Below are positions 1 through 64,000 of a stretch of 64,000 bases of DNA, piece after piece. The DNA lies in assembly GCA_937899835.1 (NCBI GenBank), contig CALCCE010000049.1:1-64000 (forward strand), read 5' to 3'. The notes beneath the pieces are model-generated. The model did no database searches, was not told where the DNA came from, and was given only the letters and a program-made list of their open reading frames with translations. A program made the translations under genes and the position numbers. Source of the stretch: an uncultured Flavobacteriales bacterium (GTDB lineage Bacteria > Bacteroidota > Bacteroidia > Flavobacteriales_G > Salibacteraceae). How positions within the stretch are numbered: the stretch's first letter is position 1; each line of letters opens with the position of its first letter.

Positions 1-47
1 ACGATCTTGGTCACGGTGCAATTAGAATAGCTAAATAAGCCTTCTGA

Positions 48-1367
48 TTAGAGTTGACGTACCCAGGTTCCGTTAGCAGTCCAGTCGTTAGAAGCTTGAA
101 CAGCACCTTTGAACGGAGCAGACTCAAACCAAGAATCAAGTGCGGTAGATGGATCTGCAGCGTTGGCATCGTCAAAAGTTCCCACGTATCCGGTCAAACC
201 TGGATCGTTGGTGGTGTTAGATGCATCATTGGCGAAATCAGCAGCATCTTTGAAATCATCTCCACCGGCACCGAAAGATACGCCGTTAGCCCATACCAAA
301 GAGCCATCAGCTACGTTCATGAAGGTTTGGTCGTTAGACACACGCACACCGTGGTTTGGAGCGTTTACAACGATACAGTTGTGGAAGTTACCCTTGGTTC
401 CTTCACGCAAACGCATACCGGTGTTTGAGCCATCACCGTCGTCAGCCATTACGATGGTTACGTTGGCAACTTTAGGCTGCGAGTAAGGAGTAGCAGTGTT
501 GTCGTCACCGTTGTTGTCACCTTCGAAACCGCGGTCACCGATGATGCCATCTTGGTGTACTACCCAGTATTGGCCGTTTCCACGCCATCCGTGAGTCCAG
601 TCGAAAGAATCGTCACCAGCACCCATTACACAGGCCCAACGTACAGACACCATACCACCGAAGAATTCGATGCCATCGTCAGCACACTTATAGGTTTGTA
701 CGTACTCAATGGTAGTTCCGCTTCCTACAGCGTTTAAAGTTAAACCGTTCAATTCGTCGTCAGTAGCACAAAGTAAACCAGCGAACTCAATACGCAGGTA
801 ACGGATCGTTCCAGAGTTGTCCGCATCGTTGCTACCACCGTAAACACCTGACCCACATTCTGCCTCAGCAGTAGTACCGTTGTTGATTTCGCCGTAACCG
901 TTTACTATCAAGCCACCCCAAGAACCAGGAGACTCGGTGAAAGAAGACATTACGATAGGGTTGTTTGCAGTTCCTTGTGCATCAATTTTTGCACCTTGGG
1001 AAATGACCAGGAAATCGGTAGCTCCACCAGGAGTTGCAAAAATGTTGGTACCCTCTTGGATGGTCAGCGTGTTACCATTATCTACGAATACCCCACCGTC
1101 GATCAGCCACTGATCTGAGTTGCTCATGGTGAAGTTGTCATCAATAATTCCAGAAACTTTTTTGTAGGTAGTAGTACCAATCACTTCAGAAGAGACGGTA
1201 TAGGTGGGTGCAAATTCGCAAGAACCATCGTCGTCGTCAGCGTCTTCGTCGTAGTTGGTAGCATTTGGGTCAGTACATCCGTCTTTACCACAGGATGTGG
1301 TAAACAATCCCAATACACTCAAGCACAGCAGAATGCTAAAGAATTGTTTAATGTTCGATTTTTTCAT
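48..1367 (-). CDS. Outer-membrane lipoprotein with right-handed beta-helix-like body
   Basis: This 439-residue protein has a lipoprotein signal peptide ending in the lipobox FTTSC (cysteine near residue 26). It is followed by a short acidic motif of the type GCTDPNATNY...DDDDGSC, which recurs in secreted Bacteroidota proteins and looks suited to binding calcium. The rest is rich in Gly, Asn and Asp with repeated short strands (for example GTTIEYVQTYKCADDGIEFF), as expected of a parallel beta-helix. No T9SS C-terminal signal is visible. It lies downstream of a TonB-dependent receptor on the same strand, but a terminator lies between them, so it probably has its own promoter. Such lipoproteins next to TonB receptors are often surface partners in uptake. 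The link to phosphate comes only from the neighbouring two-component genes and is inference. Confidence 0.75.
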   Translation of the reverse strand: MKKSNIKQFFSILLCLSVLGLFTTSCGKDGCTDPNATNYDEDADDDDGSCEFAPTYTVSSEVIGTTTYKKVSGIIDDNFTMSNSDQWLIDGGVFVDNGNTLTIQEGTNIFATPGGATDFLVISQGAKIDAQGTANNPIVMSSFTESPGSWGGLIVNGYGEINNGTTAEAECGSGVYGGSNDADNSGTIRYLRIEFAGLLCATDDELNGLTLNAVGSGTTIEYVQTYKCADDGIEFFGGMVSVRWACVMGAGDDSFDWTHGWRGNGQYWVVHQDGIIGDRGFEGDNNGDDNTATPYSQPKVANVTIVMADDGDGSNTGMRLREGTKGNFHNCIVVNAPNHGVRVSNDQTFMNVADGSLVWANGVSFGAGGDDFKDAADFANDASNTTNDPGLTGYVGTFDDANAADPSTALDSWFESAPFKGAVQASNDWTANGTWVRQL

Positions 1368-1593
1368 CTTCTTAGAGTTAGAATACTTTATTGGTTGAAA
1401 TGACTGTGCGAAGAAAGAAAGGGTGCGTTATTTGGGCTTGAACCACCAGTTATTTAAAAGTTAAGAGTACTTAAGGGGGAGCTTAACATTTCTAATATTT
1501 CCATAATGAATAGCAAACTGTGGAAGTAAATCTGTTTTTAAGATCGATCTGTCACAGTTTTGGGTAGTAGTTGGGTGATTCCCTGATCTTTAG

Positions 1594-1627
1594 CAAATAA
1601 AAAAAGTCGGACACAATGCCGACTTTT
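1594..1627 (-). terminator. Rho-independent terminator after the TonB-dependent receptor
   Basis: A perfect 9-bp stem (AAAAGTCGG at 1602-1610 with CCGACTTTT at 1619-1627) closes an 8-nt loop. Read on the minus strand it is followed by a T-rich run. It separates the receptor gene from the beta-helix lipoprotein gene. Confidence 0.85.
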
Positions 1628-1658
1628 CTGTAAATTATTATGTGGTGTGGTAAGCTGA

Positions 1659-4493
1659 TTAAAAGATATCGTAAGTAAGACTAACTCCGTAAACCGCTCC
1701 CCGACGAAAGGAGTTTACTTCCACATTAGGTCTTCCTGGTTCTCCAGCTTCTTGCTCCCGCTTGATGGCTGGATTCAGAATGTTGCGAGCAGAGAAGCGG
1801 ACCCCTAAATGTTCGCCCAATTTGTTTTGCCATACGATGTTCACGGTGTTTACTGGCAACTCATAAATGTCGCCGATACCCTGAGCGCCTACAGCGTTCA
1901 ATCGACGACCAAATACATTGTAAGAAAGGGTAACCGTGGTTTTGTAGCGTTCTGAAAAGCGCTTGTCGTAGGTGAGGTCCAAATTAACGAGATAAGGAGA
2001 AGCTCCCTGCAGGGGACGATCGTTGTTGGTTTGAATGGCCGTTGCTCCTCCTACGGTAACACTGTCGCCAATGGTCACTTGCGAATACAGGTAAGAAGCA
2101 TTGAAACCAACACTCCAGGCTCCCAGGAAGGTACTATCTCCATAGAAAGAACTCAACTTCTTACGCAATTCGAGCTCCAATCCGGCTACGGTAGCACTTT
2201 CAGAGTTTACATAAGAAGACAACTGACCCGAGGCGGTAGCAATTCTGGTTTTCTCAATCGGGTTGGTCAAGGTTTTGGCAAAGGCAGTAACCGCGATGAG
2301 TTCGCCGTTGTTGGGGTAGCGCTCGTACTTCAAATCAAAGTTGGTGTTGGTACCGTTGATCAAGTCAGGGTTACCAACGATTTGCTCACCGGCAAAGAAC
2401 TCGATGTACTGAAAAGGAGCTACTTCTTTAAATCCTGGGCGAGAAATGGTTTGACTGGCTGCGGCACGGAGTTGTGCTTTTTCGCTAAACTCATATTTAG
2501 ATATAAAGCTTGGCAGGATATAATTTTCGTTGATGCGCTCAACCCGGATGATAGTAGGCGTTACCTGATCGCGGAAAGTAATTTTTTGGTCGCCCAGTTC
2601 GAGACGGGCACCCAAAATTACTTGCCAATTGGGCAAAACGTAGGCATCGAACTGACCGTAGAGGGCAGCGATGTCGAGATTGGCACGGTAATCTGAAGCT
2701 GGGTTTGCCAACTCTTCAATTCTAAAGGCTAACTGATCGTGAAATTCGTCGTTGAGAAAACTGTCGGGATTCTCTGTGTCTATTCCATCAGGGTAATCGT
2801 TGGCAAAATCTTCGAAACGAAAATTATATTGCCAGAAGTCAAACAAGCGTTCTTTGACTTTTTGGTTAACACCGAGAGTGATGCCCATCAAGGTTTTTTC
2901 CACCTCGTCGTGATCCCATTTCAGTTTGTAGTTCACCTCAGTCATCACTGTATTTTCTGTTTCGTCGAGGTCGCTGTAAAACCGGTGGTTGTCGTTCAGA
3001 TCTCTTACGTTCAGTAGGTAGTTTTCACGAGTATCGCCTTCGTTGTAGAACCACACCAACTGCCTGCGATCTGGTTCTTTGCTGGTGGCATTGTTAAGCA
3101 TGTACGACCACTTAATGTTCAATCGGTCGTTGATGCCAAAACCATGATAACCGCTCAATTGGTGCGCTGTTAAGCGGTTTTCGCGGTAAGTATACCGACG
3201 AGTAAAAATCAGTCGATCATCATCAAAGTGAAAGCCATCGGTTTCCCGGGATTGGTCCGAGCTTTGGTTGGCAAGCAAAAAGTTATAGGTGATGGTTTGG
3301 TTTTTCTTGATTTTAAACAACACATTGGCCAGGGCCGAGCTAGTGGTGTTGCGCACGTAATTGTCTACATCATAATTGATCCGGATTTCGTTTTGCTTGT
3401 TGACAATCCGGTACAAACCTTCCTGGCGGCTCGTAGAGTTATTGTGCGATAGCAAGAACAACACTCCAATTCCAGAACCTTCAATAATGCTGTCGGTTTC
3501 AATGAAGTCTCCCGCCATCATGCCCATGCTGGTGTTGAGTGGAGCATTGATGTATTCCGGGTTGAGGTTTTTTTCGAAGCTTGTGCCCGATCCAGTTTCA
3601 TCGGTTCGGCTAAAATATTCATCAGTAGCCAAAACATTTTCAGGAACATCACGTGTGCCATCATCAATACCGAAAAAATCAGTGTTACCTCCTTGGTAAG
3701 TTTGAAAATTCTGACCGGTGCTCGTAGTGTTCATACCAGTTCCCAAGCTGAACTTCAAGGTCCGGTCTTCAGGATACGACAAGGTTTGAATGTCGATTCC
3801 GCCTCCGGCAAAGTCGCCATACATGTCTGCTGTAAAAGCTTTGCGAACAGTAAGGTTGCTTACAATAGCGGTTGGGAAAATGTTGAGCGGAATAACCCGT
3901 TTGTCGGGATCGGTGGAGGCCAATGGCATGCCATTGAGGTAGGCACTGTTGTAGCGGTCGCCCATTCCACGCACAAAAACGTGTTTAGAGCCAACAACAG
4001 AAACTCCAGAGACTTTGGCCAATCCGGCACTTACGTTGGATGAACCAGTTTTAACCAACTCACGTGAACCGATTTTTTGCTCCAAGGTATTGGCATCTTT
4101 TTGCTGCATGAGCAAGATGCTTTCCGACTCGCGTACTGAGCGGCCAACCACTTGAAACTCTTTCAACATTTGGGCATTCTGCGAAAGGTTGACGTTGTGC
4201 ACTTTGGTTTCTCCGGCAGTAAGGTTAACCGTGGCGGTATCGGAGAAAAGTCCGGTATAACTGGTCACAACGGTGTAAGTGCCCGGAGGCAAGGAAACGG
4301 TGTAGTTTCCGTCAAAATCAGTGGTACCACCGCCAACGGTTTCCACAATGAATACGGAGGCGAATGGCAAAGGGCCGAGGTTGGCAGATTCTCCCTGCTC
4401 TGTAACGGTTCCTTTTAGTGTGGCGTTTTGGGCGAAGGCGGGTAGTGCGAGGCTTGTCAAAACAACGACAAGTGCTAAAATTTGCTTCTTCAT
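1659..4493 (-). CDS. TonB-dependent receptor with CarboxypepD_reg-like N-terminal domain
   Basis: This is an outer-membrane active transporter of about 944 residues. I place the start at the ATG ending at 4493, because it opens directly on a signal peptide (MKKQILALVVVL...ALPAFAQ); the reading frame continues 20 codons upstream without a signal. After the signal come a carboxypeptidase-regulatory-like beta-sandwich (roughly residues 25-110), a plug domain (roughly 125-240, with VFVRGMGDRYNSAYLNGMP), and a long 22-strand-type barrel ending in an aromatic residue (LTYDIF). The plug resembles the Caulobacter-type rather than the SusC type, and no SusD gene is adjacent. The substrate is unknown. 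Its divergent neighbours are PhoB/PhoR-like, and a TTTAAC-N5-GTTAAA site lies upstream, so phosphate or an organophosphate is a reasonable guess, not a demonstration. Confidence 0.9.
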   Translation of the reverse strand: MKKQILALVVVLTSLALPAFAQNATLKGTVTEQGESANLGPLPFASVFIVETVGGGTTDFDGNYTVSLPPGTYTVVTSYTGLFSDTATVNLTAGETKVHNVNLSQNAQMLKEFQVVGRSVRESESILLMQQKDANTLEQKIGSRELVKTGSSNVSAGLAKVSGVSVVGSKHVFVRGMGDRYNSAYLNGMPLASTDPDKRVIPLNIFPTAIVSNLTVRKAFTADMYGDFAGGGIDIQTLSYPEDRTLKFSLGTGMNTTSTGQNFQTYQGGNTDFFGIDDGTRDVPENVLATDEYFSRTDETGSGTSFEKNLNPEYINAPLNTSMGMMAGDFIETDSIIEGSGIGVLFLLSHNNSTSRQEGLYRIVNKQNEIRINYDVDNYVRNTTSSALANVLFKIKKNQTITYNFLLANQSSDQSRETDGFHFDDDRLIFTRRYTYRENRLTAHQLSGYHGFGINDRLNIKWSYMLNNATSKEPDRRQLVWFYNEGDTRENYLLNVRDLNDNHRFYSDLDETENTVMTEVNYKLKWDHDEVEKTLMGITLGVNQKVKERLFDFWQYNFRFEDFANDYPDGIDTENPDSFLNDEFHDQLAFRIEELANPASDYRANLDIAALYGQFDAYVLPNWQVILGARLELGDQKITFRDQVTPTIIRVERINENYILPSFISKYEFSEKAQLRAAASQTISRPGFKEVAPFQYIEFFAGEQIVGNPDLINGTNTNFDLKYERYPNNGELIAVTAFAKTLTNPIEKTRIATASGQLSSYVNSESATVAGLELELRKKLSSFYGDSTFLGAWSVGFNASYLYSQVTIGDSVTVGGATAIQTNNDRPLQGASPYLVNLDLTYDKRFSERYKTTVTLSYNVFGRRLNAVGAQGIGDIYELPVNTVNIVWQNKLGEHLGVRFSARNILNPAIKREQEAGEPGRPNVEVNSFRRGAVYGVSLTYDIF

Positions 4494-4566
4494 TACCTTT
4501 TCTTGTGTAGCGGATAATTTCCGCAGCAAAAGTCGTCCAACCCTCTTTTTCATAGGTGAACTGCGT

Positions 4567-4583
4567 TTTAACTTTGTGTTAAA
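4567..4583 (-). promoter_or_regulatory. Candidate PhoP-type box upstream of the TonB receptor
   Basis: TTTAAC-N5-GTTAAA, two 6-mers with an 11-bp start-to-start spacing. It lies about 33 bp upstream of a weak -7-like element (CAAAAGTC on the plus strand, 4527-4534), which is where an activator would bind. It resembles the TTAACA-N5-TTAACA boxes known for PhoP in Firmicutes; use of the same box in this organism is inferred. It is also a perfect inverted repeat. Confidence 0.4.
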
Positions 4584-4618
4584 GCAGGCCGTTTTTGCGT
4601 ACCTTTCTTAAATGATAA

Positions 4619-4664
4619 TTAACAATGGGATAACATTTGAGCGAAGCCGAACCGACTAATTTCG
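4619..4664 (+). promoter_or_regulatory. Candidate promoter and PhoP-type box of the two-component operon
   Basis: TTAACA (4619-4624), five bases, ATAACA (4630-4635) form a direct repeat with 11-bp spacing. This is followed by TTTG at 4636-4639 and TAATTTCG at 4657-4664, one mismatch from the Bacteroidota -7 consensus TAnnTTTG. The spacing of 17 bp is slightly short of the usual 19-21. The box abuts the -33 region, which would fit autoregulation by the encoded regulator. Confidence 0.4.
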
Positions 4665-4685
4665 AATCGAATTAAACCCCTACAA

Positions 4686-5369
4686 ATGGCCGACAAAAAA
4701 CACAAAGTGCTCGTGGTTGATGACGAGCCAGATATCCTGGAATTCATCCGTTACAATCTGGAACGAGATGGGTTCGATGTCACCCTATCGAGCAACGGCC
4801 GTGAGGCCATTGAGCAAGCCCGAATCGTAAAACCCGATCTCATTCTTTTAGACGTAATGATGCCCGAGATGGATGGCGTGGAAACCTGCGTAGAACTTCG
4901 GGAAATCGACGAATTGAAAAACACTTACATCGCTTTTCTAACGGCCCGAAGCGAAGACTATTCACAAATCGCCGGATTCGATGCCGGAGCCGACGATTAC
5001 ATCACCAAACCCATCAAGCCCCGGGTGTTGGTGAGCCGGATCAAAGCCATCCTGAGGAGGAACCAATCCATTGCGGAAAAACCTGCAAGCAGCGAGGTCA
5101 AAGGGCTGAAAATTGACCGCGAACGTTACCTTGTTGTTAAGGAAGACCGGGAACTCTCTTTGCCCAAGAAAGAATTTGAATTGTTGGCCTTGCTCATTTC
5201 AAGCCCGGGCAAGGTATTTACCCGCGATGTTATCCTGAGTTCGGTATGGGGCGAAGATGTGGTTGTAGGTGATCGTACCATTGATGTCCACATTCGCAAG
5301 CTGCGCGAAAAAATTGGTAGCCAGTACATCCGTACTGTAAAGGGTGTAGGCTACAAATTCGAAAGCTAA
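4686..5369 (+). CDS. OmpR/PhoB-family response regulator
   Basis: This 227-residue protein has an N-terminal receiver domain with the acidic pocket VDDE (residues 11-14), phospho-acceptor Asp56 in LILLDVMMP, Thr86 and Lys108 (YITKP). A C-terminal winged-helix DNA-binding domain begins near residue 130 and ends in the characteristic VKGVGYKFES. Overall it is most like PhoB/PhoP-type regulators. Its stop is one base from the start of the kinase gene, so the two are co-transcribed. The divergent TonB-dependent receptor is the likely target. Assignment to phosphate sensing rests on overall resemblance and on TTAACA-type repeats in the promoter; another envelope signal is possible. Confidence 0.9.
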   Translation: MADKKHKVLVVDDEPDILEFIRYNLERDGFDVTLSSNGREAIEQARIVKPDLILLDVMMPEMDGVETCVELREIDELKNTYIAFLTARSEDYSQIAGFDAGADDYITKPIKPRVLVSRIKAILRRNQSIAEKPASSEVKGLKIDRERYLVVKEDRELSLPKKEFELLALLISSPGKVFTRDVILSSVWGEDVVVGDRTIDVHIRKLREKIGSQYIRTVKGVGYKFES

Positions 5370-5370
5370 G

Positions 5371-6405
5371 ATGAAAAGCAATTCCCCGCGCGACATAGCG
5401 CTGTTTACTGGTTTGGTGCTGGCGGGGTTAATCACAGCACTGTTCGTTGGTTATGTAAAAGTGGCCGGAGGGCCATTAAACCTCTGGCTGTTGCTGTTGT
5501 GTGTGGTATTGGCGTTTGCCATCTCTTATTTTCTGCTGCTTTTTGCTGTGGAGCGCTTCGTTTACAAGAAGATCAAACTCATCTATAAAACCATTCACGA
5601 GCTAAAAACCACCCGGTTGGACGAGGACCAAAAGCTGGAACTGGACACGGTAAATCGTGAGGTGATGGATTGGGCCCGCGACAAGCGCAACGAGGTAAAA
5701 GAGTTGCGCGACCAAGAAAAGTTTAGAAGAGAGTTTATCGGCAACCTGGCGCACGAACTCAAGACCCCCATTTTTAATGTCCAGGGTTACCTGGGAACGC
5801 TGCTTGAAGGTGGATTGGAAGACGACCGCATCAACCGCGACTACCTGACCCGGGCCGACCGCAGCCTCGATCGACTCATTGATCTGGTAGAAGATCTTGA
5901 CAGCGTTACCAAACTGGAATCGGGCCGCGATCCTATCCACAAAGAGAGAATCAACATTGTAGCAGTTGCTGAAGAAGCTTTTGAGACCTTGGAAATGAAG
6001 TCGAAGGAGTCGGAAATCAACCTGCGTTTCAAACAGAAATACGAACGTCCAATATGGGTAATGGCCGACCGCAGCAAGATTCTGCAAGTCATTACCAACC
6101 TGGTGGTTAACTCTATTAAATACGGACGCAATGAAGGAGGCGAAACCGAAGTGCGTTTCTTCGACATGGTCAAACACATCCTGGTGGAAGTAGCCGCCGA
6201 CGGCATTGGCATTTCAGAAGGCCACCTCAACCGGCTTTTCGAACGTTTTTATCGTGTAGACAAAAGTAGGTCTCGCCATGCGGGGGGCACAGGGCTTGGA
6301 TTGGCCATTGCCAAACACATCATCGATGCCCATCAGCAGAGCATTAACGTGCGCAGCACCGAAGGCGTGGGTTCTACCTTTTCGTTTACGCTACAGAAAG
6401 CATAG
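5371..6405 (+). CDS. PhoR-like membrane sensor histidine kinase
   Basis: This 344-residue kinase has two N-terminal membrane helices (roughly residues 10-30 and 37-60) with almost no periplasmic loop between them. A linker follows, then a HisKA domain with the phospho-acceptor in LAHELKTP (His128), then a HATPase domain with the N box (NLVVNSIKYG) and GTGLGLAIAKHI. The small sensor region means it probably senses through the membrane or a partner, as PhoR does. One oddity is the G1 box, which reads VAADGIGI where the family has VADNGIGI, so the usual Asp is Ala276 and the usual Asn is Asp277. That Asp normally contacts the adenine. The gene ends 5 bp from the convergent DUF389 gene with no visible terminator. 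Confidence 0.9.
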   Translation: MKSNSPRDIALFTGLVLAGLITALFVGYVKVAGGPLNLWLLLLCVVLAFAISYFLLLFAVERFVYKKIKLIYKTIHELKTTRLDEDQKLELDTVNREVMDWARDKRNEVKELRDQEKFRREFIGNLAHELKTPIFNVQGYLGTLLEGGLEDDRINRDYLTRADRSLDRLIDLVEDLDSVTKLESGRDPIHKERINIVAVAEEAFETLEMKSKESEINLRFKQKYERPIWVMADRSKILQVITNLVVNSIKYGRNEGGETEVRFFDMVKHILVEVAADGIGISEGHLNRLFERFYRVDKSRSRHAGGTGLGLAIAKHIIDAHQQSINVRSTEGVGSTFSFTLQKA

Positions 6406-6410
6406 GGAGG

Positions 6411-7886
6411 TCAATAGCCAATTACCCTCACCGAATCCAGTTTCAACCGTATTTTCAAAAACTTGCCGAGGCGTTCTTCAACGGCTTCTTGTTCCGCTAA
6501 TGGTGCATCCGATTTCCAGCGCACAAGGAAAGTAGGAACGGTATCTTGCCGGTCACTAAACGAACATTCAATGGTTGGCGCGTAGGCAAAGCGGTCCATC
6601 TGTTCGTACTGAATTTGCAATTCCTGCTCCAGGTCGCGCATGGGCAAAGTGTCTTTTTGAAACCGAATCAGTTGATTCTCCAGGAAACGAATCCGCTCGT
6701 CTTTGCTTTCCAGCAACTCCTGATTTTTACGGTAGATGTCTTCGATCACTCCCGTGCGTACGTTTTGAGCCAGTTCGGCCCGTTTTTCATCGGTGAGGTC
6801 CTGGGTTTGGTGAATGACGACTCGCGTTTTAGACACCCAAAAAGAGTTGGCCAAACCGTAGTCCATCAATTTGTCGTTGAGCAGTTTCTCTTCTCGTGGA
6901 GTAATTTGCTCTCCTAACATGAAGAGGTCGATGTGGCAAAGCGTGTCGTTGTACACCGATTTCATTTCCATCACTTCGGAGCCTTCGAACTTTACATTTT
7001 CGGCCACAAAGAGACTTGCCTGACGTTTGAAGTAACTTTCTTGAATGACATTGAAGAAAATGATACCACTTGGGATGAGTACAGCAAAGACAAAAAGTGT
7101 GAGGTAGCGCTTCACTTTGCGTTCCCGGGCGGGGTCCATGAACTCTTTCAAGGGAAAATGCAGGTAGCGCACCGTGACTAATGTGGCAATGGCAATAAAA
7201 ATCGAATTGAGCGAAAAGAGGTAAAAGCCGCCCAGAAAAAACTTAAGCTGGCCGGTGGCAATGCCAAAACCGGCAGTACAAAGGGGCGGCATCAGCGCGG
7301 TGGCAATGGCCACTCCCGGCACTACGTTGGATTTTTCACGGCGAGAACCGGCGATAATGCCTGCAAAGCCTCCAAAAAGGGCCACCAAAACATCCAATGG
7401 GGTGGGGCTGGTACGCGCCAACAACTCCGATTGGGCTTCGGTCAAGGGCGAAAGGGCAAAATAGAGGGTAGAGGTAACCAGGGCCACCGATACCGCAATG
7501 CCCAGGTTTTGCAGCGAACGAAGTAGAAATTTCCAATCGTTGATGCCCACTGCCAGGCCCACTCCAAGAATTGGCCCCATGAGCGGGCTGATGAGCATCG
7601 CACCGATGATCACGGCCGTTGAATTGACGTTGAGCCCAATCGAGGCGATGAAGATGGAGAAAATCAAAATCCAAACGTGTACTCCTTTGAACTCCACATC
7701 TCGGCGGATGCCCGTGATGGTGCCTTCGTGGTCGGTGCCTTCGGCAATGCTGAGGAGGTCGACCAAAAACTTGCGCAAGGAGCCTACGAATCGGGTAAAG
7801 TCTTGCCCCAGGGAGTGGTGCTCCTTGTTGTTGGGCTCCTCATCTGGGGCGGGAAGGGAGGGTGGGTTGGGGTCCAGTTCGCTCAT
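6411..7886 (-). CDS. DUF389 / TIGR00341-family membrane protein
   Basis: About 491 residues from the ATG ending at 7886 (MSELDPNPPSLP...). The open frame extends 29 codons upstream but lacks family resemblance there. After a Pro/Glu-rich cytoplasmic N-terminus come the DUF389 membrane segments (residues about 70-300) with the hallmark stretches VIIGAMLISPLMGPILG and GVAIATALMPPLCTAGFGI. A soluble, helical C-terminal region (about 310-491) follows, predicted to form a coiled coil near ENQLIRFQKD. The family is widespread, its biochemical role is not established, and I assign none. Confidence 0.85.
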   Translation of the reverse strand: MSELDPNPPSLPAPDEEPNNKEHHSLGQDFTRFVGSLRKFLVDLLSIAEGTDHEGTITGIRRDVEFKGVHVWILIFSIFIASIGLNVNSTAVIIGAMLISPLMGPILGVGLAVGINDWKFLLRSLQNLGIAVSVALVTSTLYFALSPLTEAQSELLARTSPTPLDVLVALFGGFAGIIAGSRREKSNVVPGVAIATALMPPLCTAGFGIATGQLKFFLGGFYLFSLNSIFIAIATLVTVRYLHFPLKEFMDPARERKVKRYLTLFVFAVLIPSGIIFFNVIQESYFKRQASLFVAENVKFEGSEVMEMKSVYNDTLCHIDLFMLGEQITPREEKLLNDKLMDYGLANSFWVSKTRVVIHQTQDLTDEKRAELAQNVRTGVIEDIYRKNQELLESKDERIRFLENQLIRFQKDTLPMRDLEQELQIQYEQMDRFAYAPTIECSFSDRQDTVPTFLVRWKSDAPLAEQEAVEERLGKFLKIRLKLDSVRVIGY

Positions 7887-8218
7887 AGTAATTACCAAAT
7901 TAGAGATTCCGGGCGATGACAAAACCCTCGAACCCCAAAAGTTTCCAGCAATCCACCGTGCAATTCCTGGCAATTACAAATTCAAACCTGTGAAACACGC
8001 GGCAAAGTATGGCAGTTAGAAATTGGTGCTTCCCTTGCGGCATTTCAACCAATACCTTTACGAAACCCCCGCGGTAAACCCCACTCGCGCTACGCCTATA
8101 CCACAAGACGCATCCCCGCTGCCAGCAGCGGTCTGGCTTGGACCACTTACCACACGCAACCCTCGATTTGGGGTAGCCGCATCTAACCACCATTTTTTTA
8201 ACAAACCCAAATTTAGTT
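7887..8218. other. Intergenic region between divergent genes, no gene seen
   Basis: This stretch of about 330 bp separates the DUF389 gene from the large secreted protein gene. I see no coding frame with family resemblance and no RNA gene. The only structure noted is a short GC-rich hairpin, CCGCTG-CCAG-CAGCGG at 8116-8131. A TACCTTTA -7-like string lies near 8052 but is far from the plus-strand start codon. Confidence 0.5.
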
Positions 8219-11200
8219 ATGAAAAAACCTCATTCTTTTAGCCCAAAGAAGGGTAAAACACATGGCCTGCGATGGTGCCTGTTAGCGGTGTTGCTGCTAT
8301 CGGCCATCGCTTCCGAAGCAGCAGATTTCTACTGGGATGGCGGTAACTCTACCCTCTGGAGCGACCCCTTGAACTGGCACGTGGGTGCCCAGGCCGGGCC
8401 GCAGGCTACTGCGCCCCCTGAAGCTAACGACAATGTCTTTTTCAATCTTGCGGGGCCTTATACCTTGGATATTGATGTCAATACTGCGAAGTGCCGTGAT
8501 TTTTCGGTGGGTGCAAGTAATATGCTCACCGTCAACTCGGTTTCTGGCAACGTAGAGCTTTGGGTGCACGGAAGCTTTTTCCTGCAAACCAGCACTACCT
8601 GGAACTACAACCGCTTTGTGTGGTTCAAAGCCAATTTCGCGGTCACGATCGATCCCAACCTCAACCACTTCAACCGACGGATCTATTTTGATGATCCTAA
8701 CGGTGTATTTGATGTGGTGAGCCCGTTGTTGTCGTATGATAATGTAGTGCTGCAATCCGGCGAACTCACGTTGCAGGACGGTGGAAATTTCGGTGGCTTT
8801 TTCGCTACCAATTCCTCAGCACCTACCTACAACCTGAACCTCAACCCCTCGGCCAACAACCTGGTGTTGTTCAACGACTATGTTCCTGGCGACCCTTGGT
8901 CGTATGCCTGGAGCTCTGTTGTGCCGCTGGTACTCAACCAGGATGTCAATTTTGAAATCGAGTGTACGGGAGCAGAAGTCTACTTTTCTTCTCAGGCGCT
9001 TGATTTTTCCATCGTTAAAATGACCCATGGCGGCACGGCTGGTTTTACCTACCTCATGGGAGCTGACGCCGGGCTACAAAACAGCTTTTTGTGGTTGAGT
9101 TTTCGAGGAAATGCCACTATCCGCAATGATAACCGTATTGTAGGCATGTTGGAGGTGACCCGTGGCGGCTACTATCAGTTTGAGGTGGGCAAAACACAAG
9201 ACTTTATTGGCTCGGGAACAGTAGCCATTATTACAGCCAACACGCCACCTTGTGCCTACACCAATTTCGAATCGGGAAATGTGAATTGTGTGGCTTCAGC
9301 TAGCTCGAAATTCAACAACATGGTTGCACCTACCACTTCATTGGCGTACCTGGCGGTGCGTGGTGTGGAATTGACCAATACCATTCCTGTCATTATGGCT
9401 ACTCCTGGAATTGACCTGGGCGGAGCCAATGGCTGGACCTTGAACAATCCCGGAAGCTATACTTTTACCTGGACCGGAGGTGGTACCTCGCCCAGTTGGT
9501 TTGATGATGGAAACTGGAATCCAGGCGGATCTCCGGGCTGTTTGCCTTCTCCAATTGACGATGTTCGCTTTCTTCCCCCACCAAGTGGAGGGGGTAAAAT
9601 TGTAGATGTTAACTGGCTCTCTGCCCAGTGCAAAAGCATGGATTGGTCTTCTTCAGGCCCGGGTTGGAACTTGACCAGTTCTTCCGTAGCCAACCGCCTG
9701 ATGGTGAACGGCTCTATGTCCATGCCGGCTGCGGGTAACATTGCCAATGGAACCTTTATTGGCTTGCTCTACTTTGGAGCCAACCCCGGTGGTGGCACCA
9801 ATACCATTCTATCGAACACCTACCGTTGGAGAAATGATGTACACTTTGATGGATGTGGCGGTTCCTGGAGAACGCTCGATCAGTTTGAGACTTCTGGTCT
9901 GAGTTCCAATATCATTTCCTTCGGAGGTGGTGGAATCATCTACCTCGATCAGGGGTTTTTGGAAGTATCCAACCAAACGGTGCGGTCGCTTGCCTGGTAT
10001 TCTCGTGGCAACGAAGCGCGTCATTTGCGCATGTTGAATTCCACCATTGAGTTGTTGGGAAAAGAAAATCCGAACTACAACCTCTTTGCCTGGGATTTTA
10101 AAGATGGGCACGGTCAAAATAACCTTACCATGCAGTATGGTAACGATGTACAAGGCAGCCACATCATCCTTTACGAAAATGCCAGTTTGGGCTACCGCTT
10201 TGCGAGTGGTCAGGTCCTGCACCGGGTAACGTTTGAAAAACCTGGTCGCATCCACGGCAGCAACATCTTCCGCTGGCACGTGCATTTTAAATCAGACGGA
10301 ACTATTGGGTATCCTCAAAACACCAGTTCCTCTACGGCAAGTAATATTTTCCGCAGGCAATTGCGCTTAGAGCCTGGCAAGGCCTATGTGGTTGAAATCG
10401 GAGAAGAACAGCAGTTCATCGGCAACAACAGCACCATTGTCACCAATGGAAGTTGCTCCGAATACACCCAAATTCGTTCCAGCCAACCGAGTGTTTCTAC
10501 CAAGTTTACCAACCTTTCTGCGGGAACAATTACCATGGATTACTGCATTTTGAAAGACCTGGATGGTACCTCGGGTTCTCATGCTCCTAACTTTCAGTGT
10601 AACAATTCATTGGGCTTCAACCTCACCACCGTGCCCTCCGACTGGAATTTGACTGCTCCAACGGCTCCTGCCGCCCTGTATTGGGTAGGAGGTTTGAACG
10701 GTTTGTCCAACATCAGCTGGAGCGATCCGGCCAACTGGTCCATTACCCCAGGCGCCTTAAACAATCCATCTAACTGCATTCCAAGTCCGGTTACTGACGC
10801 TATTTTTGAAGATAGTGGTTTTCCTGGATCAGGTTCCTACGTAGTGGAAGTAGACGTTTGCAATGCTTACGTACACAACATGATTTGGCGCCTGACCAAT
10901 TCCAGTGGCATCAATGTGGAGTTCCGGGACAACAATCAGGTAGCCTACTTGTGGGTTTACGGGTATTGGGACATGTGCGATGTGACCAATTGCGGAAGCT
11001 TGATCACCAACAACTACGATGCGGCCATTTCATTTGAAACCGATGGTGATCCGATGGACTATTTGTACATGGACCCACCACTGGTGTTCAACAGCGATTT
11101 GTACTTCCGGGGTTTGAATAAAACCTGGGTACACCGTTCGGACATCACCACTACCAAAGAAGAATTCCTGGAAGCAGGAAGGCACCACACTGGTGAGCAC

Positions 11201-13639
11201 AACCTTACCGTGGATCGATTCACGGGTTACGACGATGGTATTTTGGACATCGGCGATCCAAGTTCTCCGGTATTTACACTTACCGGAACGGCTATCAATA
11301 CGCCTTTGCGCTACACTTTTGAGTCTTACGACAACTTTCAGTTGGTCTCTGGCAATTCGGAGGTGATATTCACCAGCAACGACCGGCCTTCTTTGCACCC
11401 TGAGCATGGGCTGACTTTTTATAACGTGACTTTCACCTCGCCCACCACGTATGCAGAAGTGTATACCGGCGATGGATCCTCCGTCAACGTGTTCAATGAT
11501 CTTACCTTCCTGGGAAGTGCTGAGGTGCATTGCAGCAACGAATATTTGGAAGAGTTGGAGTTTAGCCCTGGTAAAACCTACATCATGGAATCCGGTAAAG
11601 GGCAGCACTTGATTGGCTATGCCAATTTCAATTCTATCGGAACGAACGGTAACATCATTACCATTTTGGCCAGCGGCACCGGTCCTGGTTTTGAATCCTA
11701 CATTGTGAAAGATATGCCGCACATATGTATCAACTATGTGAGCATGCGCGACTTTCACAATGGTTCTCCCTATGGCGTTATTGCCTCGGCGGGGTCCAAT
11801 AGCATCAACTGGCAAAACAACTACGGTTGGACCTTCGCCAGCTTCCCTATGAAGTCTGACGACGATTGCTACTACCCGGAAGTGGTGACCATTTGCGATC
11901 AGCAGCCCTTCGATTTTCAGGGAGTGGGTCCTGCGGCCAATATCGTTTCCTGGAGCTGGTGGTTTGCCAACGGTACCGGTACATCTGGGCAAAACCCTAC
12001 TACTACATTCAATACTCCTGGGTTATACCTGGTGCACTGCGATGTAGTGTTTACTAATGGCATTCATAACCGCTATTTGTACTACCTACAGGTAGATGAT
12101 TGCTGCCAGCCTTCCAATTCGGTATGGCCAACACAGGCTGGGGTCACCGTTCCTGGTGTGGAATCAGGGCACGATGTGGCAGTAGACCACTTGGACAACG
12201 TATACATCTGTGGTCAAAACATTGTAGGTGCTTCATTTGGTCCTTTTTCATTGTCGAACCAGTTTGGTTTTGCGGCCAGTTATGACGAATGCGGAATTGA
12301 ACGTTGGGCAGTAAGCCTGCCGGGCGAGCCCATCGCCCGTCGTTTGAAATACACCGCAACCGGCAACCGCTTGTACGTGATTACGGACAATGGAGCCAAC
12401 GGAGTAGACCTTGTGGCTTTGAATGCTACTACAGGTGGAATGATTTGGAATCAAACCATTAATGCTTCTGGTGGTGTATCTGCAGGTTCTGTAGATATTC
12501 TGAACGACGATGTTTACATAGTAGGTACCTATACGGGTAGCTTAAGTGTTCCTGGTTTGCCAGCCATTACCTCTTTGAGCAGTATTTCCAGCGGGTTCCT
12601 GGCTGTGTGGAACAACGGCACCTCCACCTGGAACGCCCGTTCGCTTGATCCCATGTCGCCATTACATGGTGTGCGTGCCAATGGAGTTGCTGTACATACC
12701 AACGAGCACATTACGGTTGTAGGACAAACCACCGGTAGTGTTGATTTCTGTGGATTTGGTATCCTGCCTCCTTGCTCGCACGTTGGGTCTGGCGCTTACA
12801 TTGTGCAGTTTACCCCGGCTTTGTTGCACGAAACCAGCTTTATTCAGCCAAGCCGTCAAAACTACCTTGAAGTAGAGTATGATCAACTGAACAACCAGGC
12901 CATTGCCATCAATGGCAATACTTCTCCGGCTTTTGTAGATGCCTATGATGCCGTAGATTACACCTTGCCGTTGAACTGGTTTCACCTTGCTCCCACGATG
13001 GAGTATTTTGAGGACGTTCACCTCAACTTTGCCAACGGGCATTTGGGTGCTTACATCGCCGGCCGTATGACTCCGGTTGTTGGCAACGACCTGAGCATGG
13101 CCAAACGCCTGGATCTTGAAAGCGGTTCTGTTTTAGTGGGTCCGTTGGTTTCCACCAACTTCCCGAACTACACTGGCGGTACCGCCAAGGGAATTGCGAC
13201 TACCCAACAAGGGCATTTGATGTACATGACCGGAGCGGTAGCCAATACTACCATATTTGGTAATACTTGGTTGTATACTTCTACTTTACCCGGAGACTAC
13301 AACATCTACACCGCGCGGGTGTATGAAAAAGTGTATTCCGCCGAATTCTTCAAACTCGATTTGTCTGAGGTAGACGAGATTGATCCTGAGGCAACACTCA
13401 CCGTTTCGCCAAACCCCACCAACGGTGAACTAAACATCGAGATCACCCTACCAGCTGAAGAAGCAATTACCCTTCAGCTGATTGACTTCTATGGCCGTGT
13501 AGTGATGGAACAGCAATACGGTACGCTAAGTACCCAAAACGTGCTGTTGAACCTGAGCGGACAAGCCAGTGGTATTTATTACCTGCAGGTGCGTTCCGAC
13601 AAACGCAACTTGAGCCAAAAAGTCATCCTCACTGACTAA
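8219..13639 (+). CDS. Large modular secreted protein with T9SS type A sorting domain
   Basis: This 1806-residue protein has a signal peptide (to about residue 34) and then three related modules of about 400 residues. They begin with FYWDGG (about 37), FTWTGGG (about 415) and LYWVGG (about 820), each followed by a W(S/F)D...NW motif. The second and third modules also carry a C(L/I)PSP...D motif. Next come a PKD-like domain (about 1221-1294, PTTTFNTPGLYLVHCDVVF), a beta-propeller-like region with SBBP-type repeats (about 1300-1710, for example DNVYICGQ and GNRLYVITD), and a T9SS type A C-terminal signal (about 1724-1806, beginning LTVSPNPTNGELNI and ending QKVILTD). It is therefore exported by the T9SS and anchored or released at the cell surface. 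An adhesin or structural role is likely by architecture; there is no catalytic motif. Confidence 0.85.
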   Translation: MKKPHSFSPKKGKTHGLRWCLLAVLLLSAIASEAADFYWDGGNSTLWSDPLNWHVGAQAGPQATAPPEANDNVFFNLAGPYTLDIDVNTAKCRDFSVGASNMLTVNSVSGNVELWVHGSFFLQTSTTWNYNRFVWFKANFAVTIDPNLNHFNRRIYFDDPNGVFDVVSPLLSYDNVVLQSGELTLQDGGNFGGFFATNSSAPTYNLNLNPSANNLVLFNDYVPGDPWSYAWSSVVPLVLNQDVNFEIECTGAEVYFSSQALDFSIVKMTHGGTAGFTYLMGADAGLQNSFLWLSFRGNATIRNDNRIVGMLEVTRGGYYQFEVGKTQDFIGSGTVAIITANTPPCAYTNFESGNVNCVASASSKFNNMVAPTTSLAYLAVRGVELTNTIPVIMATPGIDLGGANGWTLNNPGSYTFTWTGGGTSPSWFDDGNWNPGGSPGCLPSPIDDVRFLPPPSGGGKIVDVNWLSAQCKSMDWSSSGPGWNLTSSSVANRLMVNGSMSMPAAGNIANGTFIGLLYFGANPGGGTNTILSNTYRWRNDVHFDGCGGSWRTLDQFETSGLSSNIISFGGGGIIYLDQGFLEVSNQTVRSLAWYSRGNEARHLRMLNSTIELLGKENPNYNLFAWDFKDGHGQNNLTMQYGNDVQGSHIILYENASLGYRFASGQVLHRVTFEKPGRIHGSNIFRWHVHFKSDGTIGYPQNTSSSTASNIFRRQLRLEPGKAYVVEIGEEQQFIGNNSTIVTNGSCSEYTQIRSSQPSVSTKFTNLSAGTITMDYCILKDLDGTSGSHAPNFQCNNSLGFNLTTVPSDWNLTAPTAPAALYWVGGLNGLSNISWSDPANWSITPGALNNPSNCIPSPVTDAIFEDSGFPGSGSYVVEVDVCNAYVHNMIWRLTNSSGINVEFRDNNQVAYLWVYGYWDMCDVTNCGSLITNNYDAAISFETDGDPMDYLYMDPPLVFNSDLYFRGLNKTWVHRSDITTTKEEFLEAGRHHTGEHNLTVDRFTGYDDGILDIGDPSSPVFTLTGTAINTPLRYTFESYDNFQLVSGNSEVIFTSNDRPSLHPEHGLTFYNVTFTSPTTYAEVYTGDGSSVNVFNDLTFLGSAEVHCSNEYLEELEFSPGKTYIMESGKGQHLIGYANFNSIGTNGNIITILASGTGPGFESYIVKDMPHICINYVSMRDFHNGSPYGVIASAGSNSINWQNNYGWTFASFPMKSDDDCYYPEVVTICDQQPFDFQGVGPAANIVSWSWWFANGTGTSGQNPTTTFNTPGLYLVHCDVVFTNGIHNRYLYYLQVDDCCQPSNSVWPTQAGVTVPGVESGHDVAVDHLDNVYICGQNIVGASFGPFSLSNQFGFAASYDECGIERWAVSLPGEPIARRLKYTATGNRLYVITDNGANGVDLVALNATTGGMIWNQTINASGGVSAGSVDILNDDVYIVGTYTGSLSVPGLPAITSLSSISSGFLAVWNNGTSTWNARSLDPMSPLHGVRANGVAVHTNEHITVVGQTTGSVDFCGFGILPPCSHVGSGAYIVQFTPALLHETSFIQPSRQNYLEVEYDQLNNQAIAINGNTSPAFVDAYDAVDYTLPLNWFHLAPTMEYFEDVHLNFANGHLGAYIAGRMTPVVGNDLSMAKRLDLESGSVLVGPLVSTNFPNYTGGTAKGIATTQQGHLMYMTGAVANTTIFGNTWLYTSTLPGDYNIYTARVYEKVYSAEFFKLDLSEVDEIDPEATLTVSPNPTNGELNIEITLPAEEAITLQLIDFYGRVVMEQQYGTLSTQNVLLNLSGQASGIYYLQVRSDKRNLSQKVILTD

Positions 13640-13669
13640 GAGGAGCATATTAGTCAACTCAAAACCCAG

Positions 13670-13698
13670 AAAAAGCCGGCCTCGTGCCGGCTTTTTTT
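13670..13698. terminator. Bidirectional terminator between convergent genes
   Basis: AAAAGCCGGC, a 5-nt loop (ctcgt), GCCGGC and a run of T. The A-run on one side and the T-run on the other let it serve both the T9SS cargo gene and the convergent glycosyltransferase gene. Confidence 0.9.
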
Positions 13699-13700
13699 GA

Positions 13701-14774
13701 TTATAATTCGGCCAACCAGGTCCTTAAACGATCCTCCAAAGCACCATGATCTGAATACTTTCTGAACGGCTTTAATGCAGATAGTTGCTTCAAATCGCTT
13801 TCCAAATCGAGCGCTTTTTGCGCCACACAATGCCAATGCTTGCCGTGGTGCAGTTTCCCCAAATATTCTTGCTCGGTTTGCCCCGGCGTAGGAATGACCA
13901 AGGCCGTTTTGCCTAGGGCGGCCAAATCCATCAAAGTGGAATAACCGGGGCGGCCCACAATTATTGAGGCAGCGGCCATCTTTTGCCCTAAAGCAGCAGC
14001 AGGCAGGTGTGCCACTTTGGTCAAAAGGCCCGTAGCCGTAGCTTCCCGATCTTCCAGGGCCCGGCCACAGACCAATGTAGCTGGCCGTTGGAGTGCTTGC
14101 AGTTGTTCTTCAAGCAGCTGTTCTAACAAGCTCCTTTGTGGTTCAGGGCCCGAAACTACCGCCACAATTTCGTTGGATACTTTATTTGAACCATTGGTGG
14201 AAATACCGGCGAAGCGGCTCAACGGACCGATGAAATGCAATGCTTCCACCGGAGGTATACCGTGTCCCAATGCGCCACTCAAATTGTCCGTTTCCGGCCA
14301 GTCGGGCACCCATACCTGCGAAAAGGCATTCAAAAACTCCGCGGTCTTTTTGTGCAATTGTTTTTGTAGAAAAGGCGCTCGGATAAACACTTGATGGGTG
14401 ATCAAGACACTCGGCACCTGGTTGGACCACAAGCCATAGCGGTTGTCCGAAATCACTCCATCGAGATCGAGGTGTCCTACCCAGCTTTCGAGGGTATCGT
14501 GTTCCTGTTCGATGCTTTTCAGCAACCCCGGCACTTGCCAAAGCAAATGCCAGCTCATGTTTCCCGATTTGGGGTAAGAAATTCGATATCCGGGTAAGCG
14601 GTGGTGTTCCAAAGTGGGGAAAGCCTCCCGCAGCACCTGCAAAGGTCCTTCATCGGCAGCCACCACCGGTGTAGCTCCCAGTTTTAGCAACGCTTCCACC
14701 ACTGGAATGCAACGTGTAGCATGTCCCAAACCCCAATCCAAAGGAGCTACCAAAATGCGTTTTGACTGCGACAC
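13701..14774 (-). CDS. MurG-like glycosyltransferase (UDP-sugar:acceptor transferase family)
   Basis: A GT-B fold protein of about 357 residues. The N-terminal domain opens with a Rossmann strand and glycine loop (RILVAPLDWGLGHATRC). The C-terminal domain has the nucleotide-sugar region VGRPGYSTLMDLAALGKTALVIPTPGQTEQEY, as in MurG and its relatives. The open frame runs back to 15095, but that part has no signal or family resemblance and overlaps the opposite-strand SDR gene. No ATG lies between, so I take the GTG ending at 14774, six codons before the first conserved strand. A TACCTTTA element sits four bases upstream, so the message may be leaderless. The acceptor substrate is not known. Confidence 0.75.
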   Translation of the reverse strand: MSQSKRILVAPLDWGLGHATRCIPVVEALLKLGATPVVAADEGPLQVLREAFPTLEHHRLPGYRISYPKSGNMSWHLLWQVPGLLKSIEQEHDTLESWVGHLDLDGVISDNRYGLWSNQVPSVLITHQVFIRAPFLQKQLHKKTAEFLNAFSQVWVPDWPETDNLSGALGHGIPPVEALHFIGPLSRFAGISTNGSNKVSNEIVAVVSGPEPQRSLLEQLLEEQLQALQRPATLVCGRALEDREATATGLLTKVAHLPAAALGQKMAAASIIVGRPGYSTLMDLAALGKTALVIPTPGQTEQEYLGKLHHGKHWHCVAQKALDLESDLKQLSALKPFRKYSDHGALEDRLRTWLAEL

Positions 14775-14778
14775 GACG

Positions 14779-14786
14779 TAAAGGTA
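14779..14786 (-). promoter_or_regulatory. Candidate -7 element of the glycosyltransferase gene
   Basis: TACCTTTA on the minus strand, one mismatch from TAnnTTTG, only four bases before the GTG start. No clear -33 TTG is visible. Confidence 0.35.
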
Positions 14787-14839
14787 GTTTTCCGGCAGGG
14801 ATCCGGAAACCGGAACACCGGCTAAAACAGCAACTTTCC

Positions 14840-14847
14840 TACTTTTG
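14840..14847 (+). promoter_or_regulatory. Bacteroidota -7 promoter element of the SDR-trmB-ATL run
   Basis: TACTTTTG matches TAnnTTTG exactly and lies 20 bp before the SDR start codon. A -33 TTG is not obvious. Confidence 0.6.
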
Positions 14848-14867
14848 CGCCACCAAAAAACATCACC

Positions 14868-15569
14868 ATGCGGGCACTCATCACCGGAGCCACACGCGGC
14901 ATAGGGCGAGCCGTGGCACACGCTCTTGCCAAAGAAGGATACGATTTGGCCATCACGGCACGATCGCTTTCTGACCTCGAAGACTTGCGCCAGGAATTGC
15001 GGGGCATTTATCCCCACCTCGAAATCATTGCCCGCTCGGCAGATTTGATGGAGCACTACGACATCGATGCACTGGCCCAAACCGTGGTTCAGCATTGGGG
15101 AGGGGTAGATGTGTTGGTGAACAATGTTGGGGCTTACACCCTCGGTCGGTTGGGAGAAAACGAGCCGCGCGAATTGGAGACAAGTTTAAAAGTCAACCTC
15201 TTGAGTGCCTATAAACTCACGCTTCCGCTTTTGCCGGCTTTTAAAGCGCAGGGGAGTGGCCACATTTTCAACATTGGTTCCATCGTAACGCGGCAACCCC
15301 GCGTGGAAGCGGCCAACTACACCATTGCCAAATTTGCCCTCGACGGTTTCACCAAAGTGCTGGCCGAAGAGATGCGCGACCATGGCGTCAAAGTCTGTTC
15401 CATCCTTCCCGGGTCGGTCAACACCAGTTCGTGGGATGGCATTGAAGCTCCCAAAGAAACCTTTGTGCAACCCGAAGATGTGGCGCGTTCAATCGTAGCA
15501 GCCATTCAACTCTCCTCCGGAGCCTGGATTGAGGAATTGGTCATCCGGCCTACCGATCGAAATTTTTGA
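14868..15569 (+). CDS. Short-chain dehydrogenase/reductase
   Basis: A 233-residue classical SDR. It shows the nucleotide-binding TGATRGIG at residues 6-13, the NNVG motif (about 85-88), a serine in the GSIVTRQ segment and the catalytic YTIAK. The loop after the first strand (TARSLSDL) carries an Arg, which favours NADP(H). It overlaps the frame of the next gene and shares a promoter with trmB. It resembles 3-oxoacyl-ACP-reductase-like and sepiapterin-reductase-like SDRs, but the substrate cannot be read from the sequence. Confidence 0.85.
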   Translation: MRALITGATRGIGRAVAHALAKEGYDLAITARSLSDLEDLRQELRGIYPHLEIIARSADLMEHYDIDALAQTVVQHWGGVDVLVNNVGAYTLGRLGENEPRELETSLKVNLLSAYKLTLPLLPAFKAQGSGHIFNIGSIVTRQPRVEAANYTIAKFALDGFTKVLAEEMRDHGVKVCSILPGSVNTSSWDGIEAPKETFVQPEDVARSIVAAIQLSSGAWIEELVIRPTDRNF

Positions 15570-15577
15570 GTTTCACC

Positions 15578-16273
15578 ATGAGTGGGAAAAACAAACAAGC
15601 CAAGTTTACCCAGTTTTCCAGCTATACCAACACGGTAGAGCCGGAAACGGAATTCGTTCGGCACCACGATCATGACCTGAAAGGCCAGTGGGGAAGCCGC
15701 ATGTTTGGCAACGATCGTCCTATTGTGTTGGAGCTGGGCTGTGGCAAAGGAGAGTACTCCGTGGGGTTAGCACGCAAATACCCGGAAAAGAATTTTATCG
15801 GGGTAGATATCAAGGGCAACCGGATGTGGCGGGGAGCCAAAACCGCTAACGAAGAGGGCATAAGCAACATCGCCTTTTTGCGGACCCGTATCGAGTTCAT
15901 TTCCTCGCTGTTTGGTTCCAACGAAGTATCCGAAATCTGGATCACTTTTCCCGACCCGCAATTGAAAGAGCAGCGCATGAAAAAGCGTCTGACCCATCCT
16001 GTTTTTTTAGACAACTACTCCCGGTTCCTCAAGCCTGATGGTTTGATTCACCTCAAAACCGACAGCGCGCCATTGCACTATTATACGTTGGAAGTGATTC
16101 AAGAGGGAGGCCACCATTTGTTGGAAGCAACGGATGATCTCTATGGCCGGGCCATCCAGGAAACGGACCCTGATACCCGCGAAATACTTTCTATCCGCAC
16201 CCATTACGAAACCTTGTTTAGCCAAAAGGGTTTTGCAATAACCTACCTCAAATTTCAACTCCACCAGCCATGA
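15578..16273 (+). CDS. trmB: tRNA (guanine-N7)-methyltransferase TrmB
   Basis: About 231 residues from the ATG at 15578; the frame opens 4 codons earlier at a TTG inside the SDR stop region. The S-adenosylmethionine-binding motif is LELGCGKGEYSVGLA. The TrmB signature TFPDPQLKEQRMKKRLTHP follows further on. It methylates G46 in the variable loop of tRNA. The next gene overlaps its end by 4 bp, so this is an operon. Confidence 0.93.
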   Translation: MSGKNKQAKFTQFSSYTNTVEPETEFVRHHDHDLKGQWGSRMFGNDRPIVLELGCGKGEYSVGLARKYPEKNFIGVDIKGNRMWRGAKTANEEGISNIAFLRTRIEFISSLFGSNEVSEIWITFPDPQLKEQRMKKRLTHPVFLDNYSRFLKPDGLIHLKTDSAPLHYYTLEVIQEGGHHLLEATDDLYGRAIQETDPDTREILSIRTHYETLFSQKGFAITYLKFQLHQP

Positions 16274-16617
16274 AACTCTCAGAAAAGAACCAGGATTTCT
16301 TTCAGAACGTGTACGAAGTCGTACGCCTCATACCCGAAGGCAGGGTAACCAATTACGGATCCATTGGCAAGTATTTAGGTGCCAGTCGCTCGGCCAGGAT
16401 GGTGGGTTGGGCCATGAATGCGGCACATTCGCAGCATCCTCCGGTGCCGGCTCACCGGGTAGTCAATCGCACGGGAGTGCTCACTGGCAAACACCATTTT
16501 CCAACCCCGTTTGCCATGCAGGAAGCCCTTGAAAAAGAAGGCATCGAAGTGGTGGATGATCAGATTCAAAATTTTCGTCAACACTTTTGGGACCCTTCGG
16601 TAGAGCTCACTTTTTGA
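16270..16617 (+). CDS. Alkyltransferase-like protein (ATL, MGMT-fold DNA-binding)
   Basis: This 115-residue protein has the DNA-binding half of O6-alkylguanine transferases: RLIPEGRVTNYGSIGKYLGASRSARMVGWAM, with the Arg finger. Where true transferases have the acceptor Cys in PCHRV, it reads VPAHRVVN, so it cannot accept an alkyl group. Proteins of this kind bind O6-alkylguanine and hand the lesion to nucleotide excision repair. The fold and the missing Cys are seen directly; the repair role is from family knowledge. It overlaps trmB by 4 bp. Confidence 0.9.
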   Translation: MKLSEKNQDFFQNVYEVVRLIPEGRVTNYGSIGKYLGASRSARMVGWAMNAAHSQHPPVPAHRVVNRTGVLTGKHHFPTPFAMQEALEKEGIEVVDDQIQNFRQHFWDPSVELTF

Positions 16618-16643
16618 GCTCGAAGTATCCGGGTGCAAATCGC

Positions 16644-16651
16644 TAACTTTG
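16644..16651 (+). promoter_or_regulatory. Bacteroidota -7 promoter element of the M48 lipoprotein gene
   Basis: TAACTTTG, an exact TAnnTTTG match. It lies inside the upstream extension of the reading frame, which supports the ATG at 16678 as the real start. Confidence 0.6.
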
Positions 16652-16677
16652 CATTTGGTTCGATCATATTTTCTGTT

Positions 16678-17496
16678 ATGCTACAATCGACTCTGTTTCG
16701 GCTTCTTGGGTTTGTTTTTATTGGTCTTGCTTTCACCACTTGTAAAAGAGATGATGATGGCACTGCTCCTGATACAAGCATTAACCTTTTCTCGGTTCAA
16801 AAAGACATCGATCTTGGGATGCAATTGCGGGATGAGATCGCAGCCAATCCCACCGAATATCCGGTTTTGGATGAAACCCAGTACCCGGATGCTTACGGCC
16901 ACTTGCGTAGGATTAGAGATGAGATTTTGAACAGTGGTGAGGTGAAATACAAAGATGACTTTGAGTGGGAAGTGTACATTATTCAAGATGACAATGTGTT
17001 GAATGCCTTTTGTGCACCCGGTGGTTACATTTATGTTTATACCGGTTTGATCAAATACCTCACCTCTGAGCACGAGCTGGCGGGAGTTATGGGGCACGAA
17101 ATAGCGCACGCCGATCGCCGTCATTCCACCGACCAACTCACCCAGCAATATGGGCTTTCTATTTTACTCGAATTGGCACTCGGTGAGAACCAAGGACTGC
17201 TTTCAGACGTTGCAGCTAATCTGATTACCTTGAAATACAGCAGAAATGCTGAAGTAGAGGCCGACGACTTTTCGGTTGTCTATCTATGTCCTACCGACTA
17301 CATGGCCGATGGGGCAGCAGGTTTTTTTGAAAAGTTAGAGGCACAAGGCCAGGGGGGGAGCACACCGGCGTTTTTGAGTACCCACCCCAGTCCAGATTCA
17401 CGCATCGACAACATAAAAGACAAACGGACAGAACTGAATTGCACCGGAACCGAAGTAGACGGGCAGTACCAGGATTTTATCAATAGCCTCCCATGA
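16678..17496 (+). CDS. M48-family metalloprotease lipoprotein
   Basis: About 272 residues. The start at 16678 gives a lipoprotein signal, LLGFVFIGLAFTTC, with a cysteine near residue 21; the frame is open from 16633 but a promoter element lies in that part. The catalytic zinc motif is GHEIAHADRRHS (HExxH). A third-ligand Glu follows in NAEVEADDFSVVYL, and the domain ends with STHPSPDSRIDNI, typical of the BepA/LoiP-like M48 group that maintains the outer membrane. It is expected on the periplasmic face of a membrane. A target substrate is not evident. Confidence 0.88.
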   Translation: MLQSTLFRLLGFVFIGLAFTTCKRDDDGTAPDTSINLFSVQKDIDLGMQLRDEIAANPTEYPVLDETQYPDAYGHLRRIRDEILNSGEVKYKDDFEWEVYIIQDDNVLNAFCAPGGYIYVYTGLIKYLTSEHELAGVMGHEIAHADRRHSTDQLTQQYGLSILLELALGENQGLLSDVAANLITLKYSRNAEVEADDFSVVYLCPTDYMADGAAGFFEKLEAQGQGGSTPAFLSTHPSPDSRIDNIKDKRTELNCTGTEVDGQYQDFINSLP

Positions 17497-17527
17497 CACA
17501 ACAGGTAGGTAACAAAACCAAGCAAGC

Positions 17528-18619
17528 ATGAAGATCGATCAGGAAAAAGTGTTAGAAGCACTTTCCTATGTGATAGAGCCCGACCTGAAGAAAGACATTG
17601 TTACACTAGGCTTGGTATCCAACATTGCTACGCACAGCAACAAGCTCAAATTTGATGTAAAAGTCTCTAATCCAGCCTTGCACAGTCGCAAAAGGGTAGA
17701 AGAAGCCTGCATTTTGCAAGTTCGTCGGTTTCTGGGTGAAGGTTTTGACATCGAACCCAACGTAGTTCCCCTGCCCAAGTCCAACGAACGTCCGCCCGAG
17801 CAGCGCTCTGTACTACGAGGAGTAAAGCACATCATCGCGGTAGCTTCAGGCAAAGGTGGAGTAGGAAAATCTACCGTCACCGCCAACTTGGCGGCTGGAC
17901 TCGCTGCTCAGGGATACAAAGTAGGCTTGGTAGATGCCGACATCTATGGCCCTTCGGCTCCTATGATGTTTGACGTAATGACCGAAAAGCCTGGTGTAGA
18001 AGAAATCGATGGCAAGCAATTGATGACCCCGGTGCAGAGCTATGGGGTAAAAATCCTGTCCATCGGCTTTTTTGCCGACATCAATCAAGCCATCGTTTGG
18101 CGGGGGCCAATGGCCTCCAAGGCTTTGAACCAGATGTTTACCGATGTGCACTGGGGCGAACTCGATTACCTTTTCATTGACTTGCCTCCCGGAACCGGAG
18201 ACATTCACCTCACCTTGGTACAAGCCGCCCCGTTATCAGCCGCGGTGATTGTAAGTACGCCACAACCGGTAGCGCTGGCCGATGCCCGAAAAGGGGTGGC
18301 CATGTTTGGACTTCCGTCCATCAACGTTCCCGTGTTGGGAATCGTAGAAAATATGGCTTGGTTTACCCCTGAGGAATTGCCTGAAAACAAGTACTACATC
18401 TTTGGTAAAAATGGCGCTGCAGGATTGGCCGAAGAACTCAAGGTGCCACTTTTGGGTCAGGTGCCCATCGTACAATCTATTCGTGAAGCCGGTGATGCCG
18501 GAAGACCAGCAGTATTGCAAGAAAATACTTCGCAGTCAGAAATTCTAAAACAGCTTTGCCAAAATGTGGCTAAAGGTATGACGACACTACAGCCAAAGCC
18601 TGTAGGTCAAGCCTCCTGA
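17528..18619 (+). CDS. Mrp/NBP35-family iron-sulfur carrier ATPase
   Basis: A 363-residue protein: an N-terminal MIP18-like (DUF59) domain (residues 1-85) followed by a ParA/MinD-type ATPase with the deviant Walker A motif SGKGGVGKST (about 107-116), DADIYGPS and the Walker B region FIDLPPGTGD. The family binds and transfers iron-sulfur clusters to apoproteins. The paired cysteines found in many ApbC proteins near VENMA are absent here (VENMAWFTPEELPENKYYIFG). It lies directly before nifU, which supports a joint role in cluster assembly. Confidence 0.92.
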   Translation: MKIDQEKVLEALSYVIEPDLKKDIVTLGLVSNIATHSNKLKFDVKVSNPALHSRKRVEEACILQVRRFLGEGFDIEPNVVPLPKSNERPPEQRSVLRGVKHIIAVASGKGGVGKSTVTANLAAGLAAQGYKVGLVDADIYGPSAPMMFDVMTEKPGVEEIDGKQLMTPVQSYGVKILSIGFFADINQAIVWRGPMASKALNQMFTDVHWGELDYLFIDLPPGTGDIHLTLVQAAPLSAAVIVSTPQPVALADARKGVAMFGLPSINVPVLGIVENMAWFTPEELPENKYYIFGKNGAAGLAEELKVPLLGQVPIVQSIREAGDAGRPAVLQENTSQSEILKQLCQNVAKGMTTLQPKPVGQAS

Positions 18620-18625
18620 ATTCAC

Positions 18626-18633
18626 TAACTTTG
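18626..18633 (+). promoter_or_regulatory. Bacteroidota -7 promoter element of the NifU gene
   Basis: TAACTTTG, an exact match, placed 8 bp before the ATG at 18642. The transcript would have a very short leader or none. Confidence 0.5.
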
Positions 18634-18641
18634 TGCTGAAT

Positions 18642-18905
18642 ATGTCCACTACTACCCCAAATCCCTTGCTGGATCGCGTTAAAACCGCTTTAGAAGAAAT
18701 ACGTCCTTTTCTGGAGGAAGACGGTGGCGGCTTAGAAGTCATTGAAGTAACCGACGATCTGATCGCTCGTGTAGAATTCAAGGGCGCTTGTCGGGATTGT
18801 TCCATGAATAACATGACCTTCAAAGCAGGTGTAGAAGATGCCATTAGACGAAAAGTCCCTGAAATCAAAGAGGTAGAAGCTGTCAACTTTTCCCTCAATA
18901 CTTGA
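18642..18905 (+). CDS. NifU C-terminal-domain iron-sulfur scaffold protein
   Basis: A stand-alone NifU-like domain of about 87 residues with the cluster-binding pair in GACRDCSMNNMTFKAGVE (CxxC). I chose the ATG at 18642; the frame opens three codons earlier at a non-ATG codon inside the promoter. It provides or carries a transient [4Fe-4S] cluster and follows the Mrp ATPase gene, its functional partner. Confidence 0.92.
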   Translation: MSTTTPNPLLDRVKTALEEIRPFLEEDGGGLEVIEVTDDLIARVEFKGACRDCSMNNMTFKAGVEDAIRRKVPEIKEVEAVNFSLNT

Positions 18906-18924
18906 TTGTCAACCATATTAAATA

Positions 18925-18961
18925 GAAAAAGCCTGGTCCATTTGGAGCCAGGCTTTTTTAT
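18925..18961. terminator. Bidirectional terminator between nifU and the convergent esterase-like gene
   Basis: GAAAAAGCCTGG, an 11-nt loop, CCAGGCTTTTTTA. Flanking A and T runs suit both directions. Confidence 0.9.
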
Positions 18962-18990
18962 TTTAATGCTTTAGTGTTGGGCGTTACCTA

Positions 18991-20259
18991 CTATTGAAAG
19001 ATCACTTTCTTGGTTACCGTGCCTCCTTCATAATCCAGGTGCAACAGGTAGGCTCCCGGTGGAAGGTCTCCCCGCTCTATTTGAGCCGTAGTAAGGCCAA
19101 GGTTGTTTTCTTGGCGAACGAGTCGACCGGCAAGGTCGGTGAGGCGCAACTGATAGTCGGTACCTTGAACCAAACCGGTGTAAATGGTGATCCGCTCTGC
19201 GGCAGGGTTGGGATATACGGAGACTGCTTGTTGCAATGCCGCTAACTCCTGGGTGTTGACGACTTGTACATCGTTGCAAAACGCATCGGCAAAGCCACAA
19301 ACGTTCCAATACAGAAAGTTGCCCACGTAGGTGCGCAAGGTATCGTAATGCGCAGCATTAGTCACATGGGGCACATGGTCTTCACCTTCCTGCGTTTTGA
19401 AGCAGTGGTCCAAACCAAGGTTTTCGGCACGTTCGTGTACGGAAGCACTACCATCTACCTGCAACATCGGGTTGCCTAAAACCAAAATCAGGTCGGTGCC
19501 GTAGGGCACAGTATTGTCTTGGTCGCCATGCAGGCTAATGACCGGCACGTCTCCTGCTTCCATCCAATTGGTATCGGCAATAGCTCCGGCAACGTTAAAA
19601 ATGGCCTTTACTTCAGAAGAATAACCCGGGTTTCCGCTGTTCCCTTCAGCCGTGCCATCTACGTTGGGCTTAGAGGTGTCCACATAGCTGGGGATTTCAC
19701 TGTCTTTGTCAAAATAAGCAACATTGAGTGCGATGAATCCGCCGGCAGAAACACCACCAAAGTAGATGTTGTCGGTATCAATACGGTAGGTGTTGTTGTT
19801 CTCGGCCACATCTTTACGGAAGAAACGTACAGCGGCTTTACCATCGTGCGTACCACGAATCACAGCTTCGGCACCATCCGTTGAATCAGGGCCGAGCAAA
19901 AGGTTTTCGATGCCCAGTCGGTAGCTGATCGAAGCCACCACAAAACCACGTTTGGCGAGGTCTTCGCAAATGGGCACCACATCTACACCGTCTTTAGAGC
20001 CGCCCACAAAGCTACCGCCATGCGCTACGATTACTAACGGACGGTTGTTGTCGGTGTCTCCCTGTGGTTCATAGATGTCCAACATCAGGTCTTCCGCCAA
20101 ATTGGAAAGCGGCAAGTTGTTACCGTAGACGATGTCACTGGTAACCGTTACGTTCGAAAAAAGCTCCTGACCATAGCGTCCGTTGCTACAATCGGTTTGT
20201 GCAGTCAGAGTAAAGGTGCCCGCCATCATAGCGCACAAAAAGAGGTAAAGTTTCTTCAT
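18991..20259 (-). CDS. Secreted alpha/beta hydrolase (esterase-like) with T9SS sorting domain
   Basis: About 422 residues from the ATG ending at 20259, which opens on a signal peptide (MKKLYLFLCAMMAGTFTLTAQ). The catalytic domain has the oxyanion segment HGGSFVGG, the nucleophile elbow GGVSAGGF (GxSxG), an Asp region (ISLHGDQDNTVP) and a possible His in DHVPHVTNAAHYD. The C-terminus is a T9SS type A signal (VYPNPAAERITIYTG...GAYLLHLDYEGGTVTKKVIFQ). It is an extracellular carboxylesterase-like enzyme. The natural substrate (lipid, polysaccharide ester or xenobiotic ester) is not determinable. Confidence 0.85.
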   Translation of the reverse strand: MKKLYLFLCAMMAGTFTLTAQTDCSNGRYGQELFSNVTVTSDIVYGNNLPLSNLAEDLMLDIYEPQGDTDNNRPLVIVAHGGSFVGGSKDGVDVVPICEDLAKRGFVVASISYRLGIENLLLGPDSTDGAEAVIRGTHDGKAAVRFFRKDVAENNNTYRIDTDNIYFGGVSAGGFIALNVAYFDKDSEIPSYVDTSKPNVDGTAEGNSGNPGYSSEVKAIFNVAGAIADTNWMEAGDVPVISLHGDQDNTVPYGTDLILVLGNPMLQVDGSASVHERAENLGLDHCFKTQEGEDHVPHVTNAAHYDTLRTYVGNFLYWNVCGFADAFCNDVQVVNTQELAALQQAVSVYPNPAAERITIYTGLVQGTDYQLRLTDLAGRLVRQENNLGLTTAQIERGDLPPGAYLLHLDYEGGTVTKKVIFQ

Positions 20260-20499
20260 AGAATAATTGATTATAGGTAGAATCACCCCGTTTAGGGATA
20301 TGAATTTCAAGTAAGTTCAGGGGACAACGCTTGCTCTAAGATAAGAACATTCCGCGTTTGAGGCATGCGTATCAGTTGGATTAAACCAAATACGATCGGA
20401 GCCGACCACTACTTTGCGCGCTGTACAAAGCGTTCCACAGGAGTAGAAATCAGATCAAAAAGGAAAGCAAAATTGCTTGAGAGTTGGAGGCCGTAGCGC

Positions 20500-21393
20500 T
20501 TAGAATGCTAACAGGCCAAAGCCCATGTAGATGTTCAGGAACAATACGCCACTGAGTCGTCTGCGGCCTTTGGTAGCCAAATACTCAGACTCGTCGTATT
20601 CCCGAATCAAAAAGGTATTGTCGGCCACAAACAGGTCTTGGAATCCGCTGACGCCACTTCCGGCAATGATGTAGCCATTCTGGATACCATAGTTCCAAAC
20701 TACGCGGTCGAAAATTACCCGTTGCCGACCAAAATCCATCGTAAACGCGAGAGCCGACCAACGTTTGTCCTCCTGCACCTCTGGAAAATTTACCGTTTCT
20801 CCGGGTTCGGGTCGAAATGTAGCATTACCAACACCTCCAAGTTGCACCTGTGATGGATTTTGCAAAGCATTGCCCACCGGGTTCACTTTGTAAGACATCA
20901 ACTCCAGGCCAACCTGAAAATAGTTGCCCAACGGAGCCAGGGCCTTGCTGCCGTAGAATCGGTAAAAAGAACCAATGCTATAACCCGAGAGTTCACCACG
21001 TTCAGTTACTTCAACACTGTTGAACCCGTCAGTAGTGCCAATGGTATAGGCTGAAGAAGGCCAAAATTGAGTACCAGCGGGTCCAGAAACTTGTGCATTG
21101 TAAATAATGGCATCTTCTCCAAATTCTACCGTAGTGCGGTAAAACCGAGCCTGCGCGCCAATGGAGGATTTTCGGGTGAGGATGTATTCGCCCTTTAAAA
21201 CATGGTTGACATTGAATGCTGCTAAACCCGTGTTGTTATTGGCGTTGGGGTTGAGCAAGGCTGGAAAATACTGCAGGTTATAAGTAGCCAGGGTGCGTTT
21301 CCCTTGATAGCCCGAAATTTGAGCTACAGTTGCTTGTGAAAGCAACAACATACTGGCAACGGCCAGGCCGGTAAGGAAGGTCAGACACCTCAT
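20500..21393 (-). CDS. Predicted outer-membrane beta-barrel protein, function unknown
   Basis: This 297-residue protein has a signal peptide (MRCLTFLTGLAVASMLLLSQATVAQ) and alternating hydrophobic/polar strands typical of a small barrel, ending in GFGLLAF. I do not recognise a named family. Its start overlaps the stop of the M48 protease gene by 4 bp (ATGA-type), so the two are translationally coupled and probably act together at the outer membrane. Confidence 0.65.
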   Translation of the reverse strand: MRCLTFLTGLAVASMLLLSQATVAQISGYQGKRTLATYNLQYFPALLNPNANNNTGLAAFNVNHVLKGEYILTRKSSIGAQARFYRTTVEFGEDAIIYNAQVSGPAGTQFWPSSAYTIGTTDGFNSVEVTERGELSGYSIGSFYRFYGSKALAPLGNYFQVGLELMSYKVNPVGNALQNPSQVQLGGVGNATFRPEPGETVNFPEVQEDKRWSALAFTMDFGRQRVIFDRVVWNYGIQNGYIIAGSGVSGFQDLFVADNTFLIREYDESEYLATKGRRRLSGVLFLNIYMGFGLLAF

Positions 21394-23633
21394 TTGCGCT
21401 TGTGTTTCACCTGGAAAAAGGCATCGTAAACAAAAGAATTCATCATGTCTAAGCGGTCTTTTCCATCAATGTAAATCCGCTCTACCATTACTGCTTCGCC
21501 ATTGGGCACATCAAACAGCATAAAGTAGAAGAAGGTATCGTATTCCGGCACAGCTGCGTAAGCCAGCGCAAAAGGCAAACCATAAATGGTCATGGCCCCA
21601 AGGCAAACATAAAGAGCCGCATAAGCTTTCCGCTCCCGCATGGCTACCACTCCGGTCCAGGCAAAATAATCGGTCCCATACTTTTCAGTAAGTTCCATCA
21701 TGCGGTTGTGGTCGCTCACCACAAAATCGAGGTCTTCGTGGTCGAAACGTTCGCCCACCCAATCGTTGAGTGCGGCAAAGTCGTTGAACAATTCCACATC
21801 ATCGGCTCGAAAAGCTTTGGTGTCCAACAGGCTAACATCCAGCTTTGCCAGATCAGCATTGCGCTCTATAGTCGATACGTAAGCTTGTTGTCCTTCTTCC
21901 GACTTGAGGTATTTAACGGCATCGCGCTTGCGCTGATCTACTTTTTTATACACCGGATCAACGATCACAATGTTTTTGATTCCAAGCGCCAGCCCTTTAC
22001 GCCGGTTGAGGCGTTCCTCATTGTAGGCATCTAAGAATTCCTGAGCCGCAACCTGAGTAGAAACATTTTCGCGGTCGTTCTTTTCCTTGAAATCTTCTAC
22101 CGTTTCGTCGAAGGCGTTGGCAAACTTTTTATTTTGAAACAATCCCGCCAGGGAGTAGTGCATAAAGTTCTTTTCCTCTTCGAGGTTGGTCTTCTGCTTT
22201 TTCAGCTTAATTTTTTCATACTTGGTCAACTCCGAAGGATCTTTGGAGGCAAGGCTATCGATCGCCGATTCCTTTTTCTCTTCTGCCATTTTCGGCTTTT
22301 TAGAAAAGTCCTTGGGCTGTACGTCGTACTCGAACACCAATTCATTCATCAGGTCCTCCGAAGCAGCTTTCAAGTAAGCATCCTCCGGAAATTCCAAATA
22401 AAGGTTCCAGGCATGAATCATTGCTAACAAAGTCATTTCCTGACCGGATAGCTGTTGCATCAGGAAGTTGAGCTGCTGTGATTCACCCTCAATGCGGGTA
22501 TGCTTGGCCAATACATCAGAAAGCAAGCCCGCATTTTTGTACTTCGCCATGCCGTAAAGCGACTTTACTACCGCTTTTCGCAAATAGCTATTGTTCGGAT
22601 TGTTTTGCAGGAGCAAATAAGCCGTGTACAGTGAGTTGGCATAATCGCGATCCAACAAATACAAGCGCACCATTTCGAAGCGGGCCAGTTGTTGCACCGA
22701 CAAAAATTCGATTTCAGAAACCAGAAACACCTCCCGCTCTTCGTTCGAAGTCTCGTTCAACTCGCGGTTGACTGCCTTCCGGCGTTTGCGCGTGTTGGGG
22801 TGGGTACTCTTACTATCGTCGTAATCTTCTTCACCGCTAATCGGGGTAATCTCTTCCAAATAATAATCCTCCGGAAAATCGAAATACGGGGTAGACAAAA
22901 AGTCCTTTTTGAATTCAACGTCGTCGTAGGGCAGGTAAGAGTACTGCAATACATCAAAAACGCCATTTACCGCTTCGAGATCGTAGCTGGTTTCTAAATA
23001 AGCATCCAGGCCTTCGCGGTCTGCTTCAAACTCCAACTCTTTGGAATACTTGCTCTTGGCCAACAGCTTGTCGTCAAAGGTGGTTCTTTGGTAGCCACCT
23101 TGTCCACGTTCGATCTTCGTATTCTCCACGTAGGAGTTGATGACGTGGTTATTTTTATAGTGCACAAACTCGTGTGACAATACGAAAGCCAGTTGGGCTT
23201 CATTTTCCAACTGTGCCAGCAAGCCAAGGTTCACCAACACAATGCCATTGTTGGTTGTAAAAGCGTTGACGATGGGAGACTTAACAACGTAGATTTGAAG
23301 GTCCTCTCTGAGCTCTGGATCGTCCTTCAGAATTTCGTCGGCTACCTTGTTGACATAAGTCGTTACCGGATCGTTGAACAACACCTTGCCGCTCAACAAA
23401 ATTTCGTCGACCAAGAAGTTGCTCTTGAGGTAAAAGTCTTCTTTGGTTTTGCGGAGCACCCGACTCTGGTTTTGGTCGATTTGTCCGCGGTCTTTCTGGT
23501 ATTTGTCCCCGGATAGGGTTCGGAAAGCCTTCGGGATTTCACCCGTCGATTGTAGTGGTTGATAGTTGTCGAAATCCTGCGCTAACAACACCGAATTCAA
23601 CAGCCACAGGGTCAGTAGTAAAAAAGTGCGCAT
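21390..23633 (-). CDS. Large M48-family metalloprotease, periplasmic or secreted
   Basis: About 747 residues from the ATG ending at 23633 (MRTFLLLTLWLLNSVLLAQ signal peptide). A zinc protease core lies near residues 85-200 with VLSHEFVHYKNNHV (HExxH) and ELEFEADREGLDAYL supplying the third ligand. After a linker with THPNTRKRRKAVNRE come about 450 residues with helical, TPR-like stretches (LLLQNNPNNSYLRKAVVKSLYGMAKYKNAG) and a Lys/Glu-rich segment. The long C-terminal extension is far beyond the core M48 length. It is coupled to the downstream barrel gene. A quality-control role at the outer membrane, by analogy with BepA (protease plus TPR), is inferred. Confidence 0.8.
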   Translation of the reverse strand: MRTFLLLTLWLLNSVLLAQDFDNYQPLQSTGEIPKAFRTLSGDKYQKDRGQIDQNQSRVLRKTKEDFYLKSNFLVDEILLSGKVLFNDPVTTYVNKVADEILKDDPELREDLQIYVVKSPIVNAFTTNNGIVLVNLGLLAQLENEAQLAFVLSHEFVHYKNNHVINSYVENTKIERGQGGYQRTTFDDKLLAKSKYSKELEFEADREGLDAYLETSYDLEAVNGVFDVLQYSYLPYDDVEFKKDFLSTPYFDFPEDYYLEEITPISGEEDYDDSKSTHPNTRKRRKAVNRELNETSNEEREVFLVSEIEFLSVQQLARFEMVRLYLLDRDYANSLYTAYLLLQNNPNNSYLRKAVVKSLYGMAKYKNAGLLSDVLAKHTRIEGESQQLNFLMQQLSGQEMTLLAMIHAWNLYLEFPEDAYLKAASEDLMNELVFEYDVQPKDFSKKPKMAEEKKESAIDSLASKDPSELTKYEKIKLKKQKTNLEEEKNFMHYSLAGLFQNKKFANAFDETVEDFKEKNDRENVSTQVAAQEFLDAYNEERLNRRKGLALGIKNIVIVDPVYKKVDQRKRDAVKYLKSEEGQQAYVSTIERNADLAKLDVSLLDTKAFRADDVELFNDFAALNDWVGERFDHEDLDFVVSDHNRMMELTEKYGTDYFAWTGVVAMRERKAYAALYVCLGAMTIYGLPFALAYAAVPEYDTFFYFMLFDVPNGEAVMVERIYIDGKDRLDMMNSFVYDAFFQVKHKRK

Positions 23634-23691
23634 GGAGTGAGAGTTAGCCCTGCGAATATAGCGCTTTTGGGGCATTCAAGAACTAAGGAGA

Positions 23692-25332
23692 TTAGCTGAG
23701 GTACTTCCCGACGATCGGCATCCGGCGGCCCATACCGAAGGCTTTGGGAGATACCCGCAAGATCGGAGGCGTTTGAAAGCGCTTGTACTCGTTGAGGTTC
23801 ACTAAACGAAGAATGCGTTTCACCAAAGCTGCATCATGCCCTAACGCAATTATCTCACGAGGACCTTTACGGTGCTCGATGTAGAGCTTTAAGATCGGGT
23901 CCAACTCCTCGTATTCCGGAAGCGAATCGCTGTCTTTTTGGTCCGGACGCAACTCGGCCGATGGCGGTTTGGTGATGATATTCTCGGGGATGATTTCCCC
24001 ATCCTTGTTGATTTCACGGCACAAGGCAAAAACTTCGGTTTTATACACATCGCCCAATACGGATAATCCACCGCACATGTCGCCGTACAGTGTACCATAG
24101 CCCACTGCCGCTTCGCTTTTGTTGGAGGTATTGAGCAAAATGTATCCAAACTTATTGCTGAGCGCCATCAGCAATACCCCTCGTGCTCGTGCCTGAATAT
24201 TTTCTTCGGCCAGCCCAAATTGAGTGTCTTTGAATGGAGCAGCCAAAGTAGCTTCAAAAGCCTCGTAAACGTTTTGAATGGGCAGAAGATCAGCCGGGCA
24301 TCCCAAATTGCGCACCAGCGCTTCTGAATCACTCACTGAGTGGTCCGAACTAAATTGGCTGGGCAGCATTACAGCACGCACGTTGTCTTTTCCAAGGGCC
24401 TCTACAGCCAGCGCCAATGTCAAGGCAGAATCTATGCCGCCCGAAAGCCCAAGGATCGCCTTTTCAAAACCTAATTTTTTAAAATAATCCCGAATGCCAC
24501 AAACCAGGGCTTGACGTATAACAGAAAGCTTTTCAGGAACCACAAAGTCGGGGCGTTCGGGTGTAGTGGTAAGCAGGTCGGCCGTTTCAACCAGTTGCAA
24601 GTCTTCTTCAAAGTAGGGGCATTGCGCCACCACTTTTCCGGCCACATCCAAGGCTACGGATCCGCCATCAAAAATCAGCTCAGTTTGTGCTCCAATGTGG
24701 TTGATGTAAATCAACGGCAGTTGATAATGCTCCATGTTGCGGTGCAAAACCTGATTCCGCGCTTGCGCATGGTCATAATCAAAAGGAGAAGCCGCAATGT
24801 TGATCATCAAATCTGCACCCTGCTCTACCAAAGGGTCCATTGGGTTCCGCGTATACATAGGGTCGTCCTTCAGGTCCCAGAGGTCTTCGCAGATGGTTAA
24901 GGCAATTTTTAATCCTTTGTATTCTACGATGCGGTTTTCGAAAGCCGGTTCGAAATACCGATACTCGTCAAATACATCGTAGTTGGGCAACAACGATTTG
25001 TTGACCACCTGTTTTACTTGTCCGTCAGCCAAAAACCAGGCAGAGTTAAACAGGTTTTTTCCTTCGGGTTTAGCATTGCGGCTGGGTCCACCCACAATGG
25101 CGGCAATGCCGCGACAAGATTGAGCTACTTCTTGCAGGGACTCTTCGCACAAGCGAATAAAGTCTTCAAATTCTAAAAAATCCCGCGGAGGGTAACCGCA
25201 AATGGCCAACTCGGCAAACACCACCAATTCAGCACCCGCCTTTTGTGCCGACTCAATGGCTGCGATGATCTTTTGCGTGTTTTGCTCAAAATTTCCGATG
25301 TGGTAATTCAGTTGGGCTAAAGCGATTTTCAT
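23692..25332 (-). CDS. nadE: Glutamine-dependent NAD+ synthetase
   Basis: A 546-residue two-domain enzyme. The N-terminal nitrilase-type glutaminase has the triad regions FAELAICGYPP (Glu), VNKSLLPNYDVFDEYRYF (Lys) and LTICEDLWD (Cys). The C-terminal ATP-dependent synthetase has the PP-loop GLSGGIDSALTLALAVEAL and the NKSEAAVGYGTLYGD segment. It amidates deamido-NAD to NAD+. It lies next to gldB-gldC, an arrangement I recall from gliding Flavobacteria. Confidence 0.95.
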   Translation of the reverse strand: MKIALAQLNYHIGNFEQNTQKIIAAIESAQKAGAELVVFAELAICGYPPRDFLEFEDFIRLCEESLQEVAQSCRGIAAIVGGPSRNAKPEGKNLFNSAWFLADGQVKQVVNKSLLPNYDVFDEYRYFEPAFENRIVEYKGLKIALTICEDLWDLKDDPMYTRNPMDPLVEQGADLMINIAASPFDYDHAQARNQVLHRNMEHYQLPLIYINHIGAQTELIFDGGSVALDVAGKVVAQCPYFEEDLQLVETADLLTTTPERPDFVVPEKLSVIRQALVCGIRDYFKKLGFEKAILGLSGGIDSALTLALAVEALGKDNVRAVMLPSQFSSDHSVSDSEALVRNLGCPADLLPIQNVYEAFEATLAAPFKDTQFGLAEENIQARARGVLLMALSNKFGYILLNTSNKSEAAVGYGTLYGDMCGGLSVLGDVYKTEVFALCREINKDGEIIPENIITKPPSAELRPDQKDSDSLPEYEELDPILKLYIEHRKGPREIIALGHDAALVKRILRLVNLNEYKRFQTPPILRVSPKAFGMGRRMPIVGKYLS

Positions 25333-25410
25333 ACGCAGAGGTGCTAACCAGAAATGGTGTTTTGCCTAAACGAACAACCTTTGGGAAGGGATGTTTTGTG
25401 GCGAAGGGGT

Positions 25411-25439
25411 AAAAAAAATCCCGGCCGTAGCCAGGATTT
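25411..25439 (-). terminator. Terminator downstream of the small beta-barrel gene
   Basis: On the minus strand, AAATCC...GGATTT with an inner GGC/GCC pair and one mismatch, followed by a run of T. Confidence 0.7.
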
Positions 25440-25459
25440 CTATCACGAGTTCGATTGAA

Positions 25460-26215
25460 TTAGAAGAGGATGCCGATGTTGAGGGCCAGATAGTTGGAAA
25501 TCGCTTTCCAATCCGGACCTTCAATCGGTTCGTTGTCGCTGCCAACGTTCACTGTGCCATCGTTGTCGTCCAACTCAAAATATTTATTGGTCAAAACATC
25601 CGTGAAACCGTTGTTAAAAGTGACACCAACCATCAATGAAGTAGTTTCTGTCAGACTGTATTCAGCACCCGCCGAAAGAATGAGTGAAACGCGGAAAAAG
25701 CCGACATCGCTGTTGGCATCTTCATCTTCAGTAGAAAGCGTGCCACCGGAGTAGGATTGATCCAAATCTCTGCGGGCGCGAATATTGAAACCGGTACCCA
25801 TTCCCACTTGTCCAAAGTAAGTGAGGTAGCCAATTTCGTTGGTTTTCAGTTTCAAGGTCCAGGGGATTTCGATGTATCGCAGGCGAAAAATAGCCTCCGA
25901 AGTACCTGGAAAATTAATGGTGCGGTCATTGGGATCAGGATACACCTGATCGGCATATTCAAGTTTTCCACCTACATTGATTAGCTCGATTCCGGTAGAG
26001 AAAGTATAATTTTCGCTTCCTAAAACGTTTAAGTCGGCAGTGATGCCAAAGCTGTATCCAAAACGCAGGCCACCATTATCGACCCCTTTGGTATCCGGCC
26101 GAAGCCACGACAGGTTGGGAGAACCGCGAAGTCCAAGTCGCAGTAGTCCACCATCTTGTGCAAACGCTCCCAAAGTGAGCATCAACACCACCAACAAAGA
26201 ACTTATCTTTTTCAT
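25460..26215 (-). CDS. Small outer-membrane beta-barrel protein (PorT-like fold)
   Basis: About 251 residues from the ATG ending at 26215, which gives the signal peptide MKKISSLLVVLMLTLGAFAQ; the frame opens 19 codons earlier without one. The body has alternating strands of the OMP_b-brl_2/PorT-like type (GLRGSPNLSWLRPDT, YSFGITADLNVLG, LALNIGILF at the end). Family-level similarity to PorT, a T9SS accessory protein, is only structural and I do not assign that role. It is divergent from gldB with 56 bp between starts. Confidence 0.7.
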   Translation of the reverse strand: MKKISSLLVVLMLTLGAFAQDGGLLRLGLRGSPNLSWLRPDTKGVDNGGLRFGYSFGITADLNVLGSENYTFSTGIELINVGGKLEYADQVYPDPNDRTINFPGTSEAIFRLRYIEIPWTLKLKTNEIGYLTYFGQVGMGTGFNIRARRDLDQSYSGGTLSTEDEDANSDVGFFRVSLILSAGAEYSLTETTSLMVGVTFNNGFTDVLTNKYFELDDNDGTVNVGSDNEPIEGPDWKAISNYLALNIGILF

Positions 26216-26271
26216 AGTTTTATCCGTCTTTTCAGGCTTTACGATACAATTATAACACTTATTTTTCGACA

Positions 26272-27282
26272 ATGAAGAGCCGCTTTACCGGTTATTTTCT
26301 GGCTGTTTGCACTGCCTTTCTGGTGACTTGTTCCAACAATCGCCTTGATGTAGACCTCTCCAATCTCAATGTACAACCTCGGTTTGTTCGTTTCGATCAA
26401 CAACTCTTCGATACCCCCGTAGAAGGTCTTGCGGAAGCCAACCAGCGGTTTAAGTCGGAATATTCTACTTTCTATCGCAACTATGTAGAAGCGGTGATCA
26501 ATGTAGGCATGGTAGAAGATCCCGCTTTGCCATCAGGTCTCAAGAGTTTTGTGACCTATCCTGATGTGAGGGAAATTGCTGAAATGGTGGCAGCAACTTA
26601 TCCCGATATCGAGCAGACCAAGGCAGAGTTGGTGGGTGCTTTGCGCTACTACCACTACCATTTTCCCGAAAAGCCCATACCCAATGTCTATACCTTCATT
26701 TCGGGATTGAATGCCGGCATTATGGTAGGCGATCAATATTTAGGCATTGGTTTGGATTGGTACCTCGGAGAAAAGTGCCCGTATTATGTGGCGAAAGGGT
26801 TTCCACAATATCAAATCAAGCAACAAACCAGTGAATTTATTGCCCGGGATGCTATGGCATTGTGGATGCGAACCGAATATCCCTACGACGATCGCAACGA
26901 AACTTTGTTGCAGCGCATGGTCTATGAAGGAAAGGTGCTCTACCTGCTGGACGCCTTTTTCCAAGACCGCCCCGACCATTGGAAAATTGGATTTAGTACC
27001 GAACAGTTGGCCTGGTGTCAAGACAAAGAGTTCAACATCTGGGGCCATCTGGTGGATGAAAAATACCTGTACAGCTCAGAACTCAAAATTATCCGGCAGT
27101 TCACCGGAGAAGGACCTTTCACCCGCGATTTCGAAAAAACATCTCCCGCTCGCACCGGGTCTTGGTTGGGCTGGAAAATCGTTCGGGAGTTCATGAATAG
27201 CAACCCCGAAGTGAGCCTGGCCGGTTTGATGCAAATGAAGGATCCACAGGAGTTGCTGGCCCGCTCCGGATACCGCCCTTAG
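26272..27282 (+). CDS. gldB: Gliding motility lipoprotein GldB
   Basis: A 336-residue lipoprotein with signal FLAVCTAFLVTC. It matches the GldB family over its full length, including the DVDLSNLNV...FVRFDQQLF start, the HYHFPEKPIPNVYTFISG segment and GLDWYLGEKCPYY. In Flavobacterium johnsoniae GldB is required for gliding and is part of the Gld machinery; its exact biochemical role is not known. gldC follows, and nadE lies nearby on the other strand. Confidence 0.92.
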   Translation: MKSRFTGYFLAVCTAFLVTCSNNRLDVDLSNLNVQPRFVRFDQQLFDTPVEGLAEANQRFKSEYSTFYRNYVEAVINVGMVEDPALPSGLKSFVTYPDVREIAEMVAATYPDIEQTKAELVGALRYYHYHFPEKPIPNVYTFISGLNAGIMVGDQYLGIGLDWYLGEKCPYYVAKGFPQYQIKQQTSEFIARDAMALWMRTEYPYDDRNETLLQRMVYEGKVLYLLDAFFQDRPDHWKIGFSTEQLAWCQDKEFNIWGHLVDEKYLYSSELKIIRQFTGEGPFTRDFEKTSPARTGSWLGWKIVREFMNSNPEVSLAGLMQMKDPQELLARSGYRP

Positions 27283-27313
27283 TGTGATTTCCTGTTATCC
27301 CGGATTAGTTTCC

Positions 27314-27321
27314 CAACTTTG
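27314..27321 (+). promoter_or_regulatory. Candidate -7 element before gldC
   Basis: CAACTTTG, one mismatch from TAnnTTTG, about 25 bp before the gldC ATG. It may give gldC its own transcript in addition to read-through from gldB. Confidence 0.35.
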
Positions 27322-27345
27322 TGGCTCAATAAAAACACTCCGGGA

Positions 27346-27690
27346 ATGAGCAAGCGCACCTCAGAAATTCATGTTCAGGTACATTTAGACGAAAACCACG
27401 TGCCCTCTAACTTGTATTGGGAAGCCGAAGACGCCAACGGAAGAGGCAGTGCCGATTCCATCATGTTGTCGGTTTGGGACAAAAACGAAAAAAATAGTTT
27501 GCGCATCGACTTGTGGACCAAAGATATGCGGGTGGACGACATGAAAATTTTCTTTCACCAGCAATTGATGAGCATGGCCGATACCTTCGAACGCGCCACC
27601 GGTGAAGATAAAATGGCGGCTGAAATGCGTGATTTTGGTCGTTTTTTCGGAGAGCGAATGGAAATCATTCGCCGGGTGGAGGACAAGTAA
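27346..27690 (+). CDS. gldC: Gliding motility protein GldC
   Basis: A 114-residue cytoplasmic protein from the ATG at 27346; nine extra upstream codons are not family-like. It matches GldC throughout (SEIHVQVHLDENHVPSNLYWEA...MRDFGRFFGERMEI). GldC is an accessory gliding protein in Flavobacteria whose loss reduces but does not abolish motility. It follows gldB, as in F. johnsoniae. Confidence 0.92.
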   Translation: MSKRTSEIHVQVHLDENHVPSNLYWEAEDANGRGSADSIMLSVWDKNEKNSLRIDLWTKDMRVDDMKIFFHQQLMSMADTFERATGEDKMAAEMRDFGRFFGERMEIIRRVEDK

Positions 27691-27693
27691 AAG

Positions 27694-28305
27694 TCAGCGC
27701 CCTTTTTCCCAGTCGCCGTTGGTTGCGTGAATGAATTCCAACACGCTGTCGCGGCCTTTTCCGGTGGTGGAAGACGTCACAAAAGCCATGGGCAAATCGG
27801 TCCATCCTTCCAACATTACATTTCGGTAAGCTTCCAGCTGTTTGGTTTGTGCCACTTTGGTGAGTTTGTCGGCCTTGGTGAATACCATGGCAAACGGCAA
27901 TTGCGACTGGCCCAGCCACTCCATAAACTCCAGGTCGAGTTTTTGTGCTTTGTGCCGCAAATCGAGGAGCACGAAAATGCAGATCAGGTTGGGGCGGTTC
28001 TTTAGAAATTGTTCTGTGGTGATGGACCAGGCGTGCCGCTCTTTTTTCGAAACTTGTGCGTATCCATAACCGGGTAAATCCACCAGATACCACGAGTCTT
28101 CTACCAGAAAGTGATTGATAAGGCGGGTTTTTCCGGGTTTCCCCGAAATTTTAGCCAGCCCTTTGTGTCCGGTGAGGGAGTTAATCAAAGAAGACTTGCC
28201 CACATTGGAGCGCCCAATAAAAGCATACTCAGGTTTGTTGGCCGGAGGACATTTCTCAGGATCGGTGTTGCTCATCAAAAAACGAGCTGGAAGGCGGTGG
28301 TGCAT
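27694..28305 (-). CDS. engB: Ribosome biogenesis GTPase EngB (YihA/YsxC)
   Basis: About 203 residues from the ATG ending at 28305. Motifs in order: the P-loop GRSNVGKSSLIN, switch DLPGYGYAQVS, G4 TKADK and the G5-like VTSSTTGKG. It helps assemble the large ribosomal subunit. Its start codon shares one base with the stop of the upstream hydrolase gene (TGATG), so translation is coupled. The open frame extends nine codons upstream into that gene. Confidence 0.94.
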   Translation of the reverse strand: MHHRLPARFLMSNTDPEKCPPANKPEYAFIGRSNVGKSSLINSLTGHKGLAKISGKPGKTRLINHFLVEDSWYLVDLPGYGYAQVSKKERHAWSITTEQFLKNRPNLICIFVLLDLRHKAQKLDLEFMEWLGQSQLPFAMVFTKADKLTKVAQTKQLEAYRNVMLEGWTDLPMAFVTSSTTGKGRDSVLEFIHATNGDWEKGR

Positions 28306-29120
28306 CAACGGATAAACATGCGGGAAAGCCACTTGGACAAGGTCGAGTTGAACTTGTCAGGGTGTTCCATCATAGGGGCGTGTCCGCATTCGTCCAACCA
28401 ATACAAATCGGCTTTGGGCAAAAGGTTTTGAAATTCTTCTGCTACCTCTGGTGGTGTAATGGTGTCGTTGCGGCCCCAAATCAAACACGTTGGAACGTTC
28501 ATTTTGGGCAGTTCCTTCGCCATGTTGTGCCGAATGGCAGACTTGGCGAGGTGGAGGATGCGAAGCGCGTGCTGGTTGTTGTTAACGATCCGAAAGGTTT
28601 CATCCACCAAATCTTTGGTGGCGTGAACCGGATCGTAAAACGTGAGGGCTACCTTCTTTTTGATGAAGTCATAATTGCCCCGTTTGGGGAAAGTACCGCC
28701 CAGTGAGTTTTCATACAGACCAGAGGATGCCGTCAAAGTCATGGAATTGACTTTTTCACGGTGTTCTGAGGTGTACAGCAAAGCTACATGGCCACCCAGT
28801 GAATTGCCTACCAGGTTAACGTTTTCCAAGCCCTTGAACTGCATAAAATCGTGCAGGAAATCAGAAAGCGCTTTGACGTTAGTTTTCAAGGCGGGCATCG
28901 TGTAAAGTGGGAGGGTTGGAATCACAACCCGGTAGTGAGGAGAGAAATGTTCGAACAGCGATCGAAAGTTGCTCAAGGCTCCAAACAAACCATGTAATAC
29001 AACGATGGTAGGGCCTGAACCAGCCTCCGCATAGCGGAAACCTTTCTCTTCAAAGGTATGGGCCTCTACAAACCCGGTATTTTCTTTTACGTCTTCCATG
29101 CTTAACATGCGAATGGACAA
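28305..29120 (-). CDS. Alpha/beta hydrolase
   Basis: A 271-residue alpha/beta hydrolase, or 264 if the ATG ending at 29099 is used. It has the oxyanion HGLFGA, the nucleophile elbow VGNSLGGHVAL, the acid GRNDTITPPEVA and the catalytic His in CGHAPMMEHP, so all catalytic residues are present. There is no signal peptide, so it is cytoplasmic. It is coupled to engB and divergent from the dcw cluster. The substrate is unknown. Confidence 0.85.
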   Translation of the reverse strand: MSIRMLSMEDVKENTGFVEAHTFEEKGFRYAEAGSGPTIVVLHGLFGALSNFRSLFEHFSPHYRVVIPTLPLYTMPALKTNVKALSDFLHDFMQFKGLENVNLVGNSLGGHVALLYTSEHREKVNSMTLTASSGLYENSLGGTFPKRGNYDFIKKKVALTFYDPVHATKDLVDETFRIVNNNQHALRILHLAKSAIRHNMAKELPKMNVPTCLIWGRNDTITPPEVAEEFQNLLPKADLYWLDECGHAPMMEHPDKFNSTLSKWLSRMFIR

Positions 29121-29309
29121 AATTACGGATTTTCAGAAATATGGTTTTCAAGCCTTGCTGGCCTTTTAACACCATTCTGTTGATAATAGGACTCCTTTCG
29201 CCGGATTTACGTCCAAATCCTTTATTTCTTTGATAAGTACTTTCTCCCACCTCTACAAGTGTTGCAAATAAAGACTTCTAACTTAAAAAATAGTCGTTTT
29301 ATCAACATT

Positions 29310-29334
29310 GTGGTAGTAGGTGGGAAGAAGTGGT
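29310..29334 (+). promoter_or_regulatory. MraZ operator (three GTGGK repeats) of the dcw cluster
   Basis: GTGGT (29310-29314), GTGGG (29320-29324) and GTGGT (29330-29334) repeat at exactly 10-bp spacing. MraZ is known in other bacteria to bind tandem TGGGN-N5 repeats in its own promoter. A -7-like TATATTTA follows at 29345-29352 and the mraZ ATG lies at 29377. Autoregulation of the whole cluster is therefore likely. Confidence 0.8.
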
Positions 29335-29376
29335 AAAATTTGAATATATTTACCGCTTATTACGCTAATACGCGAA

Positions 29377-29847
29377 ATGGCGGGGTTTATCGGGGAATAC
29401 GAATGCAAGTTGGATGCGAAGGGGCGCTTTATGCTTCCCTCCGGTCTGCGCAAACAACTCGATCCGGTAGCACAAGAAAAATTTGTGCTTAACCGGGGGT
29501 TTGAAGGTTGTTTGGTGCTCTATCCCCAAAATGAATGGGACAAGATTTCGGGCCGTTTGCAGCAGTTAAACCTGTTTGTGGCGCGCAATCGGAAGTTCTA
29601 CCGACAGTTTCACAACGGTGCCACGCAAATGGCGCTGGACAATACCGGTCGGTTGAATTTGCCCAATGGTCTGATGCGTTTCGCGAGCCTTGACAAAACC
29701 ATCGTGTTGTTCGCTTATGCCAACCGAATAGAGGTTTGGGATAAAGAGAAATACGATGAGGTAATGAACGAAGACTTGGGTGGGTTTGCAGACCTGGCCG
29801 AGGAAGTGATGGGGGATTTTGAAGATGAAGGTCAAGGCGAGGCATGA
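29377..29847 (+). CDS. mraZ: Transcriptional regulator MraZ
   Basis: A 156-residue protein with two SpoVT/AbrB-like MraZ repeats: FIGEYECKLDAKGRFMLPSGLR (first) and NGATQMALDNTGRLNLPNGLMRFA (second). It forms a ring that binds GTGG-type repeats and controls the division and cell-wall cluster. It is the first gene of that cluster here and overlaps rsmH by 4 bp. The acidic C-terminal tail is usual for the group. Confidence 0.95.
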   Translation: MAGFIGEYECKLDAKGRFMLPSGLRKQLDPVAQEKFVLNRGFEGCLVLYPQNEWDKISGRLQQLNLFVARNRKFYRQFHNGATQMALDNTGRLNLPNGLMRFASLDKTIVLFAYANRIEVWDKEKYDEVMNEDLGGFADLAEEVMGDFEDEGQGEA

Positions 29848-30743
29848 CAGCGTATCACCAGCCGGTACTGCTCCGGCAAAGTGTTGAAGGATTAGGGTTG
29901 CGGCCCGAGGGAGTGTATGTCGATGTCACCTACGGTGGCGGAGGGCATTCCCAGGAAATTCTGAAACGATTGGAAGGTGGTCGTTTGATTGCCTTCGATC
30001 AGGACGAAGAAGCTGCAGCCAATCAGATAGAGGATGATCGACTGGTTCTGGTGCAGCAAAACTTTCGCTACCTCCGGAATTTTTTGAGACTCCATAGCGC
30101 TCTTCCAATTCATGGCTTGCTGGCCGATTTGGGGGTTTCGTCCCGCCAATTCGATGCCGCAGAACGAGGGTTTTCCATTCGTCAGGACGCCATGCTCGAT
30201 ATGAGGATGAACCGTCAGGGCGGATTGACTGCAAGAGAAGTAGTGAACGAGTGGGAGGAGGCAGAGCTCTGGCGCATCTTTCGGAATTACGGAGAGGTGA
30301 AAAATGCCAGACGCCTGGCTCAGGTAGTGGCGAAGGAAAGAACAAAGGCTTCGATCGATCGGGTTTCCCAATTGATAGGAGCCATTGCTGTATGTATAGA
30401 CCGTCGGCAGGAACACCGTTACCTCGCTCAGGTTTTTCAAGCCCTGCGCATCGCGGTAAACGACGAGCTCGGAGCCTTGGAGGCGCTGTTGGTTCAGGCA
30501 ACTGAATCACTGGCAACCGGTGGTCGCCTGGTAGTGATCTCTTACCATTCACTCGAGGATCGAATGGTGAAGCACTTCATGCGGGCCGGCAATTTTAAAG
30601 GAGAGGTGGAAAAGGACTTTTATGGTAACCCTATTCGTCCCTTGAAGCCTTTGAGCAATAAAGTAATTACTCCGGACGCAACGGAGATTGAGGAGAATAA
30701 CCGGGCGCGCAGCGCCAAAATGCGAATAGCAGAAAAGCTCTGA
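29844..30743 (+). CDS. rsmH: 16S rRNA (cytosine-N4)-methyltransferase RsmH
   Basis: A 299-residue protein. It has the SAM-binding VDVTYGGGGHSQEIL near residues 27-41, the ADLGVSSRQFD motif and, further on, VISYHSLEDRMVKHFM. It methylates C1402 of 16S rRNA in the decoding centre. It sits in its usual dcw position between mraZ and the ftsL-like gene and overlaps both by one to four bases. Confidence 0.96.
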   Translation: MTAYHQPVLLRQSVEGLGLRPEGVYVDVTYGGGGHSQEILKRLEGGRLIAFDQDEEAAANQIEDDRLVLVQQNFRYLRNFLRLHSALPIHGLLADLGVSSRQFDAAERGFSIRQDAMLDMRMNRQGGLTAREVVNEWEEAELWRIFRNYGEVKNARRLAQVVAKERTKASIDRVSQLIGAIAVCIDRRQEHRYLAQVFQALRIAVNDELGALEALLVQATESLATGGRLVVISYHSLEDRMVKHFMRAGNFKGEVEKDFYGNPIRPLKPLSNKVITPDATEIEENNRARSAKMRIAEKL

Positions 30744-31141
30744 TGGGAAATCAGGAAGCGAAATCAGGAAAAGCAAAATCGCGCAAAGGTCGGAAAGTGG
30801 CACGTCCCTTTATCGACCTGTTGAGCGGCAACCTGCTCACCCGTGAGGATGTGGTGCAGCACTTGCCTTACTTCCTGTTTTTGTCCTTCCTCTGCCTGGT
30901 GTACATCGGCAATGGATTTATCGCCGAAGGTACCGTTCGGAAACTCAACCGAAACGGCCAGCAGATCAAAGAACTTCGCTCAGAATACATCACCATTAAA
31001 TCCGATTTGATGGTGCGCAGCAAGCAGTCAGAATTGGCGCGCTTGATCCAAGAAAAAAACCTGGGGCTGAAAGAATCTTTCGCACCCCCGAAAAAAATTG
31101 TGGTAGAGGAAGGAACCCTCGCCAGTGAAGATGGAAAATGA
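30743..31141 (+). CDS. FtsL-like division protein
   Basis: A 132-residue bitopic protein: a basic cytoplasmic N-terminus, one membrane helix (about residues 45-65, FLFLSFLCLVYIGNGFIA) and a periplasmic helical, coiled-coil-like stretch. It occupies the ftsL position between rsmH and ftsI, and the Bacteroidota FtsL-like family is defined mainly by this size, topology and context. It is expected to bridge to FtsQ and to activate FtsW/FtsI. Sequence identity with proteobacterial FtsL is too low to show it directly. Confidence 0.75.
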   Translation: MGNQEAKSGKAKSRKGRKVARPFIDLLSGNLLTREDVVQHLPYFLFLSFLCLVYIGNGFIAEGTVRKLNRNGQQIKELRSEYITIKSDLMVRSKQSELARLIQEKNLGLKESFAPPKKIVVEEGTLASEDGK

Positions 31142-33248
31142 GAAGTCCATATCGAAGCGGACCTACTTCGTGTATTTCCTGATGTGCTTGTTTGCAGTAA
31201 GCATCATTGGGAAAGTGGGCATTCTTCAATTTGTAGAGGGGGAGACCTATCGCGAGAAAGCACAGAAGTCTACCATGGATTACCGCGATATCGAAGCGGT
31301 GCGTGGAAACATCTATGCTGCCGATGGCAGCTTGTTGGCGACTTCCATTCCGCGCTACGAAGTGCGCTTCGATCCGGTTGCCGAATCCATTACCGAAGAA
31401 ATATTCTACGGCCTTTTAGACAGTTTGGCCCTTTCGCTCAACGGCTTGTTTCCCGATAAATCAGCCCAGCAGTGGAAAGGCGAACTCGAAAATGCTCGTG
31501 TCGATTCGGCCCGCTACCACCTCATCCGTCGTCGGATCAATTACACCCAGCTAAAGCAGATCAAGCAGTTTCCGCTGTTCCGCAAAGGACGTTTCAAAGG
31601 CGGTTTTATGGTGATTCAGGAAAATCACCGCGATCGGCCTTTCGATTTGTTGGCCGCTCGTACCATTGGGTATGACCGCACCAACAGCCAACCCGTTGGC
31701 TTGGAAGGTGCCTACCGCAAAGAATTGAGTGGCGTGAGCGGCAAGCGTTTGATGCAGCGCCTCTCGGGCAACGTGTGGAAACCCATCAGCGATGAAAACG
31801 AAATTGAGCCGGAAGATGGATGCGACCTGGTAACCACCATCGACCTGAATATTCAGGACGTAGCCGAGCAAGCATTGCTGGACCAGTTGGAACGCCACAA
31901 AGCGGAACACGGTTGTGTAGTATTGATGGAAGTGGCCACCGGCGAAGTTCGGGCCATTGCCAACCTGAAGCGGCAGGAAGAAGGTAGTTATTATGAGTCG
32001 TACAATTATGCCATTGGCGAAAGTACTGAGCCCGGTTCTACCATTAAACTCGCCAGTTATCTGGCTGCTTTTGAAGACGATATTATTGACCTGGAAGACA
32101 GTGTAGATGCCGGAAACGGCAAATACCAATTCTACGATAAGGTGATGCTGGACAGCAAGCCCGGTGGCCACGGTAAAATTACCGTGGAACAGGCTTTTGC
32201 TTATTCTTCCAACATTGCGGTAGCACGCATCATCAACGAAAATTACGGCCGCAACCCGCAAAAATTTGTGGACCGCTGGTATTCCATGGGCCTCAACAAT
32301 GTGTTGGGGATTGAAATTGCCGGTGAAGGCAAGCCCTTTATCAAATCGGCCAACGACTCTACCTGGTCGGGCATTACCCTGCCTTGGATGTCGCACGGTT
32401 ATGAGTTGCGCCAAACGCCATTGCAAATCCTCACCTTTTATAATGCGGTGGCCAATGGCGGAAAAATGGTGAAGCCCCAGTTTGTGAAAGAGATTCGCAA
32501 AGACGGGCACACGGTGCGGGCCGTCGAAACCAAAGTGCTGAACCCTTCCATTGCTTCGCGCGAATCCATTTCCAAGGCGCGAAAAATGTTGGAAGCTGTG
32601 GTAGAATACGGTACAGCCAGCAATTTGCGCCACGCGGATTACCGCATTGCTGGCAAGACCGGAACGGCTCAAATCGCCAACAAAGACTACGGCTATTACC
32701 ACGGAGAAGGGTTGGTACGCAGCTATCAGGCCTCTTTCTGCGGATATTTCCCGGCCGAAAATCCCAAGTACAGCTGCATTGTAGTGGTGAATGCTCCTTC
32801 CAATCAGGTGTACTATGGCAACCTCGTTGCCGGACCGATCTTCAAAGAAATTGCCGACAAGGTGTATTCTACGCGGGTAGAGATACAGCCCGAAATGGTA
32901 GCCAGTGCGCCTGAAAGTCGCACGCCCATTCCGGTTTCCAAAAACGGTTACCGCAGAGACCTGCAAGACATTTTCGATTTTCTCAGCATTCCGATTGAAG
33001 CCCGCTCCTACGATGCCGATTGGGTAGCCACCGCTACCGGTATGGAGAAGGTGGAATTGAAAGACGCCAATTGGGAAGAAAACTTAGTGCCCAATGTGGT
33101 AGGCATGGATGCCATGGATGCCGTTTACCTGCTCGAAAACCAAGGTCTTGTGGTCCGCCTGAAAGGTCGGGGAACCATTAAAAATCAATCCATCTCCGCC
33201 GGAAGGCGCGTGCTCTGGGGCGAAGAAATTGTACTTGAACTGTCCTGA
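31131..33248 (+). CDS. ftsI: Division-specific penicillin-binding protein FtsI (PBP3), with PASTA domain
   Basis: About 705 residues from the ATG at 31131 (the GTG at 31125 is also in frame); it overlaps the previous gene by 11 bp. One N-terminal membrane helix (about 10-30) is followed by the dimerisation domain and the transpeptidase domain with the SxxK motif in EPGSTIKLASY, SSN in YSSNIAVARI and KTGT in AGKTGTAQ. A single PASTA domain ends the protein (NVVGMDAMDAVYLLENQGL...). It crosslinks septal peptidoglycan with FtsW. The PASTA domain is common in Bacteroidota FtsI but absent from E. coli. Confidence 0.95.
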   Translation: MENEKSISKRTYFVYFLMCLFAVSIIGKVGILQFVEGETYREKAQKSTMDYRDIEAVRGNIYAADGSLLATSIPRYEVRFDPVAESITEEIFYGLLDSLALSLNGLFPDKSAQQWKGELENARVDSARYHLIRRRINYTQLKQIKQFPLFRKGRFKGGFMVIQENHRDRPFDLLAARTIGYDRTNSQPVGLEGAYRKELSGVSGKRLMQRLSGNVWKPISDENEIEPEDGCDLVTTIDLNIQDVAEQALLDQLERHKAEHGCVVLMEVATGEVRAIANLKRQEEGSYYESYNYAIGESTEPGSTIKLASYLAAFEDDIIDLEDSVDAGNGKYQFYDKVMLDSKPGGHGKITVEQAFAYSSNIAVARIINENYGRNPQKFVDRWYSMGLNNVLGIEIAGEGKPFIKSANDSTWSGITLPWMSHGYELRQTPLQILTFYNAVANGGKMVKPQFVKEIRKDGHTVRAVETKVLNPSIASRESISKARKMLEAVVEYGTASNLRHADYRIAGKTGTAQIANKDYGYYHGEGLVRSYQASFCGYFPAENPKYSCIVVVNAPSNQVYYGNLVAGPIFKEIADKVYSTRVEIQPEMVASAPESRTPIPVSKNGYRRDLQDIFDFLSIPIEARSYDADWVATATGMEKVELKDANWEENLVPNVVGMDAMDAVYLLENQGLVVRLKGRGTIKNQSISAGRRVLWGEEIVLELS

Positions 33249-34711
33249 TGAAATTATTGTCAGACATATTATATAAGGTAGGCCTGGAAGAAGTTCGGGG
33301 CTCCACCAACCTTGCCATCGAACAGGTGTGTTTCGATTCGCGCAAAGTGGATCGCAGCAGCGTGTTTGTTGCAGTGAAGGGCACTCAGGTGGACGGGCAC
33401 GACTACATCGACAAGGCCGTTGCCAGTGGAGCATTGGCGGTGGTGTGTGAAACCTTTCCGAAGCAGCTGAACGACCAGGTAACTTACGTTCGGGTGCGTA
33501 ATGCCGCTGCCGCCATGGGTTACATGGCGGCTAATTTTTATGACAACCCCGCCACCAAACTCCATTTGGTTGGGGTCACCGGAACCAATGGTAAAACCAC
33601 TACAGTTACCTTACTCTACCGTCTTTTCCGTTCGCTGGGCTACGAAGTAGGCATGCTTTCCACGGTTTCCAACCGCATTGGAGGCACCGAATTGCCCTCG
33701 ACCCACACCACACCCGATGCCATCACCATCAATCAACTGCTGGCGCAGATGGTAGAAGAAGGTTGCTCGCATTGCTTCATGGAAGTGAGCTCCCATTCTT
33801 TGGTGCAACACCGGGTTATCGGACTCGATTTCAACGTGGCGGTGTTCACCAACATTACCCACGACCACCTCGATTACCACGGCACTTTCGATGAGTACAT
33901 CCGGGCCAAAAAGCTGTTTTTCGACTTTTTGGGAAGCGATGCCGTTGCCTTGCTCAACAAGGACGACTACCACAGTGATGTGATGGTGCAAAACACCAAG
34001 GCCGCAGTGAAAACTTACGCTTTGCGCACCACCGCCGATTACAAAGGAAAAATCATCGAAAGTCAATTCTCGGGGCTACAGATGCAGGTCAATGGCCAGG
34101 AACTGTGGTCCAAGTTGATTGGTGGATTCAACGCCTACAACATTTTGGCGGTGTTTGGTGTCGCCGACCTGTTGGAAGAAGAAACCCTATCGGTGCTGAC
34201 TGACATCAGCAGCCTCAACTCGGTAGAAGGTCGCTTCGAATACCTGAAAACCAACAACAACATTACCGGAATTGTAGACTATGCCCACACGCCTGATGCT
34301 TTGAAAAATGTGTTGGCAACCATCAAAGACATCCGCACGGGCAACGAGCAGGTGATCACCGTGGTGGGTTGCGGTGGCGATCGCGACAAAGCGAAGCGGC
34401 CTAAGATGGCCAAAATTGCTTGTAAAGGAAGCGACAGGGTTATTCTCACTTCCGACAATCCAAGGACCGAAGAACCGGAAGCCATTCTGCAGGACATGCA
34501 AGCCGGAATCGATCCAATCGACTTTAAAAAATCCCTTTCCATCGCCGATCGAAAAGCAGCTATCAAGGCTGCTGTCACCTTGGCGCAACCCGGAGACATT
34601 GTGTTGGTGGCGGGCAAAGGGCACGAAAAATATCAGGAAATCAACGGTGTTCGGCACGACTTCGACGACCTCGAAGTGCTGACCGAAATGCTGAAAATGG
34701 TTCACAACTAA
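33248..34711 (+). CDS. murE: UDP-MurNAc-L-Ala-D-Glu:meso-diaminopimelate ligase MurE
   Basis: A 487-residue three-domain Mur ligase. It has the ATP loop GVTGTNGKTTTVTLL, the HTTPDA segment, the DHLDYHGTFDEYIRAKKLFF stretch that precedes the carbamylated-lysine region, and the substrate motif SDNPRTEEPE. DNPR marks enzymes that add meso-diaminopimelate rather than lysine. Its ATG shares a base with the ftsI stop. Confidence 0.96.
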   Translation: MKLLSDILYKVGLEEVRGSTNLAIEQVCFDSRKVDRSSVFVAVKGTQVDGHDYIDKAVASGALAVVCETFPKQLNDQVTYVRVRNAAAAMGYMAANFYDNPATKLHLVGVTGTNGKTTTVTLLYRLFRSLGYEVGMLSTVSNRIGGTELPSTHTTPDAITINQLLAQMVEEGCSHCFMEVSSHSLVQHRVIGLDFNVAVFTNITHDHLDYHGTFDEYIRAKKLFFDFLGSDAVALLNKDDYHSDVMVQNTKAAVKTYALRTTADYKGKIIESQFSGLQMQVNGQELWSKLIGGFNAYNILAVFGVADLLEEETLSVLTDISSLNSVEGRFEYLKTNNNITGIVDYAHTPDALKNVLATIKDIRTGNEQVITVVGCGGDRDKAKRPKMAKIACKGSDRVILTSDNPRTEEPEAILQDMQAGIDPIDFKKSLSIADRKAAIKAAVTLAQPGDIVLVAGKGHEKYQEINGVRHDFDDLEVLTEMLKMVHN

Positions 34712-34723
34712 GCTTGACAGACG

Positions 34724-35983
34724 GTGCTATACTACTTGTTTGAATACTTAGAAACGGTCAATTTCCCGGGAGCAGGGGTGTTTCAGTACATCTCTTTCCG
34801 GGCGGCTTTGGCGATCATTTTTTCGCTGATCATTTCCATGCTGTTTGGCAAGCGCATCATTCAGTTGCTCCAAAAACAGCAGGTAGGCGAGATCATTCGC
34901 GACCTCGGGCTGCAAGGGCAAATTGAAAAGCAAGGCACGCCAACTATGGGCGGGCTCATCATTCTGGCGGCCATCATTTTGCCTACGTTGTTGCTGGCCC
35001 GTTTGGACAATGTTTACATCATCCTCATGCTGGTGTCTACCGTTTGGCTGGGTGCGATTGGTTTTATCGACGATTACATCAAAGTTTTTAAGAAGAACAA
35101 AAAAGGCCTTGCAGGAAAATTTAAAGTAGTAGGTCAGGTTGGCATCGGCTTGATTGCCGGGTCTATTCTTTATTTCAGCGATGATGTGGTGCTCCGCGAA
35201 AAGGTGGTGACCGATGATGCTACGGTGATTGAAGCCAGTGCCTTGAGCTACGATAACGAAAAGGCAGGAGAAGATGGAAAAACCGTGGCCTGGGTAACTT
35301 CCAAAGCGGCTCGTACCACCATTCCTTTCGTAAAAAACAACGAGTTTGATTACGCCTGGCTTATCTCCTGGGTAGGAGACAACGCTGCCGGGTTGGTGTG
35401 GATCATCTTTTTACCCATTGTCATTTTAATTGTTACCTCCGTTTCCAACGGGGCCAACATGACCGATGGCCTCGACGGCCTGGCCACGGGCACGTCGGCC
35501 ATTATCGGCGTCACACTGGGCATATTCGCTTATGTAAGCGGCAACTACATTTTTGCCGACTACCTGAACATCATGTACATCCCCGATTCGGCGGAGCTCG
35601 TGATTTTCATTGCTGCCTTTGTAGGAGCCTGTGTTGGCTTCCTGTGGTACAACTCTTACCCGGCTCAGGTATTCATGGGCGATACGGGAAGCCTCGCCCT
35701 GGGCGGCATCATTGCCGTGTTTGCCATTGCCATTCGAAAAGAACTGTTGATCCCCATCCTGTGCGGAGTTTTTCTCATGGAAAATCTCTCTGTCATGATG
35801 CAGGTGGGCTATTTCAAATATACCAAGCGCAAGTACGGGGAAGGCAGAAGAATTTTCAAAATGGCGCCTTTGCACCACCACTACCAGAAACTCGGCTACC
35901 ACGAAGCAAAAATCGTGTCGCGCTTCTGGATTGTGGGCCTGGCTTTCGCCTTGCTGTCGGTGGTGACCTTGAAATTGCGGTAG
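34724..35983 (+). CDS. mraY: Phospho-MurNAc-pentapeptide transferase MraY
   Basis: A 419-residue polytopic membrane enzyme starting with GTG at 34724 ([10 protein letters not shown], the usual start in this phylum). It shows the QGTPTMGG-like loop [31 protein letters not shown], the [12 protein letters not shown] motif and [10 protein letters not shown] near the end. It makes lipid I. It is longer than the E. coli enzyme because of a hydrophilic insertion of about 60 residues near positions 160-215, typical of Bacteroidota. Confidence 0.96.
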
Positions 35984-35985
35984 CG

Positions 35986-37323
35986 ATGGCAGGAAGCATC
36001 GCCATTTTGGGAGCTGGAGAAAGCGGGGTAGGATCCGCCATTCTGGCGCAAAAAAAAGGATTCGACGTGTTGGTTTCCGACAAGGGAACCATAGCGGAGA
36101 AATACAAGAACGTTCTTTTAGAGTATGAAATCCGGTTTGAGGAAGGAAAGCATTCCGAAGCACTCATCCTGGAAGCCGAAGAGGTGATCAAGAGTCCTGG
36201 TATTCCCGACGAGGTGCCGCTGATAAAGCAGCTACACGCCCAAGGAACACCGGTGATCTCTGAGATCGAATTTGCCGGCCGCTATACCGAAGCCCACATC
36301 ACGGGCATCACGGGAAGCAACGGCAAAACCACTACCACACTGCTCACGCACCACATTTTGTCCAAAGCAGGACTCAATGTAGGCGTAGCGGGAAACGTTG
36401 GGCAAAGTTTTGCCTGGCAGGTAGCAGAAACCGAGCGTGACTATTACGTGCTCGAACTCAGCAGCTTTCAATTGGATGGGATGTACGATTTCCGATGCAA
36501 CACGGCGGTGTTGCTCAACATTACCCCCGACCACTTGGATCGTTATGGCAACGATTTTTCGCGCTATGCAGCCGCAAAGTTTCGCATTCTGCAAAACCAG
36601 CGGCCGGAAGATGCATTCGTGTATTGCCTCGACGATAAGGTGATCGAACAGGGAATGAAACAACGGAAAGTCGTTGCAAGGCACTTTCCCTTCTCGCTCG
36701 ACCATGAGGTGGAGACCGGAGCTTATGTAGCACACGACCAACTAAATATATCGACCAATAACCAAACCTTTACCATGTCAATCAGGGACTTAGCCCTTCA
36801 GGGCAAACACAACTTGCACGATACCATGGCTGCCGGCATATCGGGCCGCATCCTGGAACTGCGCAAAGACGTCATCCGCGACAGTCTTTCGGATTTTCAG
36901 AATGTAGAACACCGCCTGGAATTCGTCACCAAAGTACACGGCATTTCATTCGTCAACGACAGCAAGGCAACCAACGTGAATTCCACCTGGTATGCCCTCG
37001 AATCTGTTAACAATCCGGTGATCTGGATCGTGGGCGGAGTCGACAAAGGCAACGACTACGGTCAGTTGATGGAGCTGGTCAAAGAAAATGTAAAAGCCAT
37101 CATTTGCCTGGGGCGCGACAACAGCAAACTGCACGCTGTTTTCGGAGAGGTCAAAGAGTTGGTCTTCGATGCCGGGTCGATGTACGAAGCGGTAGGCATT
37201 GCTTACCAAATCGGTGAGCGGGGCGATACTGTATTGCTCTCACCTGCTTGCGCCAGTTTCGATTTGTTCGAAAATTTTGAAGATCGCGGACGACAATTCA
37301 AAGAAGTTGTTCGCTCACTATAG
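35986..37323 (+). CDS. murD: UDP-MurNAc-L-alanine:D-glutamate ligase MurD
   Basis: About 445 residues from the ATG at 35986, two bases after mraY; the frame itself is open much further upstream inside mraY. It has the N-terminal Rossmann GAGESGVGSA, the ATP loop GITGSNGKTTTTLL, the middle-domain TPDHLDRYG, and a C-terminal domain with EHRLEF, NDSKATN, IVGGVDKGNDY and LLSPACASFD. All expected residues, including the D-Glu-binding Lys of GGVDKG, are present. So this gene is intact and can supply the activity without the extra domain gene that follows. Confidence 0.95.
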   Translation: MAGSIAILGAGESGVGSAILAQKKGFDVLVSDKGTIAEKYKNVLLEYEIRFEEGKHSEALILEAEEVIKSPGIPDEVPLIKQLHAQGTPVISEIEFAGRYTEAHITGITGSNGKTTTTLLTHHILSKAGLNVGVAGNVGQSFAWQVAETERDYYVLELSSFQLDGMYDFRCNTAVLLNITPDHLDRYGNDFSRYAAAKFRILQNQRPEDAFVYCLDDKVIEQGMKQRKVVARHFPFSLDHEVETGAYVAHDQLNISTNNQTFTMSIRDLALQGKHNLHDTMAAGISGRILELRKDVIRDSLSDFQNVEHRLEFVTKVHGISFVNDSKATNVNSTWYALESVNNPVIWIVGGVDKGNDYGQLMELVKENVKAIICLGRDNSKLHAVFGEVKELVFDAGSMYEAVGIAYQIGERGDTVLLSPACASFDLFENFEDRGRQFKEVVRSL

Positions 37324-37417
37324 CATACCACCACCACGCGATACCAAACCACACAGCCAAACCACACACTATACCAAACCAAAACGCACAAATTAAATTG
37401 AACCTAAACTAAAACGC
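37324..37417 (+). other. C/A-rich leader between murD and the orphan MurD domain gene
   Basis: A 94-bp non-coding stretch, very poor in G, with repeated ACCA/ACCACA strings and two copies of TATACCAAACCA-like sequence. It is the largest gap between genes from mraZ to ftsZ; the next largest is 39 bp. It has no hairpin and no clear -7 box. An unstructured leader that helps ribosomes load is possible. Confidence 0.5.
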
Positions 37418-37936
37418 ATGGAGTACAATGACCCAATTAACGTGAAGCGTACGGTAGCAGAAAACAAACTGGTACAGGCACGCCGTAAGAGTTTAGAGGA
37501 GTTTGGCAACATCGAGCACCGTTTAGAGCTGGTGGATGTGATCAACGGGGTAGACTACATCAATGATTCGAAAGCCACCGATGTCAACTCTACCTGGTAT
37601 TCCCTTTATTACATGAACCAACCGGTCGTTTGGATCATTGGGAATTCTGAATTGGAAACCGATTACTCGCTGTTCTCAGAGATTGCAATGGATAAGGTAA
37701 AGGCCATTGTTTGCCTGGGCGGCAGAAACGTGTTGATCAACAATGCCCTCCAAGGGAAAGTAGATACCATCACCGATGCTCATGATTTGGATGAGGCGGT
37801 TCGTTTGGCCAATTCACATACCGAAGAAGGAGACGTGGTGTTGTTTTCACCCGCTTGCTCCAGCTTCGACCTCTTTCAAAACTACAAAGACCGTGGGCAG
37901 CAGTTTCGCAAGTCGGTGAGCGATTTGAGGAAATAA
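37418..37936 (+). CDS. Stand-alone MurD C-terminal domain (paralogue of MurD domain 3)
   Basis: A 172-residue protein whose residues 25-171 align along the whole C-terminal domain of the adjacent MurD, with roughly half the positions identical by eye. EHRLE (33-37), NDSKATD (49-55) and FSPACSSFDLFQNYKDRG (143-160) are kept. The IVGGVDKG motif has become IIGNSELE, losing the D-glutamate-binding Lys, and the ATP-loop and UDP-binding domains are absent altogether. The first 24 residues (MEYNDPINVKRTVAENKLVQARRK) resemble nothing in MurD. It cannot be a ligase by itself. A regulator or partner of MurD or another Mur ligase is possible. It has a clean start and stop and sits 19 bp before ftsW, so it is not obvious debris. 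Confidence 0.85.
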   Translation: MEYNDPINVKRTVAENKLVQARRKSLEEFGNIEHRLELVDVINGVDYINDSKATDVNSTWYSLYYMNQPVVWIIGNSELETDYSLFSEIAMDKVKAIVCLGGRNVLINNALQGKVDTITDAHDLDEAVRLANSHTEEGDVVLFSPACSSFDLFQNYKDRGQQFRKSVSDLRK

Positions 37937-37955
37937 AACCTGCTTTAGATCGGGC

Positions 37956-39122
37956 ATGGAAACGCTTTACAAACATATTAAAGGAGACAAAGCCATTTGG
38001 TTGGTCGTGCTGTTCCTGGCCATCGCGTCAACGCTGTTGGTCTACAGTTCAATCGTTACCCTGGCTTACCGTCACCATGGGGGAAATACTTTTTTCTACC
38101 TCCTGCGGCACGGTTTCTTTGTGTTTGCCGGAGTAGGGATTATCTACCTCGTCCATCGGATGAAGTATACCTACTTTTCGCGTTTGGCGCAGTTGGCATT
38201 GTACGCCTCCGGGCCGCTCTTGCTCATCACGCTGCTTTTTGGTGTCACCATCAACGGGGCCGCGCGTTGGCTCAACATTCCCATCATCAACCAGACTTTC
38301 CAAACTTCGGATTTTGCGAAACTGGCCTTGATGATGTTTCTCGCGCGGCGCATTTCGCAGAAGCAACCCGTTATCAACGATTGGACGAAATCAACGGTGC
38401 AAATCATTCTGCCCATTGTAATGGTGTGTGGTTTGATTTTACCGGCGGATTTGAGCACTTCAGCTCTGGTGTTTTTCTCCAGTCTTGTGCTCATGTTTGT
38501 GGGAGGAGTGCCGAAGAAACACCTGCTTGCGCTCATCGGCATCGGCATCATTAGCCTTACGCTGGTGTATGGCGTAGGCAAAGCCTTTCCCGGTTCGTTT
38601 GATCGCTTGGACACCTGGATTTCTCGTATCGAAAACTTTGGTGAGGGCGATAGTAAAGGCAACTACCAGATTGAGCAGAGTAAGATTGCAGCTGCCACCG
38701 GTGGATTTACTGGAAAGGGACCAGGAAACAGCACCCAAAGGCACTTTTTGCCGCACCCTTATTCCGATTTCATTTTTGCCATTGTGTTGGAAGAATACGG
38801 ATTGATTGGAGGGCTCGGGATGTTGTTGCTCTACCTGATCTTGTTTTTCCGGTGTGTGAAAATCGTGAATACCTGCCCCAAACACTTTGGGGCTTTGCTG
38901 GTTTTCGGCATCAGCTTCATGCTGGTGCTTCAGGCTTTTATCAACATGGGAGTAGCGGTAGACATCTTACCGGTAACCGGGCAGCCTTTGCCGCTGGTGA
39001 GTATGGGCGGAACCTCAATTTGGTTCACCTGTATTTCCATGGGTATCATTTTAAGCGTGAGCCGTAGCCTCGAACTGGAAACGGAAAACGTTAAATCTGG
39101 AAAGAACAATGTCGTCACCTAA
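37956..39122 (+). CDS. ftsW: Septal peptidoglycan polymerase FtsW (SEDS family)
   Basis: A 388-residue protein with about ten membrane helices. Typical SEDS segments are NGAARWLNIP (first loop), FQTSDFAKLALM, LPADLSTSALVFFSS, the large loop GEGDSKGNYQIEQSKIAAATGGFTGKGPGN, PHPYSDFIFAIVLEEYG and PLVSMGGTSIWFTC. It polymerises glycan strands with FtsI. It overlaps murG by 14 bp. Confidence 0.95.
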   Translation: METLYKHIKGDKAIWLVVLFLAIASTLLVYSSIVTLAYRHHGGNTFFYLLRHGFFVFAGVGIIYLVHRMKYTYFSRLAQLALYASGPLLLITLLFGVTINGAARWLNIPIINQTFQTSDFAKLALMMFLARRISQKQPVINDWTKSTVQIILPIVMVCGLILPADLSTSALVFFSSLVLMFVGGVPKKHLLALIGIGIISLTLVYGVGKAFPGSFDRLDTWISRIENFGEGDSKGNYQIEQSKIAAATGGFTGKGPGNSTQRHFLPHPYSDFIFAIVLEEYGLIGGLGMLLLYLILFFRCVKIVNTCPKHFGALLVFGISFMLVLQAFINMGVAVDILPVTGQPLPLVSMGGTSIWFTCISMGIILSVSRSLELETENVKSGKNNVVT

Positions 39123-40212
39123 AGTCATCATCAGCGGAGGGGGAACTGGCGGACATATTTTTCCAGCCATAGCCATTGCCAATGCCCTGAAGGAAATCAA
39201 TCCTTCCACCGACATTTTGTTTGTGGGGGCCAACGGCCGTATGGAAATGGAAAAGGTGCCGGCAGCCGGCTATCCGATTGAAGGCTTGTGGATCAGTGGC
39301 TTGCAACGCAAGTTGACCTTGAAAAACCTTGCTTTCCCTTTCAAATTGATGAGCAGCCTGATGCGTTCAGGGGCCATCATCAACCGCTTTCAACCCGATG
39401 TGGCGGTAGGCGTGGGCGGTTTTGCCAGTGGGCCATTGCTGAAAATGGCTACCCGCAAAAAGGTGCCTACCCTAATTCAGGAACAAAACTCTTATCCGGG
39501 CATCACCAATAAATTGCTCGGTGGTAAAGTGAAAAAGGTGTGCGTAGCCTATGATGGCATGGAACGCTTTTTTCCGAAAGAAAAAATCATCCTTACCGGC
39601 AATCCGGTGCGCAAGGAAGTAGTGATGCTCGAAGGCAAGCGGCAGCGGGCCCTGGAGCATTTCCATTTGCAAGCCGACCGGAAAACTTTGCTGGTGATCG
39701 GCGGAAGCCTTGGAGCACGCTCCATCAACGAGGCCATTCGCCCTTGCCTGGAAACCTTTCGACAGCGCAACATTCAGTTGATCTGGCAAACCGGCAAAAA
39801 CTACGTGGAAGAAGCCCGTGTGGCGACTGCCGGATTGGAAGAGTCGGGCATCAAAGCCCACACCTTCATCGAAAAGATGGACTATGCCTATGCCGCTGCT
39901 GATTTGGTGGTGAGCCGGGCCGGAGCCATTGCGGTGTCCGAATTGTGCCTTACGGCCAAACCCTGTGTGTTGGTGCCCTTTCCCTATGCTGCGGAAGATC
40001 ACCAAACCAAAAACGCCATGGCCCTGGTGAACCACCATGCGGCCTTGCTGGTGAAAGATACCGATGCCGGAGAGCAATTGGGCCCTTTGGTTTTAGACCT
40101 GATGGAAAACGACGAAAAACGCGATAAACTGGCGGCCCAAATTTCCGGTCTTGGATTCGAAGATTCGGCTCGGGTAATTGCCAATGAAGTATTGAAATTG
40201 ATTGAGGAATAA
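39109..40212 (+). CDS. murG: UDP-GlcNAc:lipid I N-acetylglucosaminyltransferase MurG
   Basis: A 367-residue GT-B enzyme with the glycine loop ISGGGTGGHIFPAIAIA, the second loop VGVGGFASGP, and the UDP-GlcNAc site VVSRAGAIAVSELCLTAKPCVLVPFPYAAEDHQTKNA. It adds GlcNAc to lipid I on the inner face of the membrane. Its stop is immediately followed by the murC start. Confidence 0.96.
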   Translation: MSSPKVIISGGGTGGHIFPAIAIANALKEINPSTDILFVGANGRMEMEKVPAAGYPIEGLWISGLQRKLTLKNLAFPFKLMSSLMRSGAIINRFQPDVAVGVGGFASGPLLKMATRKKVPTLIQEQNSYPGITNKLLGGKVKKVCVAYDGMERFFPKEKIILTGNPVRKEVVMLEGKRQRALEHFHLQADRKTLLVIGGSLGARSINEAIRPCLETFRQRNIQLIWQTGKNYVEEARVATAGLEESGIKAHTFIEKMDYAYAAADLVVSRAGAIAVSELCLTAKPCVLVPFPYAAEDHQTKNAMALVNHHAALLVKDTDAGEQLGPLVLDLMENDEKRDKLAAQISGLGFEDSARVIANEVLKLIEE

Positions 40213-41583
40213 ATGGACCTGAAACAGGTACATAACGTGTATTTTATTGGAATTGGCGGCATTGGCATGAGCGCCCTGGCTCGCTATTTCCATCGTCTGG
40301 GTTGCCAGGTAAGCGGTTACGACAAAACCGAAACCGCCCTTACCCGTTCCCTGGAGGAAGAAGGCATGCGCATTCATTATGTAGAAGACCTCGATCAGTT
40401 GCCTGAAGCCGTGGATTTGGTGGTGTATACGCCCGCTGTGCCGGCCCAACATCAGGAATTGAAATTCTACCAAAACAGCGAAACGCCGGTCGTGAAACGC
40501 TCTCAGGTGTTGGGTTGGATTTCGCAACAAAATTATACGGTGGCCGTGGCCGGAACCCACGGCAAAACCACCACGTCTTCTATGATCGCCCACATTTTGC
40601 ACCACGCTAAAGTGGATTGCACGGCCTTTGTGGGCGGCATTACCCGGAACTACAATACCAACCTTGTGGTGTCTGAAACAGCCCAGGCTACCGTGGTAGA
40701 GGCCGATGAGTTCGACCGTAGTTTCCTCACCCTGCATCCCCATGTAGCGGTGGTCACCTCCATGGATGCCGATCATTTGGACATCTATGGCGATCACCAG
40801 TATTTACTGGAATCGTTTGATCTGTTTGCGCAACAAGTGCAGGACGGTGGATTGCTCGTTTACCGGAAAGGCTTGAAATTCAATACCGATTTCCAATACC
40901 GTTCATGGACCTATGCAGTGGAAGAAGTGGCTGACTATCAAGCCAATGGGGTAGGGGTAGTGGACGGTCATTTTGTGTTTAATGTAGCCGGTCCGCACGA
41001 AAACCTACAAAACCTGCGTTTAGCTTTACCCGGGCGGCACAACGTAGAAAATGCCCTTGCGGCCATTGCTGTTGCCTACGAATTCGGATTAGAAGGTCCG
41101 ATCATCCGGGAAGCCATTGAAAGTTATGAAGGCGTTAAACGCCGTTTCGAATACGTTCTAAAGCGGGACGACCTGGTGGTGATTGACGATTACGCCCACC
41201 ATCCGGAAGAATTAAAAGCAACCATAAGTTCGGTTCGGGAGTTGTATCCCAACCGGAAAATCACCGGGGTTTTCCAACCCCACCTTTACAGCCGCACCCG
41301 CGATTTTGAAGAAGAATTCGCCCAGAGCCTTGCCTTGCTCGATGAGTTGATCCTGCTGGAAATTTATCCTGCCCGGGAATTGCCCATCGAAGGGGTGACT
41401 TCGGCCAAACTGCTGGAAAAAGTACCACTCGATCATAAATCACTGTCGAACAAAGCCAACCTGGTCAATCATCTGGCCGATCAGGAACTGGAAGTTTTAT
41501 TAATGCTCGGAGCCGGAGACATCGACACCTTGATTCAACCGGTGCGCGATATGCTGACTGAAAAACAAAAAGCCAACACATGA
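40213..41583 (+). CDS. murC: UDP-MurNAc:L-alanine ligase MurC
   Basis: A 456-residue Mur ligase with the N-terminal FIGIGGIGMSALARYF, the ATP loop AVAGTHGKTTTSSMIAHIL, the middle-domain EADEFDRSFL and SMDADHLDIYG, and the C-terminal DDYAHHPEELKATI. It adds the first amino acid of the stem peptide. It overlaps ftsQ by 4 bp (ATGA). Confidence 0.96.
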   Translation: MDLKQVHNVYFIGIGGIGMSALARYFHRLGCQVSGYDKTETALTRSLEEEGMRIHYVEDLDQLPEAVDLVVYTPAVPAQHQELKFYQNSETPVVKRSQVLGWISQQNYTVAVAGTHGKTTTSSMIAHILHHAKVDCTAFVGGITRNYNTNLVVSETAQATVVEADEFDRSFLTLHPHVAVVTSMDADHLDIYGDHQYLLESFDLFAQQVQDGGLLVYRKGLKFNTDFQYRSWTYAVEEVADYQANGVGVVDGHFVFNVAGPHENLQNLRLALPGRHNVENALAAIAVAYEFGLEGPIIREAIESYEGVKRRFEYVLKRDDLVVIDDYAHHPEELKATISSVRELYPNRKITGVFQPHLYSRTRDFEEEFAQSLALLDELILLEIYPARELPIEGVTSAKLLEKVPLDHKSLSNKANLVNHLADQELEVLLMLGAGDIDTLIQPVRDMLTEKQKANT

Positions 41584-42374
41584 ACTGGTTAAAAAATAGC
41601 ATCTATTGGGTGCTGGCCCTTTTGGGACTCGCCGTAGTGTTGGGTTTTGTGCGCAGCGAGCAACAGCGCATGAGCTGCCAGGGCATCGAGATTGACATTG
41701 ATCACAATGCTTCGGGCAACCGATTTGTGAGTGAGGAGGGCATTCGTGAACTCATCAGCGATTTGGGTTATAATGATTCTTCGCTGCTTTCTGACATCGA
41801 CATTCAGCAACTCGAAAACCGACTCAACAACAATCCTTCGATTTTAAAGGCGGATGCTTATTTGAGTATTCCCGGAAAATTGTTGGTGGACATCGACCAA
41901 CGGAAACCCATTATCCGGGTGTTTAGCAACGATGGAAGCAGTTATTACATTGATGAGGAAGGGTATTTGATGCCGCTGAGTCCGGCGTATACCAGTCGAA
42001 TCTTAGTAGCCAATGGGGCCATTTGGGCACCTTATGGCCCCAGCTCGCAAGCCGATTTGTCGCAACCGATGGCAAACGATTCGGTGATGGCCAATGACTT
42101 GCTGCGGGATTTTTACAAAGTGGGCATGGCTGTTCAAAACAATCCGTTTTGGCAGGCACAAATCAACCAGGTGTTTCGCAACGATCTAGGGGATTTGGAA
42201 CTCATACCGCGGGTGGGCAACCACCGCATCATCATCGGCACGGCCGATAACCTGGATCAGAAGCTGAAAAAGCTGATGATCTTTTACGAAAAAGGATTGT
42301 CAAAAACCGGATGGAACGAATATTCGGTCATCAATCTGAAGTTTCACAACCAAGTAGTTTGTACCAAAAAATAA
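41580..42374 (+). CDS. ftsQ: Division protein FtsQ/DivIB-like
   Basis: A 264-residue bitopic protein: a short cytoplasmic start, one membrane helix (about residues 7-24), then a POTRA-like domain and the beta domain (IDQRKPIIRVFSNDGSSYYIDEEGYLMPLS). Family resemblance is modest, but size, topology and position between murC and ftsA make the assignment reasonable. It would link FtsL and FtsI-FtsW in the divisome. Confidence 0.85.
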   Translation: MNWLKNSIYWVLALLGLAVVLGFVRSEQQRMSCQGIEIDIDHNASGNRFVSEEGIRELISDLGYNDSSLLSDIDIQQLENRLNNNPSILKADAYLSIPGKLLVDIDQRKPIIRVFSNDGSSYYIDEEGYLMPLSPAYTSRILVANGAIWAPYGPSSQADLSQPMANDSVMANDLLRDFYKVGMAVQNNPFWQAQINQVFRNDLGDLELIPRVGNHRIIIGTADNLDQKLKKLMIFYEKGLSKTGWNEYSVINLKFHNQVVCTKK

Positions 42375-42378
42375 TAGC

Positions 42379-43647
42379 ATGGAATCATCCGAGATCATAG
42401 TAGGATTGGACATCGGAACTACCAAGATTGCCGCCCTGGTGGGCCGCAAGAACGAGTTCGGTAAACTCGAAATTCTTGGCATGGGCAAGTCCGATTCGGT
42501 CGGAGTTACCCGTGGAGTGGTGTCGCACATTACACCTACCGTGCAGGCCATTCAACGCGCTGTAGAAGAAGCCGAAAACAAGGCTGGGGTAGAAATCAAT
42601 GTGGTGAATGTGGGCATTGCCGGCCAGCACATCAAAAGCCTGCAACACCGGGGCATTCGCATGCGCAACAGCCTCGACGATGAAATTTCGCATGGCGACA
42701 TCGATGCGTTGGTGGAAGACATGTACAAACTGGTGATGCTTCCCGGTGAGGAAATCATTCACGTGTTACCCCAGGAATACATTGTGGACAACGAGCAGGG
42801 CATCAAAGACCCGATCGGCATGTCGGGCATTCGCCTGGAAGCCAACTTTCACATCATTACCGGACAAATTGCTGCGGCCAAAAACATTTACAAATGTGTG
42901 CGCAAAGCCGGTTTGGAAGTAGCAGAATTGACTTTAGAGCCCTTAGCTTCCTCGGAGGCGGTATTGAGTGAAGAAGAAAAAGAAGCCGGAGTGGTGTTGG
43001 TCGATATCGGAGGTGGTACTACCGACATCGCCATTTTCCAGGATGGCATTATTCGCCACACTGCCGTGATTCCTTTTGGTGGCAATATCATTACCGAAGA
43101 CATCAAAGAAGGGTGCACCATTATCAAGAAGCAGGCAGAGCTGCTGAAGGTGAAATTTGGCTCTGCCCTGGCCAGCGAAAACCTCGAAAACGACATTGTG
43201 GCCATCCCTGGATTGCGCGGTCGTGAGCCGAAAGAAATCTCGATCCGCAACCTGGCCCACATCATTCAGGCCCGCATGGAGGAGATCATCGAGCAGGTGT
43301 ACTACGAAATTAAAAACTCAGGCTACGAAAAGAAACTCATCGCCGGCCTGGTGGTGACGGGTGGTGGATCGCAGTTGCGCCACATCACCCAATTGTTTGA
43401 ATACATGACCGGCATGGATACCCGCATTGGTTATCCTACCGAGCACCTGGCGGCAGGCACCGAAGAAGTGGCCAGCCCGATGTATTCTACCGGGGTGGGC
43501 CTTGTGATCAAAGGCTTTGAATTGCAGGAAAAAATGAAGGCCCGCAACGTGAGCGTAACGACCCATACCCGGAAAACGAAAGGAAGTTTTTTCGATAAAA
43601 TCTTTGCGAAGAGCAAAGAGTGGTTCGAAGAAGATCCGGAAGCTTAA
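42379..43647 (+). CDS. ftsA: Cell division actin homologue FtsA
   Basis: A 422-residue actin-fold ATPase with phosphate 1 IVGLDIGTTKIAALVG, the SHS2 domain (about 80-165), phosphate 2 GVVLVDIGGGTTDIAIF and the adenosine segment GLVVTGGGSQL. The C-terminus ends with a basic/aromatic stretch (TRKTKGSFFDKIFAKSKEWF) suited to membrane binding. It tethers FtsZ filaments to the membrane. Confidence 0.96.
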   Translation: MESSEIIVGLDIGTTKIAALVGRKNEFGKLEILGMGKSDSVGVTRGVVSHITPTVQAIQRAVEEAENKAGVEINVVNVGIAGQHIKSLQHRGIRMRNSLDDEISHGDIDALVEDMYKLVMLPGEEIIHVLPQEYIVDNEQGIKDPIGMSGIRLEANFHIITGQIAAAKNIYKCVRKAGLEVAELTLEPLASSEAVLSEEEKEAGVVLVDIGGGTTDIAIFQDGIIRHTAVIPFGGNIITEDIKEGCTIIKKQAELLKVKFGSALASENLENDIVAIPGLRGREPKEISIRNLAHIIQARMEEIIEQVYYEIKNSGYEKKLIAGLVVTGGGSQLRHITQLFEYMTGMDTRIGYPTEHLAAGTEEVASPMYSTGVGLVIKGFELQEKMKARNVSVTTHTRKTKGSFFDKIFAKSKEWFEEDPEA

Positions 43648-43686
43648 ATTTGCAACCAACCAGTAGATAACTAAATACTTTTTGTC

Positions 43687-45372
43687 ATGAAATTTGACTT
43701 ACCAAAAGACGCCTCCTCGATCATTAAGGTGATTGGTGTGGGCGGTGGGGGCAGCAATGCTGTGAACCACATGTTCCGTCAAGGCATTAAAGGAGTAGAC
43801 TTCATGATCTGCAACACAGATCAGCAAGCGCTCGATACCAGCCCGGTTCCCCACAAAATTGCCCTCGGTGCCAGCCTCACCGAAGGTCGTGGTGCAGGTT
43901 CTTTGCCCGAAGTAGGCAAAAATGCTGCGCTCGAAGACATTGAAGACATTCGCACACTGCTCGAAGCAGGTACCAAGATGGTATTCGTTACCGCGGGTAT
44001 GGGCGGTGGTACCGGTACAGGTGCTGCTCCGGTCATTGCACAAGTAGCCCGCGAATTGGGCATTCTTACCGTGGGTATCGTTACCATGCCTTTCTTCTTT
44101 GAAGGCCGCAAACGCCGGCAACAAGCTGAAGAAGGCATCAACGCTATTCGTCAGGCAGTAGATACACTGCTGGTAATCAACAACGACAAATTGCGGGAAA
44201 TGTATGGCAACCTTTCGTTGGCCGATGCATTTGCCCAAGCCGATAATGTATTGACTACGGCGGCCAAAGGCATTGCCGAGATCATTACCCGTACGGGCTA
44301 CATCAACGTGGATTTCGAAGATGTGCGCACCGTGATGAAAGACAGCGGTGTGGCCATCATGGGATCGGCAGCTGCTGGTGGAGAAAACCGCGCCATGGTT
44401 GCCGTGGAACGTGCTTTGGCTTCGCCCTTGCTCAACGACAACGACATTCAGGGCGCCCGCTACGTGTTGCTCAACATTACTTTTGGCAATCAGGAAGTAC
44501 TCATGGACGAGATTTCCGATATCACCGATTATATCCAGGACGAAGCGGGCTCTACCGCTGATGTGATTTGGGGTTACGGTGTGGACGAAGAGTTGGGCGA
44601 TGAGATCAGTGTGACCATCATTGCCACTGGCTTCCAAAGCAAACAATCGGCGGATTTTGAGTGGGAAAAGCGCCCAGAGAAGAAAGTGATGAAGCTGGAG
44701 GACGAAGTGCCTTCTTCGGTTGCGAACCCACACCAACCGGTAGTGGAGCAACCTGCTGCGCCAGCTCCTGATCCGCACGAGCCTTACCTCAAGCCTGTTC
44801 AGGATACTCCCCAAGAGGAAAAGCCTGCCGAAACGCAGGGAGCTATTCCTTTTGAAATGAGTTCGCCGGCAACTCCTCCGACTCCCAAGCCAGAACCAAC
44901 ACCAGCACCGACACCGGAGCCTCCGGCCCACACGCCAGAGCCAGAAACGCACTCCTTTGAGCCTTACCTCAAATCGAGTGGCCCGGTAGAGTCAACACCA
45001 GAACAGCCACCTGCTGCAAAGCCAGAGCCCGCTCCGGTGCCACAGGAAAAGCCGGTGGCGCAAGCTCCCGCTACTCCGCAGCCTGCACCTGCTCCGACTC
45101 CTTCGGTTAGTCCTGAGGATCAACAAAAACGGGCCGGGGAGCGCATCATGCGTTTGAAAGACCTTAGCAGCAAACTGCGGACGCCTTCCGGACTTTCGGA
45201 TATGGAGAATGAACCGGCCTACAAACGCCGTCAGGTTCGCTTGGATGATGTACCACATTCTTCTGAGTCGCAAGTTTCGCGCTATACGCTTACCGAAGAA
45301 GAACTGGAAAACGGCGATAAGCAAACCGGCCTGAAGCCCAACAACAGTTTCTTGCACGACAACGTAGACTGA
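43687..45372 (+). CDS. ftsZ: Cell division tubulin homologue FtsZ
   Basis: A 561-residue protein. The GTPase core has GVGGGGSNAVNHM (near the N-terminus), the tubulin signature GMGGGTGTGAAPVIAQVA and the T7 loop region NVDFEDVRTVMKD. After about residue 330 comes a disordered linker of some 170 residues very rich in Pro, Glu and Ala, carrying two EPYLK motifs (HEPYLKPVQ and FEPYLKSSG). A Bacteroidota-type tail follows (RIMRLKDLSSKLRTPSGL... and a final NNSFLHDNVD). The linker is far longer than in E. coli. It is followed by a terminator, closing the dcw operon. Confidence 0.97.
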   Translation: MKFDLPKDASSIIKVIGVGGGGSNAVNHMFRQGIKGVDFMICNTDQQALDTSPVPHKIALGASLTEGRGAGSLPEVGKNAALEDIEDIRTLLEAGTKMVFVTAGMGGGTGTGAAPVIAQVARELGILTVGIVTMPFFFEGRKRRQQAEEGINAIRQAVDTLLVINNDKLREMYGNLSLADAFAQADNVLTTAAKGIAEIITRTGYINVDFEDVRTVMKDSGVAIMGSAAAGGENRAMVAVERALASPLLNDNDIQGARYVLLNITFGNQEVLMDEISDITDYIQDEAGSTADVIWGYGVDEELGDEISVTIIATGFQSKQSADFEWEKRPEKKVMKLEDEVPSSVANPHQPVVEQPAAPAPDPHEPYLKPVQDTPQEEKPAETQGAIPFEMSSPATPPTPKPEPTPAPTPEPPAHTPEPETHSFEPYLKSSGPVESTPEQPPAAKPEPAPVPQEKPVAQAPATPQPAPAPTPSVSPEDQQKRAGERIMRLKDLSSKLRTPSGLSDMENEPAYKRRQVRLDDVPHSSESQVSRYTLTEEELENGDKQTGLKPNNSFLHDNVD

Positions 45373-45423
45373 TAAAAAGTATAAACCGTTATCTATTGGT
45401 TATTCCCTTTCGGGGGAATGTGA

Positions 45424-45456
45424 AAGGCCGTCTCCTTATCGGAGGCGGCTTTTTTG
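45424..45456 (+). terminator. Terminator after ftsZ
   Basis: GCCGTCTCC (45427-45435), loop TTATC, GGAGGCGGC (45441-45449) with one G-T pair, then six T. It ends the dcw transcript. Confidence 0.9.
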
Positions 45457-45518
45457 CGTTTATTAAGTCTCTTAATGCGGGATTAAATCAGCATGCGGTA
45501 CCTACAGCACAAAACCAC

Positions 45519-45526
45519 TACTTTTG
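45519..45526 (+). promoter_or_regulatory. Bacteroidota -7 promoter element of the YqeY gene
   Basis: TACTTTTG, an exact TAnnTTTG match 29 bp before the ATG at 45556. It lies inside the upstream open frame, which supports the later start. Confidence 0.6.
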
Positions 45527-45555
45527 CAACTCATTACCATTCAAACAACACGACC

Positions 45556-46011
45556 ATGAGTCTTGCAGATACCATCAATGCCGACATTAAAAAAGCCATG
45601 TTGGCCAAAGAAAAAGGCAAATTAGAAGCCTTGAGAGCCGTAAAATCCGCACTGTTGCTGGCGGCTACCGAAAAGGGTGCCGATGGCAAAGTGGACGAAA
45701 CTGCCGAAATCAACGTACTGCGCAAACTGGTGAAGCAACGTAAAGAAGCGGCTGGCATTTACCGCGAACAGGGCCGGGCAGACCTCGCTGAGCCGGAAGA
45801 AATGCAAGCCGGTGTGATCGAAGCCTACCTGCCCCAACAAATGGGGGAAGACGAGGTGCGCGAAGTATTGGCTGGCGTGATTGCTCAAGTGGGGGCCGCT
45901 GGCCCGCAAGATATGGGCAAGGTCATGGGCGCAGCTATGAAAAGTCTCAACGGAAAAGCCGACGGTAAATTGATTTCTTCTTTGGTGAAATCTATGTTGA
46001 GCGGCAACTGA
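45556..46011 (+). CDS. GatB/YqeY domain protein
   Basis: About 151 residues from the ATG at 45556; the frame is open 21 codons earlier but that part contains the promoter. It matches the YqeY family along its length (MSLADTINADIKKAMLAKEKGKLEALRAVKSALL...LPQQMGEDEVREVL...GKVMGAAMKSLNGKADGKLISSLVKSML). The domain is the tRNA-binding tail of GatB, but the stand-alone protein has no settled role. It often follows ftsZ in this phylum. Confidence 0.92.
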   Translation: MSLADTINADIKKAMLAKEKGKLEALRAVKSALLLAATEKGADGKVDETAEINVLRKLVKQRKEAAGIYREQGRADLAEPEEMQAGVIEAYLPQQMGEDEVREVLAGVIAQVGAAGPQDMGKVMGAAMKSLNGKADGKLISSLVKSMLSGN

Positions 46012-46032
46012 TACCTGTTTTATCGAAAGTTG

Positions 46033-46067
46033 AACGGGGCGTCCCACAGGGCGACCCCGTTTTTTTA
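46033..46067 (+). terminator. Terminator after the YqeY gene
   Basis: AACGGGG...CCCCGTT with an inner CCC-ACA-GGG pair, then a run of T. Confidence 0.85.
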
Positions 46068-46382
46068 TACCTACTTTTTGGAAGGCATAAAATGAAATGA
46101 GGAAATTCTACGTTCCTTTAAAAGCACCTCCCCCAAAGGTGATTTCGCGCCAGGATACTTCCACTGTTCACTCATCCTCCATCAACGGTCACTGATCGAA
46201 GAAACCGTCAGTTGATCGATTCTAAACAACCTTTCGCCTATCGGAGGGGTAACCTCTTATAGCTAACACTTGCCGAACGATCGATATGAAGATACACTAC
46301 CCTTAAACCTGATTCTTCCAAACTTCTTTTTCCGATTCCTGTAGTAGGGAAATGGTCCGGTAGAATCACAATCCTTGAAGCT
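46068..46382. other. Intergenic region, nothing recognised
   Basis: About 315 bp upstream of the first DUF5723 gene. I see no coding frame with family resemblance, no strong hairpin and no convincing TAnnTTTG box. Confidence 0.5.
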
Positions 46383-47777
46383 ATGAAGTTCCATTTGTTG
46401 ATGATGACCGGACTTTTTTGTGTCTTGTCGGTACGTGCTCAGGAAAACCTCGGGATTGCCAACAGCAATTACGCGCCTACCAACTCTATGCTGCTCAACC
46501 CGGCTTCAGTGGTCAATTCAAAAACTTACCTGGATATCAACCTGGTGGGAGCTTCAGCCTACGCGCGCAACAACCTCGCTTACTTGCCGAAGAGCCAGTT
46601 CTACTTCCCGCGTGATATTTGGAGCCTCAACATTCCAGAACCGAGCTACAACACCTCCAACAACCGCATCAAAGGCTACCTGGATGCCGGAATACAAGGC
46701 CCTTCCGCTACTTTGCAATGGGGAAAACACGCCTTCGGTTTCTATACCGGGGCGCGCAGTGTCACTTCGGTGAAACGCATTCCTGGCTACCTGGCCCGCG
46801 TAGTGATTGATGGAGCCGACCCATCGGAAACCGATTACCGCGAATACAACGACCGCAATGTGAGGGCCAAGAGTATGACCTGGGGCGAAGTGGGGCTGAG
46901 CTACAGCACCATTTTGAGTCAGAAAAACAAAGACATGTGGACGGGAGGAATCACCCTCAAGCGTTTGTACGGCTTGCAGAGTACCTCTTTCATTCTCGAA
47001 CGTGCTGACATTACCACGAATGAAAACAATCAGGTGCAGATCAACGAACTGCGCGGCAAATACGCCAATGCCGATTTCAATTTTCGTGCGGGCAGAGGAT
47101 GGAGTACTGATATCGGGGTAACCTACCAAAAGATGCTGGAAGATGTGACGCGTTACGTTCCCCACCTGACTCGCTATGGCTGTGACCACATCAATTACAA
47201 ATACAAAATCGGAGCTTCTTTGCTCGATGCCGGATACATCCGTTTTAAAAATGGTGCTACTGCCAGGGAATTCGAGCGCACCACTCAAGTACAAAACGTG
47301 GAAGACATCGACGACCCGGATGAATTGACCCAGGTATCTCCCGAAAGTGGCACTTTCACTGAGAAGTTCAGGTTTACCAACCAAACGCCCATGGCCATCT
47401 CGGGGCAGTTTGACTATAATTTTGAAAACGATTTTTACATCAATGCCACCGTCGTTCAAAACCTCGTACACCCACGAAACTACGGACCCGAAAGAGCCAA
47501 CCTGCTTTCGATAACGCCCAGGTACGAACGCCGATTCTTCGAAGCGGCCATGCCCTTATCCCTGCATCAGTACACCAGTCCGCAGGTTGGCCTCGCCTTC
47601 CGCTTTGCTTATCTGGTGATTGGAACGGATAACGTGGTCCCGTTCCTCTTTAAAACAGACGTTTACAGTGCGGACGTTTACTTCAGCCTGAAGTATTCGC
47701 TCTTTAACAATCCAGGCTGTAAAAGTCGTTCTGGTCGTCAATCGAAGAAAAAATGTCCGGGACCTGCCGGCAGTTAA
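46383..47777 (+). CDS. DUF5723-type outer-membrane beta-barrel protein, first of two paralogues
   Basis: A 464-residue protein with a signal peptide (MKFHLLMMTGLFCVLSVRAQ) and the N-terminal pattern NLGIANSNYAPTNSMLLNPASV...YLDINLVG, which I associate with the DUF5723 family of Bacteroidota outer-membrane proteins. Many amphipathic strands follow. The end is basic and then KCPGPAGS. It is a paralogue of the gene at 48623-50053, which shares the same start pattern, internal GWSTDIGVTYQKM-like segment and C-terminal KCPGPA. Function is unknown. The two genes are separated by the hairpin array. Confidence 0.75.
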   Translation: MKFHLLMMTGLFCVLSVRAQENLGIANSNYAPTNSMLLNPASVVNSKTYLDINLVGASAYARNNLAYLPKSQFYFPRDIWSLNIPEPSYNTSNNRIKGYLDAGIQGPSATLQWGKHAFGFYTGARSVTSVKRIPGYLARVVIDGADPSETDYREYNDRNVRAKSMTWGEVGLSYSTILSQKNKDMWTGGITLKRLYGLQSTSFILERADITTNENNQVQINELRGKYANADFNFRAGRGWSTDIGVTYQKMLEDVTRYVPHLTRYGCDHINYKYKIGASLLDAGYIRFKNGATAREFERTTQVQNVEDIDDPDELTQVSPESGTFTEKFRFTNQTPMAISGQFDYNFENDFYINATVVQNLVHPRNYGPERANLLSITPRYERRFFEAAMPLSLHQYTSPQVGLAFRFAYLVIGTDNVVPFLFKTDVYSADVYFSLKYSLFNNPGCKSRSGRQSKKKCPGPAGS

Positions 47778-47798
47778 ACCAAACGGAGGTTGGACCTG

Positions 47799-47835
47799 AA
47801 AGAGTCGCTGCACTTGTGTGGCGGCTCTTTTGTTT
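47799..47835 (+). terminator. Terminator after the first DUF5723 paralogue
   Basis: AAAGAGTCGC (47799-47808), 12-nt loop, GCGGCTCTTT (47821-47830), one G-T pair, then TTGTTT. It isolates the upstream gene from the hairpin array. Confidence 0.8.
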
Positions 47836-47854
47836 GCGCTTAATCGTGTTTTGC

Positions 47855-48120
47855 CCGGGGACAATTTTAAAGCAACAGCAGTTCCGGGTCGCAGACGACT
47901 CCGTTTCCGATCCAATAAAAAAATGAAAAATTATTTCTGAAAAGTATCGGGGGCACATTCGCTGGCGACACCTGTTCCGGGTAGTGGATGGCTTTGTCCC
48001 CGACTATTTTAAAAAATGGGACAGCTTTTTCAGGGAAAACCCGGAGACAAGATCGCTTGTAGCCCGGAACCGGCAATGAACGTGCCGCGTCCCCGACCAG
48101 TGGCACGGTTTGTCCCCGAG
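47855..48120. repeat. Degenerate single copies of the GTCCCCG/CGGGGAC repeat
   Basis: Scattered arms of the same repeat as the array downstream: CCGGGGACAA at 47855-47864, TTGTCCCCG at 47994-48002 with a mutated partner CCGGAGACAA at 48041-48050, GTCCCCGA at 48089-48096 and TTGTCCCCGAG at 48110-48120. Most lack an intact partner arm at hairpin distance. They look like older, decayed units, and the rest of the stretch shows nothing else. Confidence 0.7.
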
Positions 48121-48156
48121 CACCGACCATAAAAACATCCTTGAGTTACTTTAATG

Positions 48157-48412
48157 CTTGTCCCCGGCTTTTTATGCAGCCGGGGACAAGTCGGCTGATC
48201 TTGTCCCCGCGTTTTGCATTAGTCGGGGACAAGCTTAGTTACCCAGTTGTCCCCGGGTAGCGTCATCACCCGGGGACAAATGAAGTTTGGTCTTGTCCCC
48301 GACCCAACGAGCAGCCGGGGACAAATAATATTTGGTCTTGTCCCCGACCCACACGAGTAGCCGGGGACAAATAATATTTGGTGTTGTCCCCGGGCTATTC
48401 CTCCCGGGGACA
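48157..48412. repeat. Tandem array of six palindromic hairpin units, period about 46 bp
   Basis: Six inverted repeats at 48157-48190, 48200-48233, 48247-48279, 48293-48324, 48338-48370 and 48385-48412. Each has arms of the type TTGTCCCCGgn / ncCGGGGACAA; units 1 and 3 have perfect 12-bp stems. Loops are 8 to about 14 nt and differ, though units 4 and 5 share CCCA..CGAG.AG. Units are separated by 9- or 13-nt spacers, and the last two spacers are nearly identical (ATAATATTTGGT plus C or G). This indicates tandem duplication of a 45-46-bp block. There is no T-run, so it is not an ordinary terminator, and no open frame or cas gene is nearby. Confidence 0.9.
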
Positions 48413-48590
48413 GGCTTGATTCGCAATAGCGGCCGATTTAAAAATGAAGCTGCTTGGGAGGGGACGCCTTCCTGACTGAATACCCGCGAAGGAGCAGGTA
48501 ACTTTTAATGCCCCTCGGAGGCAACACTTTCTTGTATAAAGTGGTCTATAGGCAAAAGGGTTTCCCTGGCTTTTCGGAAAACGCTTTTTG

Positions 48591-48598
48591 TACCTTTA
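48591..48598 (+). promoter_or_regulatory. Candidate -7 element of the second DUF5723 paralogue
   Basis: TACCTTTA, one mismatch from TAnnTTTG, 24 bp before the ATG at 48623. No clear -33 TTG. Confidence 0.4.
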
Positions 48599-48622
48599 CC
48601 CGTATAACCCCTGCTACAAAGC

Positions 48623-50053
48623 ATGCGCCTTCTGCCTAAACCTTCCCTCGTTGGGCTTTTGTTCATCCATTGCTTGTTGTTGCTGAGTAACCGCAGTGTT
48701 GCTCAGGAAACGCAAGGCATGGCGCTGAGCAATTACTCCATTACCACCGCGGCTCGGCTCAACCCTTCCTTAATGGTGGACCCAAAAGCATTTTTGGACA
48801 TCAATCTGGTGGGCATCAATGGCTTTGCCTACAACAACTACCTCTATTCTCCGAAATCTGTTTCTTTTCCTGCCGGGGCGCTTGCTGAGGGCTATGATGG
48901 CCTTTTTGAAAACCTGGGCGGGAATCGAAAAAATGGAATTGTCAATCTGTTCTTACCGGGTCCTTCTTTCACTGCCAGCATTGGCCGTCACAGCATTGGA
49001 GCCGGGGTGGCAGTAAGGGGCGTAGCCAACCTGCGTAAACTCCCCGAACACTTTGCCCGTTTTGCTTTTCGAGGGCTCAATTTCGACGATTTGCACGGCA
49101 CTACCTGGGACGATGGCAACTTCAATGTTAAGTACATGGGTTGGGCGGAGGTTTCCGCCTCGTATGGCTATTCTTTCTATCAGTGGAATCGAGACATGTG
49201 GCAGGGTGGCGTTACCCTCAAGCGTTTGTTTGGATTGGCCCATGGTGCCCTCATTGTGGATGAACTCCAATATTTTGTGCCAGATACGGTCGATTTCGAC
49301 ATCCTGAACTTTAGCGGTCGCTACGCTTATTCGGATGTAGGTTGGAATGTAGGCCGCGGCTGGGGCATGGATTTGGGCGTTACCTACAAGAAGATGAAGG
49401 AAAACGTGACCAATTACGTTCCTCATTCCCGGGCCAATGGCTGCCGAGAAGTAGATTACCTCTACAAAGTAGGCGTTTCGCTGCTCGACCTGGGGTATAT
49501 CCGCTATAAGACCAACGCCAATGTGCGCATACTGGACAACGTGAGTGCGGATTGGGACAACTATTGGCGCGACACCTCCAACCAGGCCGAGGTGCTCGAC
49601 CGGGCCATCTTGTCGAAGTTTGCCGAAGGAGACATTACTACCGATACGCGGTATTGGGCACCTTTACCTACTGCGATAACTGCCCACATTGATTACAATG
49701 TATATAAGGACTTCTATTTAGGTGGCGTAGTGGTGCAGCGCTTTGGACGCCCCAACAATTATGGCGTAGAGCGGGGCAACCTGCTTTCGATTATTCCGCG
49801 ATATGAAAAACGGTTTTTTGAAGCCTCACTACCTGTTTCACTTTATGACTATCGCAACCCGCGTATTGGGATCAGTCTGCGGTTTTGGGCTATAGTGTTG
49901 GGCACAGAAAATGTAATTCCCTTTATCATTCCTACCGATACGTACAGCTCCGATGGCTTCTTTTTCCTCAAATACATGCTCATCAACAAGCGGCAGTGCA
50001 AAGGAGCCAATGGACGATCGCGCAGGGCAAAGTGTCCTGGCCCGGCCCGTTAG
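48623..50053 (+). CDS. DUF5723-type outer-membrane beta-barrel protein, second paralogue
   Basis: A 476-residue paralogue of the protein at 46383-47777. It has a signal peptide ending near residue 28 (SNRSVAQ), then GMALSNYSITTAARLNPSLMVDPKAFLDINLVGINGFAYNNYLYSPKS. Long regions match the first copy (GRGWGMDLGVTYKKMKENVTNYVPH, GVERGNLLSIIPRYEKRFFEASLPVSLYDY), and the protein ends in a basic stretch plus KCPGPAR. The strand pattern predicts an outer-membrane barrel. Function is unknown. The shared terminal Cys-Pro-Gly-Pro-Ala is unusual for a barrel, which normally ends in an aromatic residue. Confidence 0.75.
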   Translation: MRLLPKPSLVGLLFIHCLLLLSNRSVAQETQGMALSNYSITTAARLNPSLMVDPKAFLDINLVGINGFAYNNYLYSPKSVSFPAGALAEGYDGLFENLGGNRKNGIVNLFLPGPSFTASIGRHSIGAGVAVRGVANLRKLPEHFARFAFRGLNFDDLHGTTWDDGNFNVKYMGWAEVSASYGYSFYQWNRDMWQGGVTLKRLFGLAHGALIVDELQYFVPDTVDFDILNFSGRYAYSDVGWNVGRGWGMDLGVTYKKMKENVTNYVPHSRANGCREVDYLYKVGVSLLDLGYIRYKTNANVRILDNVSADWDNYWRDTSNQAEVLDRAILSKFAEGDITTDTRYWAPLPTAITAHIDYNVYKDFYLGGVVVQRFGRPNNYGVERGNLLSIIPRYEKRFFEASLPVSLYDYRNPRIGISLRFWAIVLGTENVIPFIIPTDTYSSDGFFFLKYMLINKRQCKGANGRSRRAKCPGPAR

Positions 50054-50055
50054 TA

Positions 50056-50086
50056 TTGGTGGTCCACCGATCCTAAGCTAACTTTG
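50056..50086 (+). promoter_or_regulatory. Bacteroidota promoter of the aminopeptidase gene
   Basis: TTG at 50056-50058, a 20-bp spacer and TAACTTTG at 50079-50086, an exact match in spacing and -7 box. It lies 21 bp before the GTG start. Confidence 0.7.
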
Positions 50087-50107
50087 AAGCTTCACCAATC
50101 CTGAACT

Positions 50108-51148
50108 GTGAAAACCCTGTTTCGAAAAGTGGCATTTGTGTTTGGCCTGTTGCTCATCCTGTTGAGTTTCTGGCAATGTAAGATGCTTATCTATGGGGTG
50201 CAGCAGGGAGTAGGGCAGATGCGCATTGTTTCCAATGCTCGACCCATCGCGGAGGTCATGGCCGATCCGGAGTTTCCCGATTCGCTCAAAGCGCAGTTGG
50301 ACTTGGTGCAAGAGATCCGGCAATTTGCGATCGACTCCCTGGGCCTGAAAGACTCTAAAAACTACCAATCGGTTTACGACCAACAAGGTAAACCCGTGCT
50401 CTGGGTGCTTTCGGCCAGTGATAAATTTGCCTTGAAGCCCTATAAATGGCGGTATCCGATGCTGGGTGCTCTGGGCTATAAAGGCTTTTTCAAGGAAGAC
50501 CGGGCCCTGCGGGAACAACAGAAATTTGAAGATTGGGGCTACGATACCGATGTAGGTGAGGTAGGAGCGTGGTCTACCTTAGGTTGGTTCAAAGACCCGA
50601 TACTGTCCAACATGTTGGAGAAATCGCCGGGAGGTTTGGCCCGGCTCATCATCCATGAAATGACGCATGCCACCCTCTTTGTCAAAGGCGATGCAGAGTA
50701 CAATGAAAACCTGGCCACCTTTGTTGGCGACAACGGAGCTGAATTGTTCCTGGTTTTCAAGTATGGCGAAGACTCCAAGGAATACAAAGATTACCTGGGC
50801 GGTATTTCAGACGTTCGTCAGTTCGGCGAACACATCTTATCCGGCAGTCAGCGCTTGGATAGTTTGTACCAGACTTTTACCGAATCCCAGCCCGATTCGG
50901 TGAAGGCAGGGCAGAAAAAAGCCATGATCACTACCATCCTTCAGGATGCTGACACTTTGAGTTTGTACAACTCAAAACGGTTTTCACATCTGATTGCGGG
51001 CAAATACATTCCGAACAATACCTTCTTCATGACTTTTCGGATGTATCGGCAAGAGCAAAACAGTTTCCAAAAAGAATTTCAGGAGCAATACAACTCCGAT
51101 TTCAAGCGCTACCTGGCGTACTTGAAAGAAAAGTATCCCAGCGTTTAG
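50108..51148 (+). CDS. Predicted zinc aminopeptidase (COG4324 family)
   Basis: A 346-residue protein starting with GTG at 50108. A lipoprotein-like or anchor N-terminus (FVFGLLLILLSFWQC) is followed by the COG4324-type protease domain with the zinc motif LIIHEMTHATLF (HExxH) and NLATFVGDNGAELFL giving the third ligand Glu. It probably acts in the periplasm. Activity is inferred from the family and substrates are unknown. Confidence 0.85.
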   Translation: MKTLFRKVAFVFGLLLILLSFWQCKMLIYGVQQGVGQMRIVSNARPIAEVMADPEFPDSLKAQLDLVQEIRQFAIDSLGLKDSKNYQSVYDQQGKPVLWVLSASDKFALKPYKWRYPMLGALGYKGFFKEDRALREQQKFEDWGYDTDVGEVGAWSTLGWFKDPILSNMLEKSPGGLARLIIHEMTHATLFVKGDAEYNENLATFVGDNGAELFLVFKYGEDSKEYKDYLGGISDVRQFGEHILSGSQRLDSLYQTFTESQPDSVKAGQKKAMITTILQDADTLSLYNSKRFSHLIAGKYIPNNTFFMTFRMYRQEQNSFQKEFQEQYNSDFKRYLAYLKEKYPSV

Positions 51149-51154
51149 GTCAAC

Positions 51155-51190
51155 AAAAAACGGCTGCTCCCTTGCGGAAGCAGCCGTTCA
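51155..51190. terminator. Terminator between the aminopeptidase gene and groL
   Basis: AACGGCTGCT (51159-51168), 10-nt loop, AGCAGCCGTT (51179-51188). The T-run is strong on the minus strand (after groL) and weak on the plus strand. Confidence 0.85.
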
Positions 51191-51212
51191 ATATTTAATC
51201 CTGTGGATTGAC

Positions 51213-52904
<1,692 letters not shown>

Positions 52905-52915
52905 TTAAAAAATCC

Positions 52916-53194
52916 TTAGATGATTGCCAGGATGTCCGACTCCCGCATGATGAGGTAATCTTTCCCTTCGAGTGCAATCTCGGTACCGGAATATTTTCCG
53001 TACAAAACGAGGTCACCAGCTTTTACCGTCATGGGCTCATCTGCTTTGCCGTTACCAACGGCTACTACAGTTCCGCGTTGAGGCTTTTCTTTAGCAGTGT
53101 CAGGGATGATGATGCCTCCGGCGGTCGTTTCTTCTGCGGGAGAAGGCTCGACCAATACCCGGTCAGCCAATGGTTTGATGTTTACATCTGCCAT
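52916..53194 (-). CDS. groS: Co-chaperonin GroES
   Basis: A 92-residue Cpn10 with [33 protein letters not shown], including the mobile loop, and [27 protein letters not shown] at the end. It caps the GroEL ring. The upstream 200 bp contains no CIRCE-type inverted repeat, so HrcA control is not supported. Confidence 0.97.
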
Positions 53195-53319
53195 TTTTGA
53201 TGCGTATTGATTGGTTAAACGATTATAAATAGAAATTGAATTCTTCTTGGTTGCTACGCCTTTGTCACATACTATGCCAATTGCTCAGAGTAAGACAATA
53301 TTTCAGTTGGTGCTGACAT

Positions 53320-53357
53320 AAAAAAAAATGCCAGGAAATAAGGTGACATCCTGGCAT
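53320..53357 (-). terminator. Terminator after secG
   Basis: ATGCCAGGA and TCCTGGCAT (53328-53336 and 53349-53357) with a 12-nt loop. On the minus strand it runs into eight T. It separates the secG transcript from groES-groL. Confidence 0.9.
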
Positions 53358-53394
53358 TATATGCGGTTGGTGCACGAAGCACGAAAGGTCAAAA

Positions 53395-53760
53395 TTATTC
53401 AGAAGGTTGTGGTTGCTCTGCCGGAGCTGACACTGGATTAAAGTCAGAAGCCGGAGCTGGGGTAGGAGCGGTAGTAGGAATGGTAGCTGCTGGTAGGTTG
53501 GTCAACTCACTTTCGGCTTGTTCCACAGTACCAGAACCAGTTCCCGATACCACTGCAGAAAGCAGGCACAGTACCAACAATGCCACGGCAAATCCCCAAG
53601 TTGCTTTTTCCAAAACATCGGTCGTTTTGCGAACGCCCAAAAATTGGTTGCTGGATGTAAGGCCAGCTGCCAGGCCGCCACCTTTGGAGTTTTGAACCAA
53701 AATAACACCGATCAACAAAAGGCAATCGATGAAGATAAGTATGGAAATAACATAACCCAT
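53395..53760 (-). CDS. secG: Preprotein translocase subunit SecG
   Basis: A 121-residue protein with two membrane helices (residues about 3-20 and 52-72) and the SecG loop LVQNSKGGGLAAGLTSSNQFLGVRKTTDVLEKATW. A Pro/Ala/Thr-rich tail follows. It supports SecYEG translocation. It is the last gene of the miaB-to-secG run. Confidence 0.93.
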   Translation of the reverse strand: MGYVISILIFIDCLLLIGVILVQNSKGGGLAAGLTSSNQFLGVRKTTDVLEKATWGFAVALLVLCLLSAVVSGTGSGTVEQAESELTNLPAATIPTTAPTPAPASDFNPVSAPAEQPQPSE

Positions 53761-53768
53761 GATGGATC

Positions 53769-54845
53769 TTATTTGGAGTGCTTGGTCTTTAATTCTCGAA
53801 TAAGGCCTGCAAAGTAACTGCTTTTTTCGGGATAAGTCAAACTTAACTTCTCGTAGACCTTTATGGCTTTTGGGTAATGCCCTTGCTGCTCATAAATCTT
53901 TGCAAGGGTCTCAGTAACAAAGTTTTCATCTTCTACCAGGCTCAGTTTAGCCATGTTCGAAGGCGAAAAAAATTCGGACTTGGCCGGCGTGATCTGTGGG
54001 TCGTTTTGAATGAACCGATCAATTAAATTTTCGGTGGGGGCAGAGGGAGAGCTCGGTGTTGGAGCACCCGATTCCGATGCCTCCTGCACGTGTTCATTGG
54101 TAGCAACTGCATCCGTTACTTTCGGCTCCTCAGCAGGTTCTGGCGATTTTTCTTGCTTCAATTGCCGCAGCCAGTCGCTGAAATTCTTAGGAGCTGCTGC
54201 TGTTTCTACACGGGTAGTAGCAGCTACGTCTTCTGGTGCCGCTGCTTCATCAGGTGTTTCAGGTAATGTTTCTGAGGCATTTTCCACCTCGGTGATGGGT
54301 TCCTGCTTAGCCTCCGGTGGCTCTGGCCGTTCTTCCTGATTTTCCGTTTCTGCTTCCGAATCCAAGGCAATAGAGGTAGAAATGGCTTCCAACAATATTT
54401 CCTGCTCCAGCAACTGCATGTAATCCACCGAAGCAGTTGGCGATAAAGTGACTTCTTCCGTTGGCGCTTCCTGCTCAGGTGCTTCCTCTGCTTTCGAAGG
54501 GCTATCCACCACTACTTCTTTGGGAGCTTCTTCAGCAACAAACGTGTCCTTAGTGGCTTCCACTTCTGTTGAAGTACTTTCCTTTTCTACCGTAGCGATC
54601 GTATCCTGTAGCGTTTTACGCAGGATAAGTCGGTAAAGCATTTCCCGATCAGCCGCATATACGGCGGCCAATTTTAAATGCTGGTGGTAGTGAATGCTAT
54701 TTTGAACGTGAAGGGCTTTTGCCAGGAGCAATTGAAGCGATTGACAATAGGGAAAGGTAGCAATCAACTCCCGCAATTGAACCGTGTCGTCCGGGTCCAA
54801 CAGTTCTGGTGTGGCCAGTGCCTGGTGAAAAGCTTCCCGCACCAT
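53769..54845 (-). CDS. TPR-like protein with long acidic linker, function unknown
   Basis: A 358-residue protein. The N-terminal part (1-115) looks helical and repeat-like ([27 protein letters not shown]). The middle (about 115-270) is low-complexity, rich in Glu, Ala, Pro and Thr. The C-terminal segment has a TPR-like hairpin, [42 protein letters not shown] recall this protein between lptE and secG in other Flavobacteria. It overlaps nothing and lies 2-8 bp from its neighbours. It probably acts as a scaffold, but no partner is visible. Confidence 0.75.
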
Positions 54846-54847
54846 GC

Positions 54848-55369
54848 CTACCAGTTACTAAAACCTCGGTTGAAGATGTCCTGCACCAATTGCTGGTTAA
54901 TGTCGTCGAGCAATTCTTCTTCTACATCGGTGAGGGAAAGGTCGGCACTGTAGTCGGATTGCCCGGTAAATGGTGATTCGAAATTTTGTGTTTCGTCTTT
55001 GGTGTTCGTAAACCGTACGTTCACCGTTACTTTAAGCCGGTTTTGCGCAGCCGTTTCATTTCCCTGAATGGCTACGGGTGTAGTGCTGTATCCAGTGATT
55101 TCTCCCTCTAACTGAATGTCACCGTTTTCCCGCACCAACTGCAGGTTGGTTTGGGTGAGGAAAAAATCGCGGAGGGCTTCCGTAAAAGCCTGACTCAGCG
55201 TTGGTGTGGCCAATGGAGCATAATTGGGAAACTGATCGATCGAAACCGTTTTAATATCCTCTGGTACACTGGCATCGGTAAAAGAATAGCGAAAGCAACA
55301 GCCGCTAAAAAAGAGCGGCATCAAAGTGGCAACTAACAGTGCGAAAAGCGTGGATCGGCGAACGTGCAT
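54848..55369 (-). CDS. lptE: LptE-like outer-membrane lipoprotein
   Basis: A 173-residue lipoprotein with lipobox FFSGC and the Bacteroidota LptE pattern [43 protein letters not shown], followed by [34 protein letters not shown]. LptE plugs the LptD barrel that inserts lipopolysaccharide in the outer membrane. It is separated by 3 bp from the regulator gene upstream and by 2 bp from the TPR gene downstream. Confidence 0.85.
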
Positions 55370-55372
55370 AAT

Positions 55373-56620
55373 CTATTTCAAATGGAATTCTTTGATCTTT
55401 CGATACAACGTTCGTTCCGAAATTCCGAGTTCCTTGGCAGCGTCCTTTCGTTTGCCGTGGTATTTCTCCAATGCTTTTTTGATCAACTCCACCTCCTTCT
55501 CTTCCAGCGAGAGGCTTTCCTCCACCACTTCTTCCGGCTCCTGAATGGGTTCTTCGTGGTGGTGGTGGTGAATCGTAGGTTCCGTAAAAGGCGCGGGAAC
55601 CAAACTGTCTTTGGTGATCACCGGACTGATTTCAGGATACAGTCGCTTTACCAATTGCGATTCTTCCCCTGCATCGTCGAGGTTCAGTTTGCCTGAACGC
55701 ATCAGGTCGTGCACCAGCTTTTTCAAATCGTTCAAGTCGTTCTTCATCTCAAAGAGAAACTTGTACAGAATATCCCTTTCCGAAAACTCTTCCTTTTTAC
55801 CAGGGCCATTGTATAAAGTAGGCAAGGTAGACCCGCTGGCGTCTGGCAGGTATTTCAATAGTGTTTCCCGGTTGATGTCGCGCACCTGCTCAATCACCGA
55901 AATTTGTTCCGTAATGTTTTTCAGTTGCCGAATGTTTCCCTGCCAGCGGTAGTTGATCAATAGTTGCCGGGCATCTTCCGAAAGGCGCACCACCGGCATG
56001 CGGTATTTCTCTGCAAAATCAGAGGCAAATTTTCGAAACAACAGGTGAATGTCATCTTTCCGCTCCCGAAGCGGTGGAATGACAATAGGTACAGTATTTA
56101 ATCGGTAGTAAAGGTCCTCCCGAAATTTATTTCGTTGAATGGCCTCCGGAATGTTCACATTGGTAGCGGCCACAATGCGCACATCGGTTTTGAGCACCTT
56201 TGAAGAACCCACTTTAATGAATTCACCGGTTTCCAAAACCCGCAATAGCCGTACTTGGGTTTGTATGGGCAGTTCTGCTACCTCATCCAAAAAGATGGTC
56301 CCGCCATTGGCCACTTCAAAATAGCCTTTGCGCGAATCCAAGGCACCCGTAAAAGAACCTTTTTCGTGGCCAAACAATTCCGAATCGATCGTTCCTTCAG
56401 GAATAGCCCCACAGTTCACTGCAATGTAAGAGCCGTGTTTTCGGGAACTGAACTGATGAATAATTTGCGGCATCACTTCCTTCCCTGTACCACTCTCTCC
56501 GGTAATCAATACCGAAAGATCGGTAGGAGCTACCTGGGCCGCAGTATCGATGGCCCGATCGAGCAAAGGCGAGTTGCCAATGATGCCGAAACGTTGTTTG
56601 ATTTGTTGAGAACTGGCCAT
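55373..56620 (-). CDS. Sigma-54-dependent transcriptional activator without a receiver domain
   Basis: About 415 residues from the ATG ending at 56620 (MASSQQIKQRFGIIGNSP); the frame extends 26 codons further and overlaps the end of miaB. The AAA+ domain has Walker A ITGESGTGKEV, the sigma-54 contact loop GSFTGA (GAFTGA in most), Walker B GGTIFLDEVAEL and the R-finger region. The linker has a run of five His (TIHHHHHEEP). The C-terminus is a Fis-type HTH (RKDAAKELGISERTLYRKIKEFHL). There is no sensory domain, so activity must be set by abundance or a partner. It heads the lptE-TPR-secG run. Confidence 0.9.
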   Translation of the reverse strand: MASSQQIKQRFGIIGNSPLLDRAIDTAAQVAPTDLSVLITGESGTGKEVMPQIIHQFSSRKHGSYIAVNCGAIPEGTIDSELFGHEKGSFTGALDSRKGYFEVANGGTIFLDEVAELPIQTQVRLLRVLETGEFIKVGSSKVLKTDVRIVAATNVNIPEAIQRNKFREDLYYRLNTVPIVIPPLRERKDDIHLLFRKFASDFAEKYRMPVVRLSEDARQLLINYRWQGNIRQLKNITEQISVIEQVRDINRETLLKYLPDASGSTLPTLYNGPGKKEEFSERDILYKFLFEMKNDLNDLKKLVHDLMRSGKLNLDDAGEESQLVKRLYPEISPVITKDSLVPAPFTEPTIHHHHHEEPIQEPEEVVEESLSLEEKEVELIKKALEKYHGKRKDAAKELGISERTLYRKIKEFHLK

Positions 56621-56661
56621 TGATAATGAAAAGCTTTGGGTTTGTTCGGGTACGTGGTAGG

Positions 56662-58089
56662 TTAAACCAGTTCTCCCATGAGTGTGGCAGCCGTACAATC
56701 GGTCACTTTAACCTCTACATAATCTCCTGCCACTACGGCCTCTCGTGGAAAAACCACCATTGCATTTTGAGAGTTTCGACCGCAGAAATGTTCGTCCGAA
56801 CGCTTCGAAGGGCCCTCTACCAATACTTTGAACGTTCTTCCTAAAGCACGTCGGTTACTTGCCAGGCCATGTTGCTGTTGCAACTGAATGATTTCCGCAA
56901 GGCGTGCTTTTTTCTCGGTTACCGGAACATCATCCTCGTATTTCCGTTCAGCAAGCGTTTTGGGACGTTCGGAATAGTAGAACATGTAGGCGAAATCATA
57001 TTTCACCTCCTGCATCAAACTCAAGGTTTCATCGTGTTGGTCTGGCGTTTCAGAACAAAAACCCGTAATAATGTCGGTAGAAATCGCACATTCAGGAATA
57101 ATCTCACGAATGGCACGAATGCGGTCCAAGTACCATTCCCGAGTATAGCCCCGGTTCATTTTCTTTAAAATATCCGAGTTTCCAGATTGTACCGGAAGGT
57201 GAATGTAGTTGCAAATGTTTTCGTGCCTTGCCATGGCGTGCAACACCTCGTCGGTCATGTCTTTGGGATGGGAAGTGGAAAACCGAACCCGTAAGTCAGG
57301 ACTTACCAACGCCACCCGTTCCAGCAGTTGAGCAAAGTTGACGGTGGGCACCTCAGGATTCTTTATTTCTCCTTTGGCAGTAAGGTTCCAACGGTAAGAG
57401 TCTACGTTTTGTCCCAACAAAGTAACCTCACGAAACCCCTTTTGGAAAAGCTCGTGGGCCTCGTCCACAATGGATTCCGGGTCGCGGCTGCGTTCCCGAC
57501 CACGGGTGAAGGGCACTACGCAAAAAGAGCACATGTTGTCACAACCGCGCATAATGCTAATGAAAGCGGTTACACCGCTTTGGGAAAGTCGTACCGGATT
57601 GATGTCGGCATAAGTCTCTTCCCGAGACAATAACACATTGGCCGCCTTTTGGCCACTGCCTACTTCTTCAATCAGATTGGGCAAGTCGCGGTAAGCATCC
57701 GGGCCGGCAATCAGGTCCACCAGCTTTTCTTCTTCCAGCAATTTGGCCTTCAAACGCTCGGCCATGCAACCCAAAACGCCAACCACCAATTCAGGGTTGT
57801 GCACTTTGGCAGACTTAAAATGCTTGAGGCGGTTCCTTACCCGTTGCTCGGCGTTGTCGCGAATAGAACAAGTATTGAGCAGCACCAAATCGGCTTCTTC
57901 CGCATTTCGGGTAGTGGTGAAGCCATCCTTTGCCAGGATAGAAGCTACAATTTCACTGTCCGAAAAATTCATCTGGCACCCATAGCTTTCCAGGTAGAGT
58001 TTTTTACCCCCGGTTTCCTGTACTTTAACCATGGTGGCCTCCCCTTGGCGGGCCTCATCAATGACTTTAATTTCGACTTTTTCTTCCAT
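56662..58089 (-). CDS. miaB: tRNA-2-methylthio-N6-dimethylallyladenosine synthase MiaB
   Basis: About 475 residues from the ATG ending at 58089. The N-terminal methylthiotransferase domain has the three cluster cysteines ([22 protein letters not shown]). The radical-SAM motif is [22 protein letters not shown] (CxxxCxxC), and a C-terminal TRAM domain is present ([18 protein letters not shown]...). It thiomethylates A37 in tRNA. A good promoter lies upstream. Confidence 0.95.
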
Positions 58090-58110
58090 GTCGCAACAAA
58101 ATTCGAGGAC

Positions 58111-58141
58111 CAAATTTAATCAAAACACCTACGGTGACAAA
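58111..58141 (-). promoter_or_regulatory. Bacteroidota promoter of miaB
   Basis: On the minus strand, TTTG, exactly 19 bp and TAAATTTG (58118 down to 58111), matching the phylum consensus at both boxes. The start codon lies 21 bp downstream. Confidence 0.75.
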
Positions 58142-58273
58142 ATGTCATTCGGGCCATAAAATCCTCAAAAACCGCTAAAATAGAGCGATTCGAGCACTTT
58201 GCAACGAAGTAATTCGAAAGTAGCTTTTGGAAAAACCAACCGTTATTCACTTTATTTGTATCCCGATGTGATG

Positions 58274-58288
58274 CCGAAACATTTTCGG
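58274..58288 (+). other. Small hairpin in the topA leader
   Basis: CCGAAA-CAT-TTTCGG, a 6-bp stem about 43 bp before the topA ATG, inside a wider TCCCGA...TCGGGA dyad (58261-58290). No T-run. Function unknown. Confidence 0.4.
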
Positions 58289-58330
58289 GAACCTCACTGT
58301 TAAAAGCCCAAACACAAGGAAGATAGGCGT

Positions 58331-60634
58331 ATGGATTTGGTAATTGTAGAGTCTCCTGCCAAGGCGAAAACCATTGAAGGTTTTTTAGGAAAAGACTACA
58401 CTGTAAAGTCGAGCTATGGACACGTTCGCGACTTAGCGAAAAAAGGACTTTCAGTAGATATTGAAGATGATTTTAAGCCTCAGTATGAGGTGATGCCCGA
58501 TAAAAAGAAGATCATCCAAGAGCTCAAAAAACTGGCGAAAGACGCCGAGTTGGTTTGGCTCGCAACGGATGAAGACCGCGAAGGAGAGGCCATTTCCTGG
58601 CACTTGTTCGAAGTGCTTGGTTTGAAAGAAGACCGCACCAAGCGGATTGTTTTTCATGAAATTACCAAGCCAGCCATTCGCTCGGCAATTGATAACCCGA
58701 GAACCATCAATCACGATTTGGTAATGGCGCAGCAAGCCCGCCGGGTTTTGGATCGGCTTGTGGGTTTTGAACTCTCGCCAGTATTGTGGCGCAAAGTGCG
58801 GCCCAGTCTTTCTGCGGGGCGTGTTCAGTCGGTTGCTGTGAGAGTTTTAGTAGAACGGGAGAAAGAAGTTTTGGCCTTTGAGTCCACTTCTTCTTTTAAA
58901 GTGACGGCCCATTTTAAAGTCGGGGGAAAATCCGGCCTGAAAGCCGACCTCAACAAAAAATTTAAGGTAGAAGAAGAAGTGACCACCTTCTTAGCGTCTT
59001 GCAAGGCTGCCGATTTCAACATCACCAGCCTTGAGACCAGACCAGGAAAGAAATCGCCTGCACCTCCTTTTACCACCTCTACTTTACAGCAAGAGGCCAG
59101 CCGAAAACTTGGGTTCTCCGTGTCGCAAACCATGGCCGTAGCTCAAAAGCTCTACGAATCGGGTAAGATCACCTACATGCGAACCGATTCGGTCAACTTA
59201 TCGGACCTCGCTACCAATGCTGCCCGTGCTGAGATAGTATCGAGTTTTGGAGAAGAATTCGCAAACCCTCGCAAATACACCACCAAATCCAAAGGAGCGC
59301 AGGAAGCACACGAAGCCATTCGGCCAACCTACTTAAACGAACACAGCGTCACCGGCGACTATGCCGAAGAACGACTCTACGATTTGATTTGGAAGCGGAC
59401 CATCGCTTCACAGATGGCCAATGCCGAACTGGAAAAAACTACTGCAACGGTAGCCATCAGCAATCAAGATGAGTATCGCTTTTTGGCCCATGGAGAAGTG
59501 TTAAAGTTTGAAGGGTTCCTCAAAGTATACATGGAGTCTACCGACGACGAACGGGAGGAAGGCCCTAAAGGCATGTTACCGCCGATGACGGTTGGGGAAG
59601 CCGTAGAGCGCGAACAAATTGAAGCGGTACAACGGTTTACCCACCACCCACCCCGGTACACAGAGGCCAGCCTGGTGAAGAAACTAGAAGAATTGGGCAT
59701 CGGACGTCCCTCTACCTATGCACCTACCATTAGCACCATTCAAAAGCGGGGCTATGTAGTGAAAGAAGATCGGGATGGCCAGGAGCGAGTTTACAGAGCA
59801 GTAAGCCTGATTGCAGATGAGGTAAAAGCAGAAGACCGCACCGAAATTACGGGCCGCGAAAAGGCCAAGCTTTTTCCCACCGATATTGGCATTGTTGTCA
59901 ACGACTTCTTGGTAGAACATTTCGGGGGAATCCTCGATTACAACTTCACCGCCAACGTAGAGAAAGAGTTCGACGAAATTGCACATGGCAGCAAAGAATG
60001 GAACAAAATGCTGGAAAGCTTCTATGCTCCTTTCCATGACGTAATAGAAGATACCTTAGAAAATAGTAGTCGTGCCACTGGCGAACGCTATTTGGGCGAT
60101 GAGCCAGGAACGGGACTAAAGGTGTACGCCAAGATTGGAAAATACGGGCCAGTCATCCAGATTGGAGACACAGACGCTGAAGAAAAGCCGCGTTTTGCGA
60201 GCATTCGGGGAGACCTCACGTTGAACAGCGTCAACCTGGAGCAAGCGCTCGACCTCTTTAAATTGCCACGCAACCTGGGAGAATACCAGGGCGAAGAAGT
60301 GGTGATTGGCGTAGGTCGCTACGGCCCTTACGCACGGCACAAAGGAAAATTCTTCTCCATAGGAGACGAAGATCCACTGACCATTGAGATGGAAGCCACC
60401 ATAGAAATTATCGAGAAAAAGCTGAAAGAAGACCGTGAACGCATTATTCATGAGTATCCGGGTGATGATAATGTGCGGGTGTTGAAAGGGAAATGGGGAC
60501 CCTACATATCCATTGGTAGAAAGAATTATCGCATACCCAAAGACAAAGACCCACAAACCCTTACCTTAGAGGAATGTTTAGAAATCGCTAAGAACGCCCC
60601 GCAAGGCCGCTCGAAGCGAAAGGCTAAATCGTAA
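58331..60634 (+). CDS. topA: DNA topoisomerase I
   Basis: A 767-residue type IA topoisomerase. The N-terminal Toprim domain starts IVESPAKAKTIEGFLG and has ATDEDREGEAISWHL. The active-site tyrosine lies in TYMRTDSVNLS. The C-terminal third has Toprim_Crpt-type repeats (KIGKYGPVIQIGD, GRYGPYARHKGKFFSIG, GKWGPYISIGRKNYRI) instead of zinc fingers, and a Lys-rich tail, usual for the phylum. It relaxes negative supercoils. It is upstream of the T9SS genes. Confidence 0.96.
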   Translation: MDLVIVESPAKAKTIEGFLGKDYTVKSSYGHVRDLAKKGLSVDIEDDFKPQYEVMPDKKKIIQELKKLAKDAELVWLATDEDREGEAISWHLFEVLGLKEDRTKRIVFHEITKPAIRSAIDNPRTINHDLVMAQQARRVLDRLVGFELSPVLWRKVRPSLSAGRVQSVAVRVLVEREKEVLAFESTSSFKVTAHFKVGGKSGLKADLNKKFKVEEEVTTFLASCKAADFNITSLETRPGKKSPAPPFTTSTLQQEASRKLGFSVSQTMAVAQKLYESGKITYMRTDSVNLSDLATNAARAEIVSSFGEEFANPRKYTTKSKGAQEAHEAIRPTYLNEHSVTGDYAEERLYDLIWKRTIASQMANAELEKTTATVAISNQDEYRFLAHGEVLKFEGFLKVYMESTDDEREEGPKGMLPPMTVGEAVEREQIEAVQRFTHHPPRYTEASLVKKLEELGIGRPSTYAPTISTIQKRGYVVKEDRDGQERVYRAVSLIADEVKAEDRTEITGREKAKLFPTDIGIVVNDFLVEHFGGILDYNFTANVEKEFDEIAHGSKEWNKMLESFYAPFHDVIEDTLENSSRATGERYLGDEPGTGLKVYAKIGKYGPVIQIGDTDAEEKPRFASIRGDLTLNSVNLEQALDLFKLPRNLGEYQGEEVVIGVGRYGPYARHKGKFFSIGDEDPLTIEMEATIEIIEKKLKEDRERIIHEYPGDDNVRVLKGKWGPYISIGRKNYRIPKDKDPQTLTLEECLEIAKNAPQGRSKRKAKS

Positions 60635-60650
60635 TCAATCTGACGACCTT

Positions 60651-61820
60651 ATGGGTGCCGACCTCTCAATCTACTTTCAACCCGTTGATCACCGCAAATC
60701 CGACTTTGCCAAAAATGCCTTAGGCGCCAAGCTGAAAGTGCATTCAGAAGAAGCAGGTTTTCCAGACCTGGAAGAAATCGACCTGGCGATAGTTGGTGTA
60801 AAAGAAGACCGACGGGCAGTGAACAATATGGGTTGTTCTGGCGCACCTGATATGGTGAGGAAATACCTTTATCAGCTTTTTGAAGGTCCTTATAAAGTAA
60901 AAATGGCTGATTTAGGAAACGTCCTGCCTGGTGAAACCGAGGAGGATACCTACTTCGCCTTGAGTTCAACCATTGCCGAGCTGATCAAAAAGAACGTTGT
61001 TCCAATTATTATAGGAGGAAGTCAAGACCTGACCTATGCCAACTACCTGGCCTATGAGAATTTAGAGCAGGTAATCAATTTGGTAACCATCGACAACCGC
61101 TTCGATATGGGCGACCCTGACGGAGCCATTGATTCCAGGTCGTATCTGAATAAAATCATCCTCCATCAGCCCAATTACCTGTTCAATTTCGCCAATCTGG
61201 GTTATCAAACCTACTTTGTGGATCAGGAAGAACTGTCATTGCTCCACAAACTCTACTTTGATACCCATCGCTTAGGCGAGGTTCGGGCCAACATGCGGGA
61301 GGTAGAGCCGGTAGTGCGCAACGCCGACGTGATGAGCTTTGATGTTTCGGCCATTCGTAATTCCGATGCTCCGGGGAACGAAAATGCCACCCCTAATGGA
61401 TTTTATGGCGAGGAGGCTTGTCAGATCACCCGCTATGCAGGAATAAGCGACAAGTTGTCCTCCATTGGGTTTTACGAGATCAATCCACTTTACGATAAAG
61501 AAGAACAGACCGTTCATTTGGTTGCCCAAATGATTTGGTACTTCATGGATGGGTATTACAGCAGGAAAAGAGACTTTCCGATACGCAACCACCGGGATTA
61601 CTTTAAATACCGCATTACGGTTCCTGAGAATACCAACGAATTGGTGTTTTATAAAAGCATGAAAAGCGACCGGTGGTGGATGGATGTACCGTATCCTACC
61701 AATAAAAGAATGCGATATCAACGGCATCATTTAGTACCCTGTTCTTACGCAGATTACCAAGTTGCCTGCAACCGGGAGGTACCCGATAAGTGGTGGAAAA
61801 CCTTTTCTAAACTGAGCTGA
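60651..61820 (+). CDS. Arginase/formimidoylglutamase-fold protein with degenerate metal site
   Basis: A 389-residue protein of the ureohydrolase fold, usually annotated formimidoylglutamase. The three metal-binding motifs are altered: GGDH-S is GGSQD (123-126 region, His to Gln), DAH-D is DNRFD (148-152, His to Arg), and SxDxDxxDP is SFDVSAIRNSDAPG (second Asp to Ser). Two Asp of the first set and one of the third remain, so three of six ligands are lost. A metallohydrolase reaction is unlikely by this site. It lies 16 bp after topA, with PorP/SprF and gldK next, which suggests a structural or regulatory role tied to the T9SS. Confidence 0.85.
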   Translation: MGADLSIYFQPVDHRKSDFAKNALGAKLKVHSEEAGFPDLEEIDLAIVGVKEDRRAVNNMGCSGAPDMVRKYLYQLFEGPYKVKMADLGNVLPGETEEDTYFALSSTIAELIKKNVVPIIIGGSQDLTYANYLAYENLEQVINLVTIDNRFDMGDPDGAIDSRSYLNKIILHQPNYLFNFANLGYQTYFVDQEELSLLHKLYFDTHRLGEVRANMREVEPVVRNADVMSFDVSAIRNSDAPGNENATPNGFYGEEACQITRYAGISDKLSSIGFYEINPLYDKEEQTVHLVAQMIWYFMDGYYSRKRDFPIRNHRDYFKYRITVPENTNELVFYKSMKSDRWWMDVPYPTNKRMRYQRHHLVPCSYADYQVACNREVPDKWWKTFSKLS

Positions 61821-61920
61821 TAAAACGGCTCACGAATACAGTTAAATTGCCCCTGAAAATTACCTCAAAATCGCCATTTTTCGGCCTTGTTGAAAAGTTT
61901 GAGGGGGTGTTAAAAAATTT

Positions 61921-61949
61921 TTGCCAAATAAATATTTTGACTATTTTAG
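61921..61949 (+). promoter_or_regulatory. Candidate promoter of the PorP/SprF gene
   Basis: TTG (61921-61923), 18 bp, TATTTTAG (61942-61949), one mismatch from TAnnTTTG. Two copies of TTTGCCAAA (61920 and 61959) flank it. The ATG is at 61995. Confidence 0.4.
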
Positions 61950-61994
61950 CCACCGTTATTTGCCAAAAATACATCTAACCTTCGACTATAAAAG

Positions 61995-62975
61995 ATGAAG
62001 AAAGCTTCACTCTTCATTGCGTTTTTTTGTTTGTCATTAGCTGGTTTTTCCCAACAGGATTACCAGTTTAGCCAGTTTATGCACAATAAACTGCTGCCCA
62101 ACCCAGGGGTAGCTGGAGCTAACAATGGCATCTGCGCAACCCTCATCGGCCGACAGCAATGGGCTCAGTTTGATGGAAACCCCGAATCTGTTGTCTTCAG
62201 TGCCCATGGTACTGTGAAGCCAATCTTTGGTGGGGTAGGTTTATCTGTGGTTGCTGACCGTTTGGGTCAGGAAAGTACAGTGGCCGCTAAACTTTCTTAT
62301 GCTTTCCGCACCGATAAGATAGGTCCGGGTAATCTGGGGATTGGTATTGGCTTAGGCTTTATCAATAAGTCCATCGGTCAAGATTGGCGTTCTACTGACA
62401 ATTTTCAACAAGATGTAGTTATTCCTGATAACGGAGCAAGCGATATCGGGTTTGATATGGATCTTGGAATCTATTACGATATAGAAGACAAACTTTATTT
62501 CGGTATTTCAACCACGCACCTTACACAGACCAGTATTGAAGATCAAGCTGAAAATCCTGGAGTTGGTGTAGCAGATGATTTATTGTCTTACACCGTGGCA
62601 AGGCACTATTGGATTATGGCCGGATACAATTATGATTTGAACGCAGAATGGCAGCTGCAACCCAACATGTTGATTAAAACCGATTTGAATTCAGCACAGG
62701 TTGACTTGAATTTAACGGCCATGTATAATAAACTGTTATGGGGTGGCGTTTCTTACCGGTATCAGGATGCAATCATTCCGATGGTCGGTATCAATTACGG
62801 CATGCCAGGAAGCGGGCTCACCGGTGGTACTTTGAAATTCGGATATTCTTACGACGTCACAACTTCCTTAATCAGACAGCACAGTGCAGGATCGCATGAG
62901 ATCATGCTCAATTATTGTTTCAGTATTGAAATACCACCGAAGCTGACGAAACACAAAACAGTTAGATTCCTGTAA
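61995..62975 (+). CDS. PorP/SprF-family outer-membrane T9SS component
   Basis: A 326-residue protein with a signal peptide (MKKASLFIAFFCLSLAGFSQ) and the PorP/SprF pattern: QQDYQFSQFMHNKLLPNPGVAGANNG near the N-terminus and barrel strands throughout. In the T9SS these barrels associate with GldJ/GldK-type lipoproteins and with particular surface adhesins such as SprB. gldK follows 125 bp downstream, the usual porP-porK order. Confidence 0.9.
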   Translation: MKKASLFIAFFCLSLAGFSQQDYQFSQFMHNKLLPNPGVAGANNGICATLIGRQQWAQFDGNPESVVFSAHGTVKPIFGGVGLSVVADRLGQESTVAAKLSYAFRTDKIGPGNLGIGIGLGFINKSIGQDWRSTDNFQQDVVIPDNGASDIGFDMDLGIYYDIEDKLYFGISTTHLTQTSIEDQAENPGVGVADDLLSYTVARHYWIMAGYNYDLNAEWQLQPNMLIKTDLNSAQVDLNLTAMYNKLLWGGVSYRYQDAIIPMVGINYGMPGSGLTGGTLKFGYSYDVTTSLIRQHSAGSHEIMLNYCFSIEIPPKLTKHKTVRFL

Positions 62976-62980
62976 AACTG

Positions 62981-62988
62981 TAACTTTG
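62981..62988 (+). promoter_or_regulatory. Candidate -7 promoter element of gldK
   Basis: TAACTTTG, an exact match just after the PorP/SprF stop, about 112 bp before the gldK start. It would give a leader of about 105 nt with a CA-rich middle (63021-63070). Confidence 0.5.
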
Positions 62989-63089
62989 TTGATAAGTTAC
63001 TCGTTAACAGGGGTTCTGCCTGCATCAAATACACACACACCACACCACCTAACACAATCAAAGACCTCAAAACCTTAGAAGACTAAATC

Positions 63090-63096
63090 AGGAGGT
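63090..63096 (+). promoter_or_regulatory. Strong Shine-Dalgarno sequence of gldK
   Basis: AGGAGGT with 4 bases between AGGAGG and the ATG at 63100. Almost all other starts in the window have no such site, as is usual in this phylum. It fixes the gldK start. Confidence 0.8.
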
Positions 63097-63099
63097 ATT

Positions 63100-64000
63100 A
63101 TGAGAAGGTTATTCTTTTTGGGCGCCATCGTTACCCTGCTGTTGAGCAGTTGCGGTAGCTCGGAGTCTGGTCAATTGACCGGAGTTCAAGGACGCATCGT
63201 GTGGTATCAGCCCGATCCATATGGAATGCTATACATTCCGATGGGAAGCTTTACCATGGGCCCTAACGACCAGGATGTACCCTATGCGGTTACTACCAAA
63301 GCCAAAACCGTTTCTGTTCAAGCCTTTTACATGGATGAAACAGAAATTACTAATAACGAATACCGCCAATTCGTTTTTTGGGTAAAAGATTCTATAGCAC
63401 ACCGTATACTCGGAGATGAAGGTTTCGAAGAGCACTTCATAACCGAAAACTACTACGAAGAGGAATTCGATCCCCCCCACATTGATTGGAATACTCGGAT
63501 CAATTGGGACGATATCGAAGAACGAGAAGCGCTAGAAGTAATGTTCTTGCCCGAGTACGAACGTTTTTATGGTCGTCGTGAAATTGATACCCGTAAGCTT
63601 GATTTTGAGTATTTCTGGATTGATTTCCGTGATGCTGCGCGTAAAGGAGGTCCAGGTGCCCCTCTGCGTCAGCGAGGTATGACAGACCGTTCGATCTTTA
63701 TTAAAAGGGATGTCATTAATGTTTATCCAGATACATTGTGCTGGATTCATGATTACACTTACTCGTTCAACGAGCCGATGACCAACATGTATTTTTGGCA
63801 TCCTGCTTATGATGAATATCCGGTAGTGGGAGTAACCTGGAAACAAGCCCGTGCATTTAGTATCTGGAGAACTCAGTTGTTCAACAACTACCTGAAGCAT
63901 TACGGTGGCATCTATGTACAAGATTTCCGCTTGCCTACAGAATCAGAGTGGGAATATGCCGCCCGTGGTGGTCTTGATCTTGCATCTTATCCGTGGGGAC
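63100..64000 (+). CDS. gldK: Gliding motility/T9SS lipoprotein GldK (PorK), cut by the window end
   Basis: The first 300 residues are present and the gene runs off the window. A lipoprotein signal (MRRLFFLGAIVTLLLSSC) is followed by an FGE-sulfatase-like domain starting MLYIPMGSFTMGPNDQDVP, with EITNNEYRQFV, YPVVGVTWKQARAFSIWRT and LPTESEWEYAARGG. GldK forms the periplasmic ring of the T9SS with GldN. The rest of gldK and probably gldL, gldM and gldN should follow beyond the window; they are not seen here. Confidence 0.93.
   Translation, partial: MRRLFFLGAIVTLLLSSCGSSESGQLTGVQGRIVWYQPDPYGMLYIPMGSFTMGPNDQDVPYAVTTKAKTVSVQAFYMDETEITNNEYRQFVFWVKDSIAHRILGDEGFEEHFITENYYEEEFDPPHIDWNTRINWDDIEEREALEVMFLPEYERFYGRREIDTRKLDFEYFWIDFRDAARKGGPGAPLRQRGMTDRSIFIKRDVINVYPDTLCWIHDYTYSFNEPMTNMYFWHPAYDEYPVVGVTWKQARAFSIWRTQLFNNYLKHYGGIYVQDFRLPTESEWEYAARGGLDLASYPWG

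Follow-up and report, generated by a model that had tools for sequence, protein, structure and literature searches.

The closest described relative of the protein considered here is the MurD ligase (TIGR01087), whose gene is part of mraY-murD-ftsW-murG, among the best studied bacterial gene clusters. An extra conserved gene of this cluster in about 20 Bacteroidia family groups encodes a protein that shares with MurD the sequence and fold of domain 3 and the place in the operon, but has no domain 1, domain 2 or P-loop and has Lys348 replaced. The same type of domain was solved alone in the structure 3mvn (C-terminal domain of an Mpl-like ligase), although by its title it is a domain of a larger ligase and not the product of a separate gene. 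A Mur-ligase-like fold in a non-ligating complex is found in the plant plastid RNA polymerase structures 8ras, 8qma and 8r6s, where the matching chains are presumably the Mur-ligase-like subunits of the polymerase; this likeness is weak (TM 0.48-0.54), identity is 15-18%, and with another organism and another complex it is an analogy only. The Xanthomonas type MurD2/MurL pathway appears to be used by one of the Bacteroidia families described below, with MurL and MurD2 often fused, but the stand-alone domain is neither MurD2 nor MurL. A review names no Bacteroidota among the carriers of this pathway (PMC8788868). In the open-access papers found, a stand-alone MurD C-terminal domain was not described.

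The window, i.e. the whole stretch of 64,000 nucleotides that was analysed, contains the following features, all on the forward strand:

34724..35983, forward: mraY (open reading frame, gene order)
35986..37323, forward: murD, intact and full-length, 445 aa (open reading frame, profiles)
37418..37936, forward: gene for the stand-alone MurD domain 3, 172 aa (open reading frame, profile matches, conserved family)
37418..37483, forward: N-terminal extension and helix, residues 1-22, part new and part matching the MurD helix before domain 3 (alignment)
37514..37522, forward: EHR motif, E. coli MurD H301/R302 (sequence, residue alignment)
37562..37579, forward: NDSKAT motif, E. coli MurD N316-T321 (sequence, residue alignment)
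37640..37660, forward: GNSELET in place of GGVDKG(N), with loss of the D-Glu-binding Lys348 (alignment to own MurD, residue table)
37847..37870, forward: SPACSSFD motif with S415 kept (sequence, residue alignment)
37956..39122, forward: ftsW, 19 bp after the stand-alone gene (open reading frame, gene order)
39109..40212, forward: murG, overlapping ftsW (open reading frame, gene order)

The stand-alone frame, a separate ORF encoding MurD domain 3 only and called SA below, reads from ATG to TAA and is separated from murD by 94 bp and from ftsW by 19 bp. The five remaining frames across it have 5-12 stops and its GC3 of 0.59 matches that of its neighbours, in accordance with the clean frame between murD and ftsW described in an earlier note on this sequence. 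No promoter or terminator signals above chance were seen around the gene. Its product matches the whole Mur_ligase_C profile (Pfam PF02875, positions 1-127) at 38.9 bits, above the gathering cut-off of 28.4, while the TIGR01087 murD profile matches at positions 293-439 of 441 only, with 147 bits where the cut-off is 211.95. Among Pfam profiles Mur_ligase_M has no match, and the central ATP domain and the P-loop are absent. Residues 23-170 align without gaps to the C-terminus of the adjoining MurD (47% identity, E 3e-48), which is itself intact, with P-loop, GGVDKG and SPACASFD all present. Profiles, alignment and ORF reading thus agree with what the earlier note had claimed, a stand-alone MurD domain 3 beside an intact murD, without ATP loop and with GNSELET in place of GGVDKG. 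The alternative that we are dealing with a frameshifted murD is ruled out by the intact murD next to it. The "new 24-residue start" of the same note is only partly new: about the first 15 residues are, and the last part aligns with the MurD helix ILELRKDVIRDSLSDF minus four residues. A single helix is predicted for residues 6-28 with low confidence. The structure was predicted with a pLDDT of 85, with values above 90 for much the greater part of the core and an uncertain N-terminal helix, and its best PDB match is MurD domain 3, with a TM of about 0.70-0.76.

Residue roles were assigned from PMC4816537 and PMC3527612 and from general background on MurD, and counts in E. coli MurD numbering were made for 81 SAs and 105 MurDs. 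The D-Glu-binding Lys348 is found in just 9 of the 81 SAs and in 104 of the 105 MurDs, which supports the loss of this lysine noted earlier and, as far as sequence can tell, a probable non-catalytic role. R302 (48/81), K319 (49/81), T321 (52/81) and S415 (58/81) are likewise eroded in SAs, while each of them is present in 105/105 MurDs. The hinge residues H301 (74/81) and E304 (80/81) are strongly kept, and N316, P411, G426 and F429 are also retained; together with E304 these are probably mostly structural. The SA of the window has R302, D317, K319, T321, S415, the aromatic residue at 422 and the ATP-facing residues. The earlier statement that nucleotide- and peptide-facing residues are kept is therefore correct for this protein, but not for the family, in which they are eroded.

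Stand-alone homologues between murD and ftsW, for which the earlier note had proposed a search, exist in many Bacteroidia families. According to the profile tables a separate SA ORF is present in about 80-84 of 396 Bacteroidia genomes and in 20 of about 76 family groups (f numbers below; g and L numbers denote genera and loci of the genome sample). About 60 carrier loci were fetched and read, and the remaining carriers were counted from match numbers; named carriers are metagenome bins. Between murD and ftsW, ORFs of about 160-240 aa occur in f1, f3, f6, f10, f11, f13, f14, f21 and f25, and further in f28, f30, f32, f37, f41, f44, f46, f55 and f73. The primary loci read have the order mraY-murD-SA-ftsW-murG, with the exceptions of f42, where SA adjoins ftsW and murD is on a different contig, and f72, discussed below. 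In f3, a family of the same taxonomic order as the window, SA is 58-61% identical to that of the window. The window's own family has an SA-type ORF after murD in genera g1, g4, g7 and g13, and none in the ten others of the fourteen genera sampled. SA is dispensable in Bacteroidia that do not have the gene, these ten genera included. Elsewhere in the phylum, 68 genomes from classes other than Bacteroidia showed no SA; one look-alike in Ignavibacteriota (L057) was rejected as a split murD. We left out of the count four genomes in which the second match lies inside another large ORF (418-824 aa) and two with murD split between contigs. In 26 of 27 SA-less loci murD and ftsW are immediate neighbours, with gaps of -43 to 47 bp; the 27th, from a Saprospiraceae bin, has a BRO-N-like ORF of 299 aa between the two genes (L046:6488-7387). 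The murD/ftsW gap of f34 (genus g121; L209, L210, L211) holds a highly diverged SA-like ORF of about 120 aa (24-27 bits), so the family may reach below profile detection and some absences may be missed relatives.

In a tree built from domain-3 sequences alone, SAs and full-length MurDs are separated almost completely, with two label changes in the unconstrained tree. When all SAs were forced into one clade the fit was as good as that of the unconstrained tree (p-AU 0.66, not rejected), so that the single clade for which the earlier note proposed a test is possible. The SA of the window clusters with SAs of several families (100/99) and not with its own MurD. From this the duplication that gave rise to SA appears to be older than the families compared; a single origin would be compatible with the tree. 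Finite dN/dS estimates were obtained for 23 SA pairs and lie at 0.014-0.25 (Nei-Gojobori, dS often near saturation), which indicates purifying selection, the other property that the note had proposed to check; the pairs come from relatives of the window SA, whose own nearest relatives are too distant for a pair. The wide distribution, where the note's reading would have failed on fragments in single strains, and these dN/dS values, where it would have failed on values near 1, rule out a one-off fragment or pseudogene. Within a genome, SA mostly changes faster than domain 3 of MurD. The reverse is seen in f13 (L167-L171), where SA is more conserved than domain 3 of its own MurD and the latter groups with MurDs of the Saprospiraceae/Cyclobacteriaceae type; it is possible that murD was replaced there by transfer while SA stayed.

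The family f72 (41 genomes, 12 genera) is a natural experiment in which the enzyme is gone and its last domain retained. An SA-sized ORF is present in 40 of the 41 genomes and canonical MurD in none (0/41), the top full-length match reaching 99 bits where most other Bacteroidia have about 140-220. Gene order is mraY-SA-ftsW in all 21 loci read. Tested f72 genomes have MurL (20/20) and no MurI (0/20), whereas the 11 other SA carriers tested have MurI (11/11) and no MurL (0/11). The f72 ligase is a distant MurD2-like protein encoded elsewhere, which has its own domain 3 and is often fused to a MurL-like epimerase; the MurL-like part scores 257.8 bits with the NCBIfam MurL model, f72 matches being below the Xanthomonadales cut-off of that model. 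We infer MurL and MurD2 function from this similarity and from the missing MurI and MurD. The fused MurL-MurD2 proteins, of about 885-1138 aa, were found in several genera (L173:2267-4921, reverse strand; L195-L208).

Most f72 SAs start with a methionine that in the alignment falls on MSIHDLALQG, a conserved sequence in the linker between MurD domains 2 and 3. The first 22 residues score up to 20.4 bits on a profile of this linker, where the best of 828 shuffles reaches 8.6; many f72 SAs are above all or nearly all shuffles, and SAs outside f72 score at most 4.6 bits. In the tree, f72 domains group with full-length MurDs of other Bacteroidota (92/77), while a tree that unites them with the remaining SAs is not rejected (p-AU 0.27). 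Linker match and tree suggest an independent origin of the f72 domain, and a truncation of murD at its original site, leaving domain 3 when MurD2 and MurL took over, would be the simplest explanation. Purifying selection is seen here also, with dN/dS of 0.027-0.15 in nine pairs; one highly diverged pair gives 0.50.

We propose, with roughly an even chance of being right, that SA serves the membrane-proximal machinery (MurG/FtsW/MraY) as a docking subunit without catalytic function. The window gene would then be a non-catalytic, free-standing MurD domain 3, now a fixed part of the dcw cluster in many Bacteroidia. In these bacteria domain 3 of MurD would have a second role, to dock the cytoplasmic Mur pathway beside membrane-proximal MurG, FtsW and MraY. 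In most lineages, the window type, this role would have been split off by duplication of domain 3, while in f72 it would have been retained by in-place truncation of murD as MurD2/MurL took the chemistry. SA would act through partner binding rather than catalysis. Protein contact is the most likely way of working because the domain outlives the enzyme, and because fold and place are kept and ligand residues are not; it is also indicated by f42, in which SA stays with ftsW while murD is elsewhere. The neighbouring genes suggest MurG, FtsW or MraY as partners, and which of MurG and FtsW would come first is the least certain step. MurG is reported to bind MurD, MurE and MurF of Thermotoga maritima and was proposed as a scaffold (PMC6420597). 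Pairwise distances of SA, the fastest-evolving gene of the covariation set, track MurG (partial r 0.38) and not MurD (-0.20), and within f72 they correlate with FtsW (0.40) and MurG (0.25), in each case weakly and without species-tree control. A counterpoint is that f6, f46 and f42 have a second SA paralogue away from the dcw cluster, and the constant neighbours may also be a consequence of positional inertia. Among the three roles proposed in the earlier note, MurD regulator, precursor sensor and scaffold towards FtsW, the last fits these sequence patterns best. A wider proposal, that the MurD C-terminal domain has an old non-enzymatic function in Bacteroidota wall assembly which parted from catalysis on at least two occasions (by duplication and by in-place truncation), we hold more tentatively, somewhat short of an even chance. 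With f72 as a natural experiment, the proposal that Mur ligases also have a structural part in a membrane-bound precursor complex becomes directly testable on a minimal protein of 170 residues.

A regulator of MurD, either taking the position of MurD's own domain 3 on the central domain when this is loaded with nucleotide, or pairing with MurD, and so tuning its activity, would explain why SA is directly downstream of murD in nearly all carriers, why the hinge residues are so strongly kept and why the window SA has R302, D317 and K319. This role is weakened by f72, where the domain-3 protein persists although canonical MurD is lost, by the location of the f42 SA away from murD, by the absence of R302 and K319 in about 40% of SAs and by SA distances that do not follow those of MurD. 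It is possible in genomes that have MurD, but we consider it unlikely as the general explanation.

A little less likely still is a ligand sensor that would signal the precursor level to neighbouring enzymes on binding UDP-MurNAc-dipeptide, a different UDP-MurNAc peptide or a nucleotide. T321, S415, the aromatic residue at 422 and the ATP-facing residues of the window SA make it possible for the window type; for the family it is weakened by the eroded ligand residues (K348 missing in 72 of 81 SAs, and T321, S415, R302 and K319 each in 28-41%) and by the nature of the protein, a domain 3 that has neither domain 1 for UDP binding nor domain 2 for ATP.

Very improbable is a catalytic spare part, in which SA would supply domain 3 in trans to MurD or another Mur ligase: a few SAs retain the lysine motif (GGVDKGNDY in L114 of f28) and SA of f13 evolves more slowly than MurD domain 3, but most SAs have lost Lys348, neighbouring MurDs in the loci read are intact (Lys348 in 104/105), and f72 keeps domain 3 without canonical MurD while its MurD2 has its own. 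Equally improbable, and already disfavoured, is a functionless decaying duplicate that persists by chance or because it bridges murD and ftsW in translation, which would suit the fast evolution relative to MurD, the clean loss in many lineages and the very short, diverged copies of f34 but not the low dN/dS across many families, the fold residues conserved in all carriers and the retention in 12 genera of f72.

Several further forms of the domain were observed. In f73 a tandem pair of SA genes lies between murD and ftsW (L162:2064-3138, forward strand). The second paralogues outside the dcw cluster are more diverged (f6: L118, L119, L120, L213; f46: L098; f42: L165), and those of f6 and f46 adjoin an aldehyde-dehydrogenase-like gene. 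One f10 genome (G358) has an SA-like ORF with an extra zinc-ribbon-like N-terminus of the form CxxC...CxxC (L151:2173-2787, reverse strand).

Follow-up and report, generated by a model that had tools for sequence, protein, structure and literature searches.

A dispersed intergenic element with predicted protein-binding sites on a 23-bp lattice in the genome of an uncultured Flavobacteriales bacterium

Many intergenic repeats of bacteria have been read as hairpins or as substrates of transposases. The lambda operator clusters consist of three sites, each of them a dyad, with a centre spacing of 20-24 bp, and are bound by cooperative dimers of CI and Cro, which have an XRE-like fold. Three further systems are close to the locus described here. 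BOX elements of Streptococcus pneumoniae are composite intergenic sequences with the arrangement boxA-boxB(n)-boxC and with predicted stem-loops (PMC3049150). REP/BIME sequences are intergenic inverted words with regular spacing and alternating orientation (PMC2817692, PMC6006769), and the terminal inverted repeats (TIRs) of TIRYT transposases carry the motif GGGGWSAS (PMC3733652).

The window, i.e., the whole stretch of DNA analysed, is 64,000 nucleotides long and was taken from contig CALCCE010000049.1 of assembly GCA_937899835.1 (Salibacteraceae). The original prediction placed six palindromic hairpins with a 46-bp period at 48157-48412, between two paralogous genes. The array is real. Five exact matches to TTGTCCCCGN{6,22}CGGGGACAA were found at 48158-48370, where none was expected from 100 shuffles, and the TTGTCCCCG/CGGGGACAA arms are exact in units 1-5. 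The sixth unit (48384-48413) has one arm base changed, its right end being CGGGGACAG, one base off. The units start at 48158, 48201, 48247, 48293, 48338, and 48384, in steps of 43, 46, 46, 45, and 46 bp, and the tandem period called by TRF over the array is 46. The perfect 12-bp arms of units 1 and 3 were borne out, and both neighbouring genes are DUF5723 (PF18990) paralogues; besides DUF5723, a weak Por_Secre_tail match was seen in the protein scans, and the two together suggest a member of Bacteroidota. Also in line with the prediction, no terminator-like site (it had noted the absence of T-runs) and no conserved open frame were found over the array. Most frames carry stops, and the differences show no consistent three-base rhythm. 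Growth by tandem duplication is supported as well, the adjoining units being near-identical. The limits of the array were drawn too narrow: related sites start at 47856, and the six hairpins are the youngest end of a half-kilobase non-coding island at 47856-48441. The parts of this island and its neighbours are the following.

46383-47777, + strand: flanking gene 1, DUF5723 family, 464 aa
47856-48441, + strand: whole lattice element, intergenic between the two DUF5723 genes, with 21 sites in nearly constant phase
47856-47864, - strand: left-most site, TTGTCCCCG
47880-47888, + strand: B-type site AGTTCCGGG
47948-48071, + strand: older module, with A- at 47948, B+ at 47973, A+ at 47994, an A-rich gap, A- at 48042, and B- at 48063
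48087-48118, + strand: two unpaired + sites 23 bp apart, GCGTCCCCG (48087) and TTGTCCCCG (48110)
48158-48189, + strand: unit w1 (unit 1 of the prediction) with 12-bp arms and a counterpart in islands C90, C63, and C181
48201-48232, + strand: unit w2, with a loop beginning CGT
48247-48279, + strand: unit w3, with 12-bp arms
48293-48324, + strand: unit w4, whose loop ACC..CGAGCAGC is shared with C63 and C181
48338-48370, + strand: unit w5, a recent duplicate of w4
48384-48413, + strand: terminal unit w6, shorter, with right arm CGGGGACAG
48414-48441, + strand: conserved tail 3' of the terminal unit, delimited by the tail alignment and the right-half alignment
48623-50053, + strand: flanking gene 2, DUF5723 family, 476 aa

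A scan allowing up to two mismatches found the TTGTCCCCG-type word from 47856 onward in both orientations, alongside a sister word, GGTTCCGGG; both fit or nearly fit TGNYYCCG. The word-to-word distances in the window island are mostly 20-25, 45-48, 67-71, and 92-93 bp, and if the island is laid out with 23 bases per line, they line up in nearly the same columns across 550 bp.

The island is one of several. When the palindrome pattern was left free at one arm position, 22 units were found genome-wide, all within six islands (control 0). The islands are labelled C49 (the window), C90, C206, C297, C63, C181, C112, and C155. Among them, C63 and C181 (G-type) were detected by profile models, and C112 and C155 are two looser islands, bringing the total to eight in the genome. 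Five of the eight (C90, C112, C155, C181, and C297) lie no more than about 1.7 kb from a contig end, and further islands may therefore hide in assembly gaps. Each island has about 20 sites. The A- B+ A+ part of the older module is also present in C206 and three times in C112, according to the alignments and the matches of model R1. In C112 (L040 1221-1590), the three copies follow one another with a period of 115-117 bp, equal to five lattice steps.

Exact TGNYYCCG sites number 98 in the 4090 bp of the eight islands (24/kb) and 186 in the 323,890 bp of fetched genome DNA outside them (0.57/kb), where they are 42 times rarer. Steps of 15-120 bp deviate by no more than 1 bp from a multiple of 23 in 65 of 83 cases inside the islands versus 0 of 6 outside, only six outside steps being in this range. 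The best period is 22.75-23.00 in C49, C90, C206, C63, C181, and C155 (R 0.86-0.99); C112 has its best period at 11.70, close to half of 23.4, and reaches R 0.83 at 23.2. The observed concentration was matched by 0 of 1000 random placements in each of six islands, by 11 of 1000 in C155, and by 657 of 1000 in C297, which is cut short by a contig end. It was matched by 0 of 2000 when the upstream diverged regions alone were pooled from five islands, with the recent tandem part omitted. Outside inverted pairs there are 47 sites, reading TTGKYYCCGG with no clear dyad partner, and in C155 the words run in direct orientation at 23-bp steps.

The element is a composite dispersed intergenic repeat, the working part of which is most likely a protein-binding lattice. 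That this non-coding sequence of about 0.5 kb serves as a lattice to which a sequence-specific DNA-binding protein attaches is given roughly even chances, and belief and doubt are about balanced, too, on whether the lattice sites bind some protein.

The islands are homologous to one another, so that counts across islands are not independent, and conservation was judged between paralogous islands of one genome. From the older sites through w1, C49, C90, C63, and C181 align over 182-183 columns with 70-87 differences and 0-1 indel events per pair. In the aligned left parts of these four islands, identity is 73-87% for the words and 41-52% for the spacers. The steps around w1 are 48, 23, 20, and 23-24 in C49 and C90, 48, 23, and 20 in C181, and 23, 20, and 23 in C63. 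Heavy substitution has thus left the length intact, a pattern that speaks for selection acting on spacing. The right end is also common: the terminal unit is found in C49, C90, C206, C297, C63, and C181, and the tail of about 30 bp that follows it in the window island is present in three others (C90, C206, and C297), with similar tails in C63 and C181. The end of the w4 loop, CGAGCAGC, is identical in C49, C63, and C181 despite differing arms. Near copies among adjoining units and diverged spacers, both seen here, would also suit a neutral tandem repeat in decay after growth by slippage. Such a repeat is nevertheless a highly improbable explanation, because the word and the pitch are kept in the diverged parts with almost no indels and because identically ordered units occur at other loci.

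The islands differ as wholes in one letter. The third letter of TGNYYCCG is T at 44 of 46 sites in C49, C90, and C206, and G at 29 of 30 sites in C63 and C181. Among unpaired sites alone, T was found at 14 of 16 in T-type islands versus G at 11 of 12 in G-type islands (Fisher 6e-6, and 1.5e-4 without TT-class sites), p values that are a guide only, with paralogous sites included in the counts. The columns homologous to the sites at 48087 and 48110 have T in C49 and C90 and G in C63 and C181. The C63 site homologous to 48042 keeps the T-type letter, its spelling being too divergent to enter the letter count, and the sites of C112 mix T, G, and A. Such a concerted letter change, affecting many different sites, is the outcome that a specificity change of a trans-acting reader would produce. 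As the unpaired sites follow the rule, stem pairing alone is insufficient as its explanation.

The original prediction had argued from compensating arm changes that the hairpin itself is under selection. This argument failed in 12 units from three islands, where 89.6% of cells were paired versus 89.9% in shuffles, and 1 pair was altered on both sides versus a shuffled mean of 1.4. Some covariation, which was not above shuffles within units, was present in w1 across four islands: pairing in its stem holds in 98% of cells, and 2 of the 13 pairs are altered on both sides, the structure used for this scoring having come from the alignment itself. The long w1 stem is kept in all four islands, and a structural role for this unit may exist. 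Further evidence against selection on the hairpin is that words outside the inverted pairs changed letter along with words inside them, and that C155 has direct-orientation words at the same 23-bp pitch, so that the unit hairpin cannot form there. We conclude from the sequences that the inverted units are probably mainly two sites placed face to face.

The same observations bear on a structured RNA, that is, a transcribed hairpin array that would act as a sponge or within the leader of the gene downstream. It would fit the w1 stem, the free arm letters of the 22 units (T/A in 15, G/C in 7, mismatched in 0), and the predicted RNA fold of the array, which is far better than that of shuffles (z -9.15), as would be seen with any inverted repeat. 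Against it, unit covariation was absent from the three T-type islands, unpaired sites show the same letter difference, and fixed spacing holds both inside the units and from one unit to the next, which RNA loops would not need. Moreover, no Rfam match was obtained up to E 1 in 27,903 bases from the eight loci, and the gene settings of the islands vary (tandem, divergent, and others). An RNA role for the whole array is accordingly considered improbable.

The gene neighbourhoods and the modular build are also relevant to a non-autonomous mobile repeat resembling BOX or BIME, the copies of which were spread by a transposase acting in trans. In such a repeat, the lattice sites would be where the transposase binds, the T-type and G-type islands would be subfamilies adapted to two transposases, and a change of transposase would yield the concerted change of the word. 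The fixed right end with a variable number of 46-bp central units is consistent with this, as are the position of the islands in unrelated gene neighbourhoods and the richness of the genome in other dispersed repeats. However, the copies are old, with spacers only 41-52% identical, and neither terminal inverted repeats nor target duplications were recognized. The neighbour proteins scanned include no transposase family above the Pfam cut-off, and the assembly has no Y1_Tnp domain: PF01797 gave 0 matches at E<=0.001 in the 307 contigs searched, several of which end in repeats, while the control was positive in 5 of 14 genomes. The prediction had named co-occurrence with a Y1-type (RAYT) transposase as a check on a REP-like hairpin, and this outcome speaks against a RAYT-driven REP, as do the confinement of the 22 units to six islands and the GT[AG]G tetranucleotide of the palindrome foot, which occurs in none of the 5' flanks of 12 aligned units. 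In all, three of four REP hallmarks tested were absent from the islands. A mobile repeat mobilized in trans is rather unlikely, though it deserves serious attention. Of the possibilities first listed for the array, it is thus the protein-binding one, named first, that is favoured, and the RAYT-driven REP and the argument from hairpin selection are not.

Protein binding could also mean the operator region of an ordinary single regulon, in which a transcription factor with multiple sites controls the neighbour genes. Two islands precede XRE genes and the window island precedes a DUF5723 gene, as such a regulon would have it, but about 20 sites per island are far above the usual operator, the neighbour genes show no common theme in a Pfam scan of their proteins, and several islands are hundreds of bp away from the next gene start. 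This alternative is quite improbable.

The two XRE genes are nevertheless the best lead to a reader of the lattice, because C112 and C155 lie directly upstream of them. They belong to an XRE/HTH_3 family in which an HTH_3 domain is combined with a second, long region that by our reading is probably helical. The family has seven matches in this genome (L041 2123-3001, L040 9-956, C97, C305, C161, C218, and C293), 0 in 34 other genomes of the bacterial family, and two weak matches in a sample of 394 other genomes of the class. A defence-system scan of two paralogues gave a weak match of the HTH part only. A candidate repressor gene of this type stands beside the lattice in two of the eight islands, and the other six have no adjoining XRE gene as far as their contigs extend. 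The upstream DNA read for the XRE genes contains an inverted word, GTTGCG-N13-CGCAAC or close to it, degenerate in C293, and the family may therefore read GTTGCG instead, as its possible true operator. It is doubtful that this XRE family binds the lattice sites, and the link is treated as a lead, not as a result. The GTTGCG-N-CGCAAC palindromes, 25-27 bp long, have 72 perfect copies genome-wide versus 3 in the control (G000; L220-L236). They frequently form tandem arrays, in which the local repeat unit measures 25, 46-52, 93-94.5, or 126-127 bp, and are frequently located at contig ends. With spacings of 25-26, 46-52, 67, 93-94.5, and 126-127 bp, they were rejected as a second 23-bp lattice.

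In the preferred reading of a protein-binding lattice, every 23 bp would hold one predicted site TTG(T/G)YYCCG(G), oriented either way, and a candidate DNA-binding protein would read the word. Binding at neighbouring sites could be cooperative, so that the protein would coat the island, and the coated locus might be silenced, insulated, or marked, or the binder's own gene might be controlled. The arrays would gain length as 46-bp double sites beside the fixed terminal unit are multiplied, either by slippage or by unequal recombination. A point against this reading is that 23 bp correspond to 2.2 turns of B-DNA, so neighbouring sites face different sides. The word, its strict pitch, and the one-letter difference between whole islands suggest a protein reader that co-evolves with its sites, in two dialects within this one genome. 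If real, such dialects would offer a natural test bench for following how a DNA-binding protein shifts its specificity jointly with dozens of binding sites. The fullest version is a chromosomal system restricted to one lineage, in which protein filaments assemble on 23-bp lattices at no fewer than eight loci, two paralogues of different specificity read the T and G dialects in the same cell, and the arrays grow at one end by gaining 46-bp double sites; it is tentative and unlikely to hold in every part.

The exact T-type palindrome was found in 0 of 34 other genomes of the family and in 0 of 41 other genomes of the order, the 34 included. The three-site lattice pattern was found in 0 of 394 other genomes sampled from the class, to be read with the profile models R1 and R2 having been run on the own genome only, so that a differently spelt lattice in a relative would escape. 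Across wider genome contigs, the palindrome pattern matched at least 120 stretches, and in the viral set 17; among the matches listed, for which the words were viewed and the context of 16 loci was inspected, most are single GC-rich hairpins. Plasmids and phages gave no match at E 0.01, and two viral three-site matches in GC-rich sequence were set aside as coincidence. In rumen Bacteroidales, 53-bp arrays of TTGTCCCCGAA..TTCGGGGACAAATAA flank an ATPase_2 gene on both sides (L169 5345-5495 and 7010-7165), and one such unit was seen near position 6994 of L110, upstream of a similar-looking gene start; the 23-bp lattice is absent from the rumen arrays. Other dispersed repeats with words like GAGCGCAGTCGAG were observed near islands and contig ends of the genome studied (L276 960-1440, L225, and L039 1-60). 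A search of the published literature found no description of the word TGNYYCCG or of a 23-bp lattice.

Compared with the described systems, the islands resemble BOX elements in that the end modules are fixed and the central modules between them, of about 45 bp, vary in number (PMC3049150); this likeness is one of build. Unlike in BOX, one short word is repeated at a 23-bp pitch from one end of the element to the other, the islands number eight, their spacers are strongly diverged, and the word differs by whole island. As in REP/BIME, the repeats are regularly spaced and in alternating orientation, but the conserved part is a 9-bp word here and a palindrome in REP, and the 22 units in six islands contrast with usually more than 100 copies per genome. 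The terminal arm GGGGACAG fits the GGGGWSAS motif of the TIRYT TIRs, and GGGGACAA misses it at the last letter (PMC3733652). Those TIRs flank a transposase gene, whereas none was found with the islands, and here the words form a lattice. With the lambda operators, the islands share sites repeated at a centre spacing of 20-24 bp, but they have about 20 sites each versus three, and the single word is not a dyad. Dispersed composite repeats are already known, and among them we call this form of word and lattice new.
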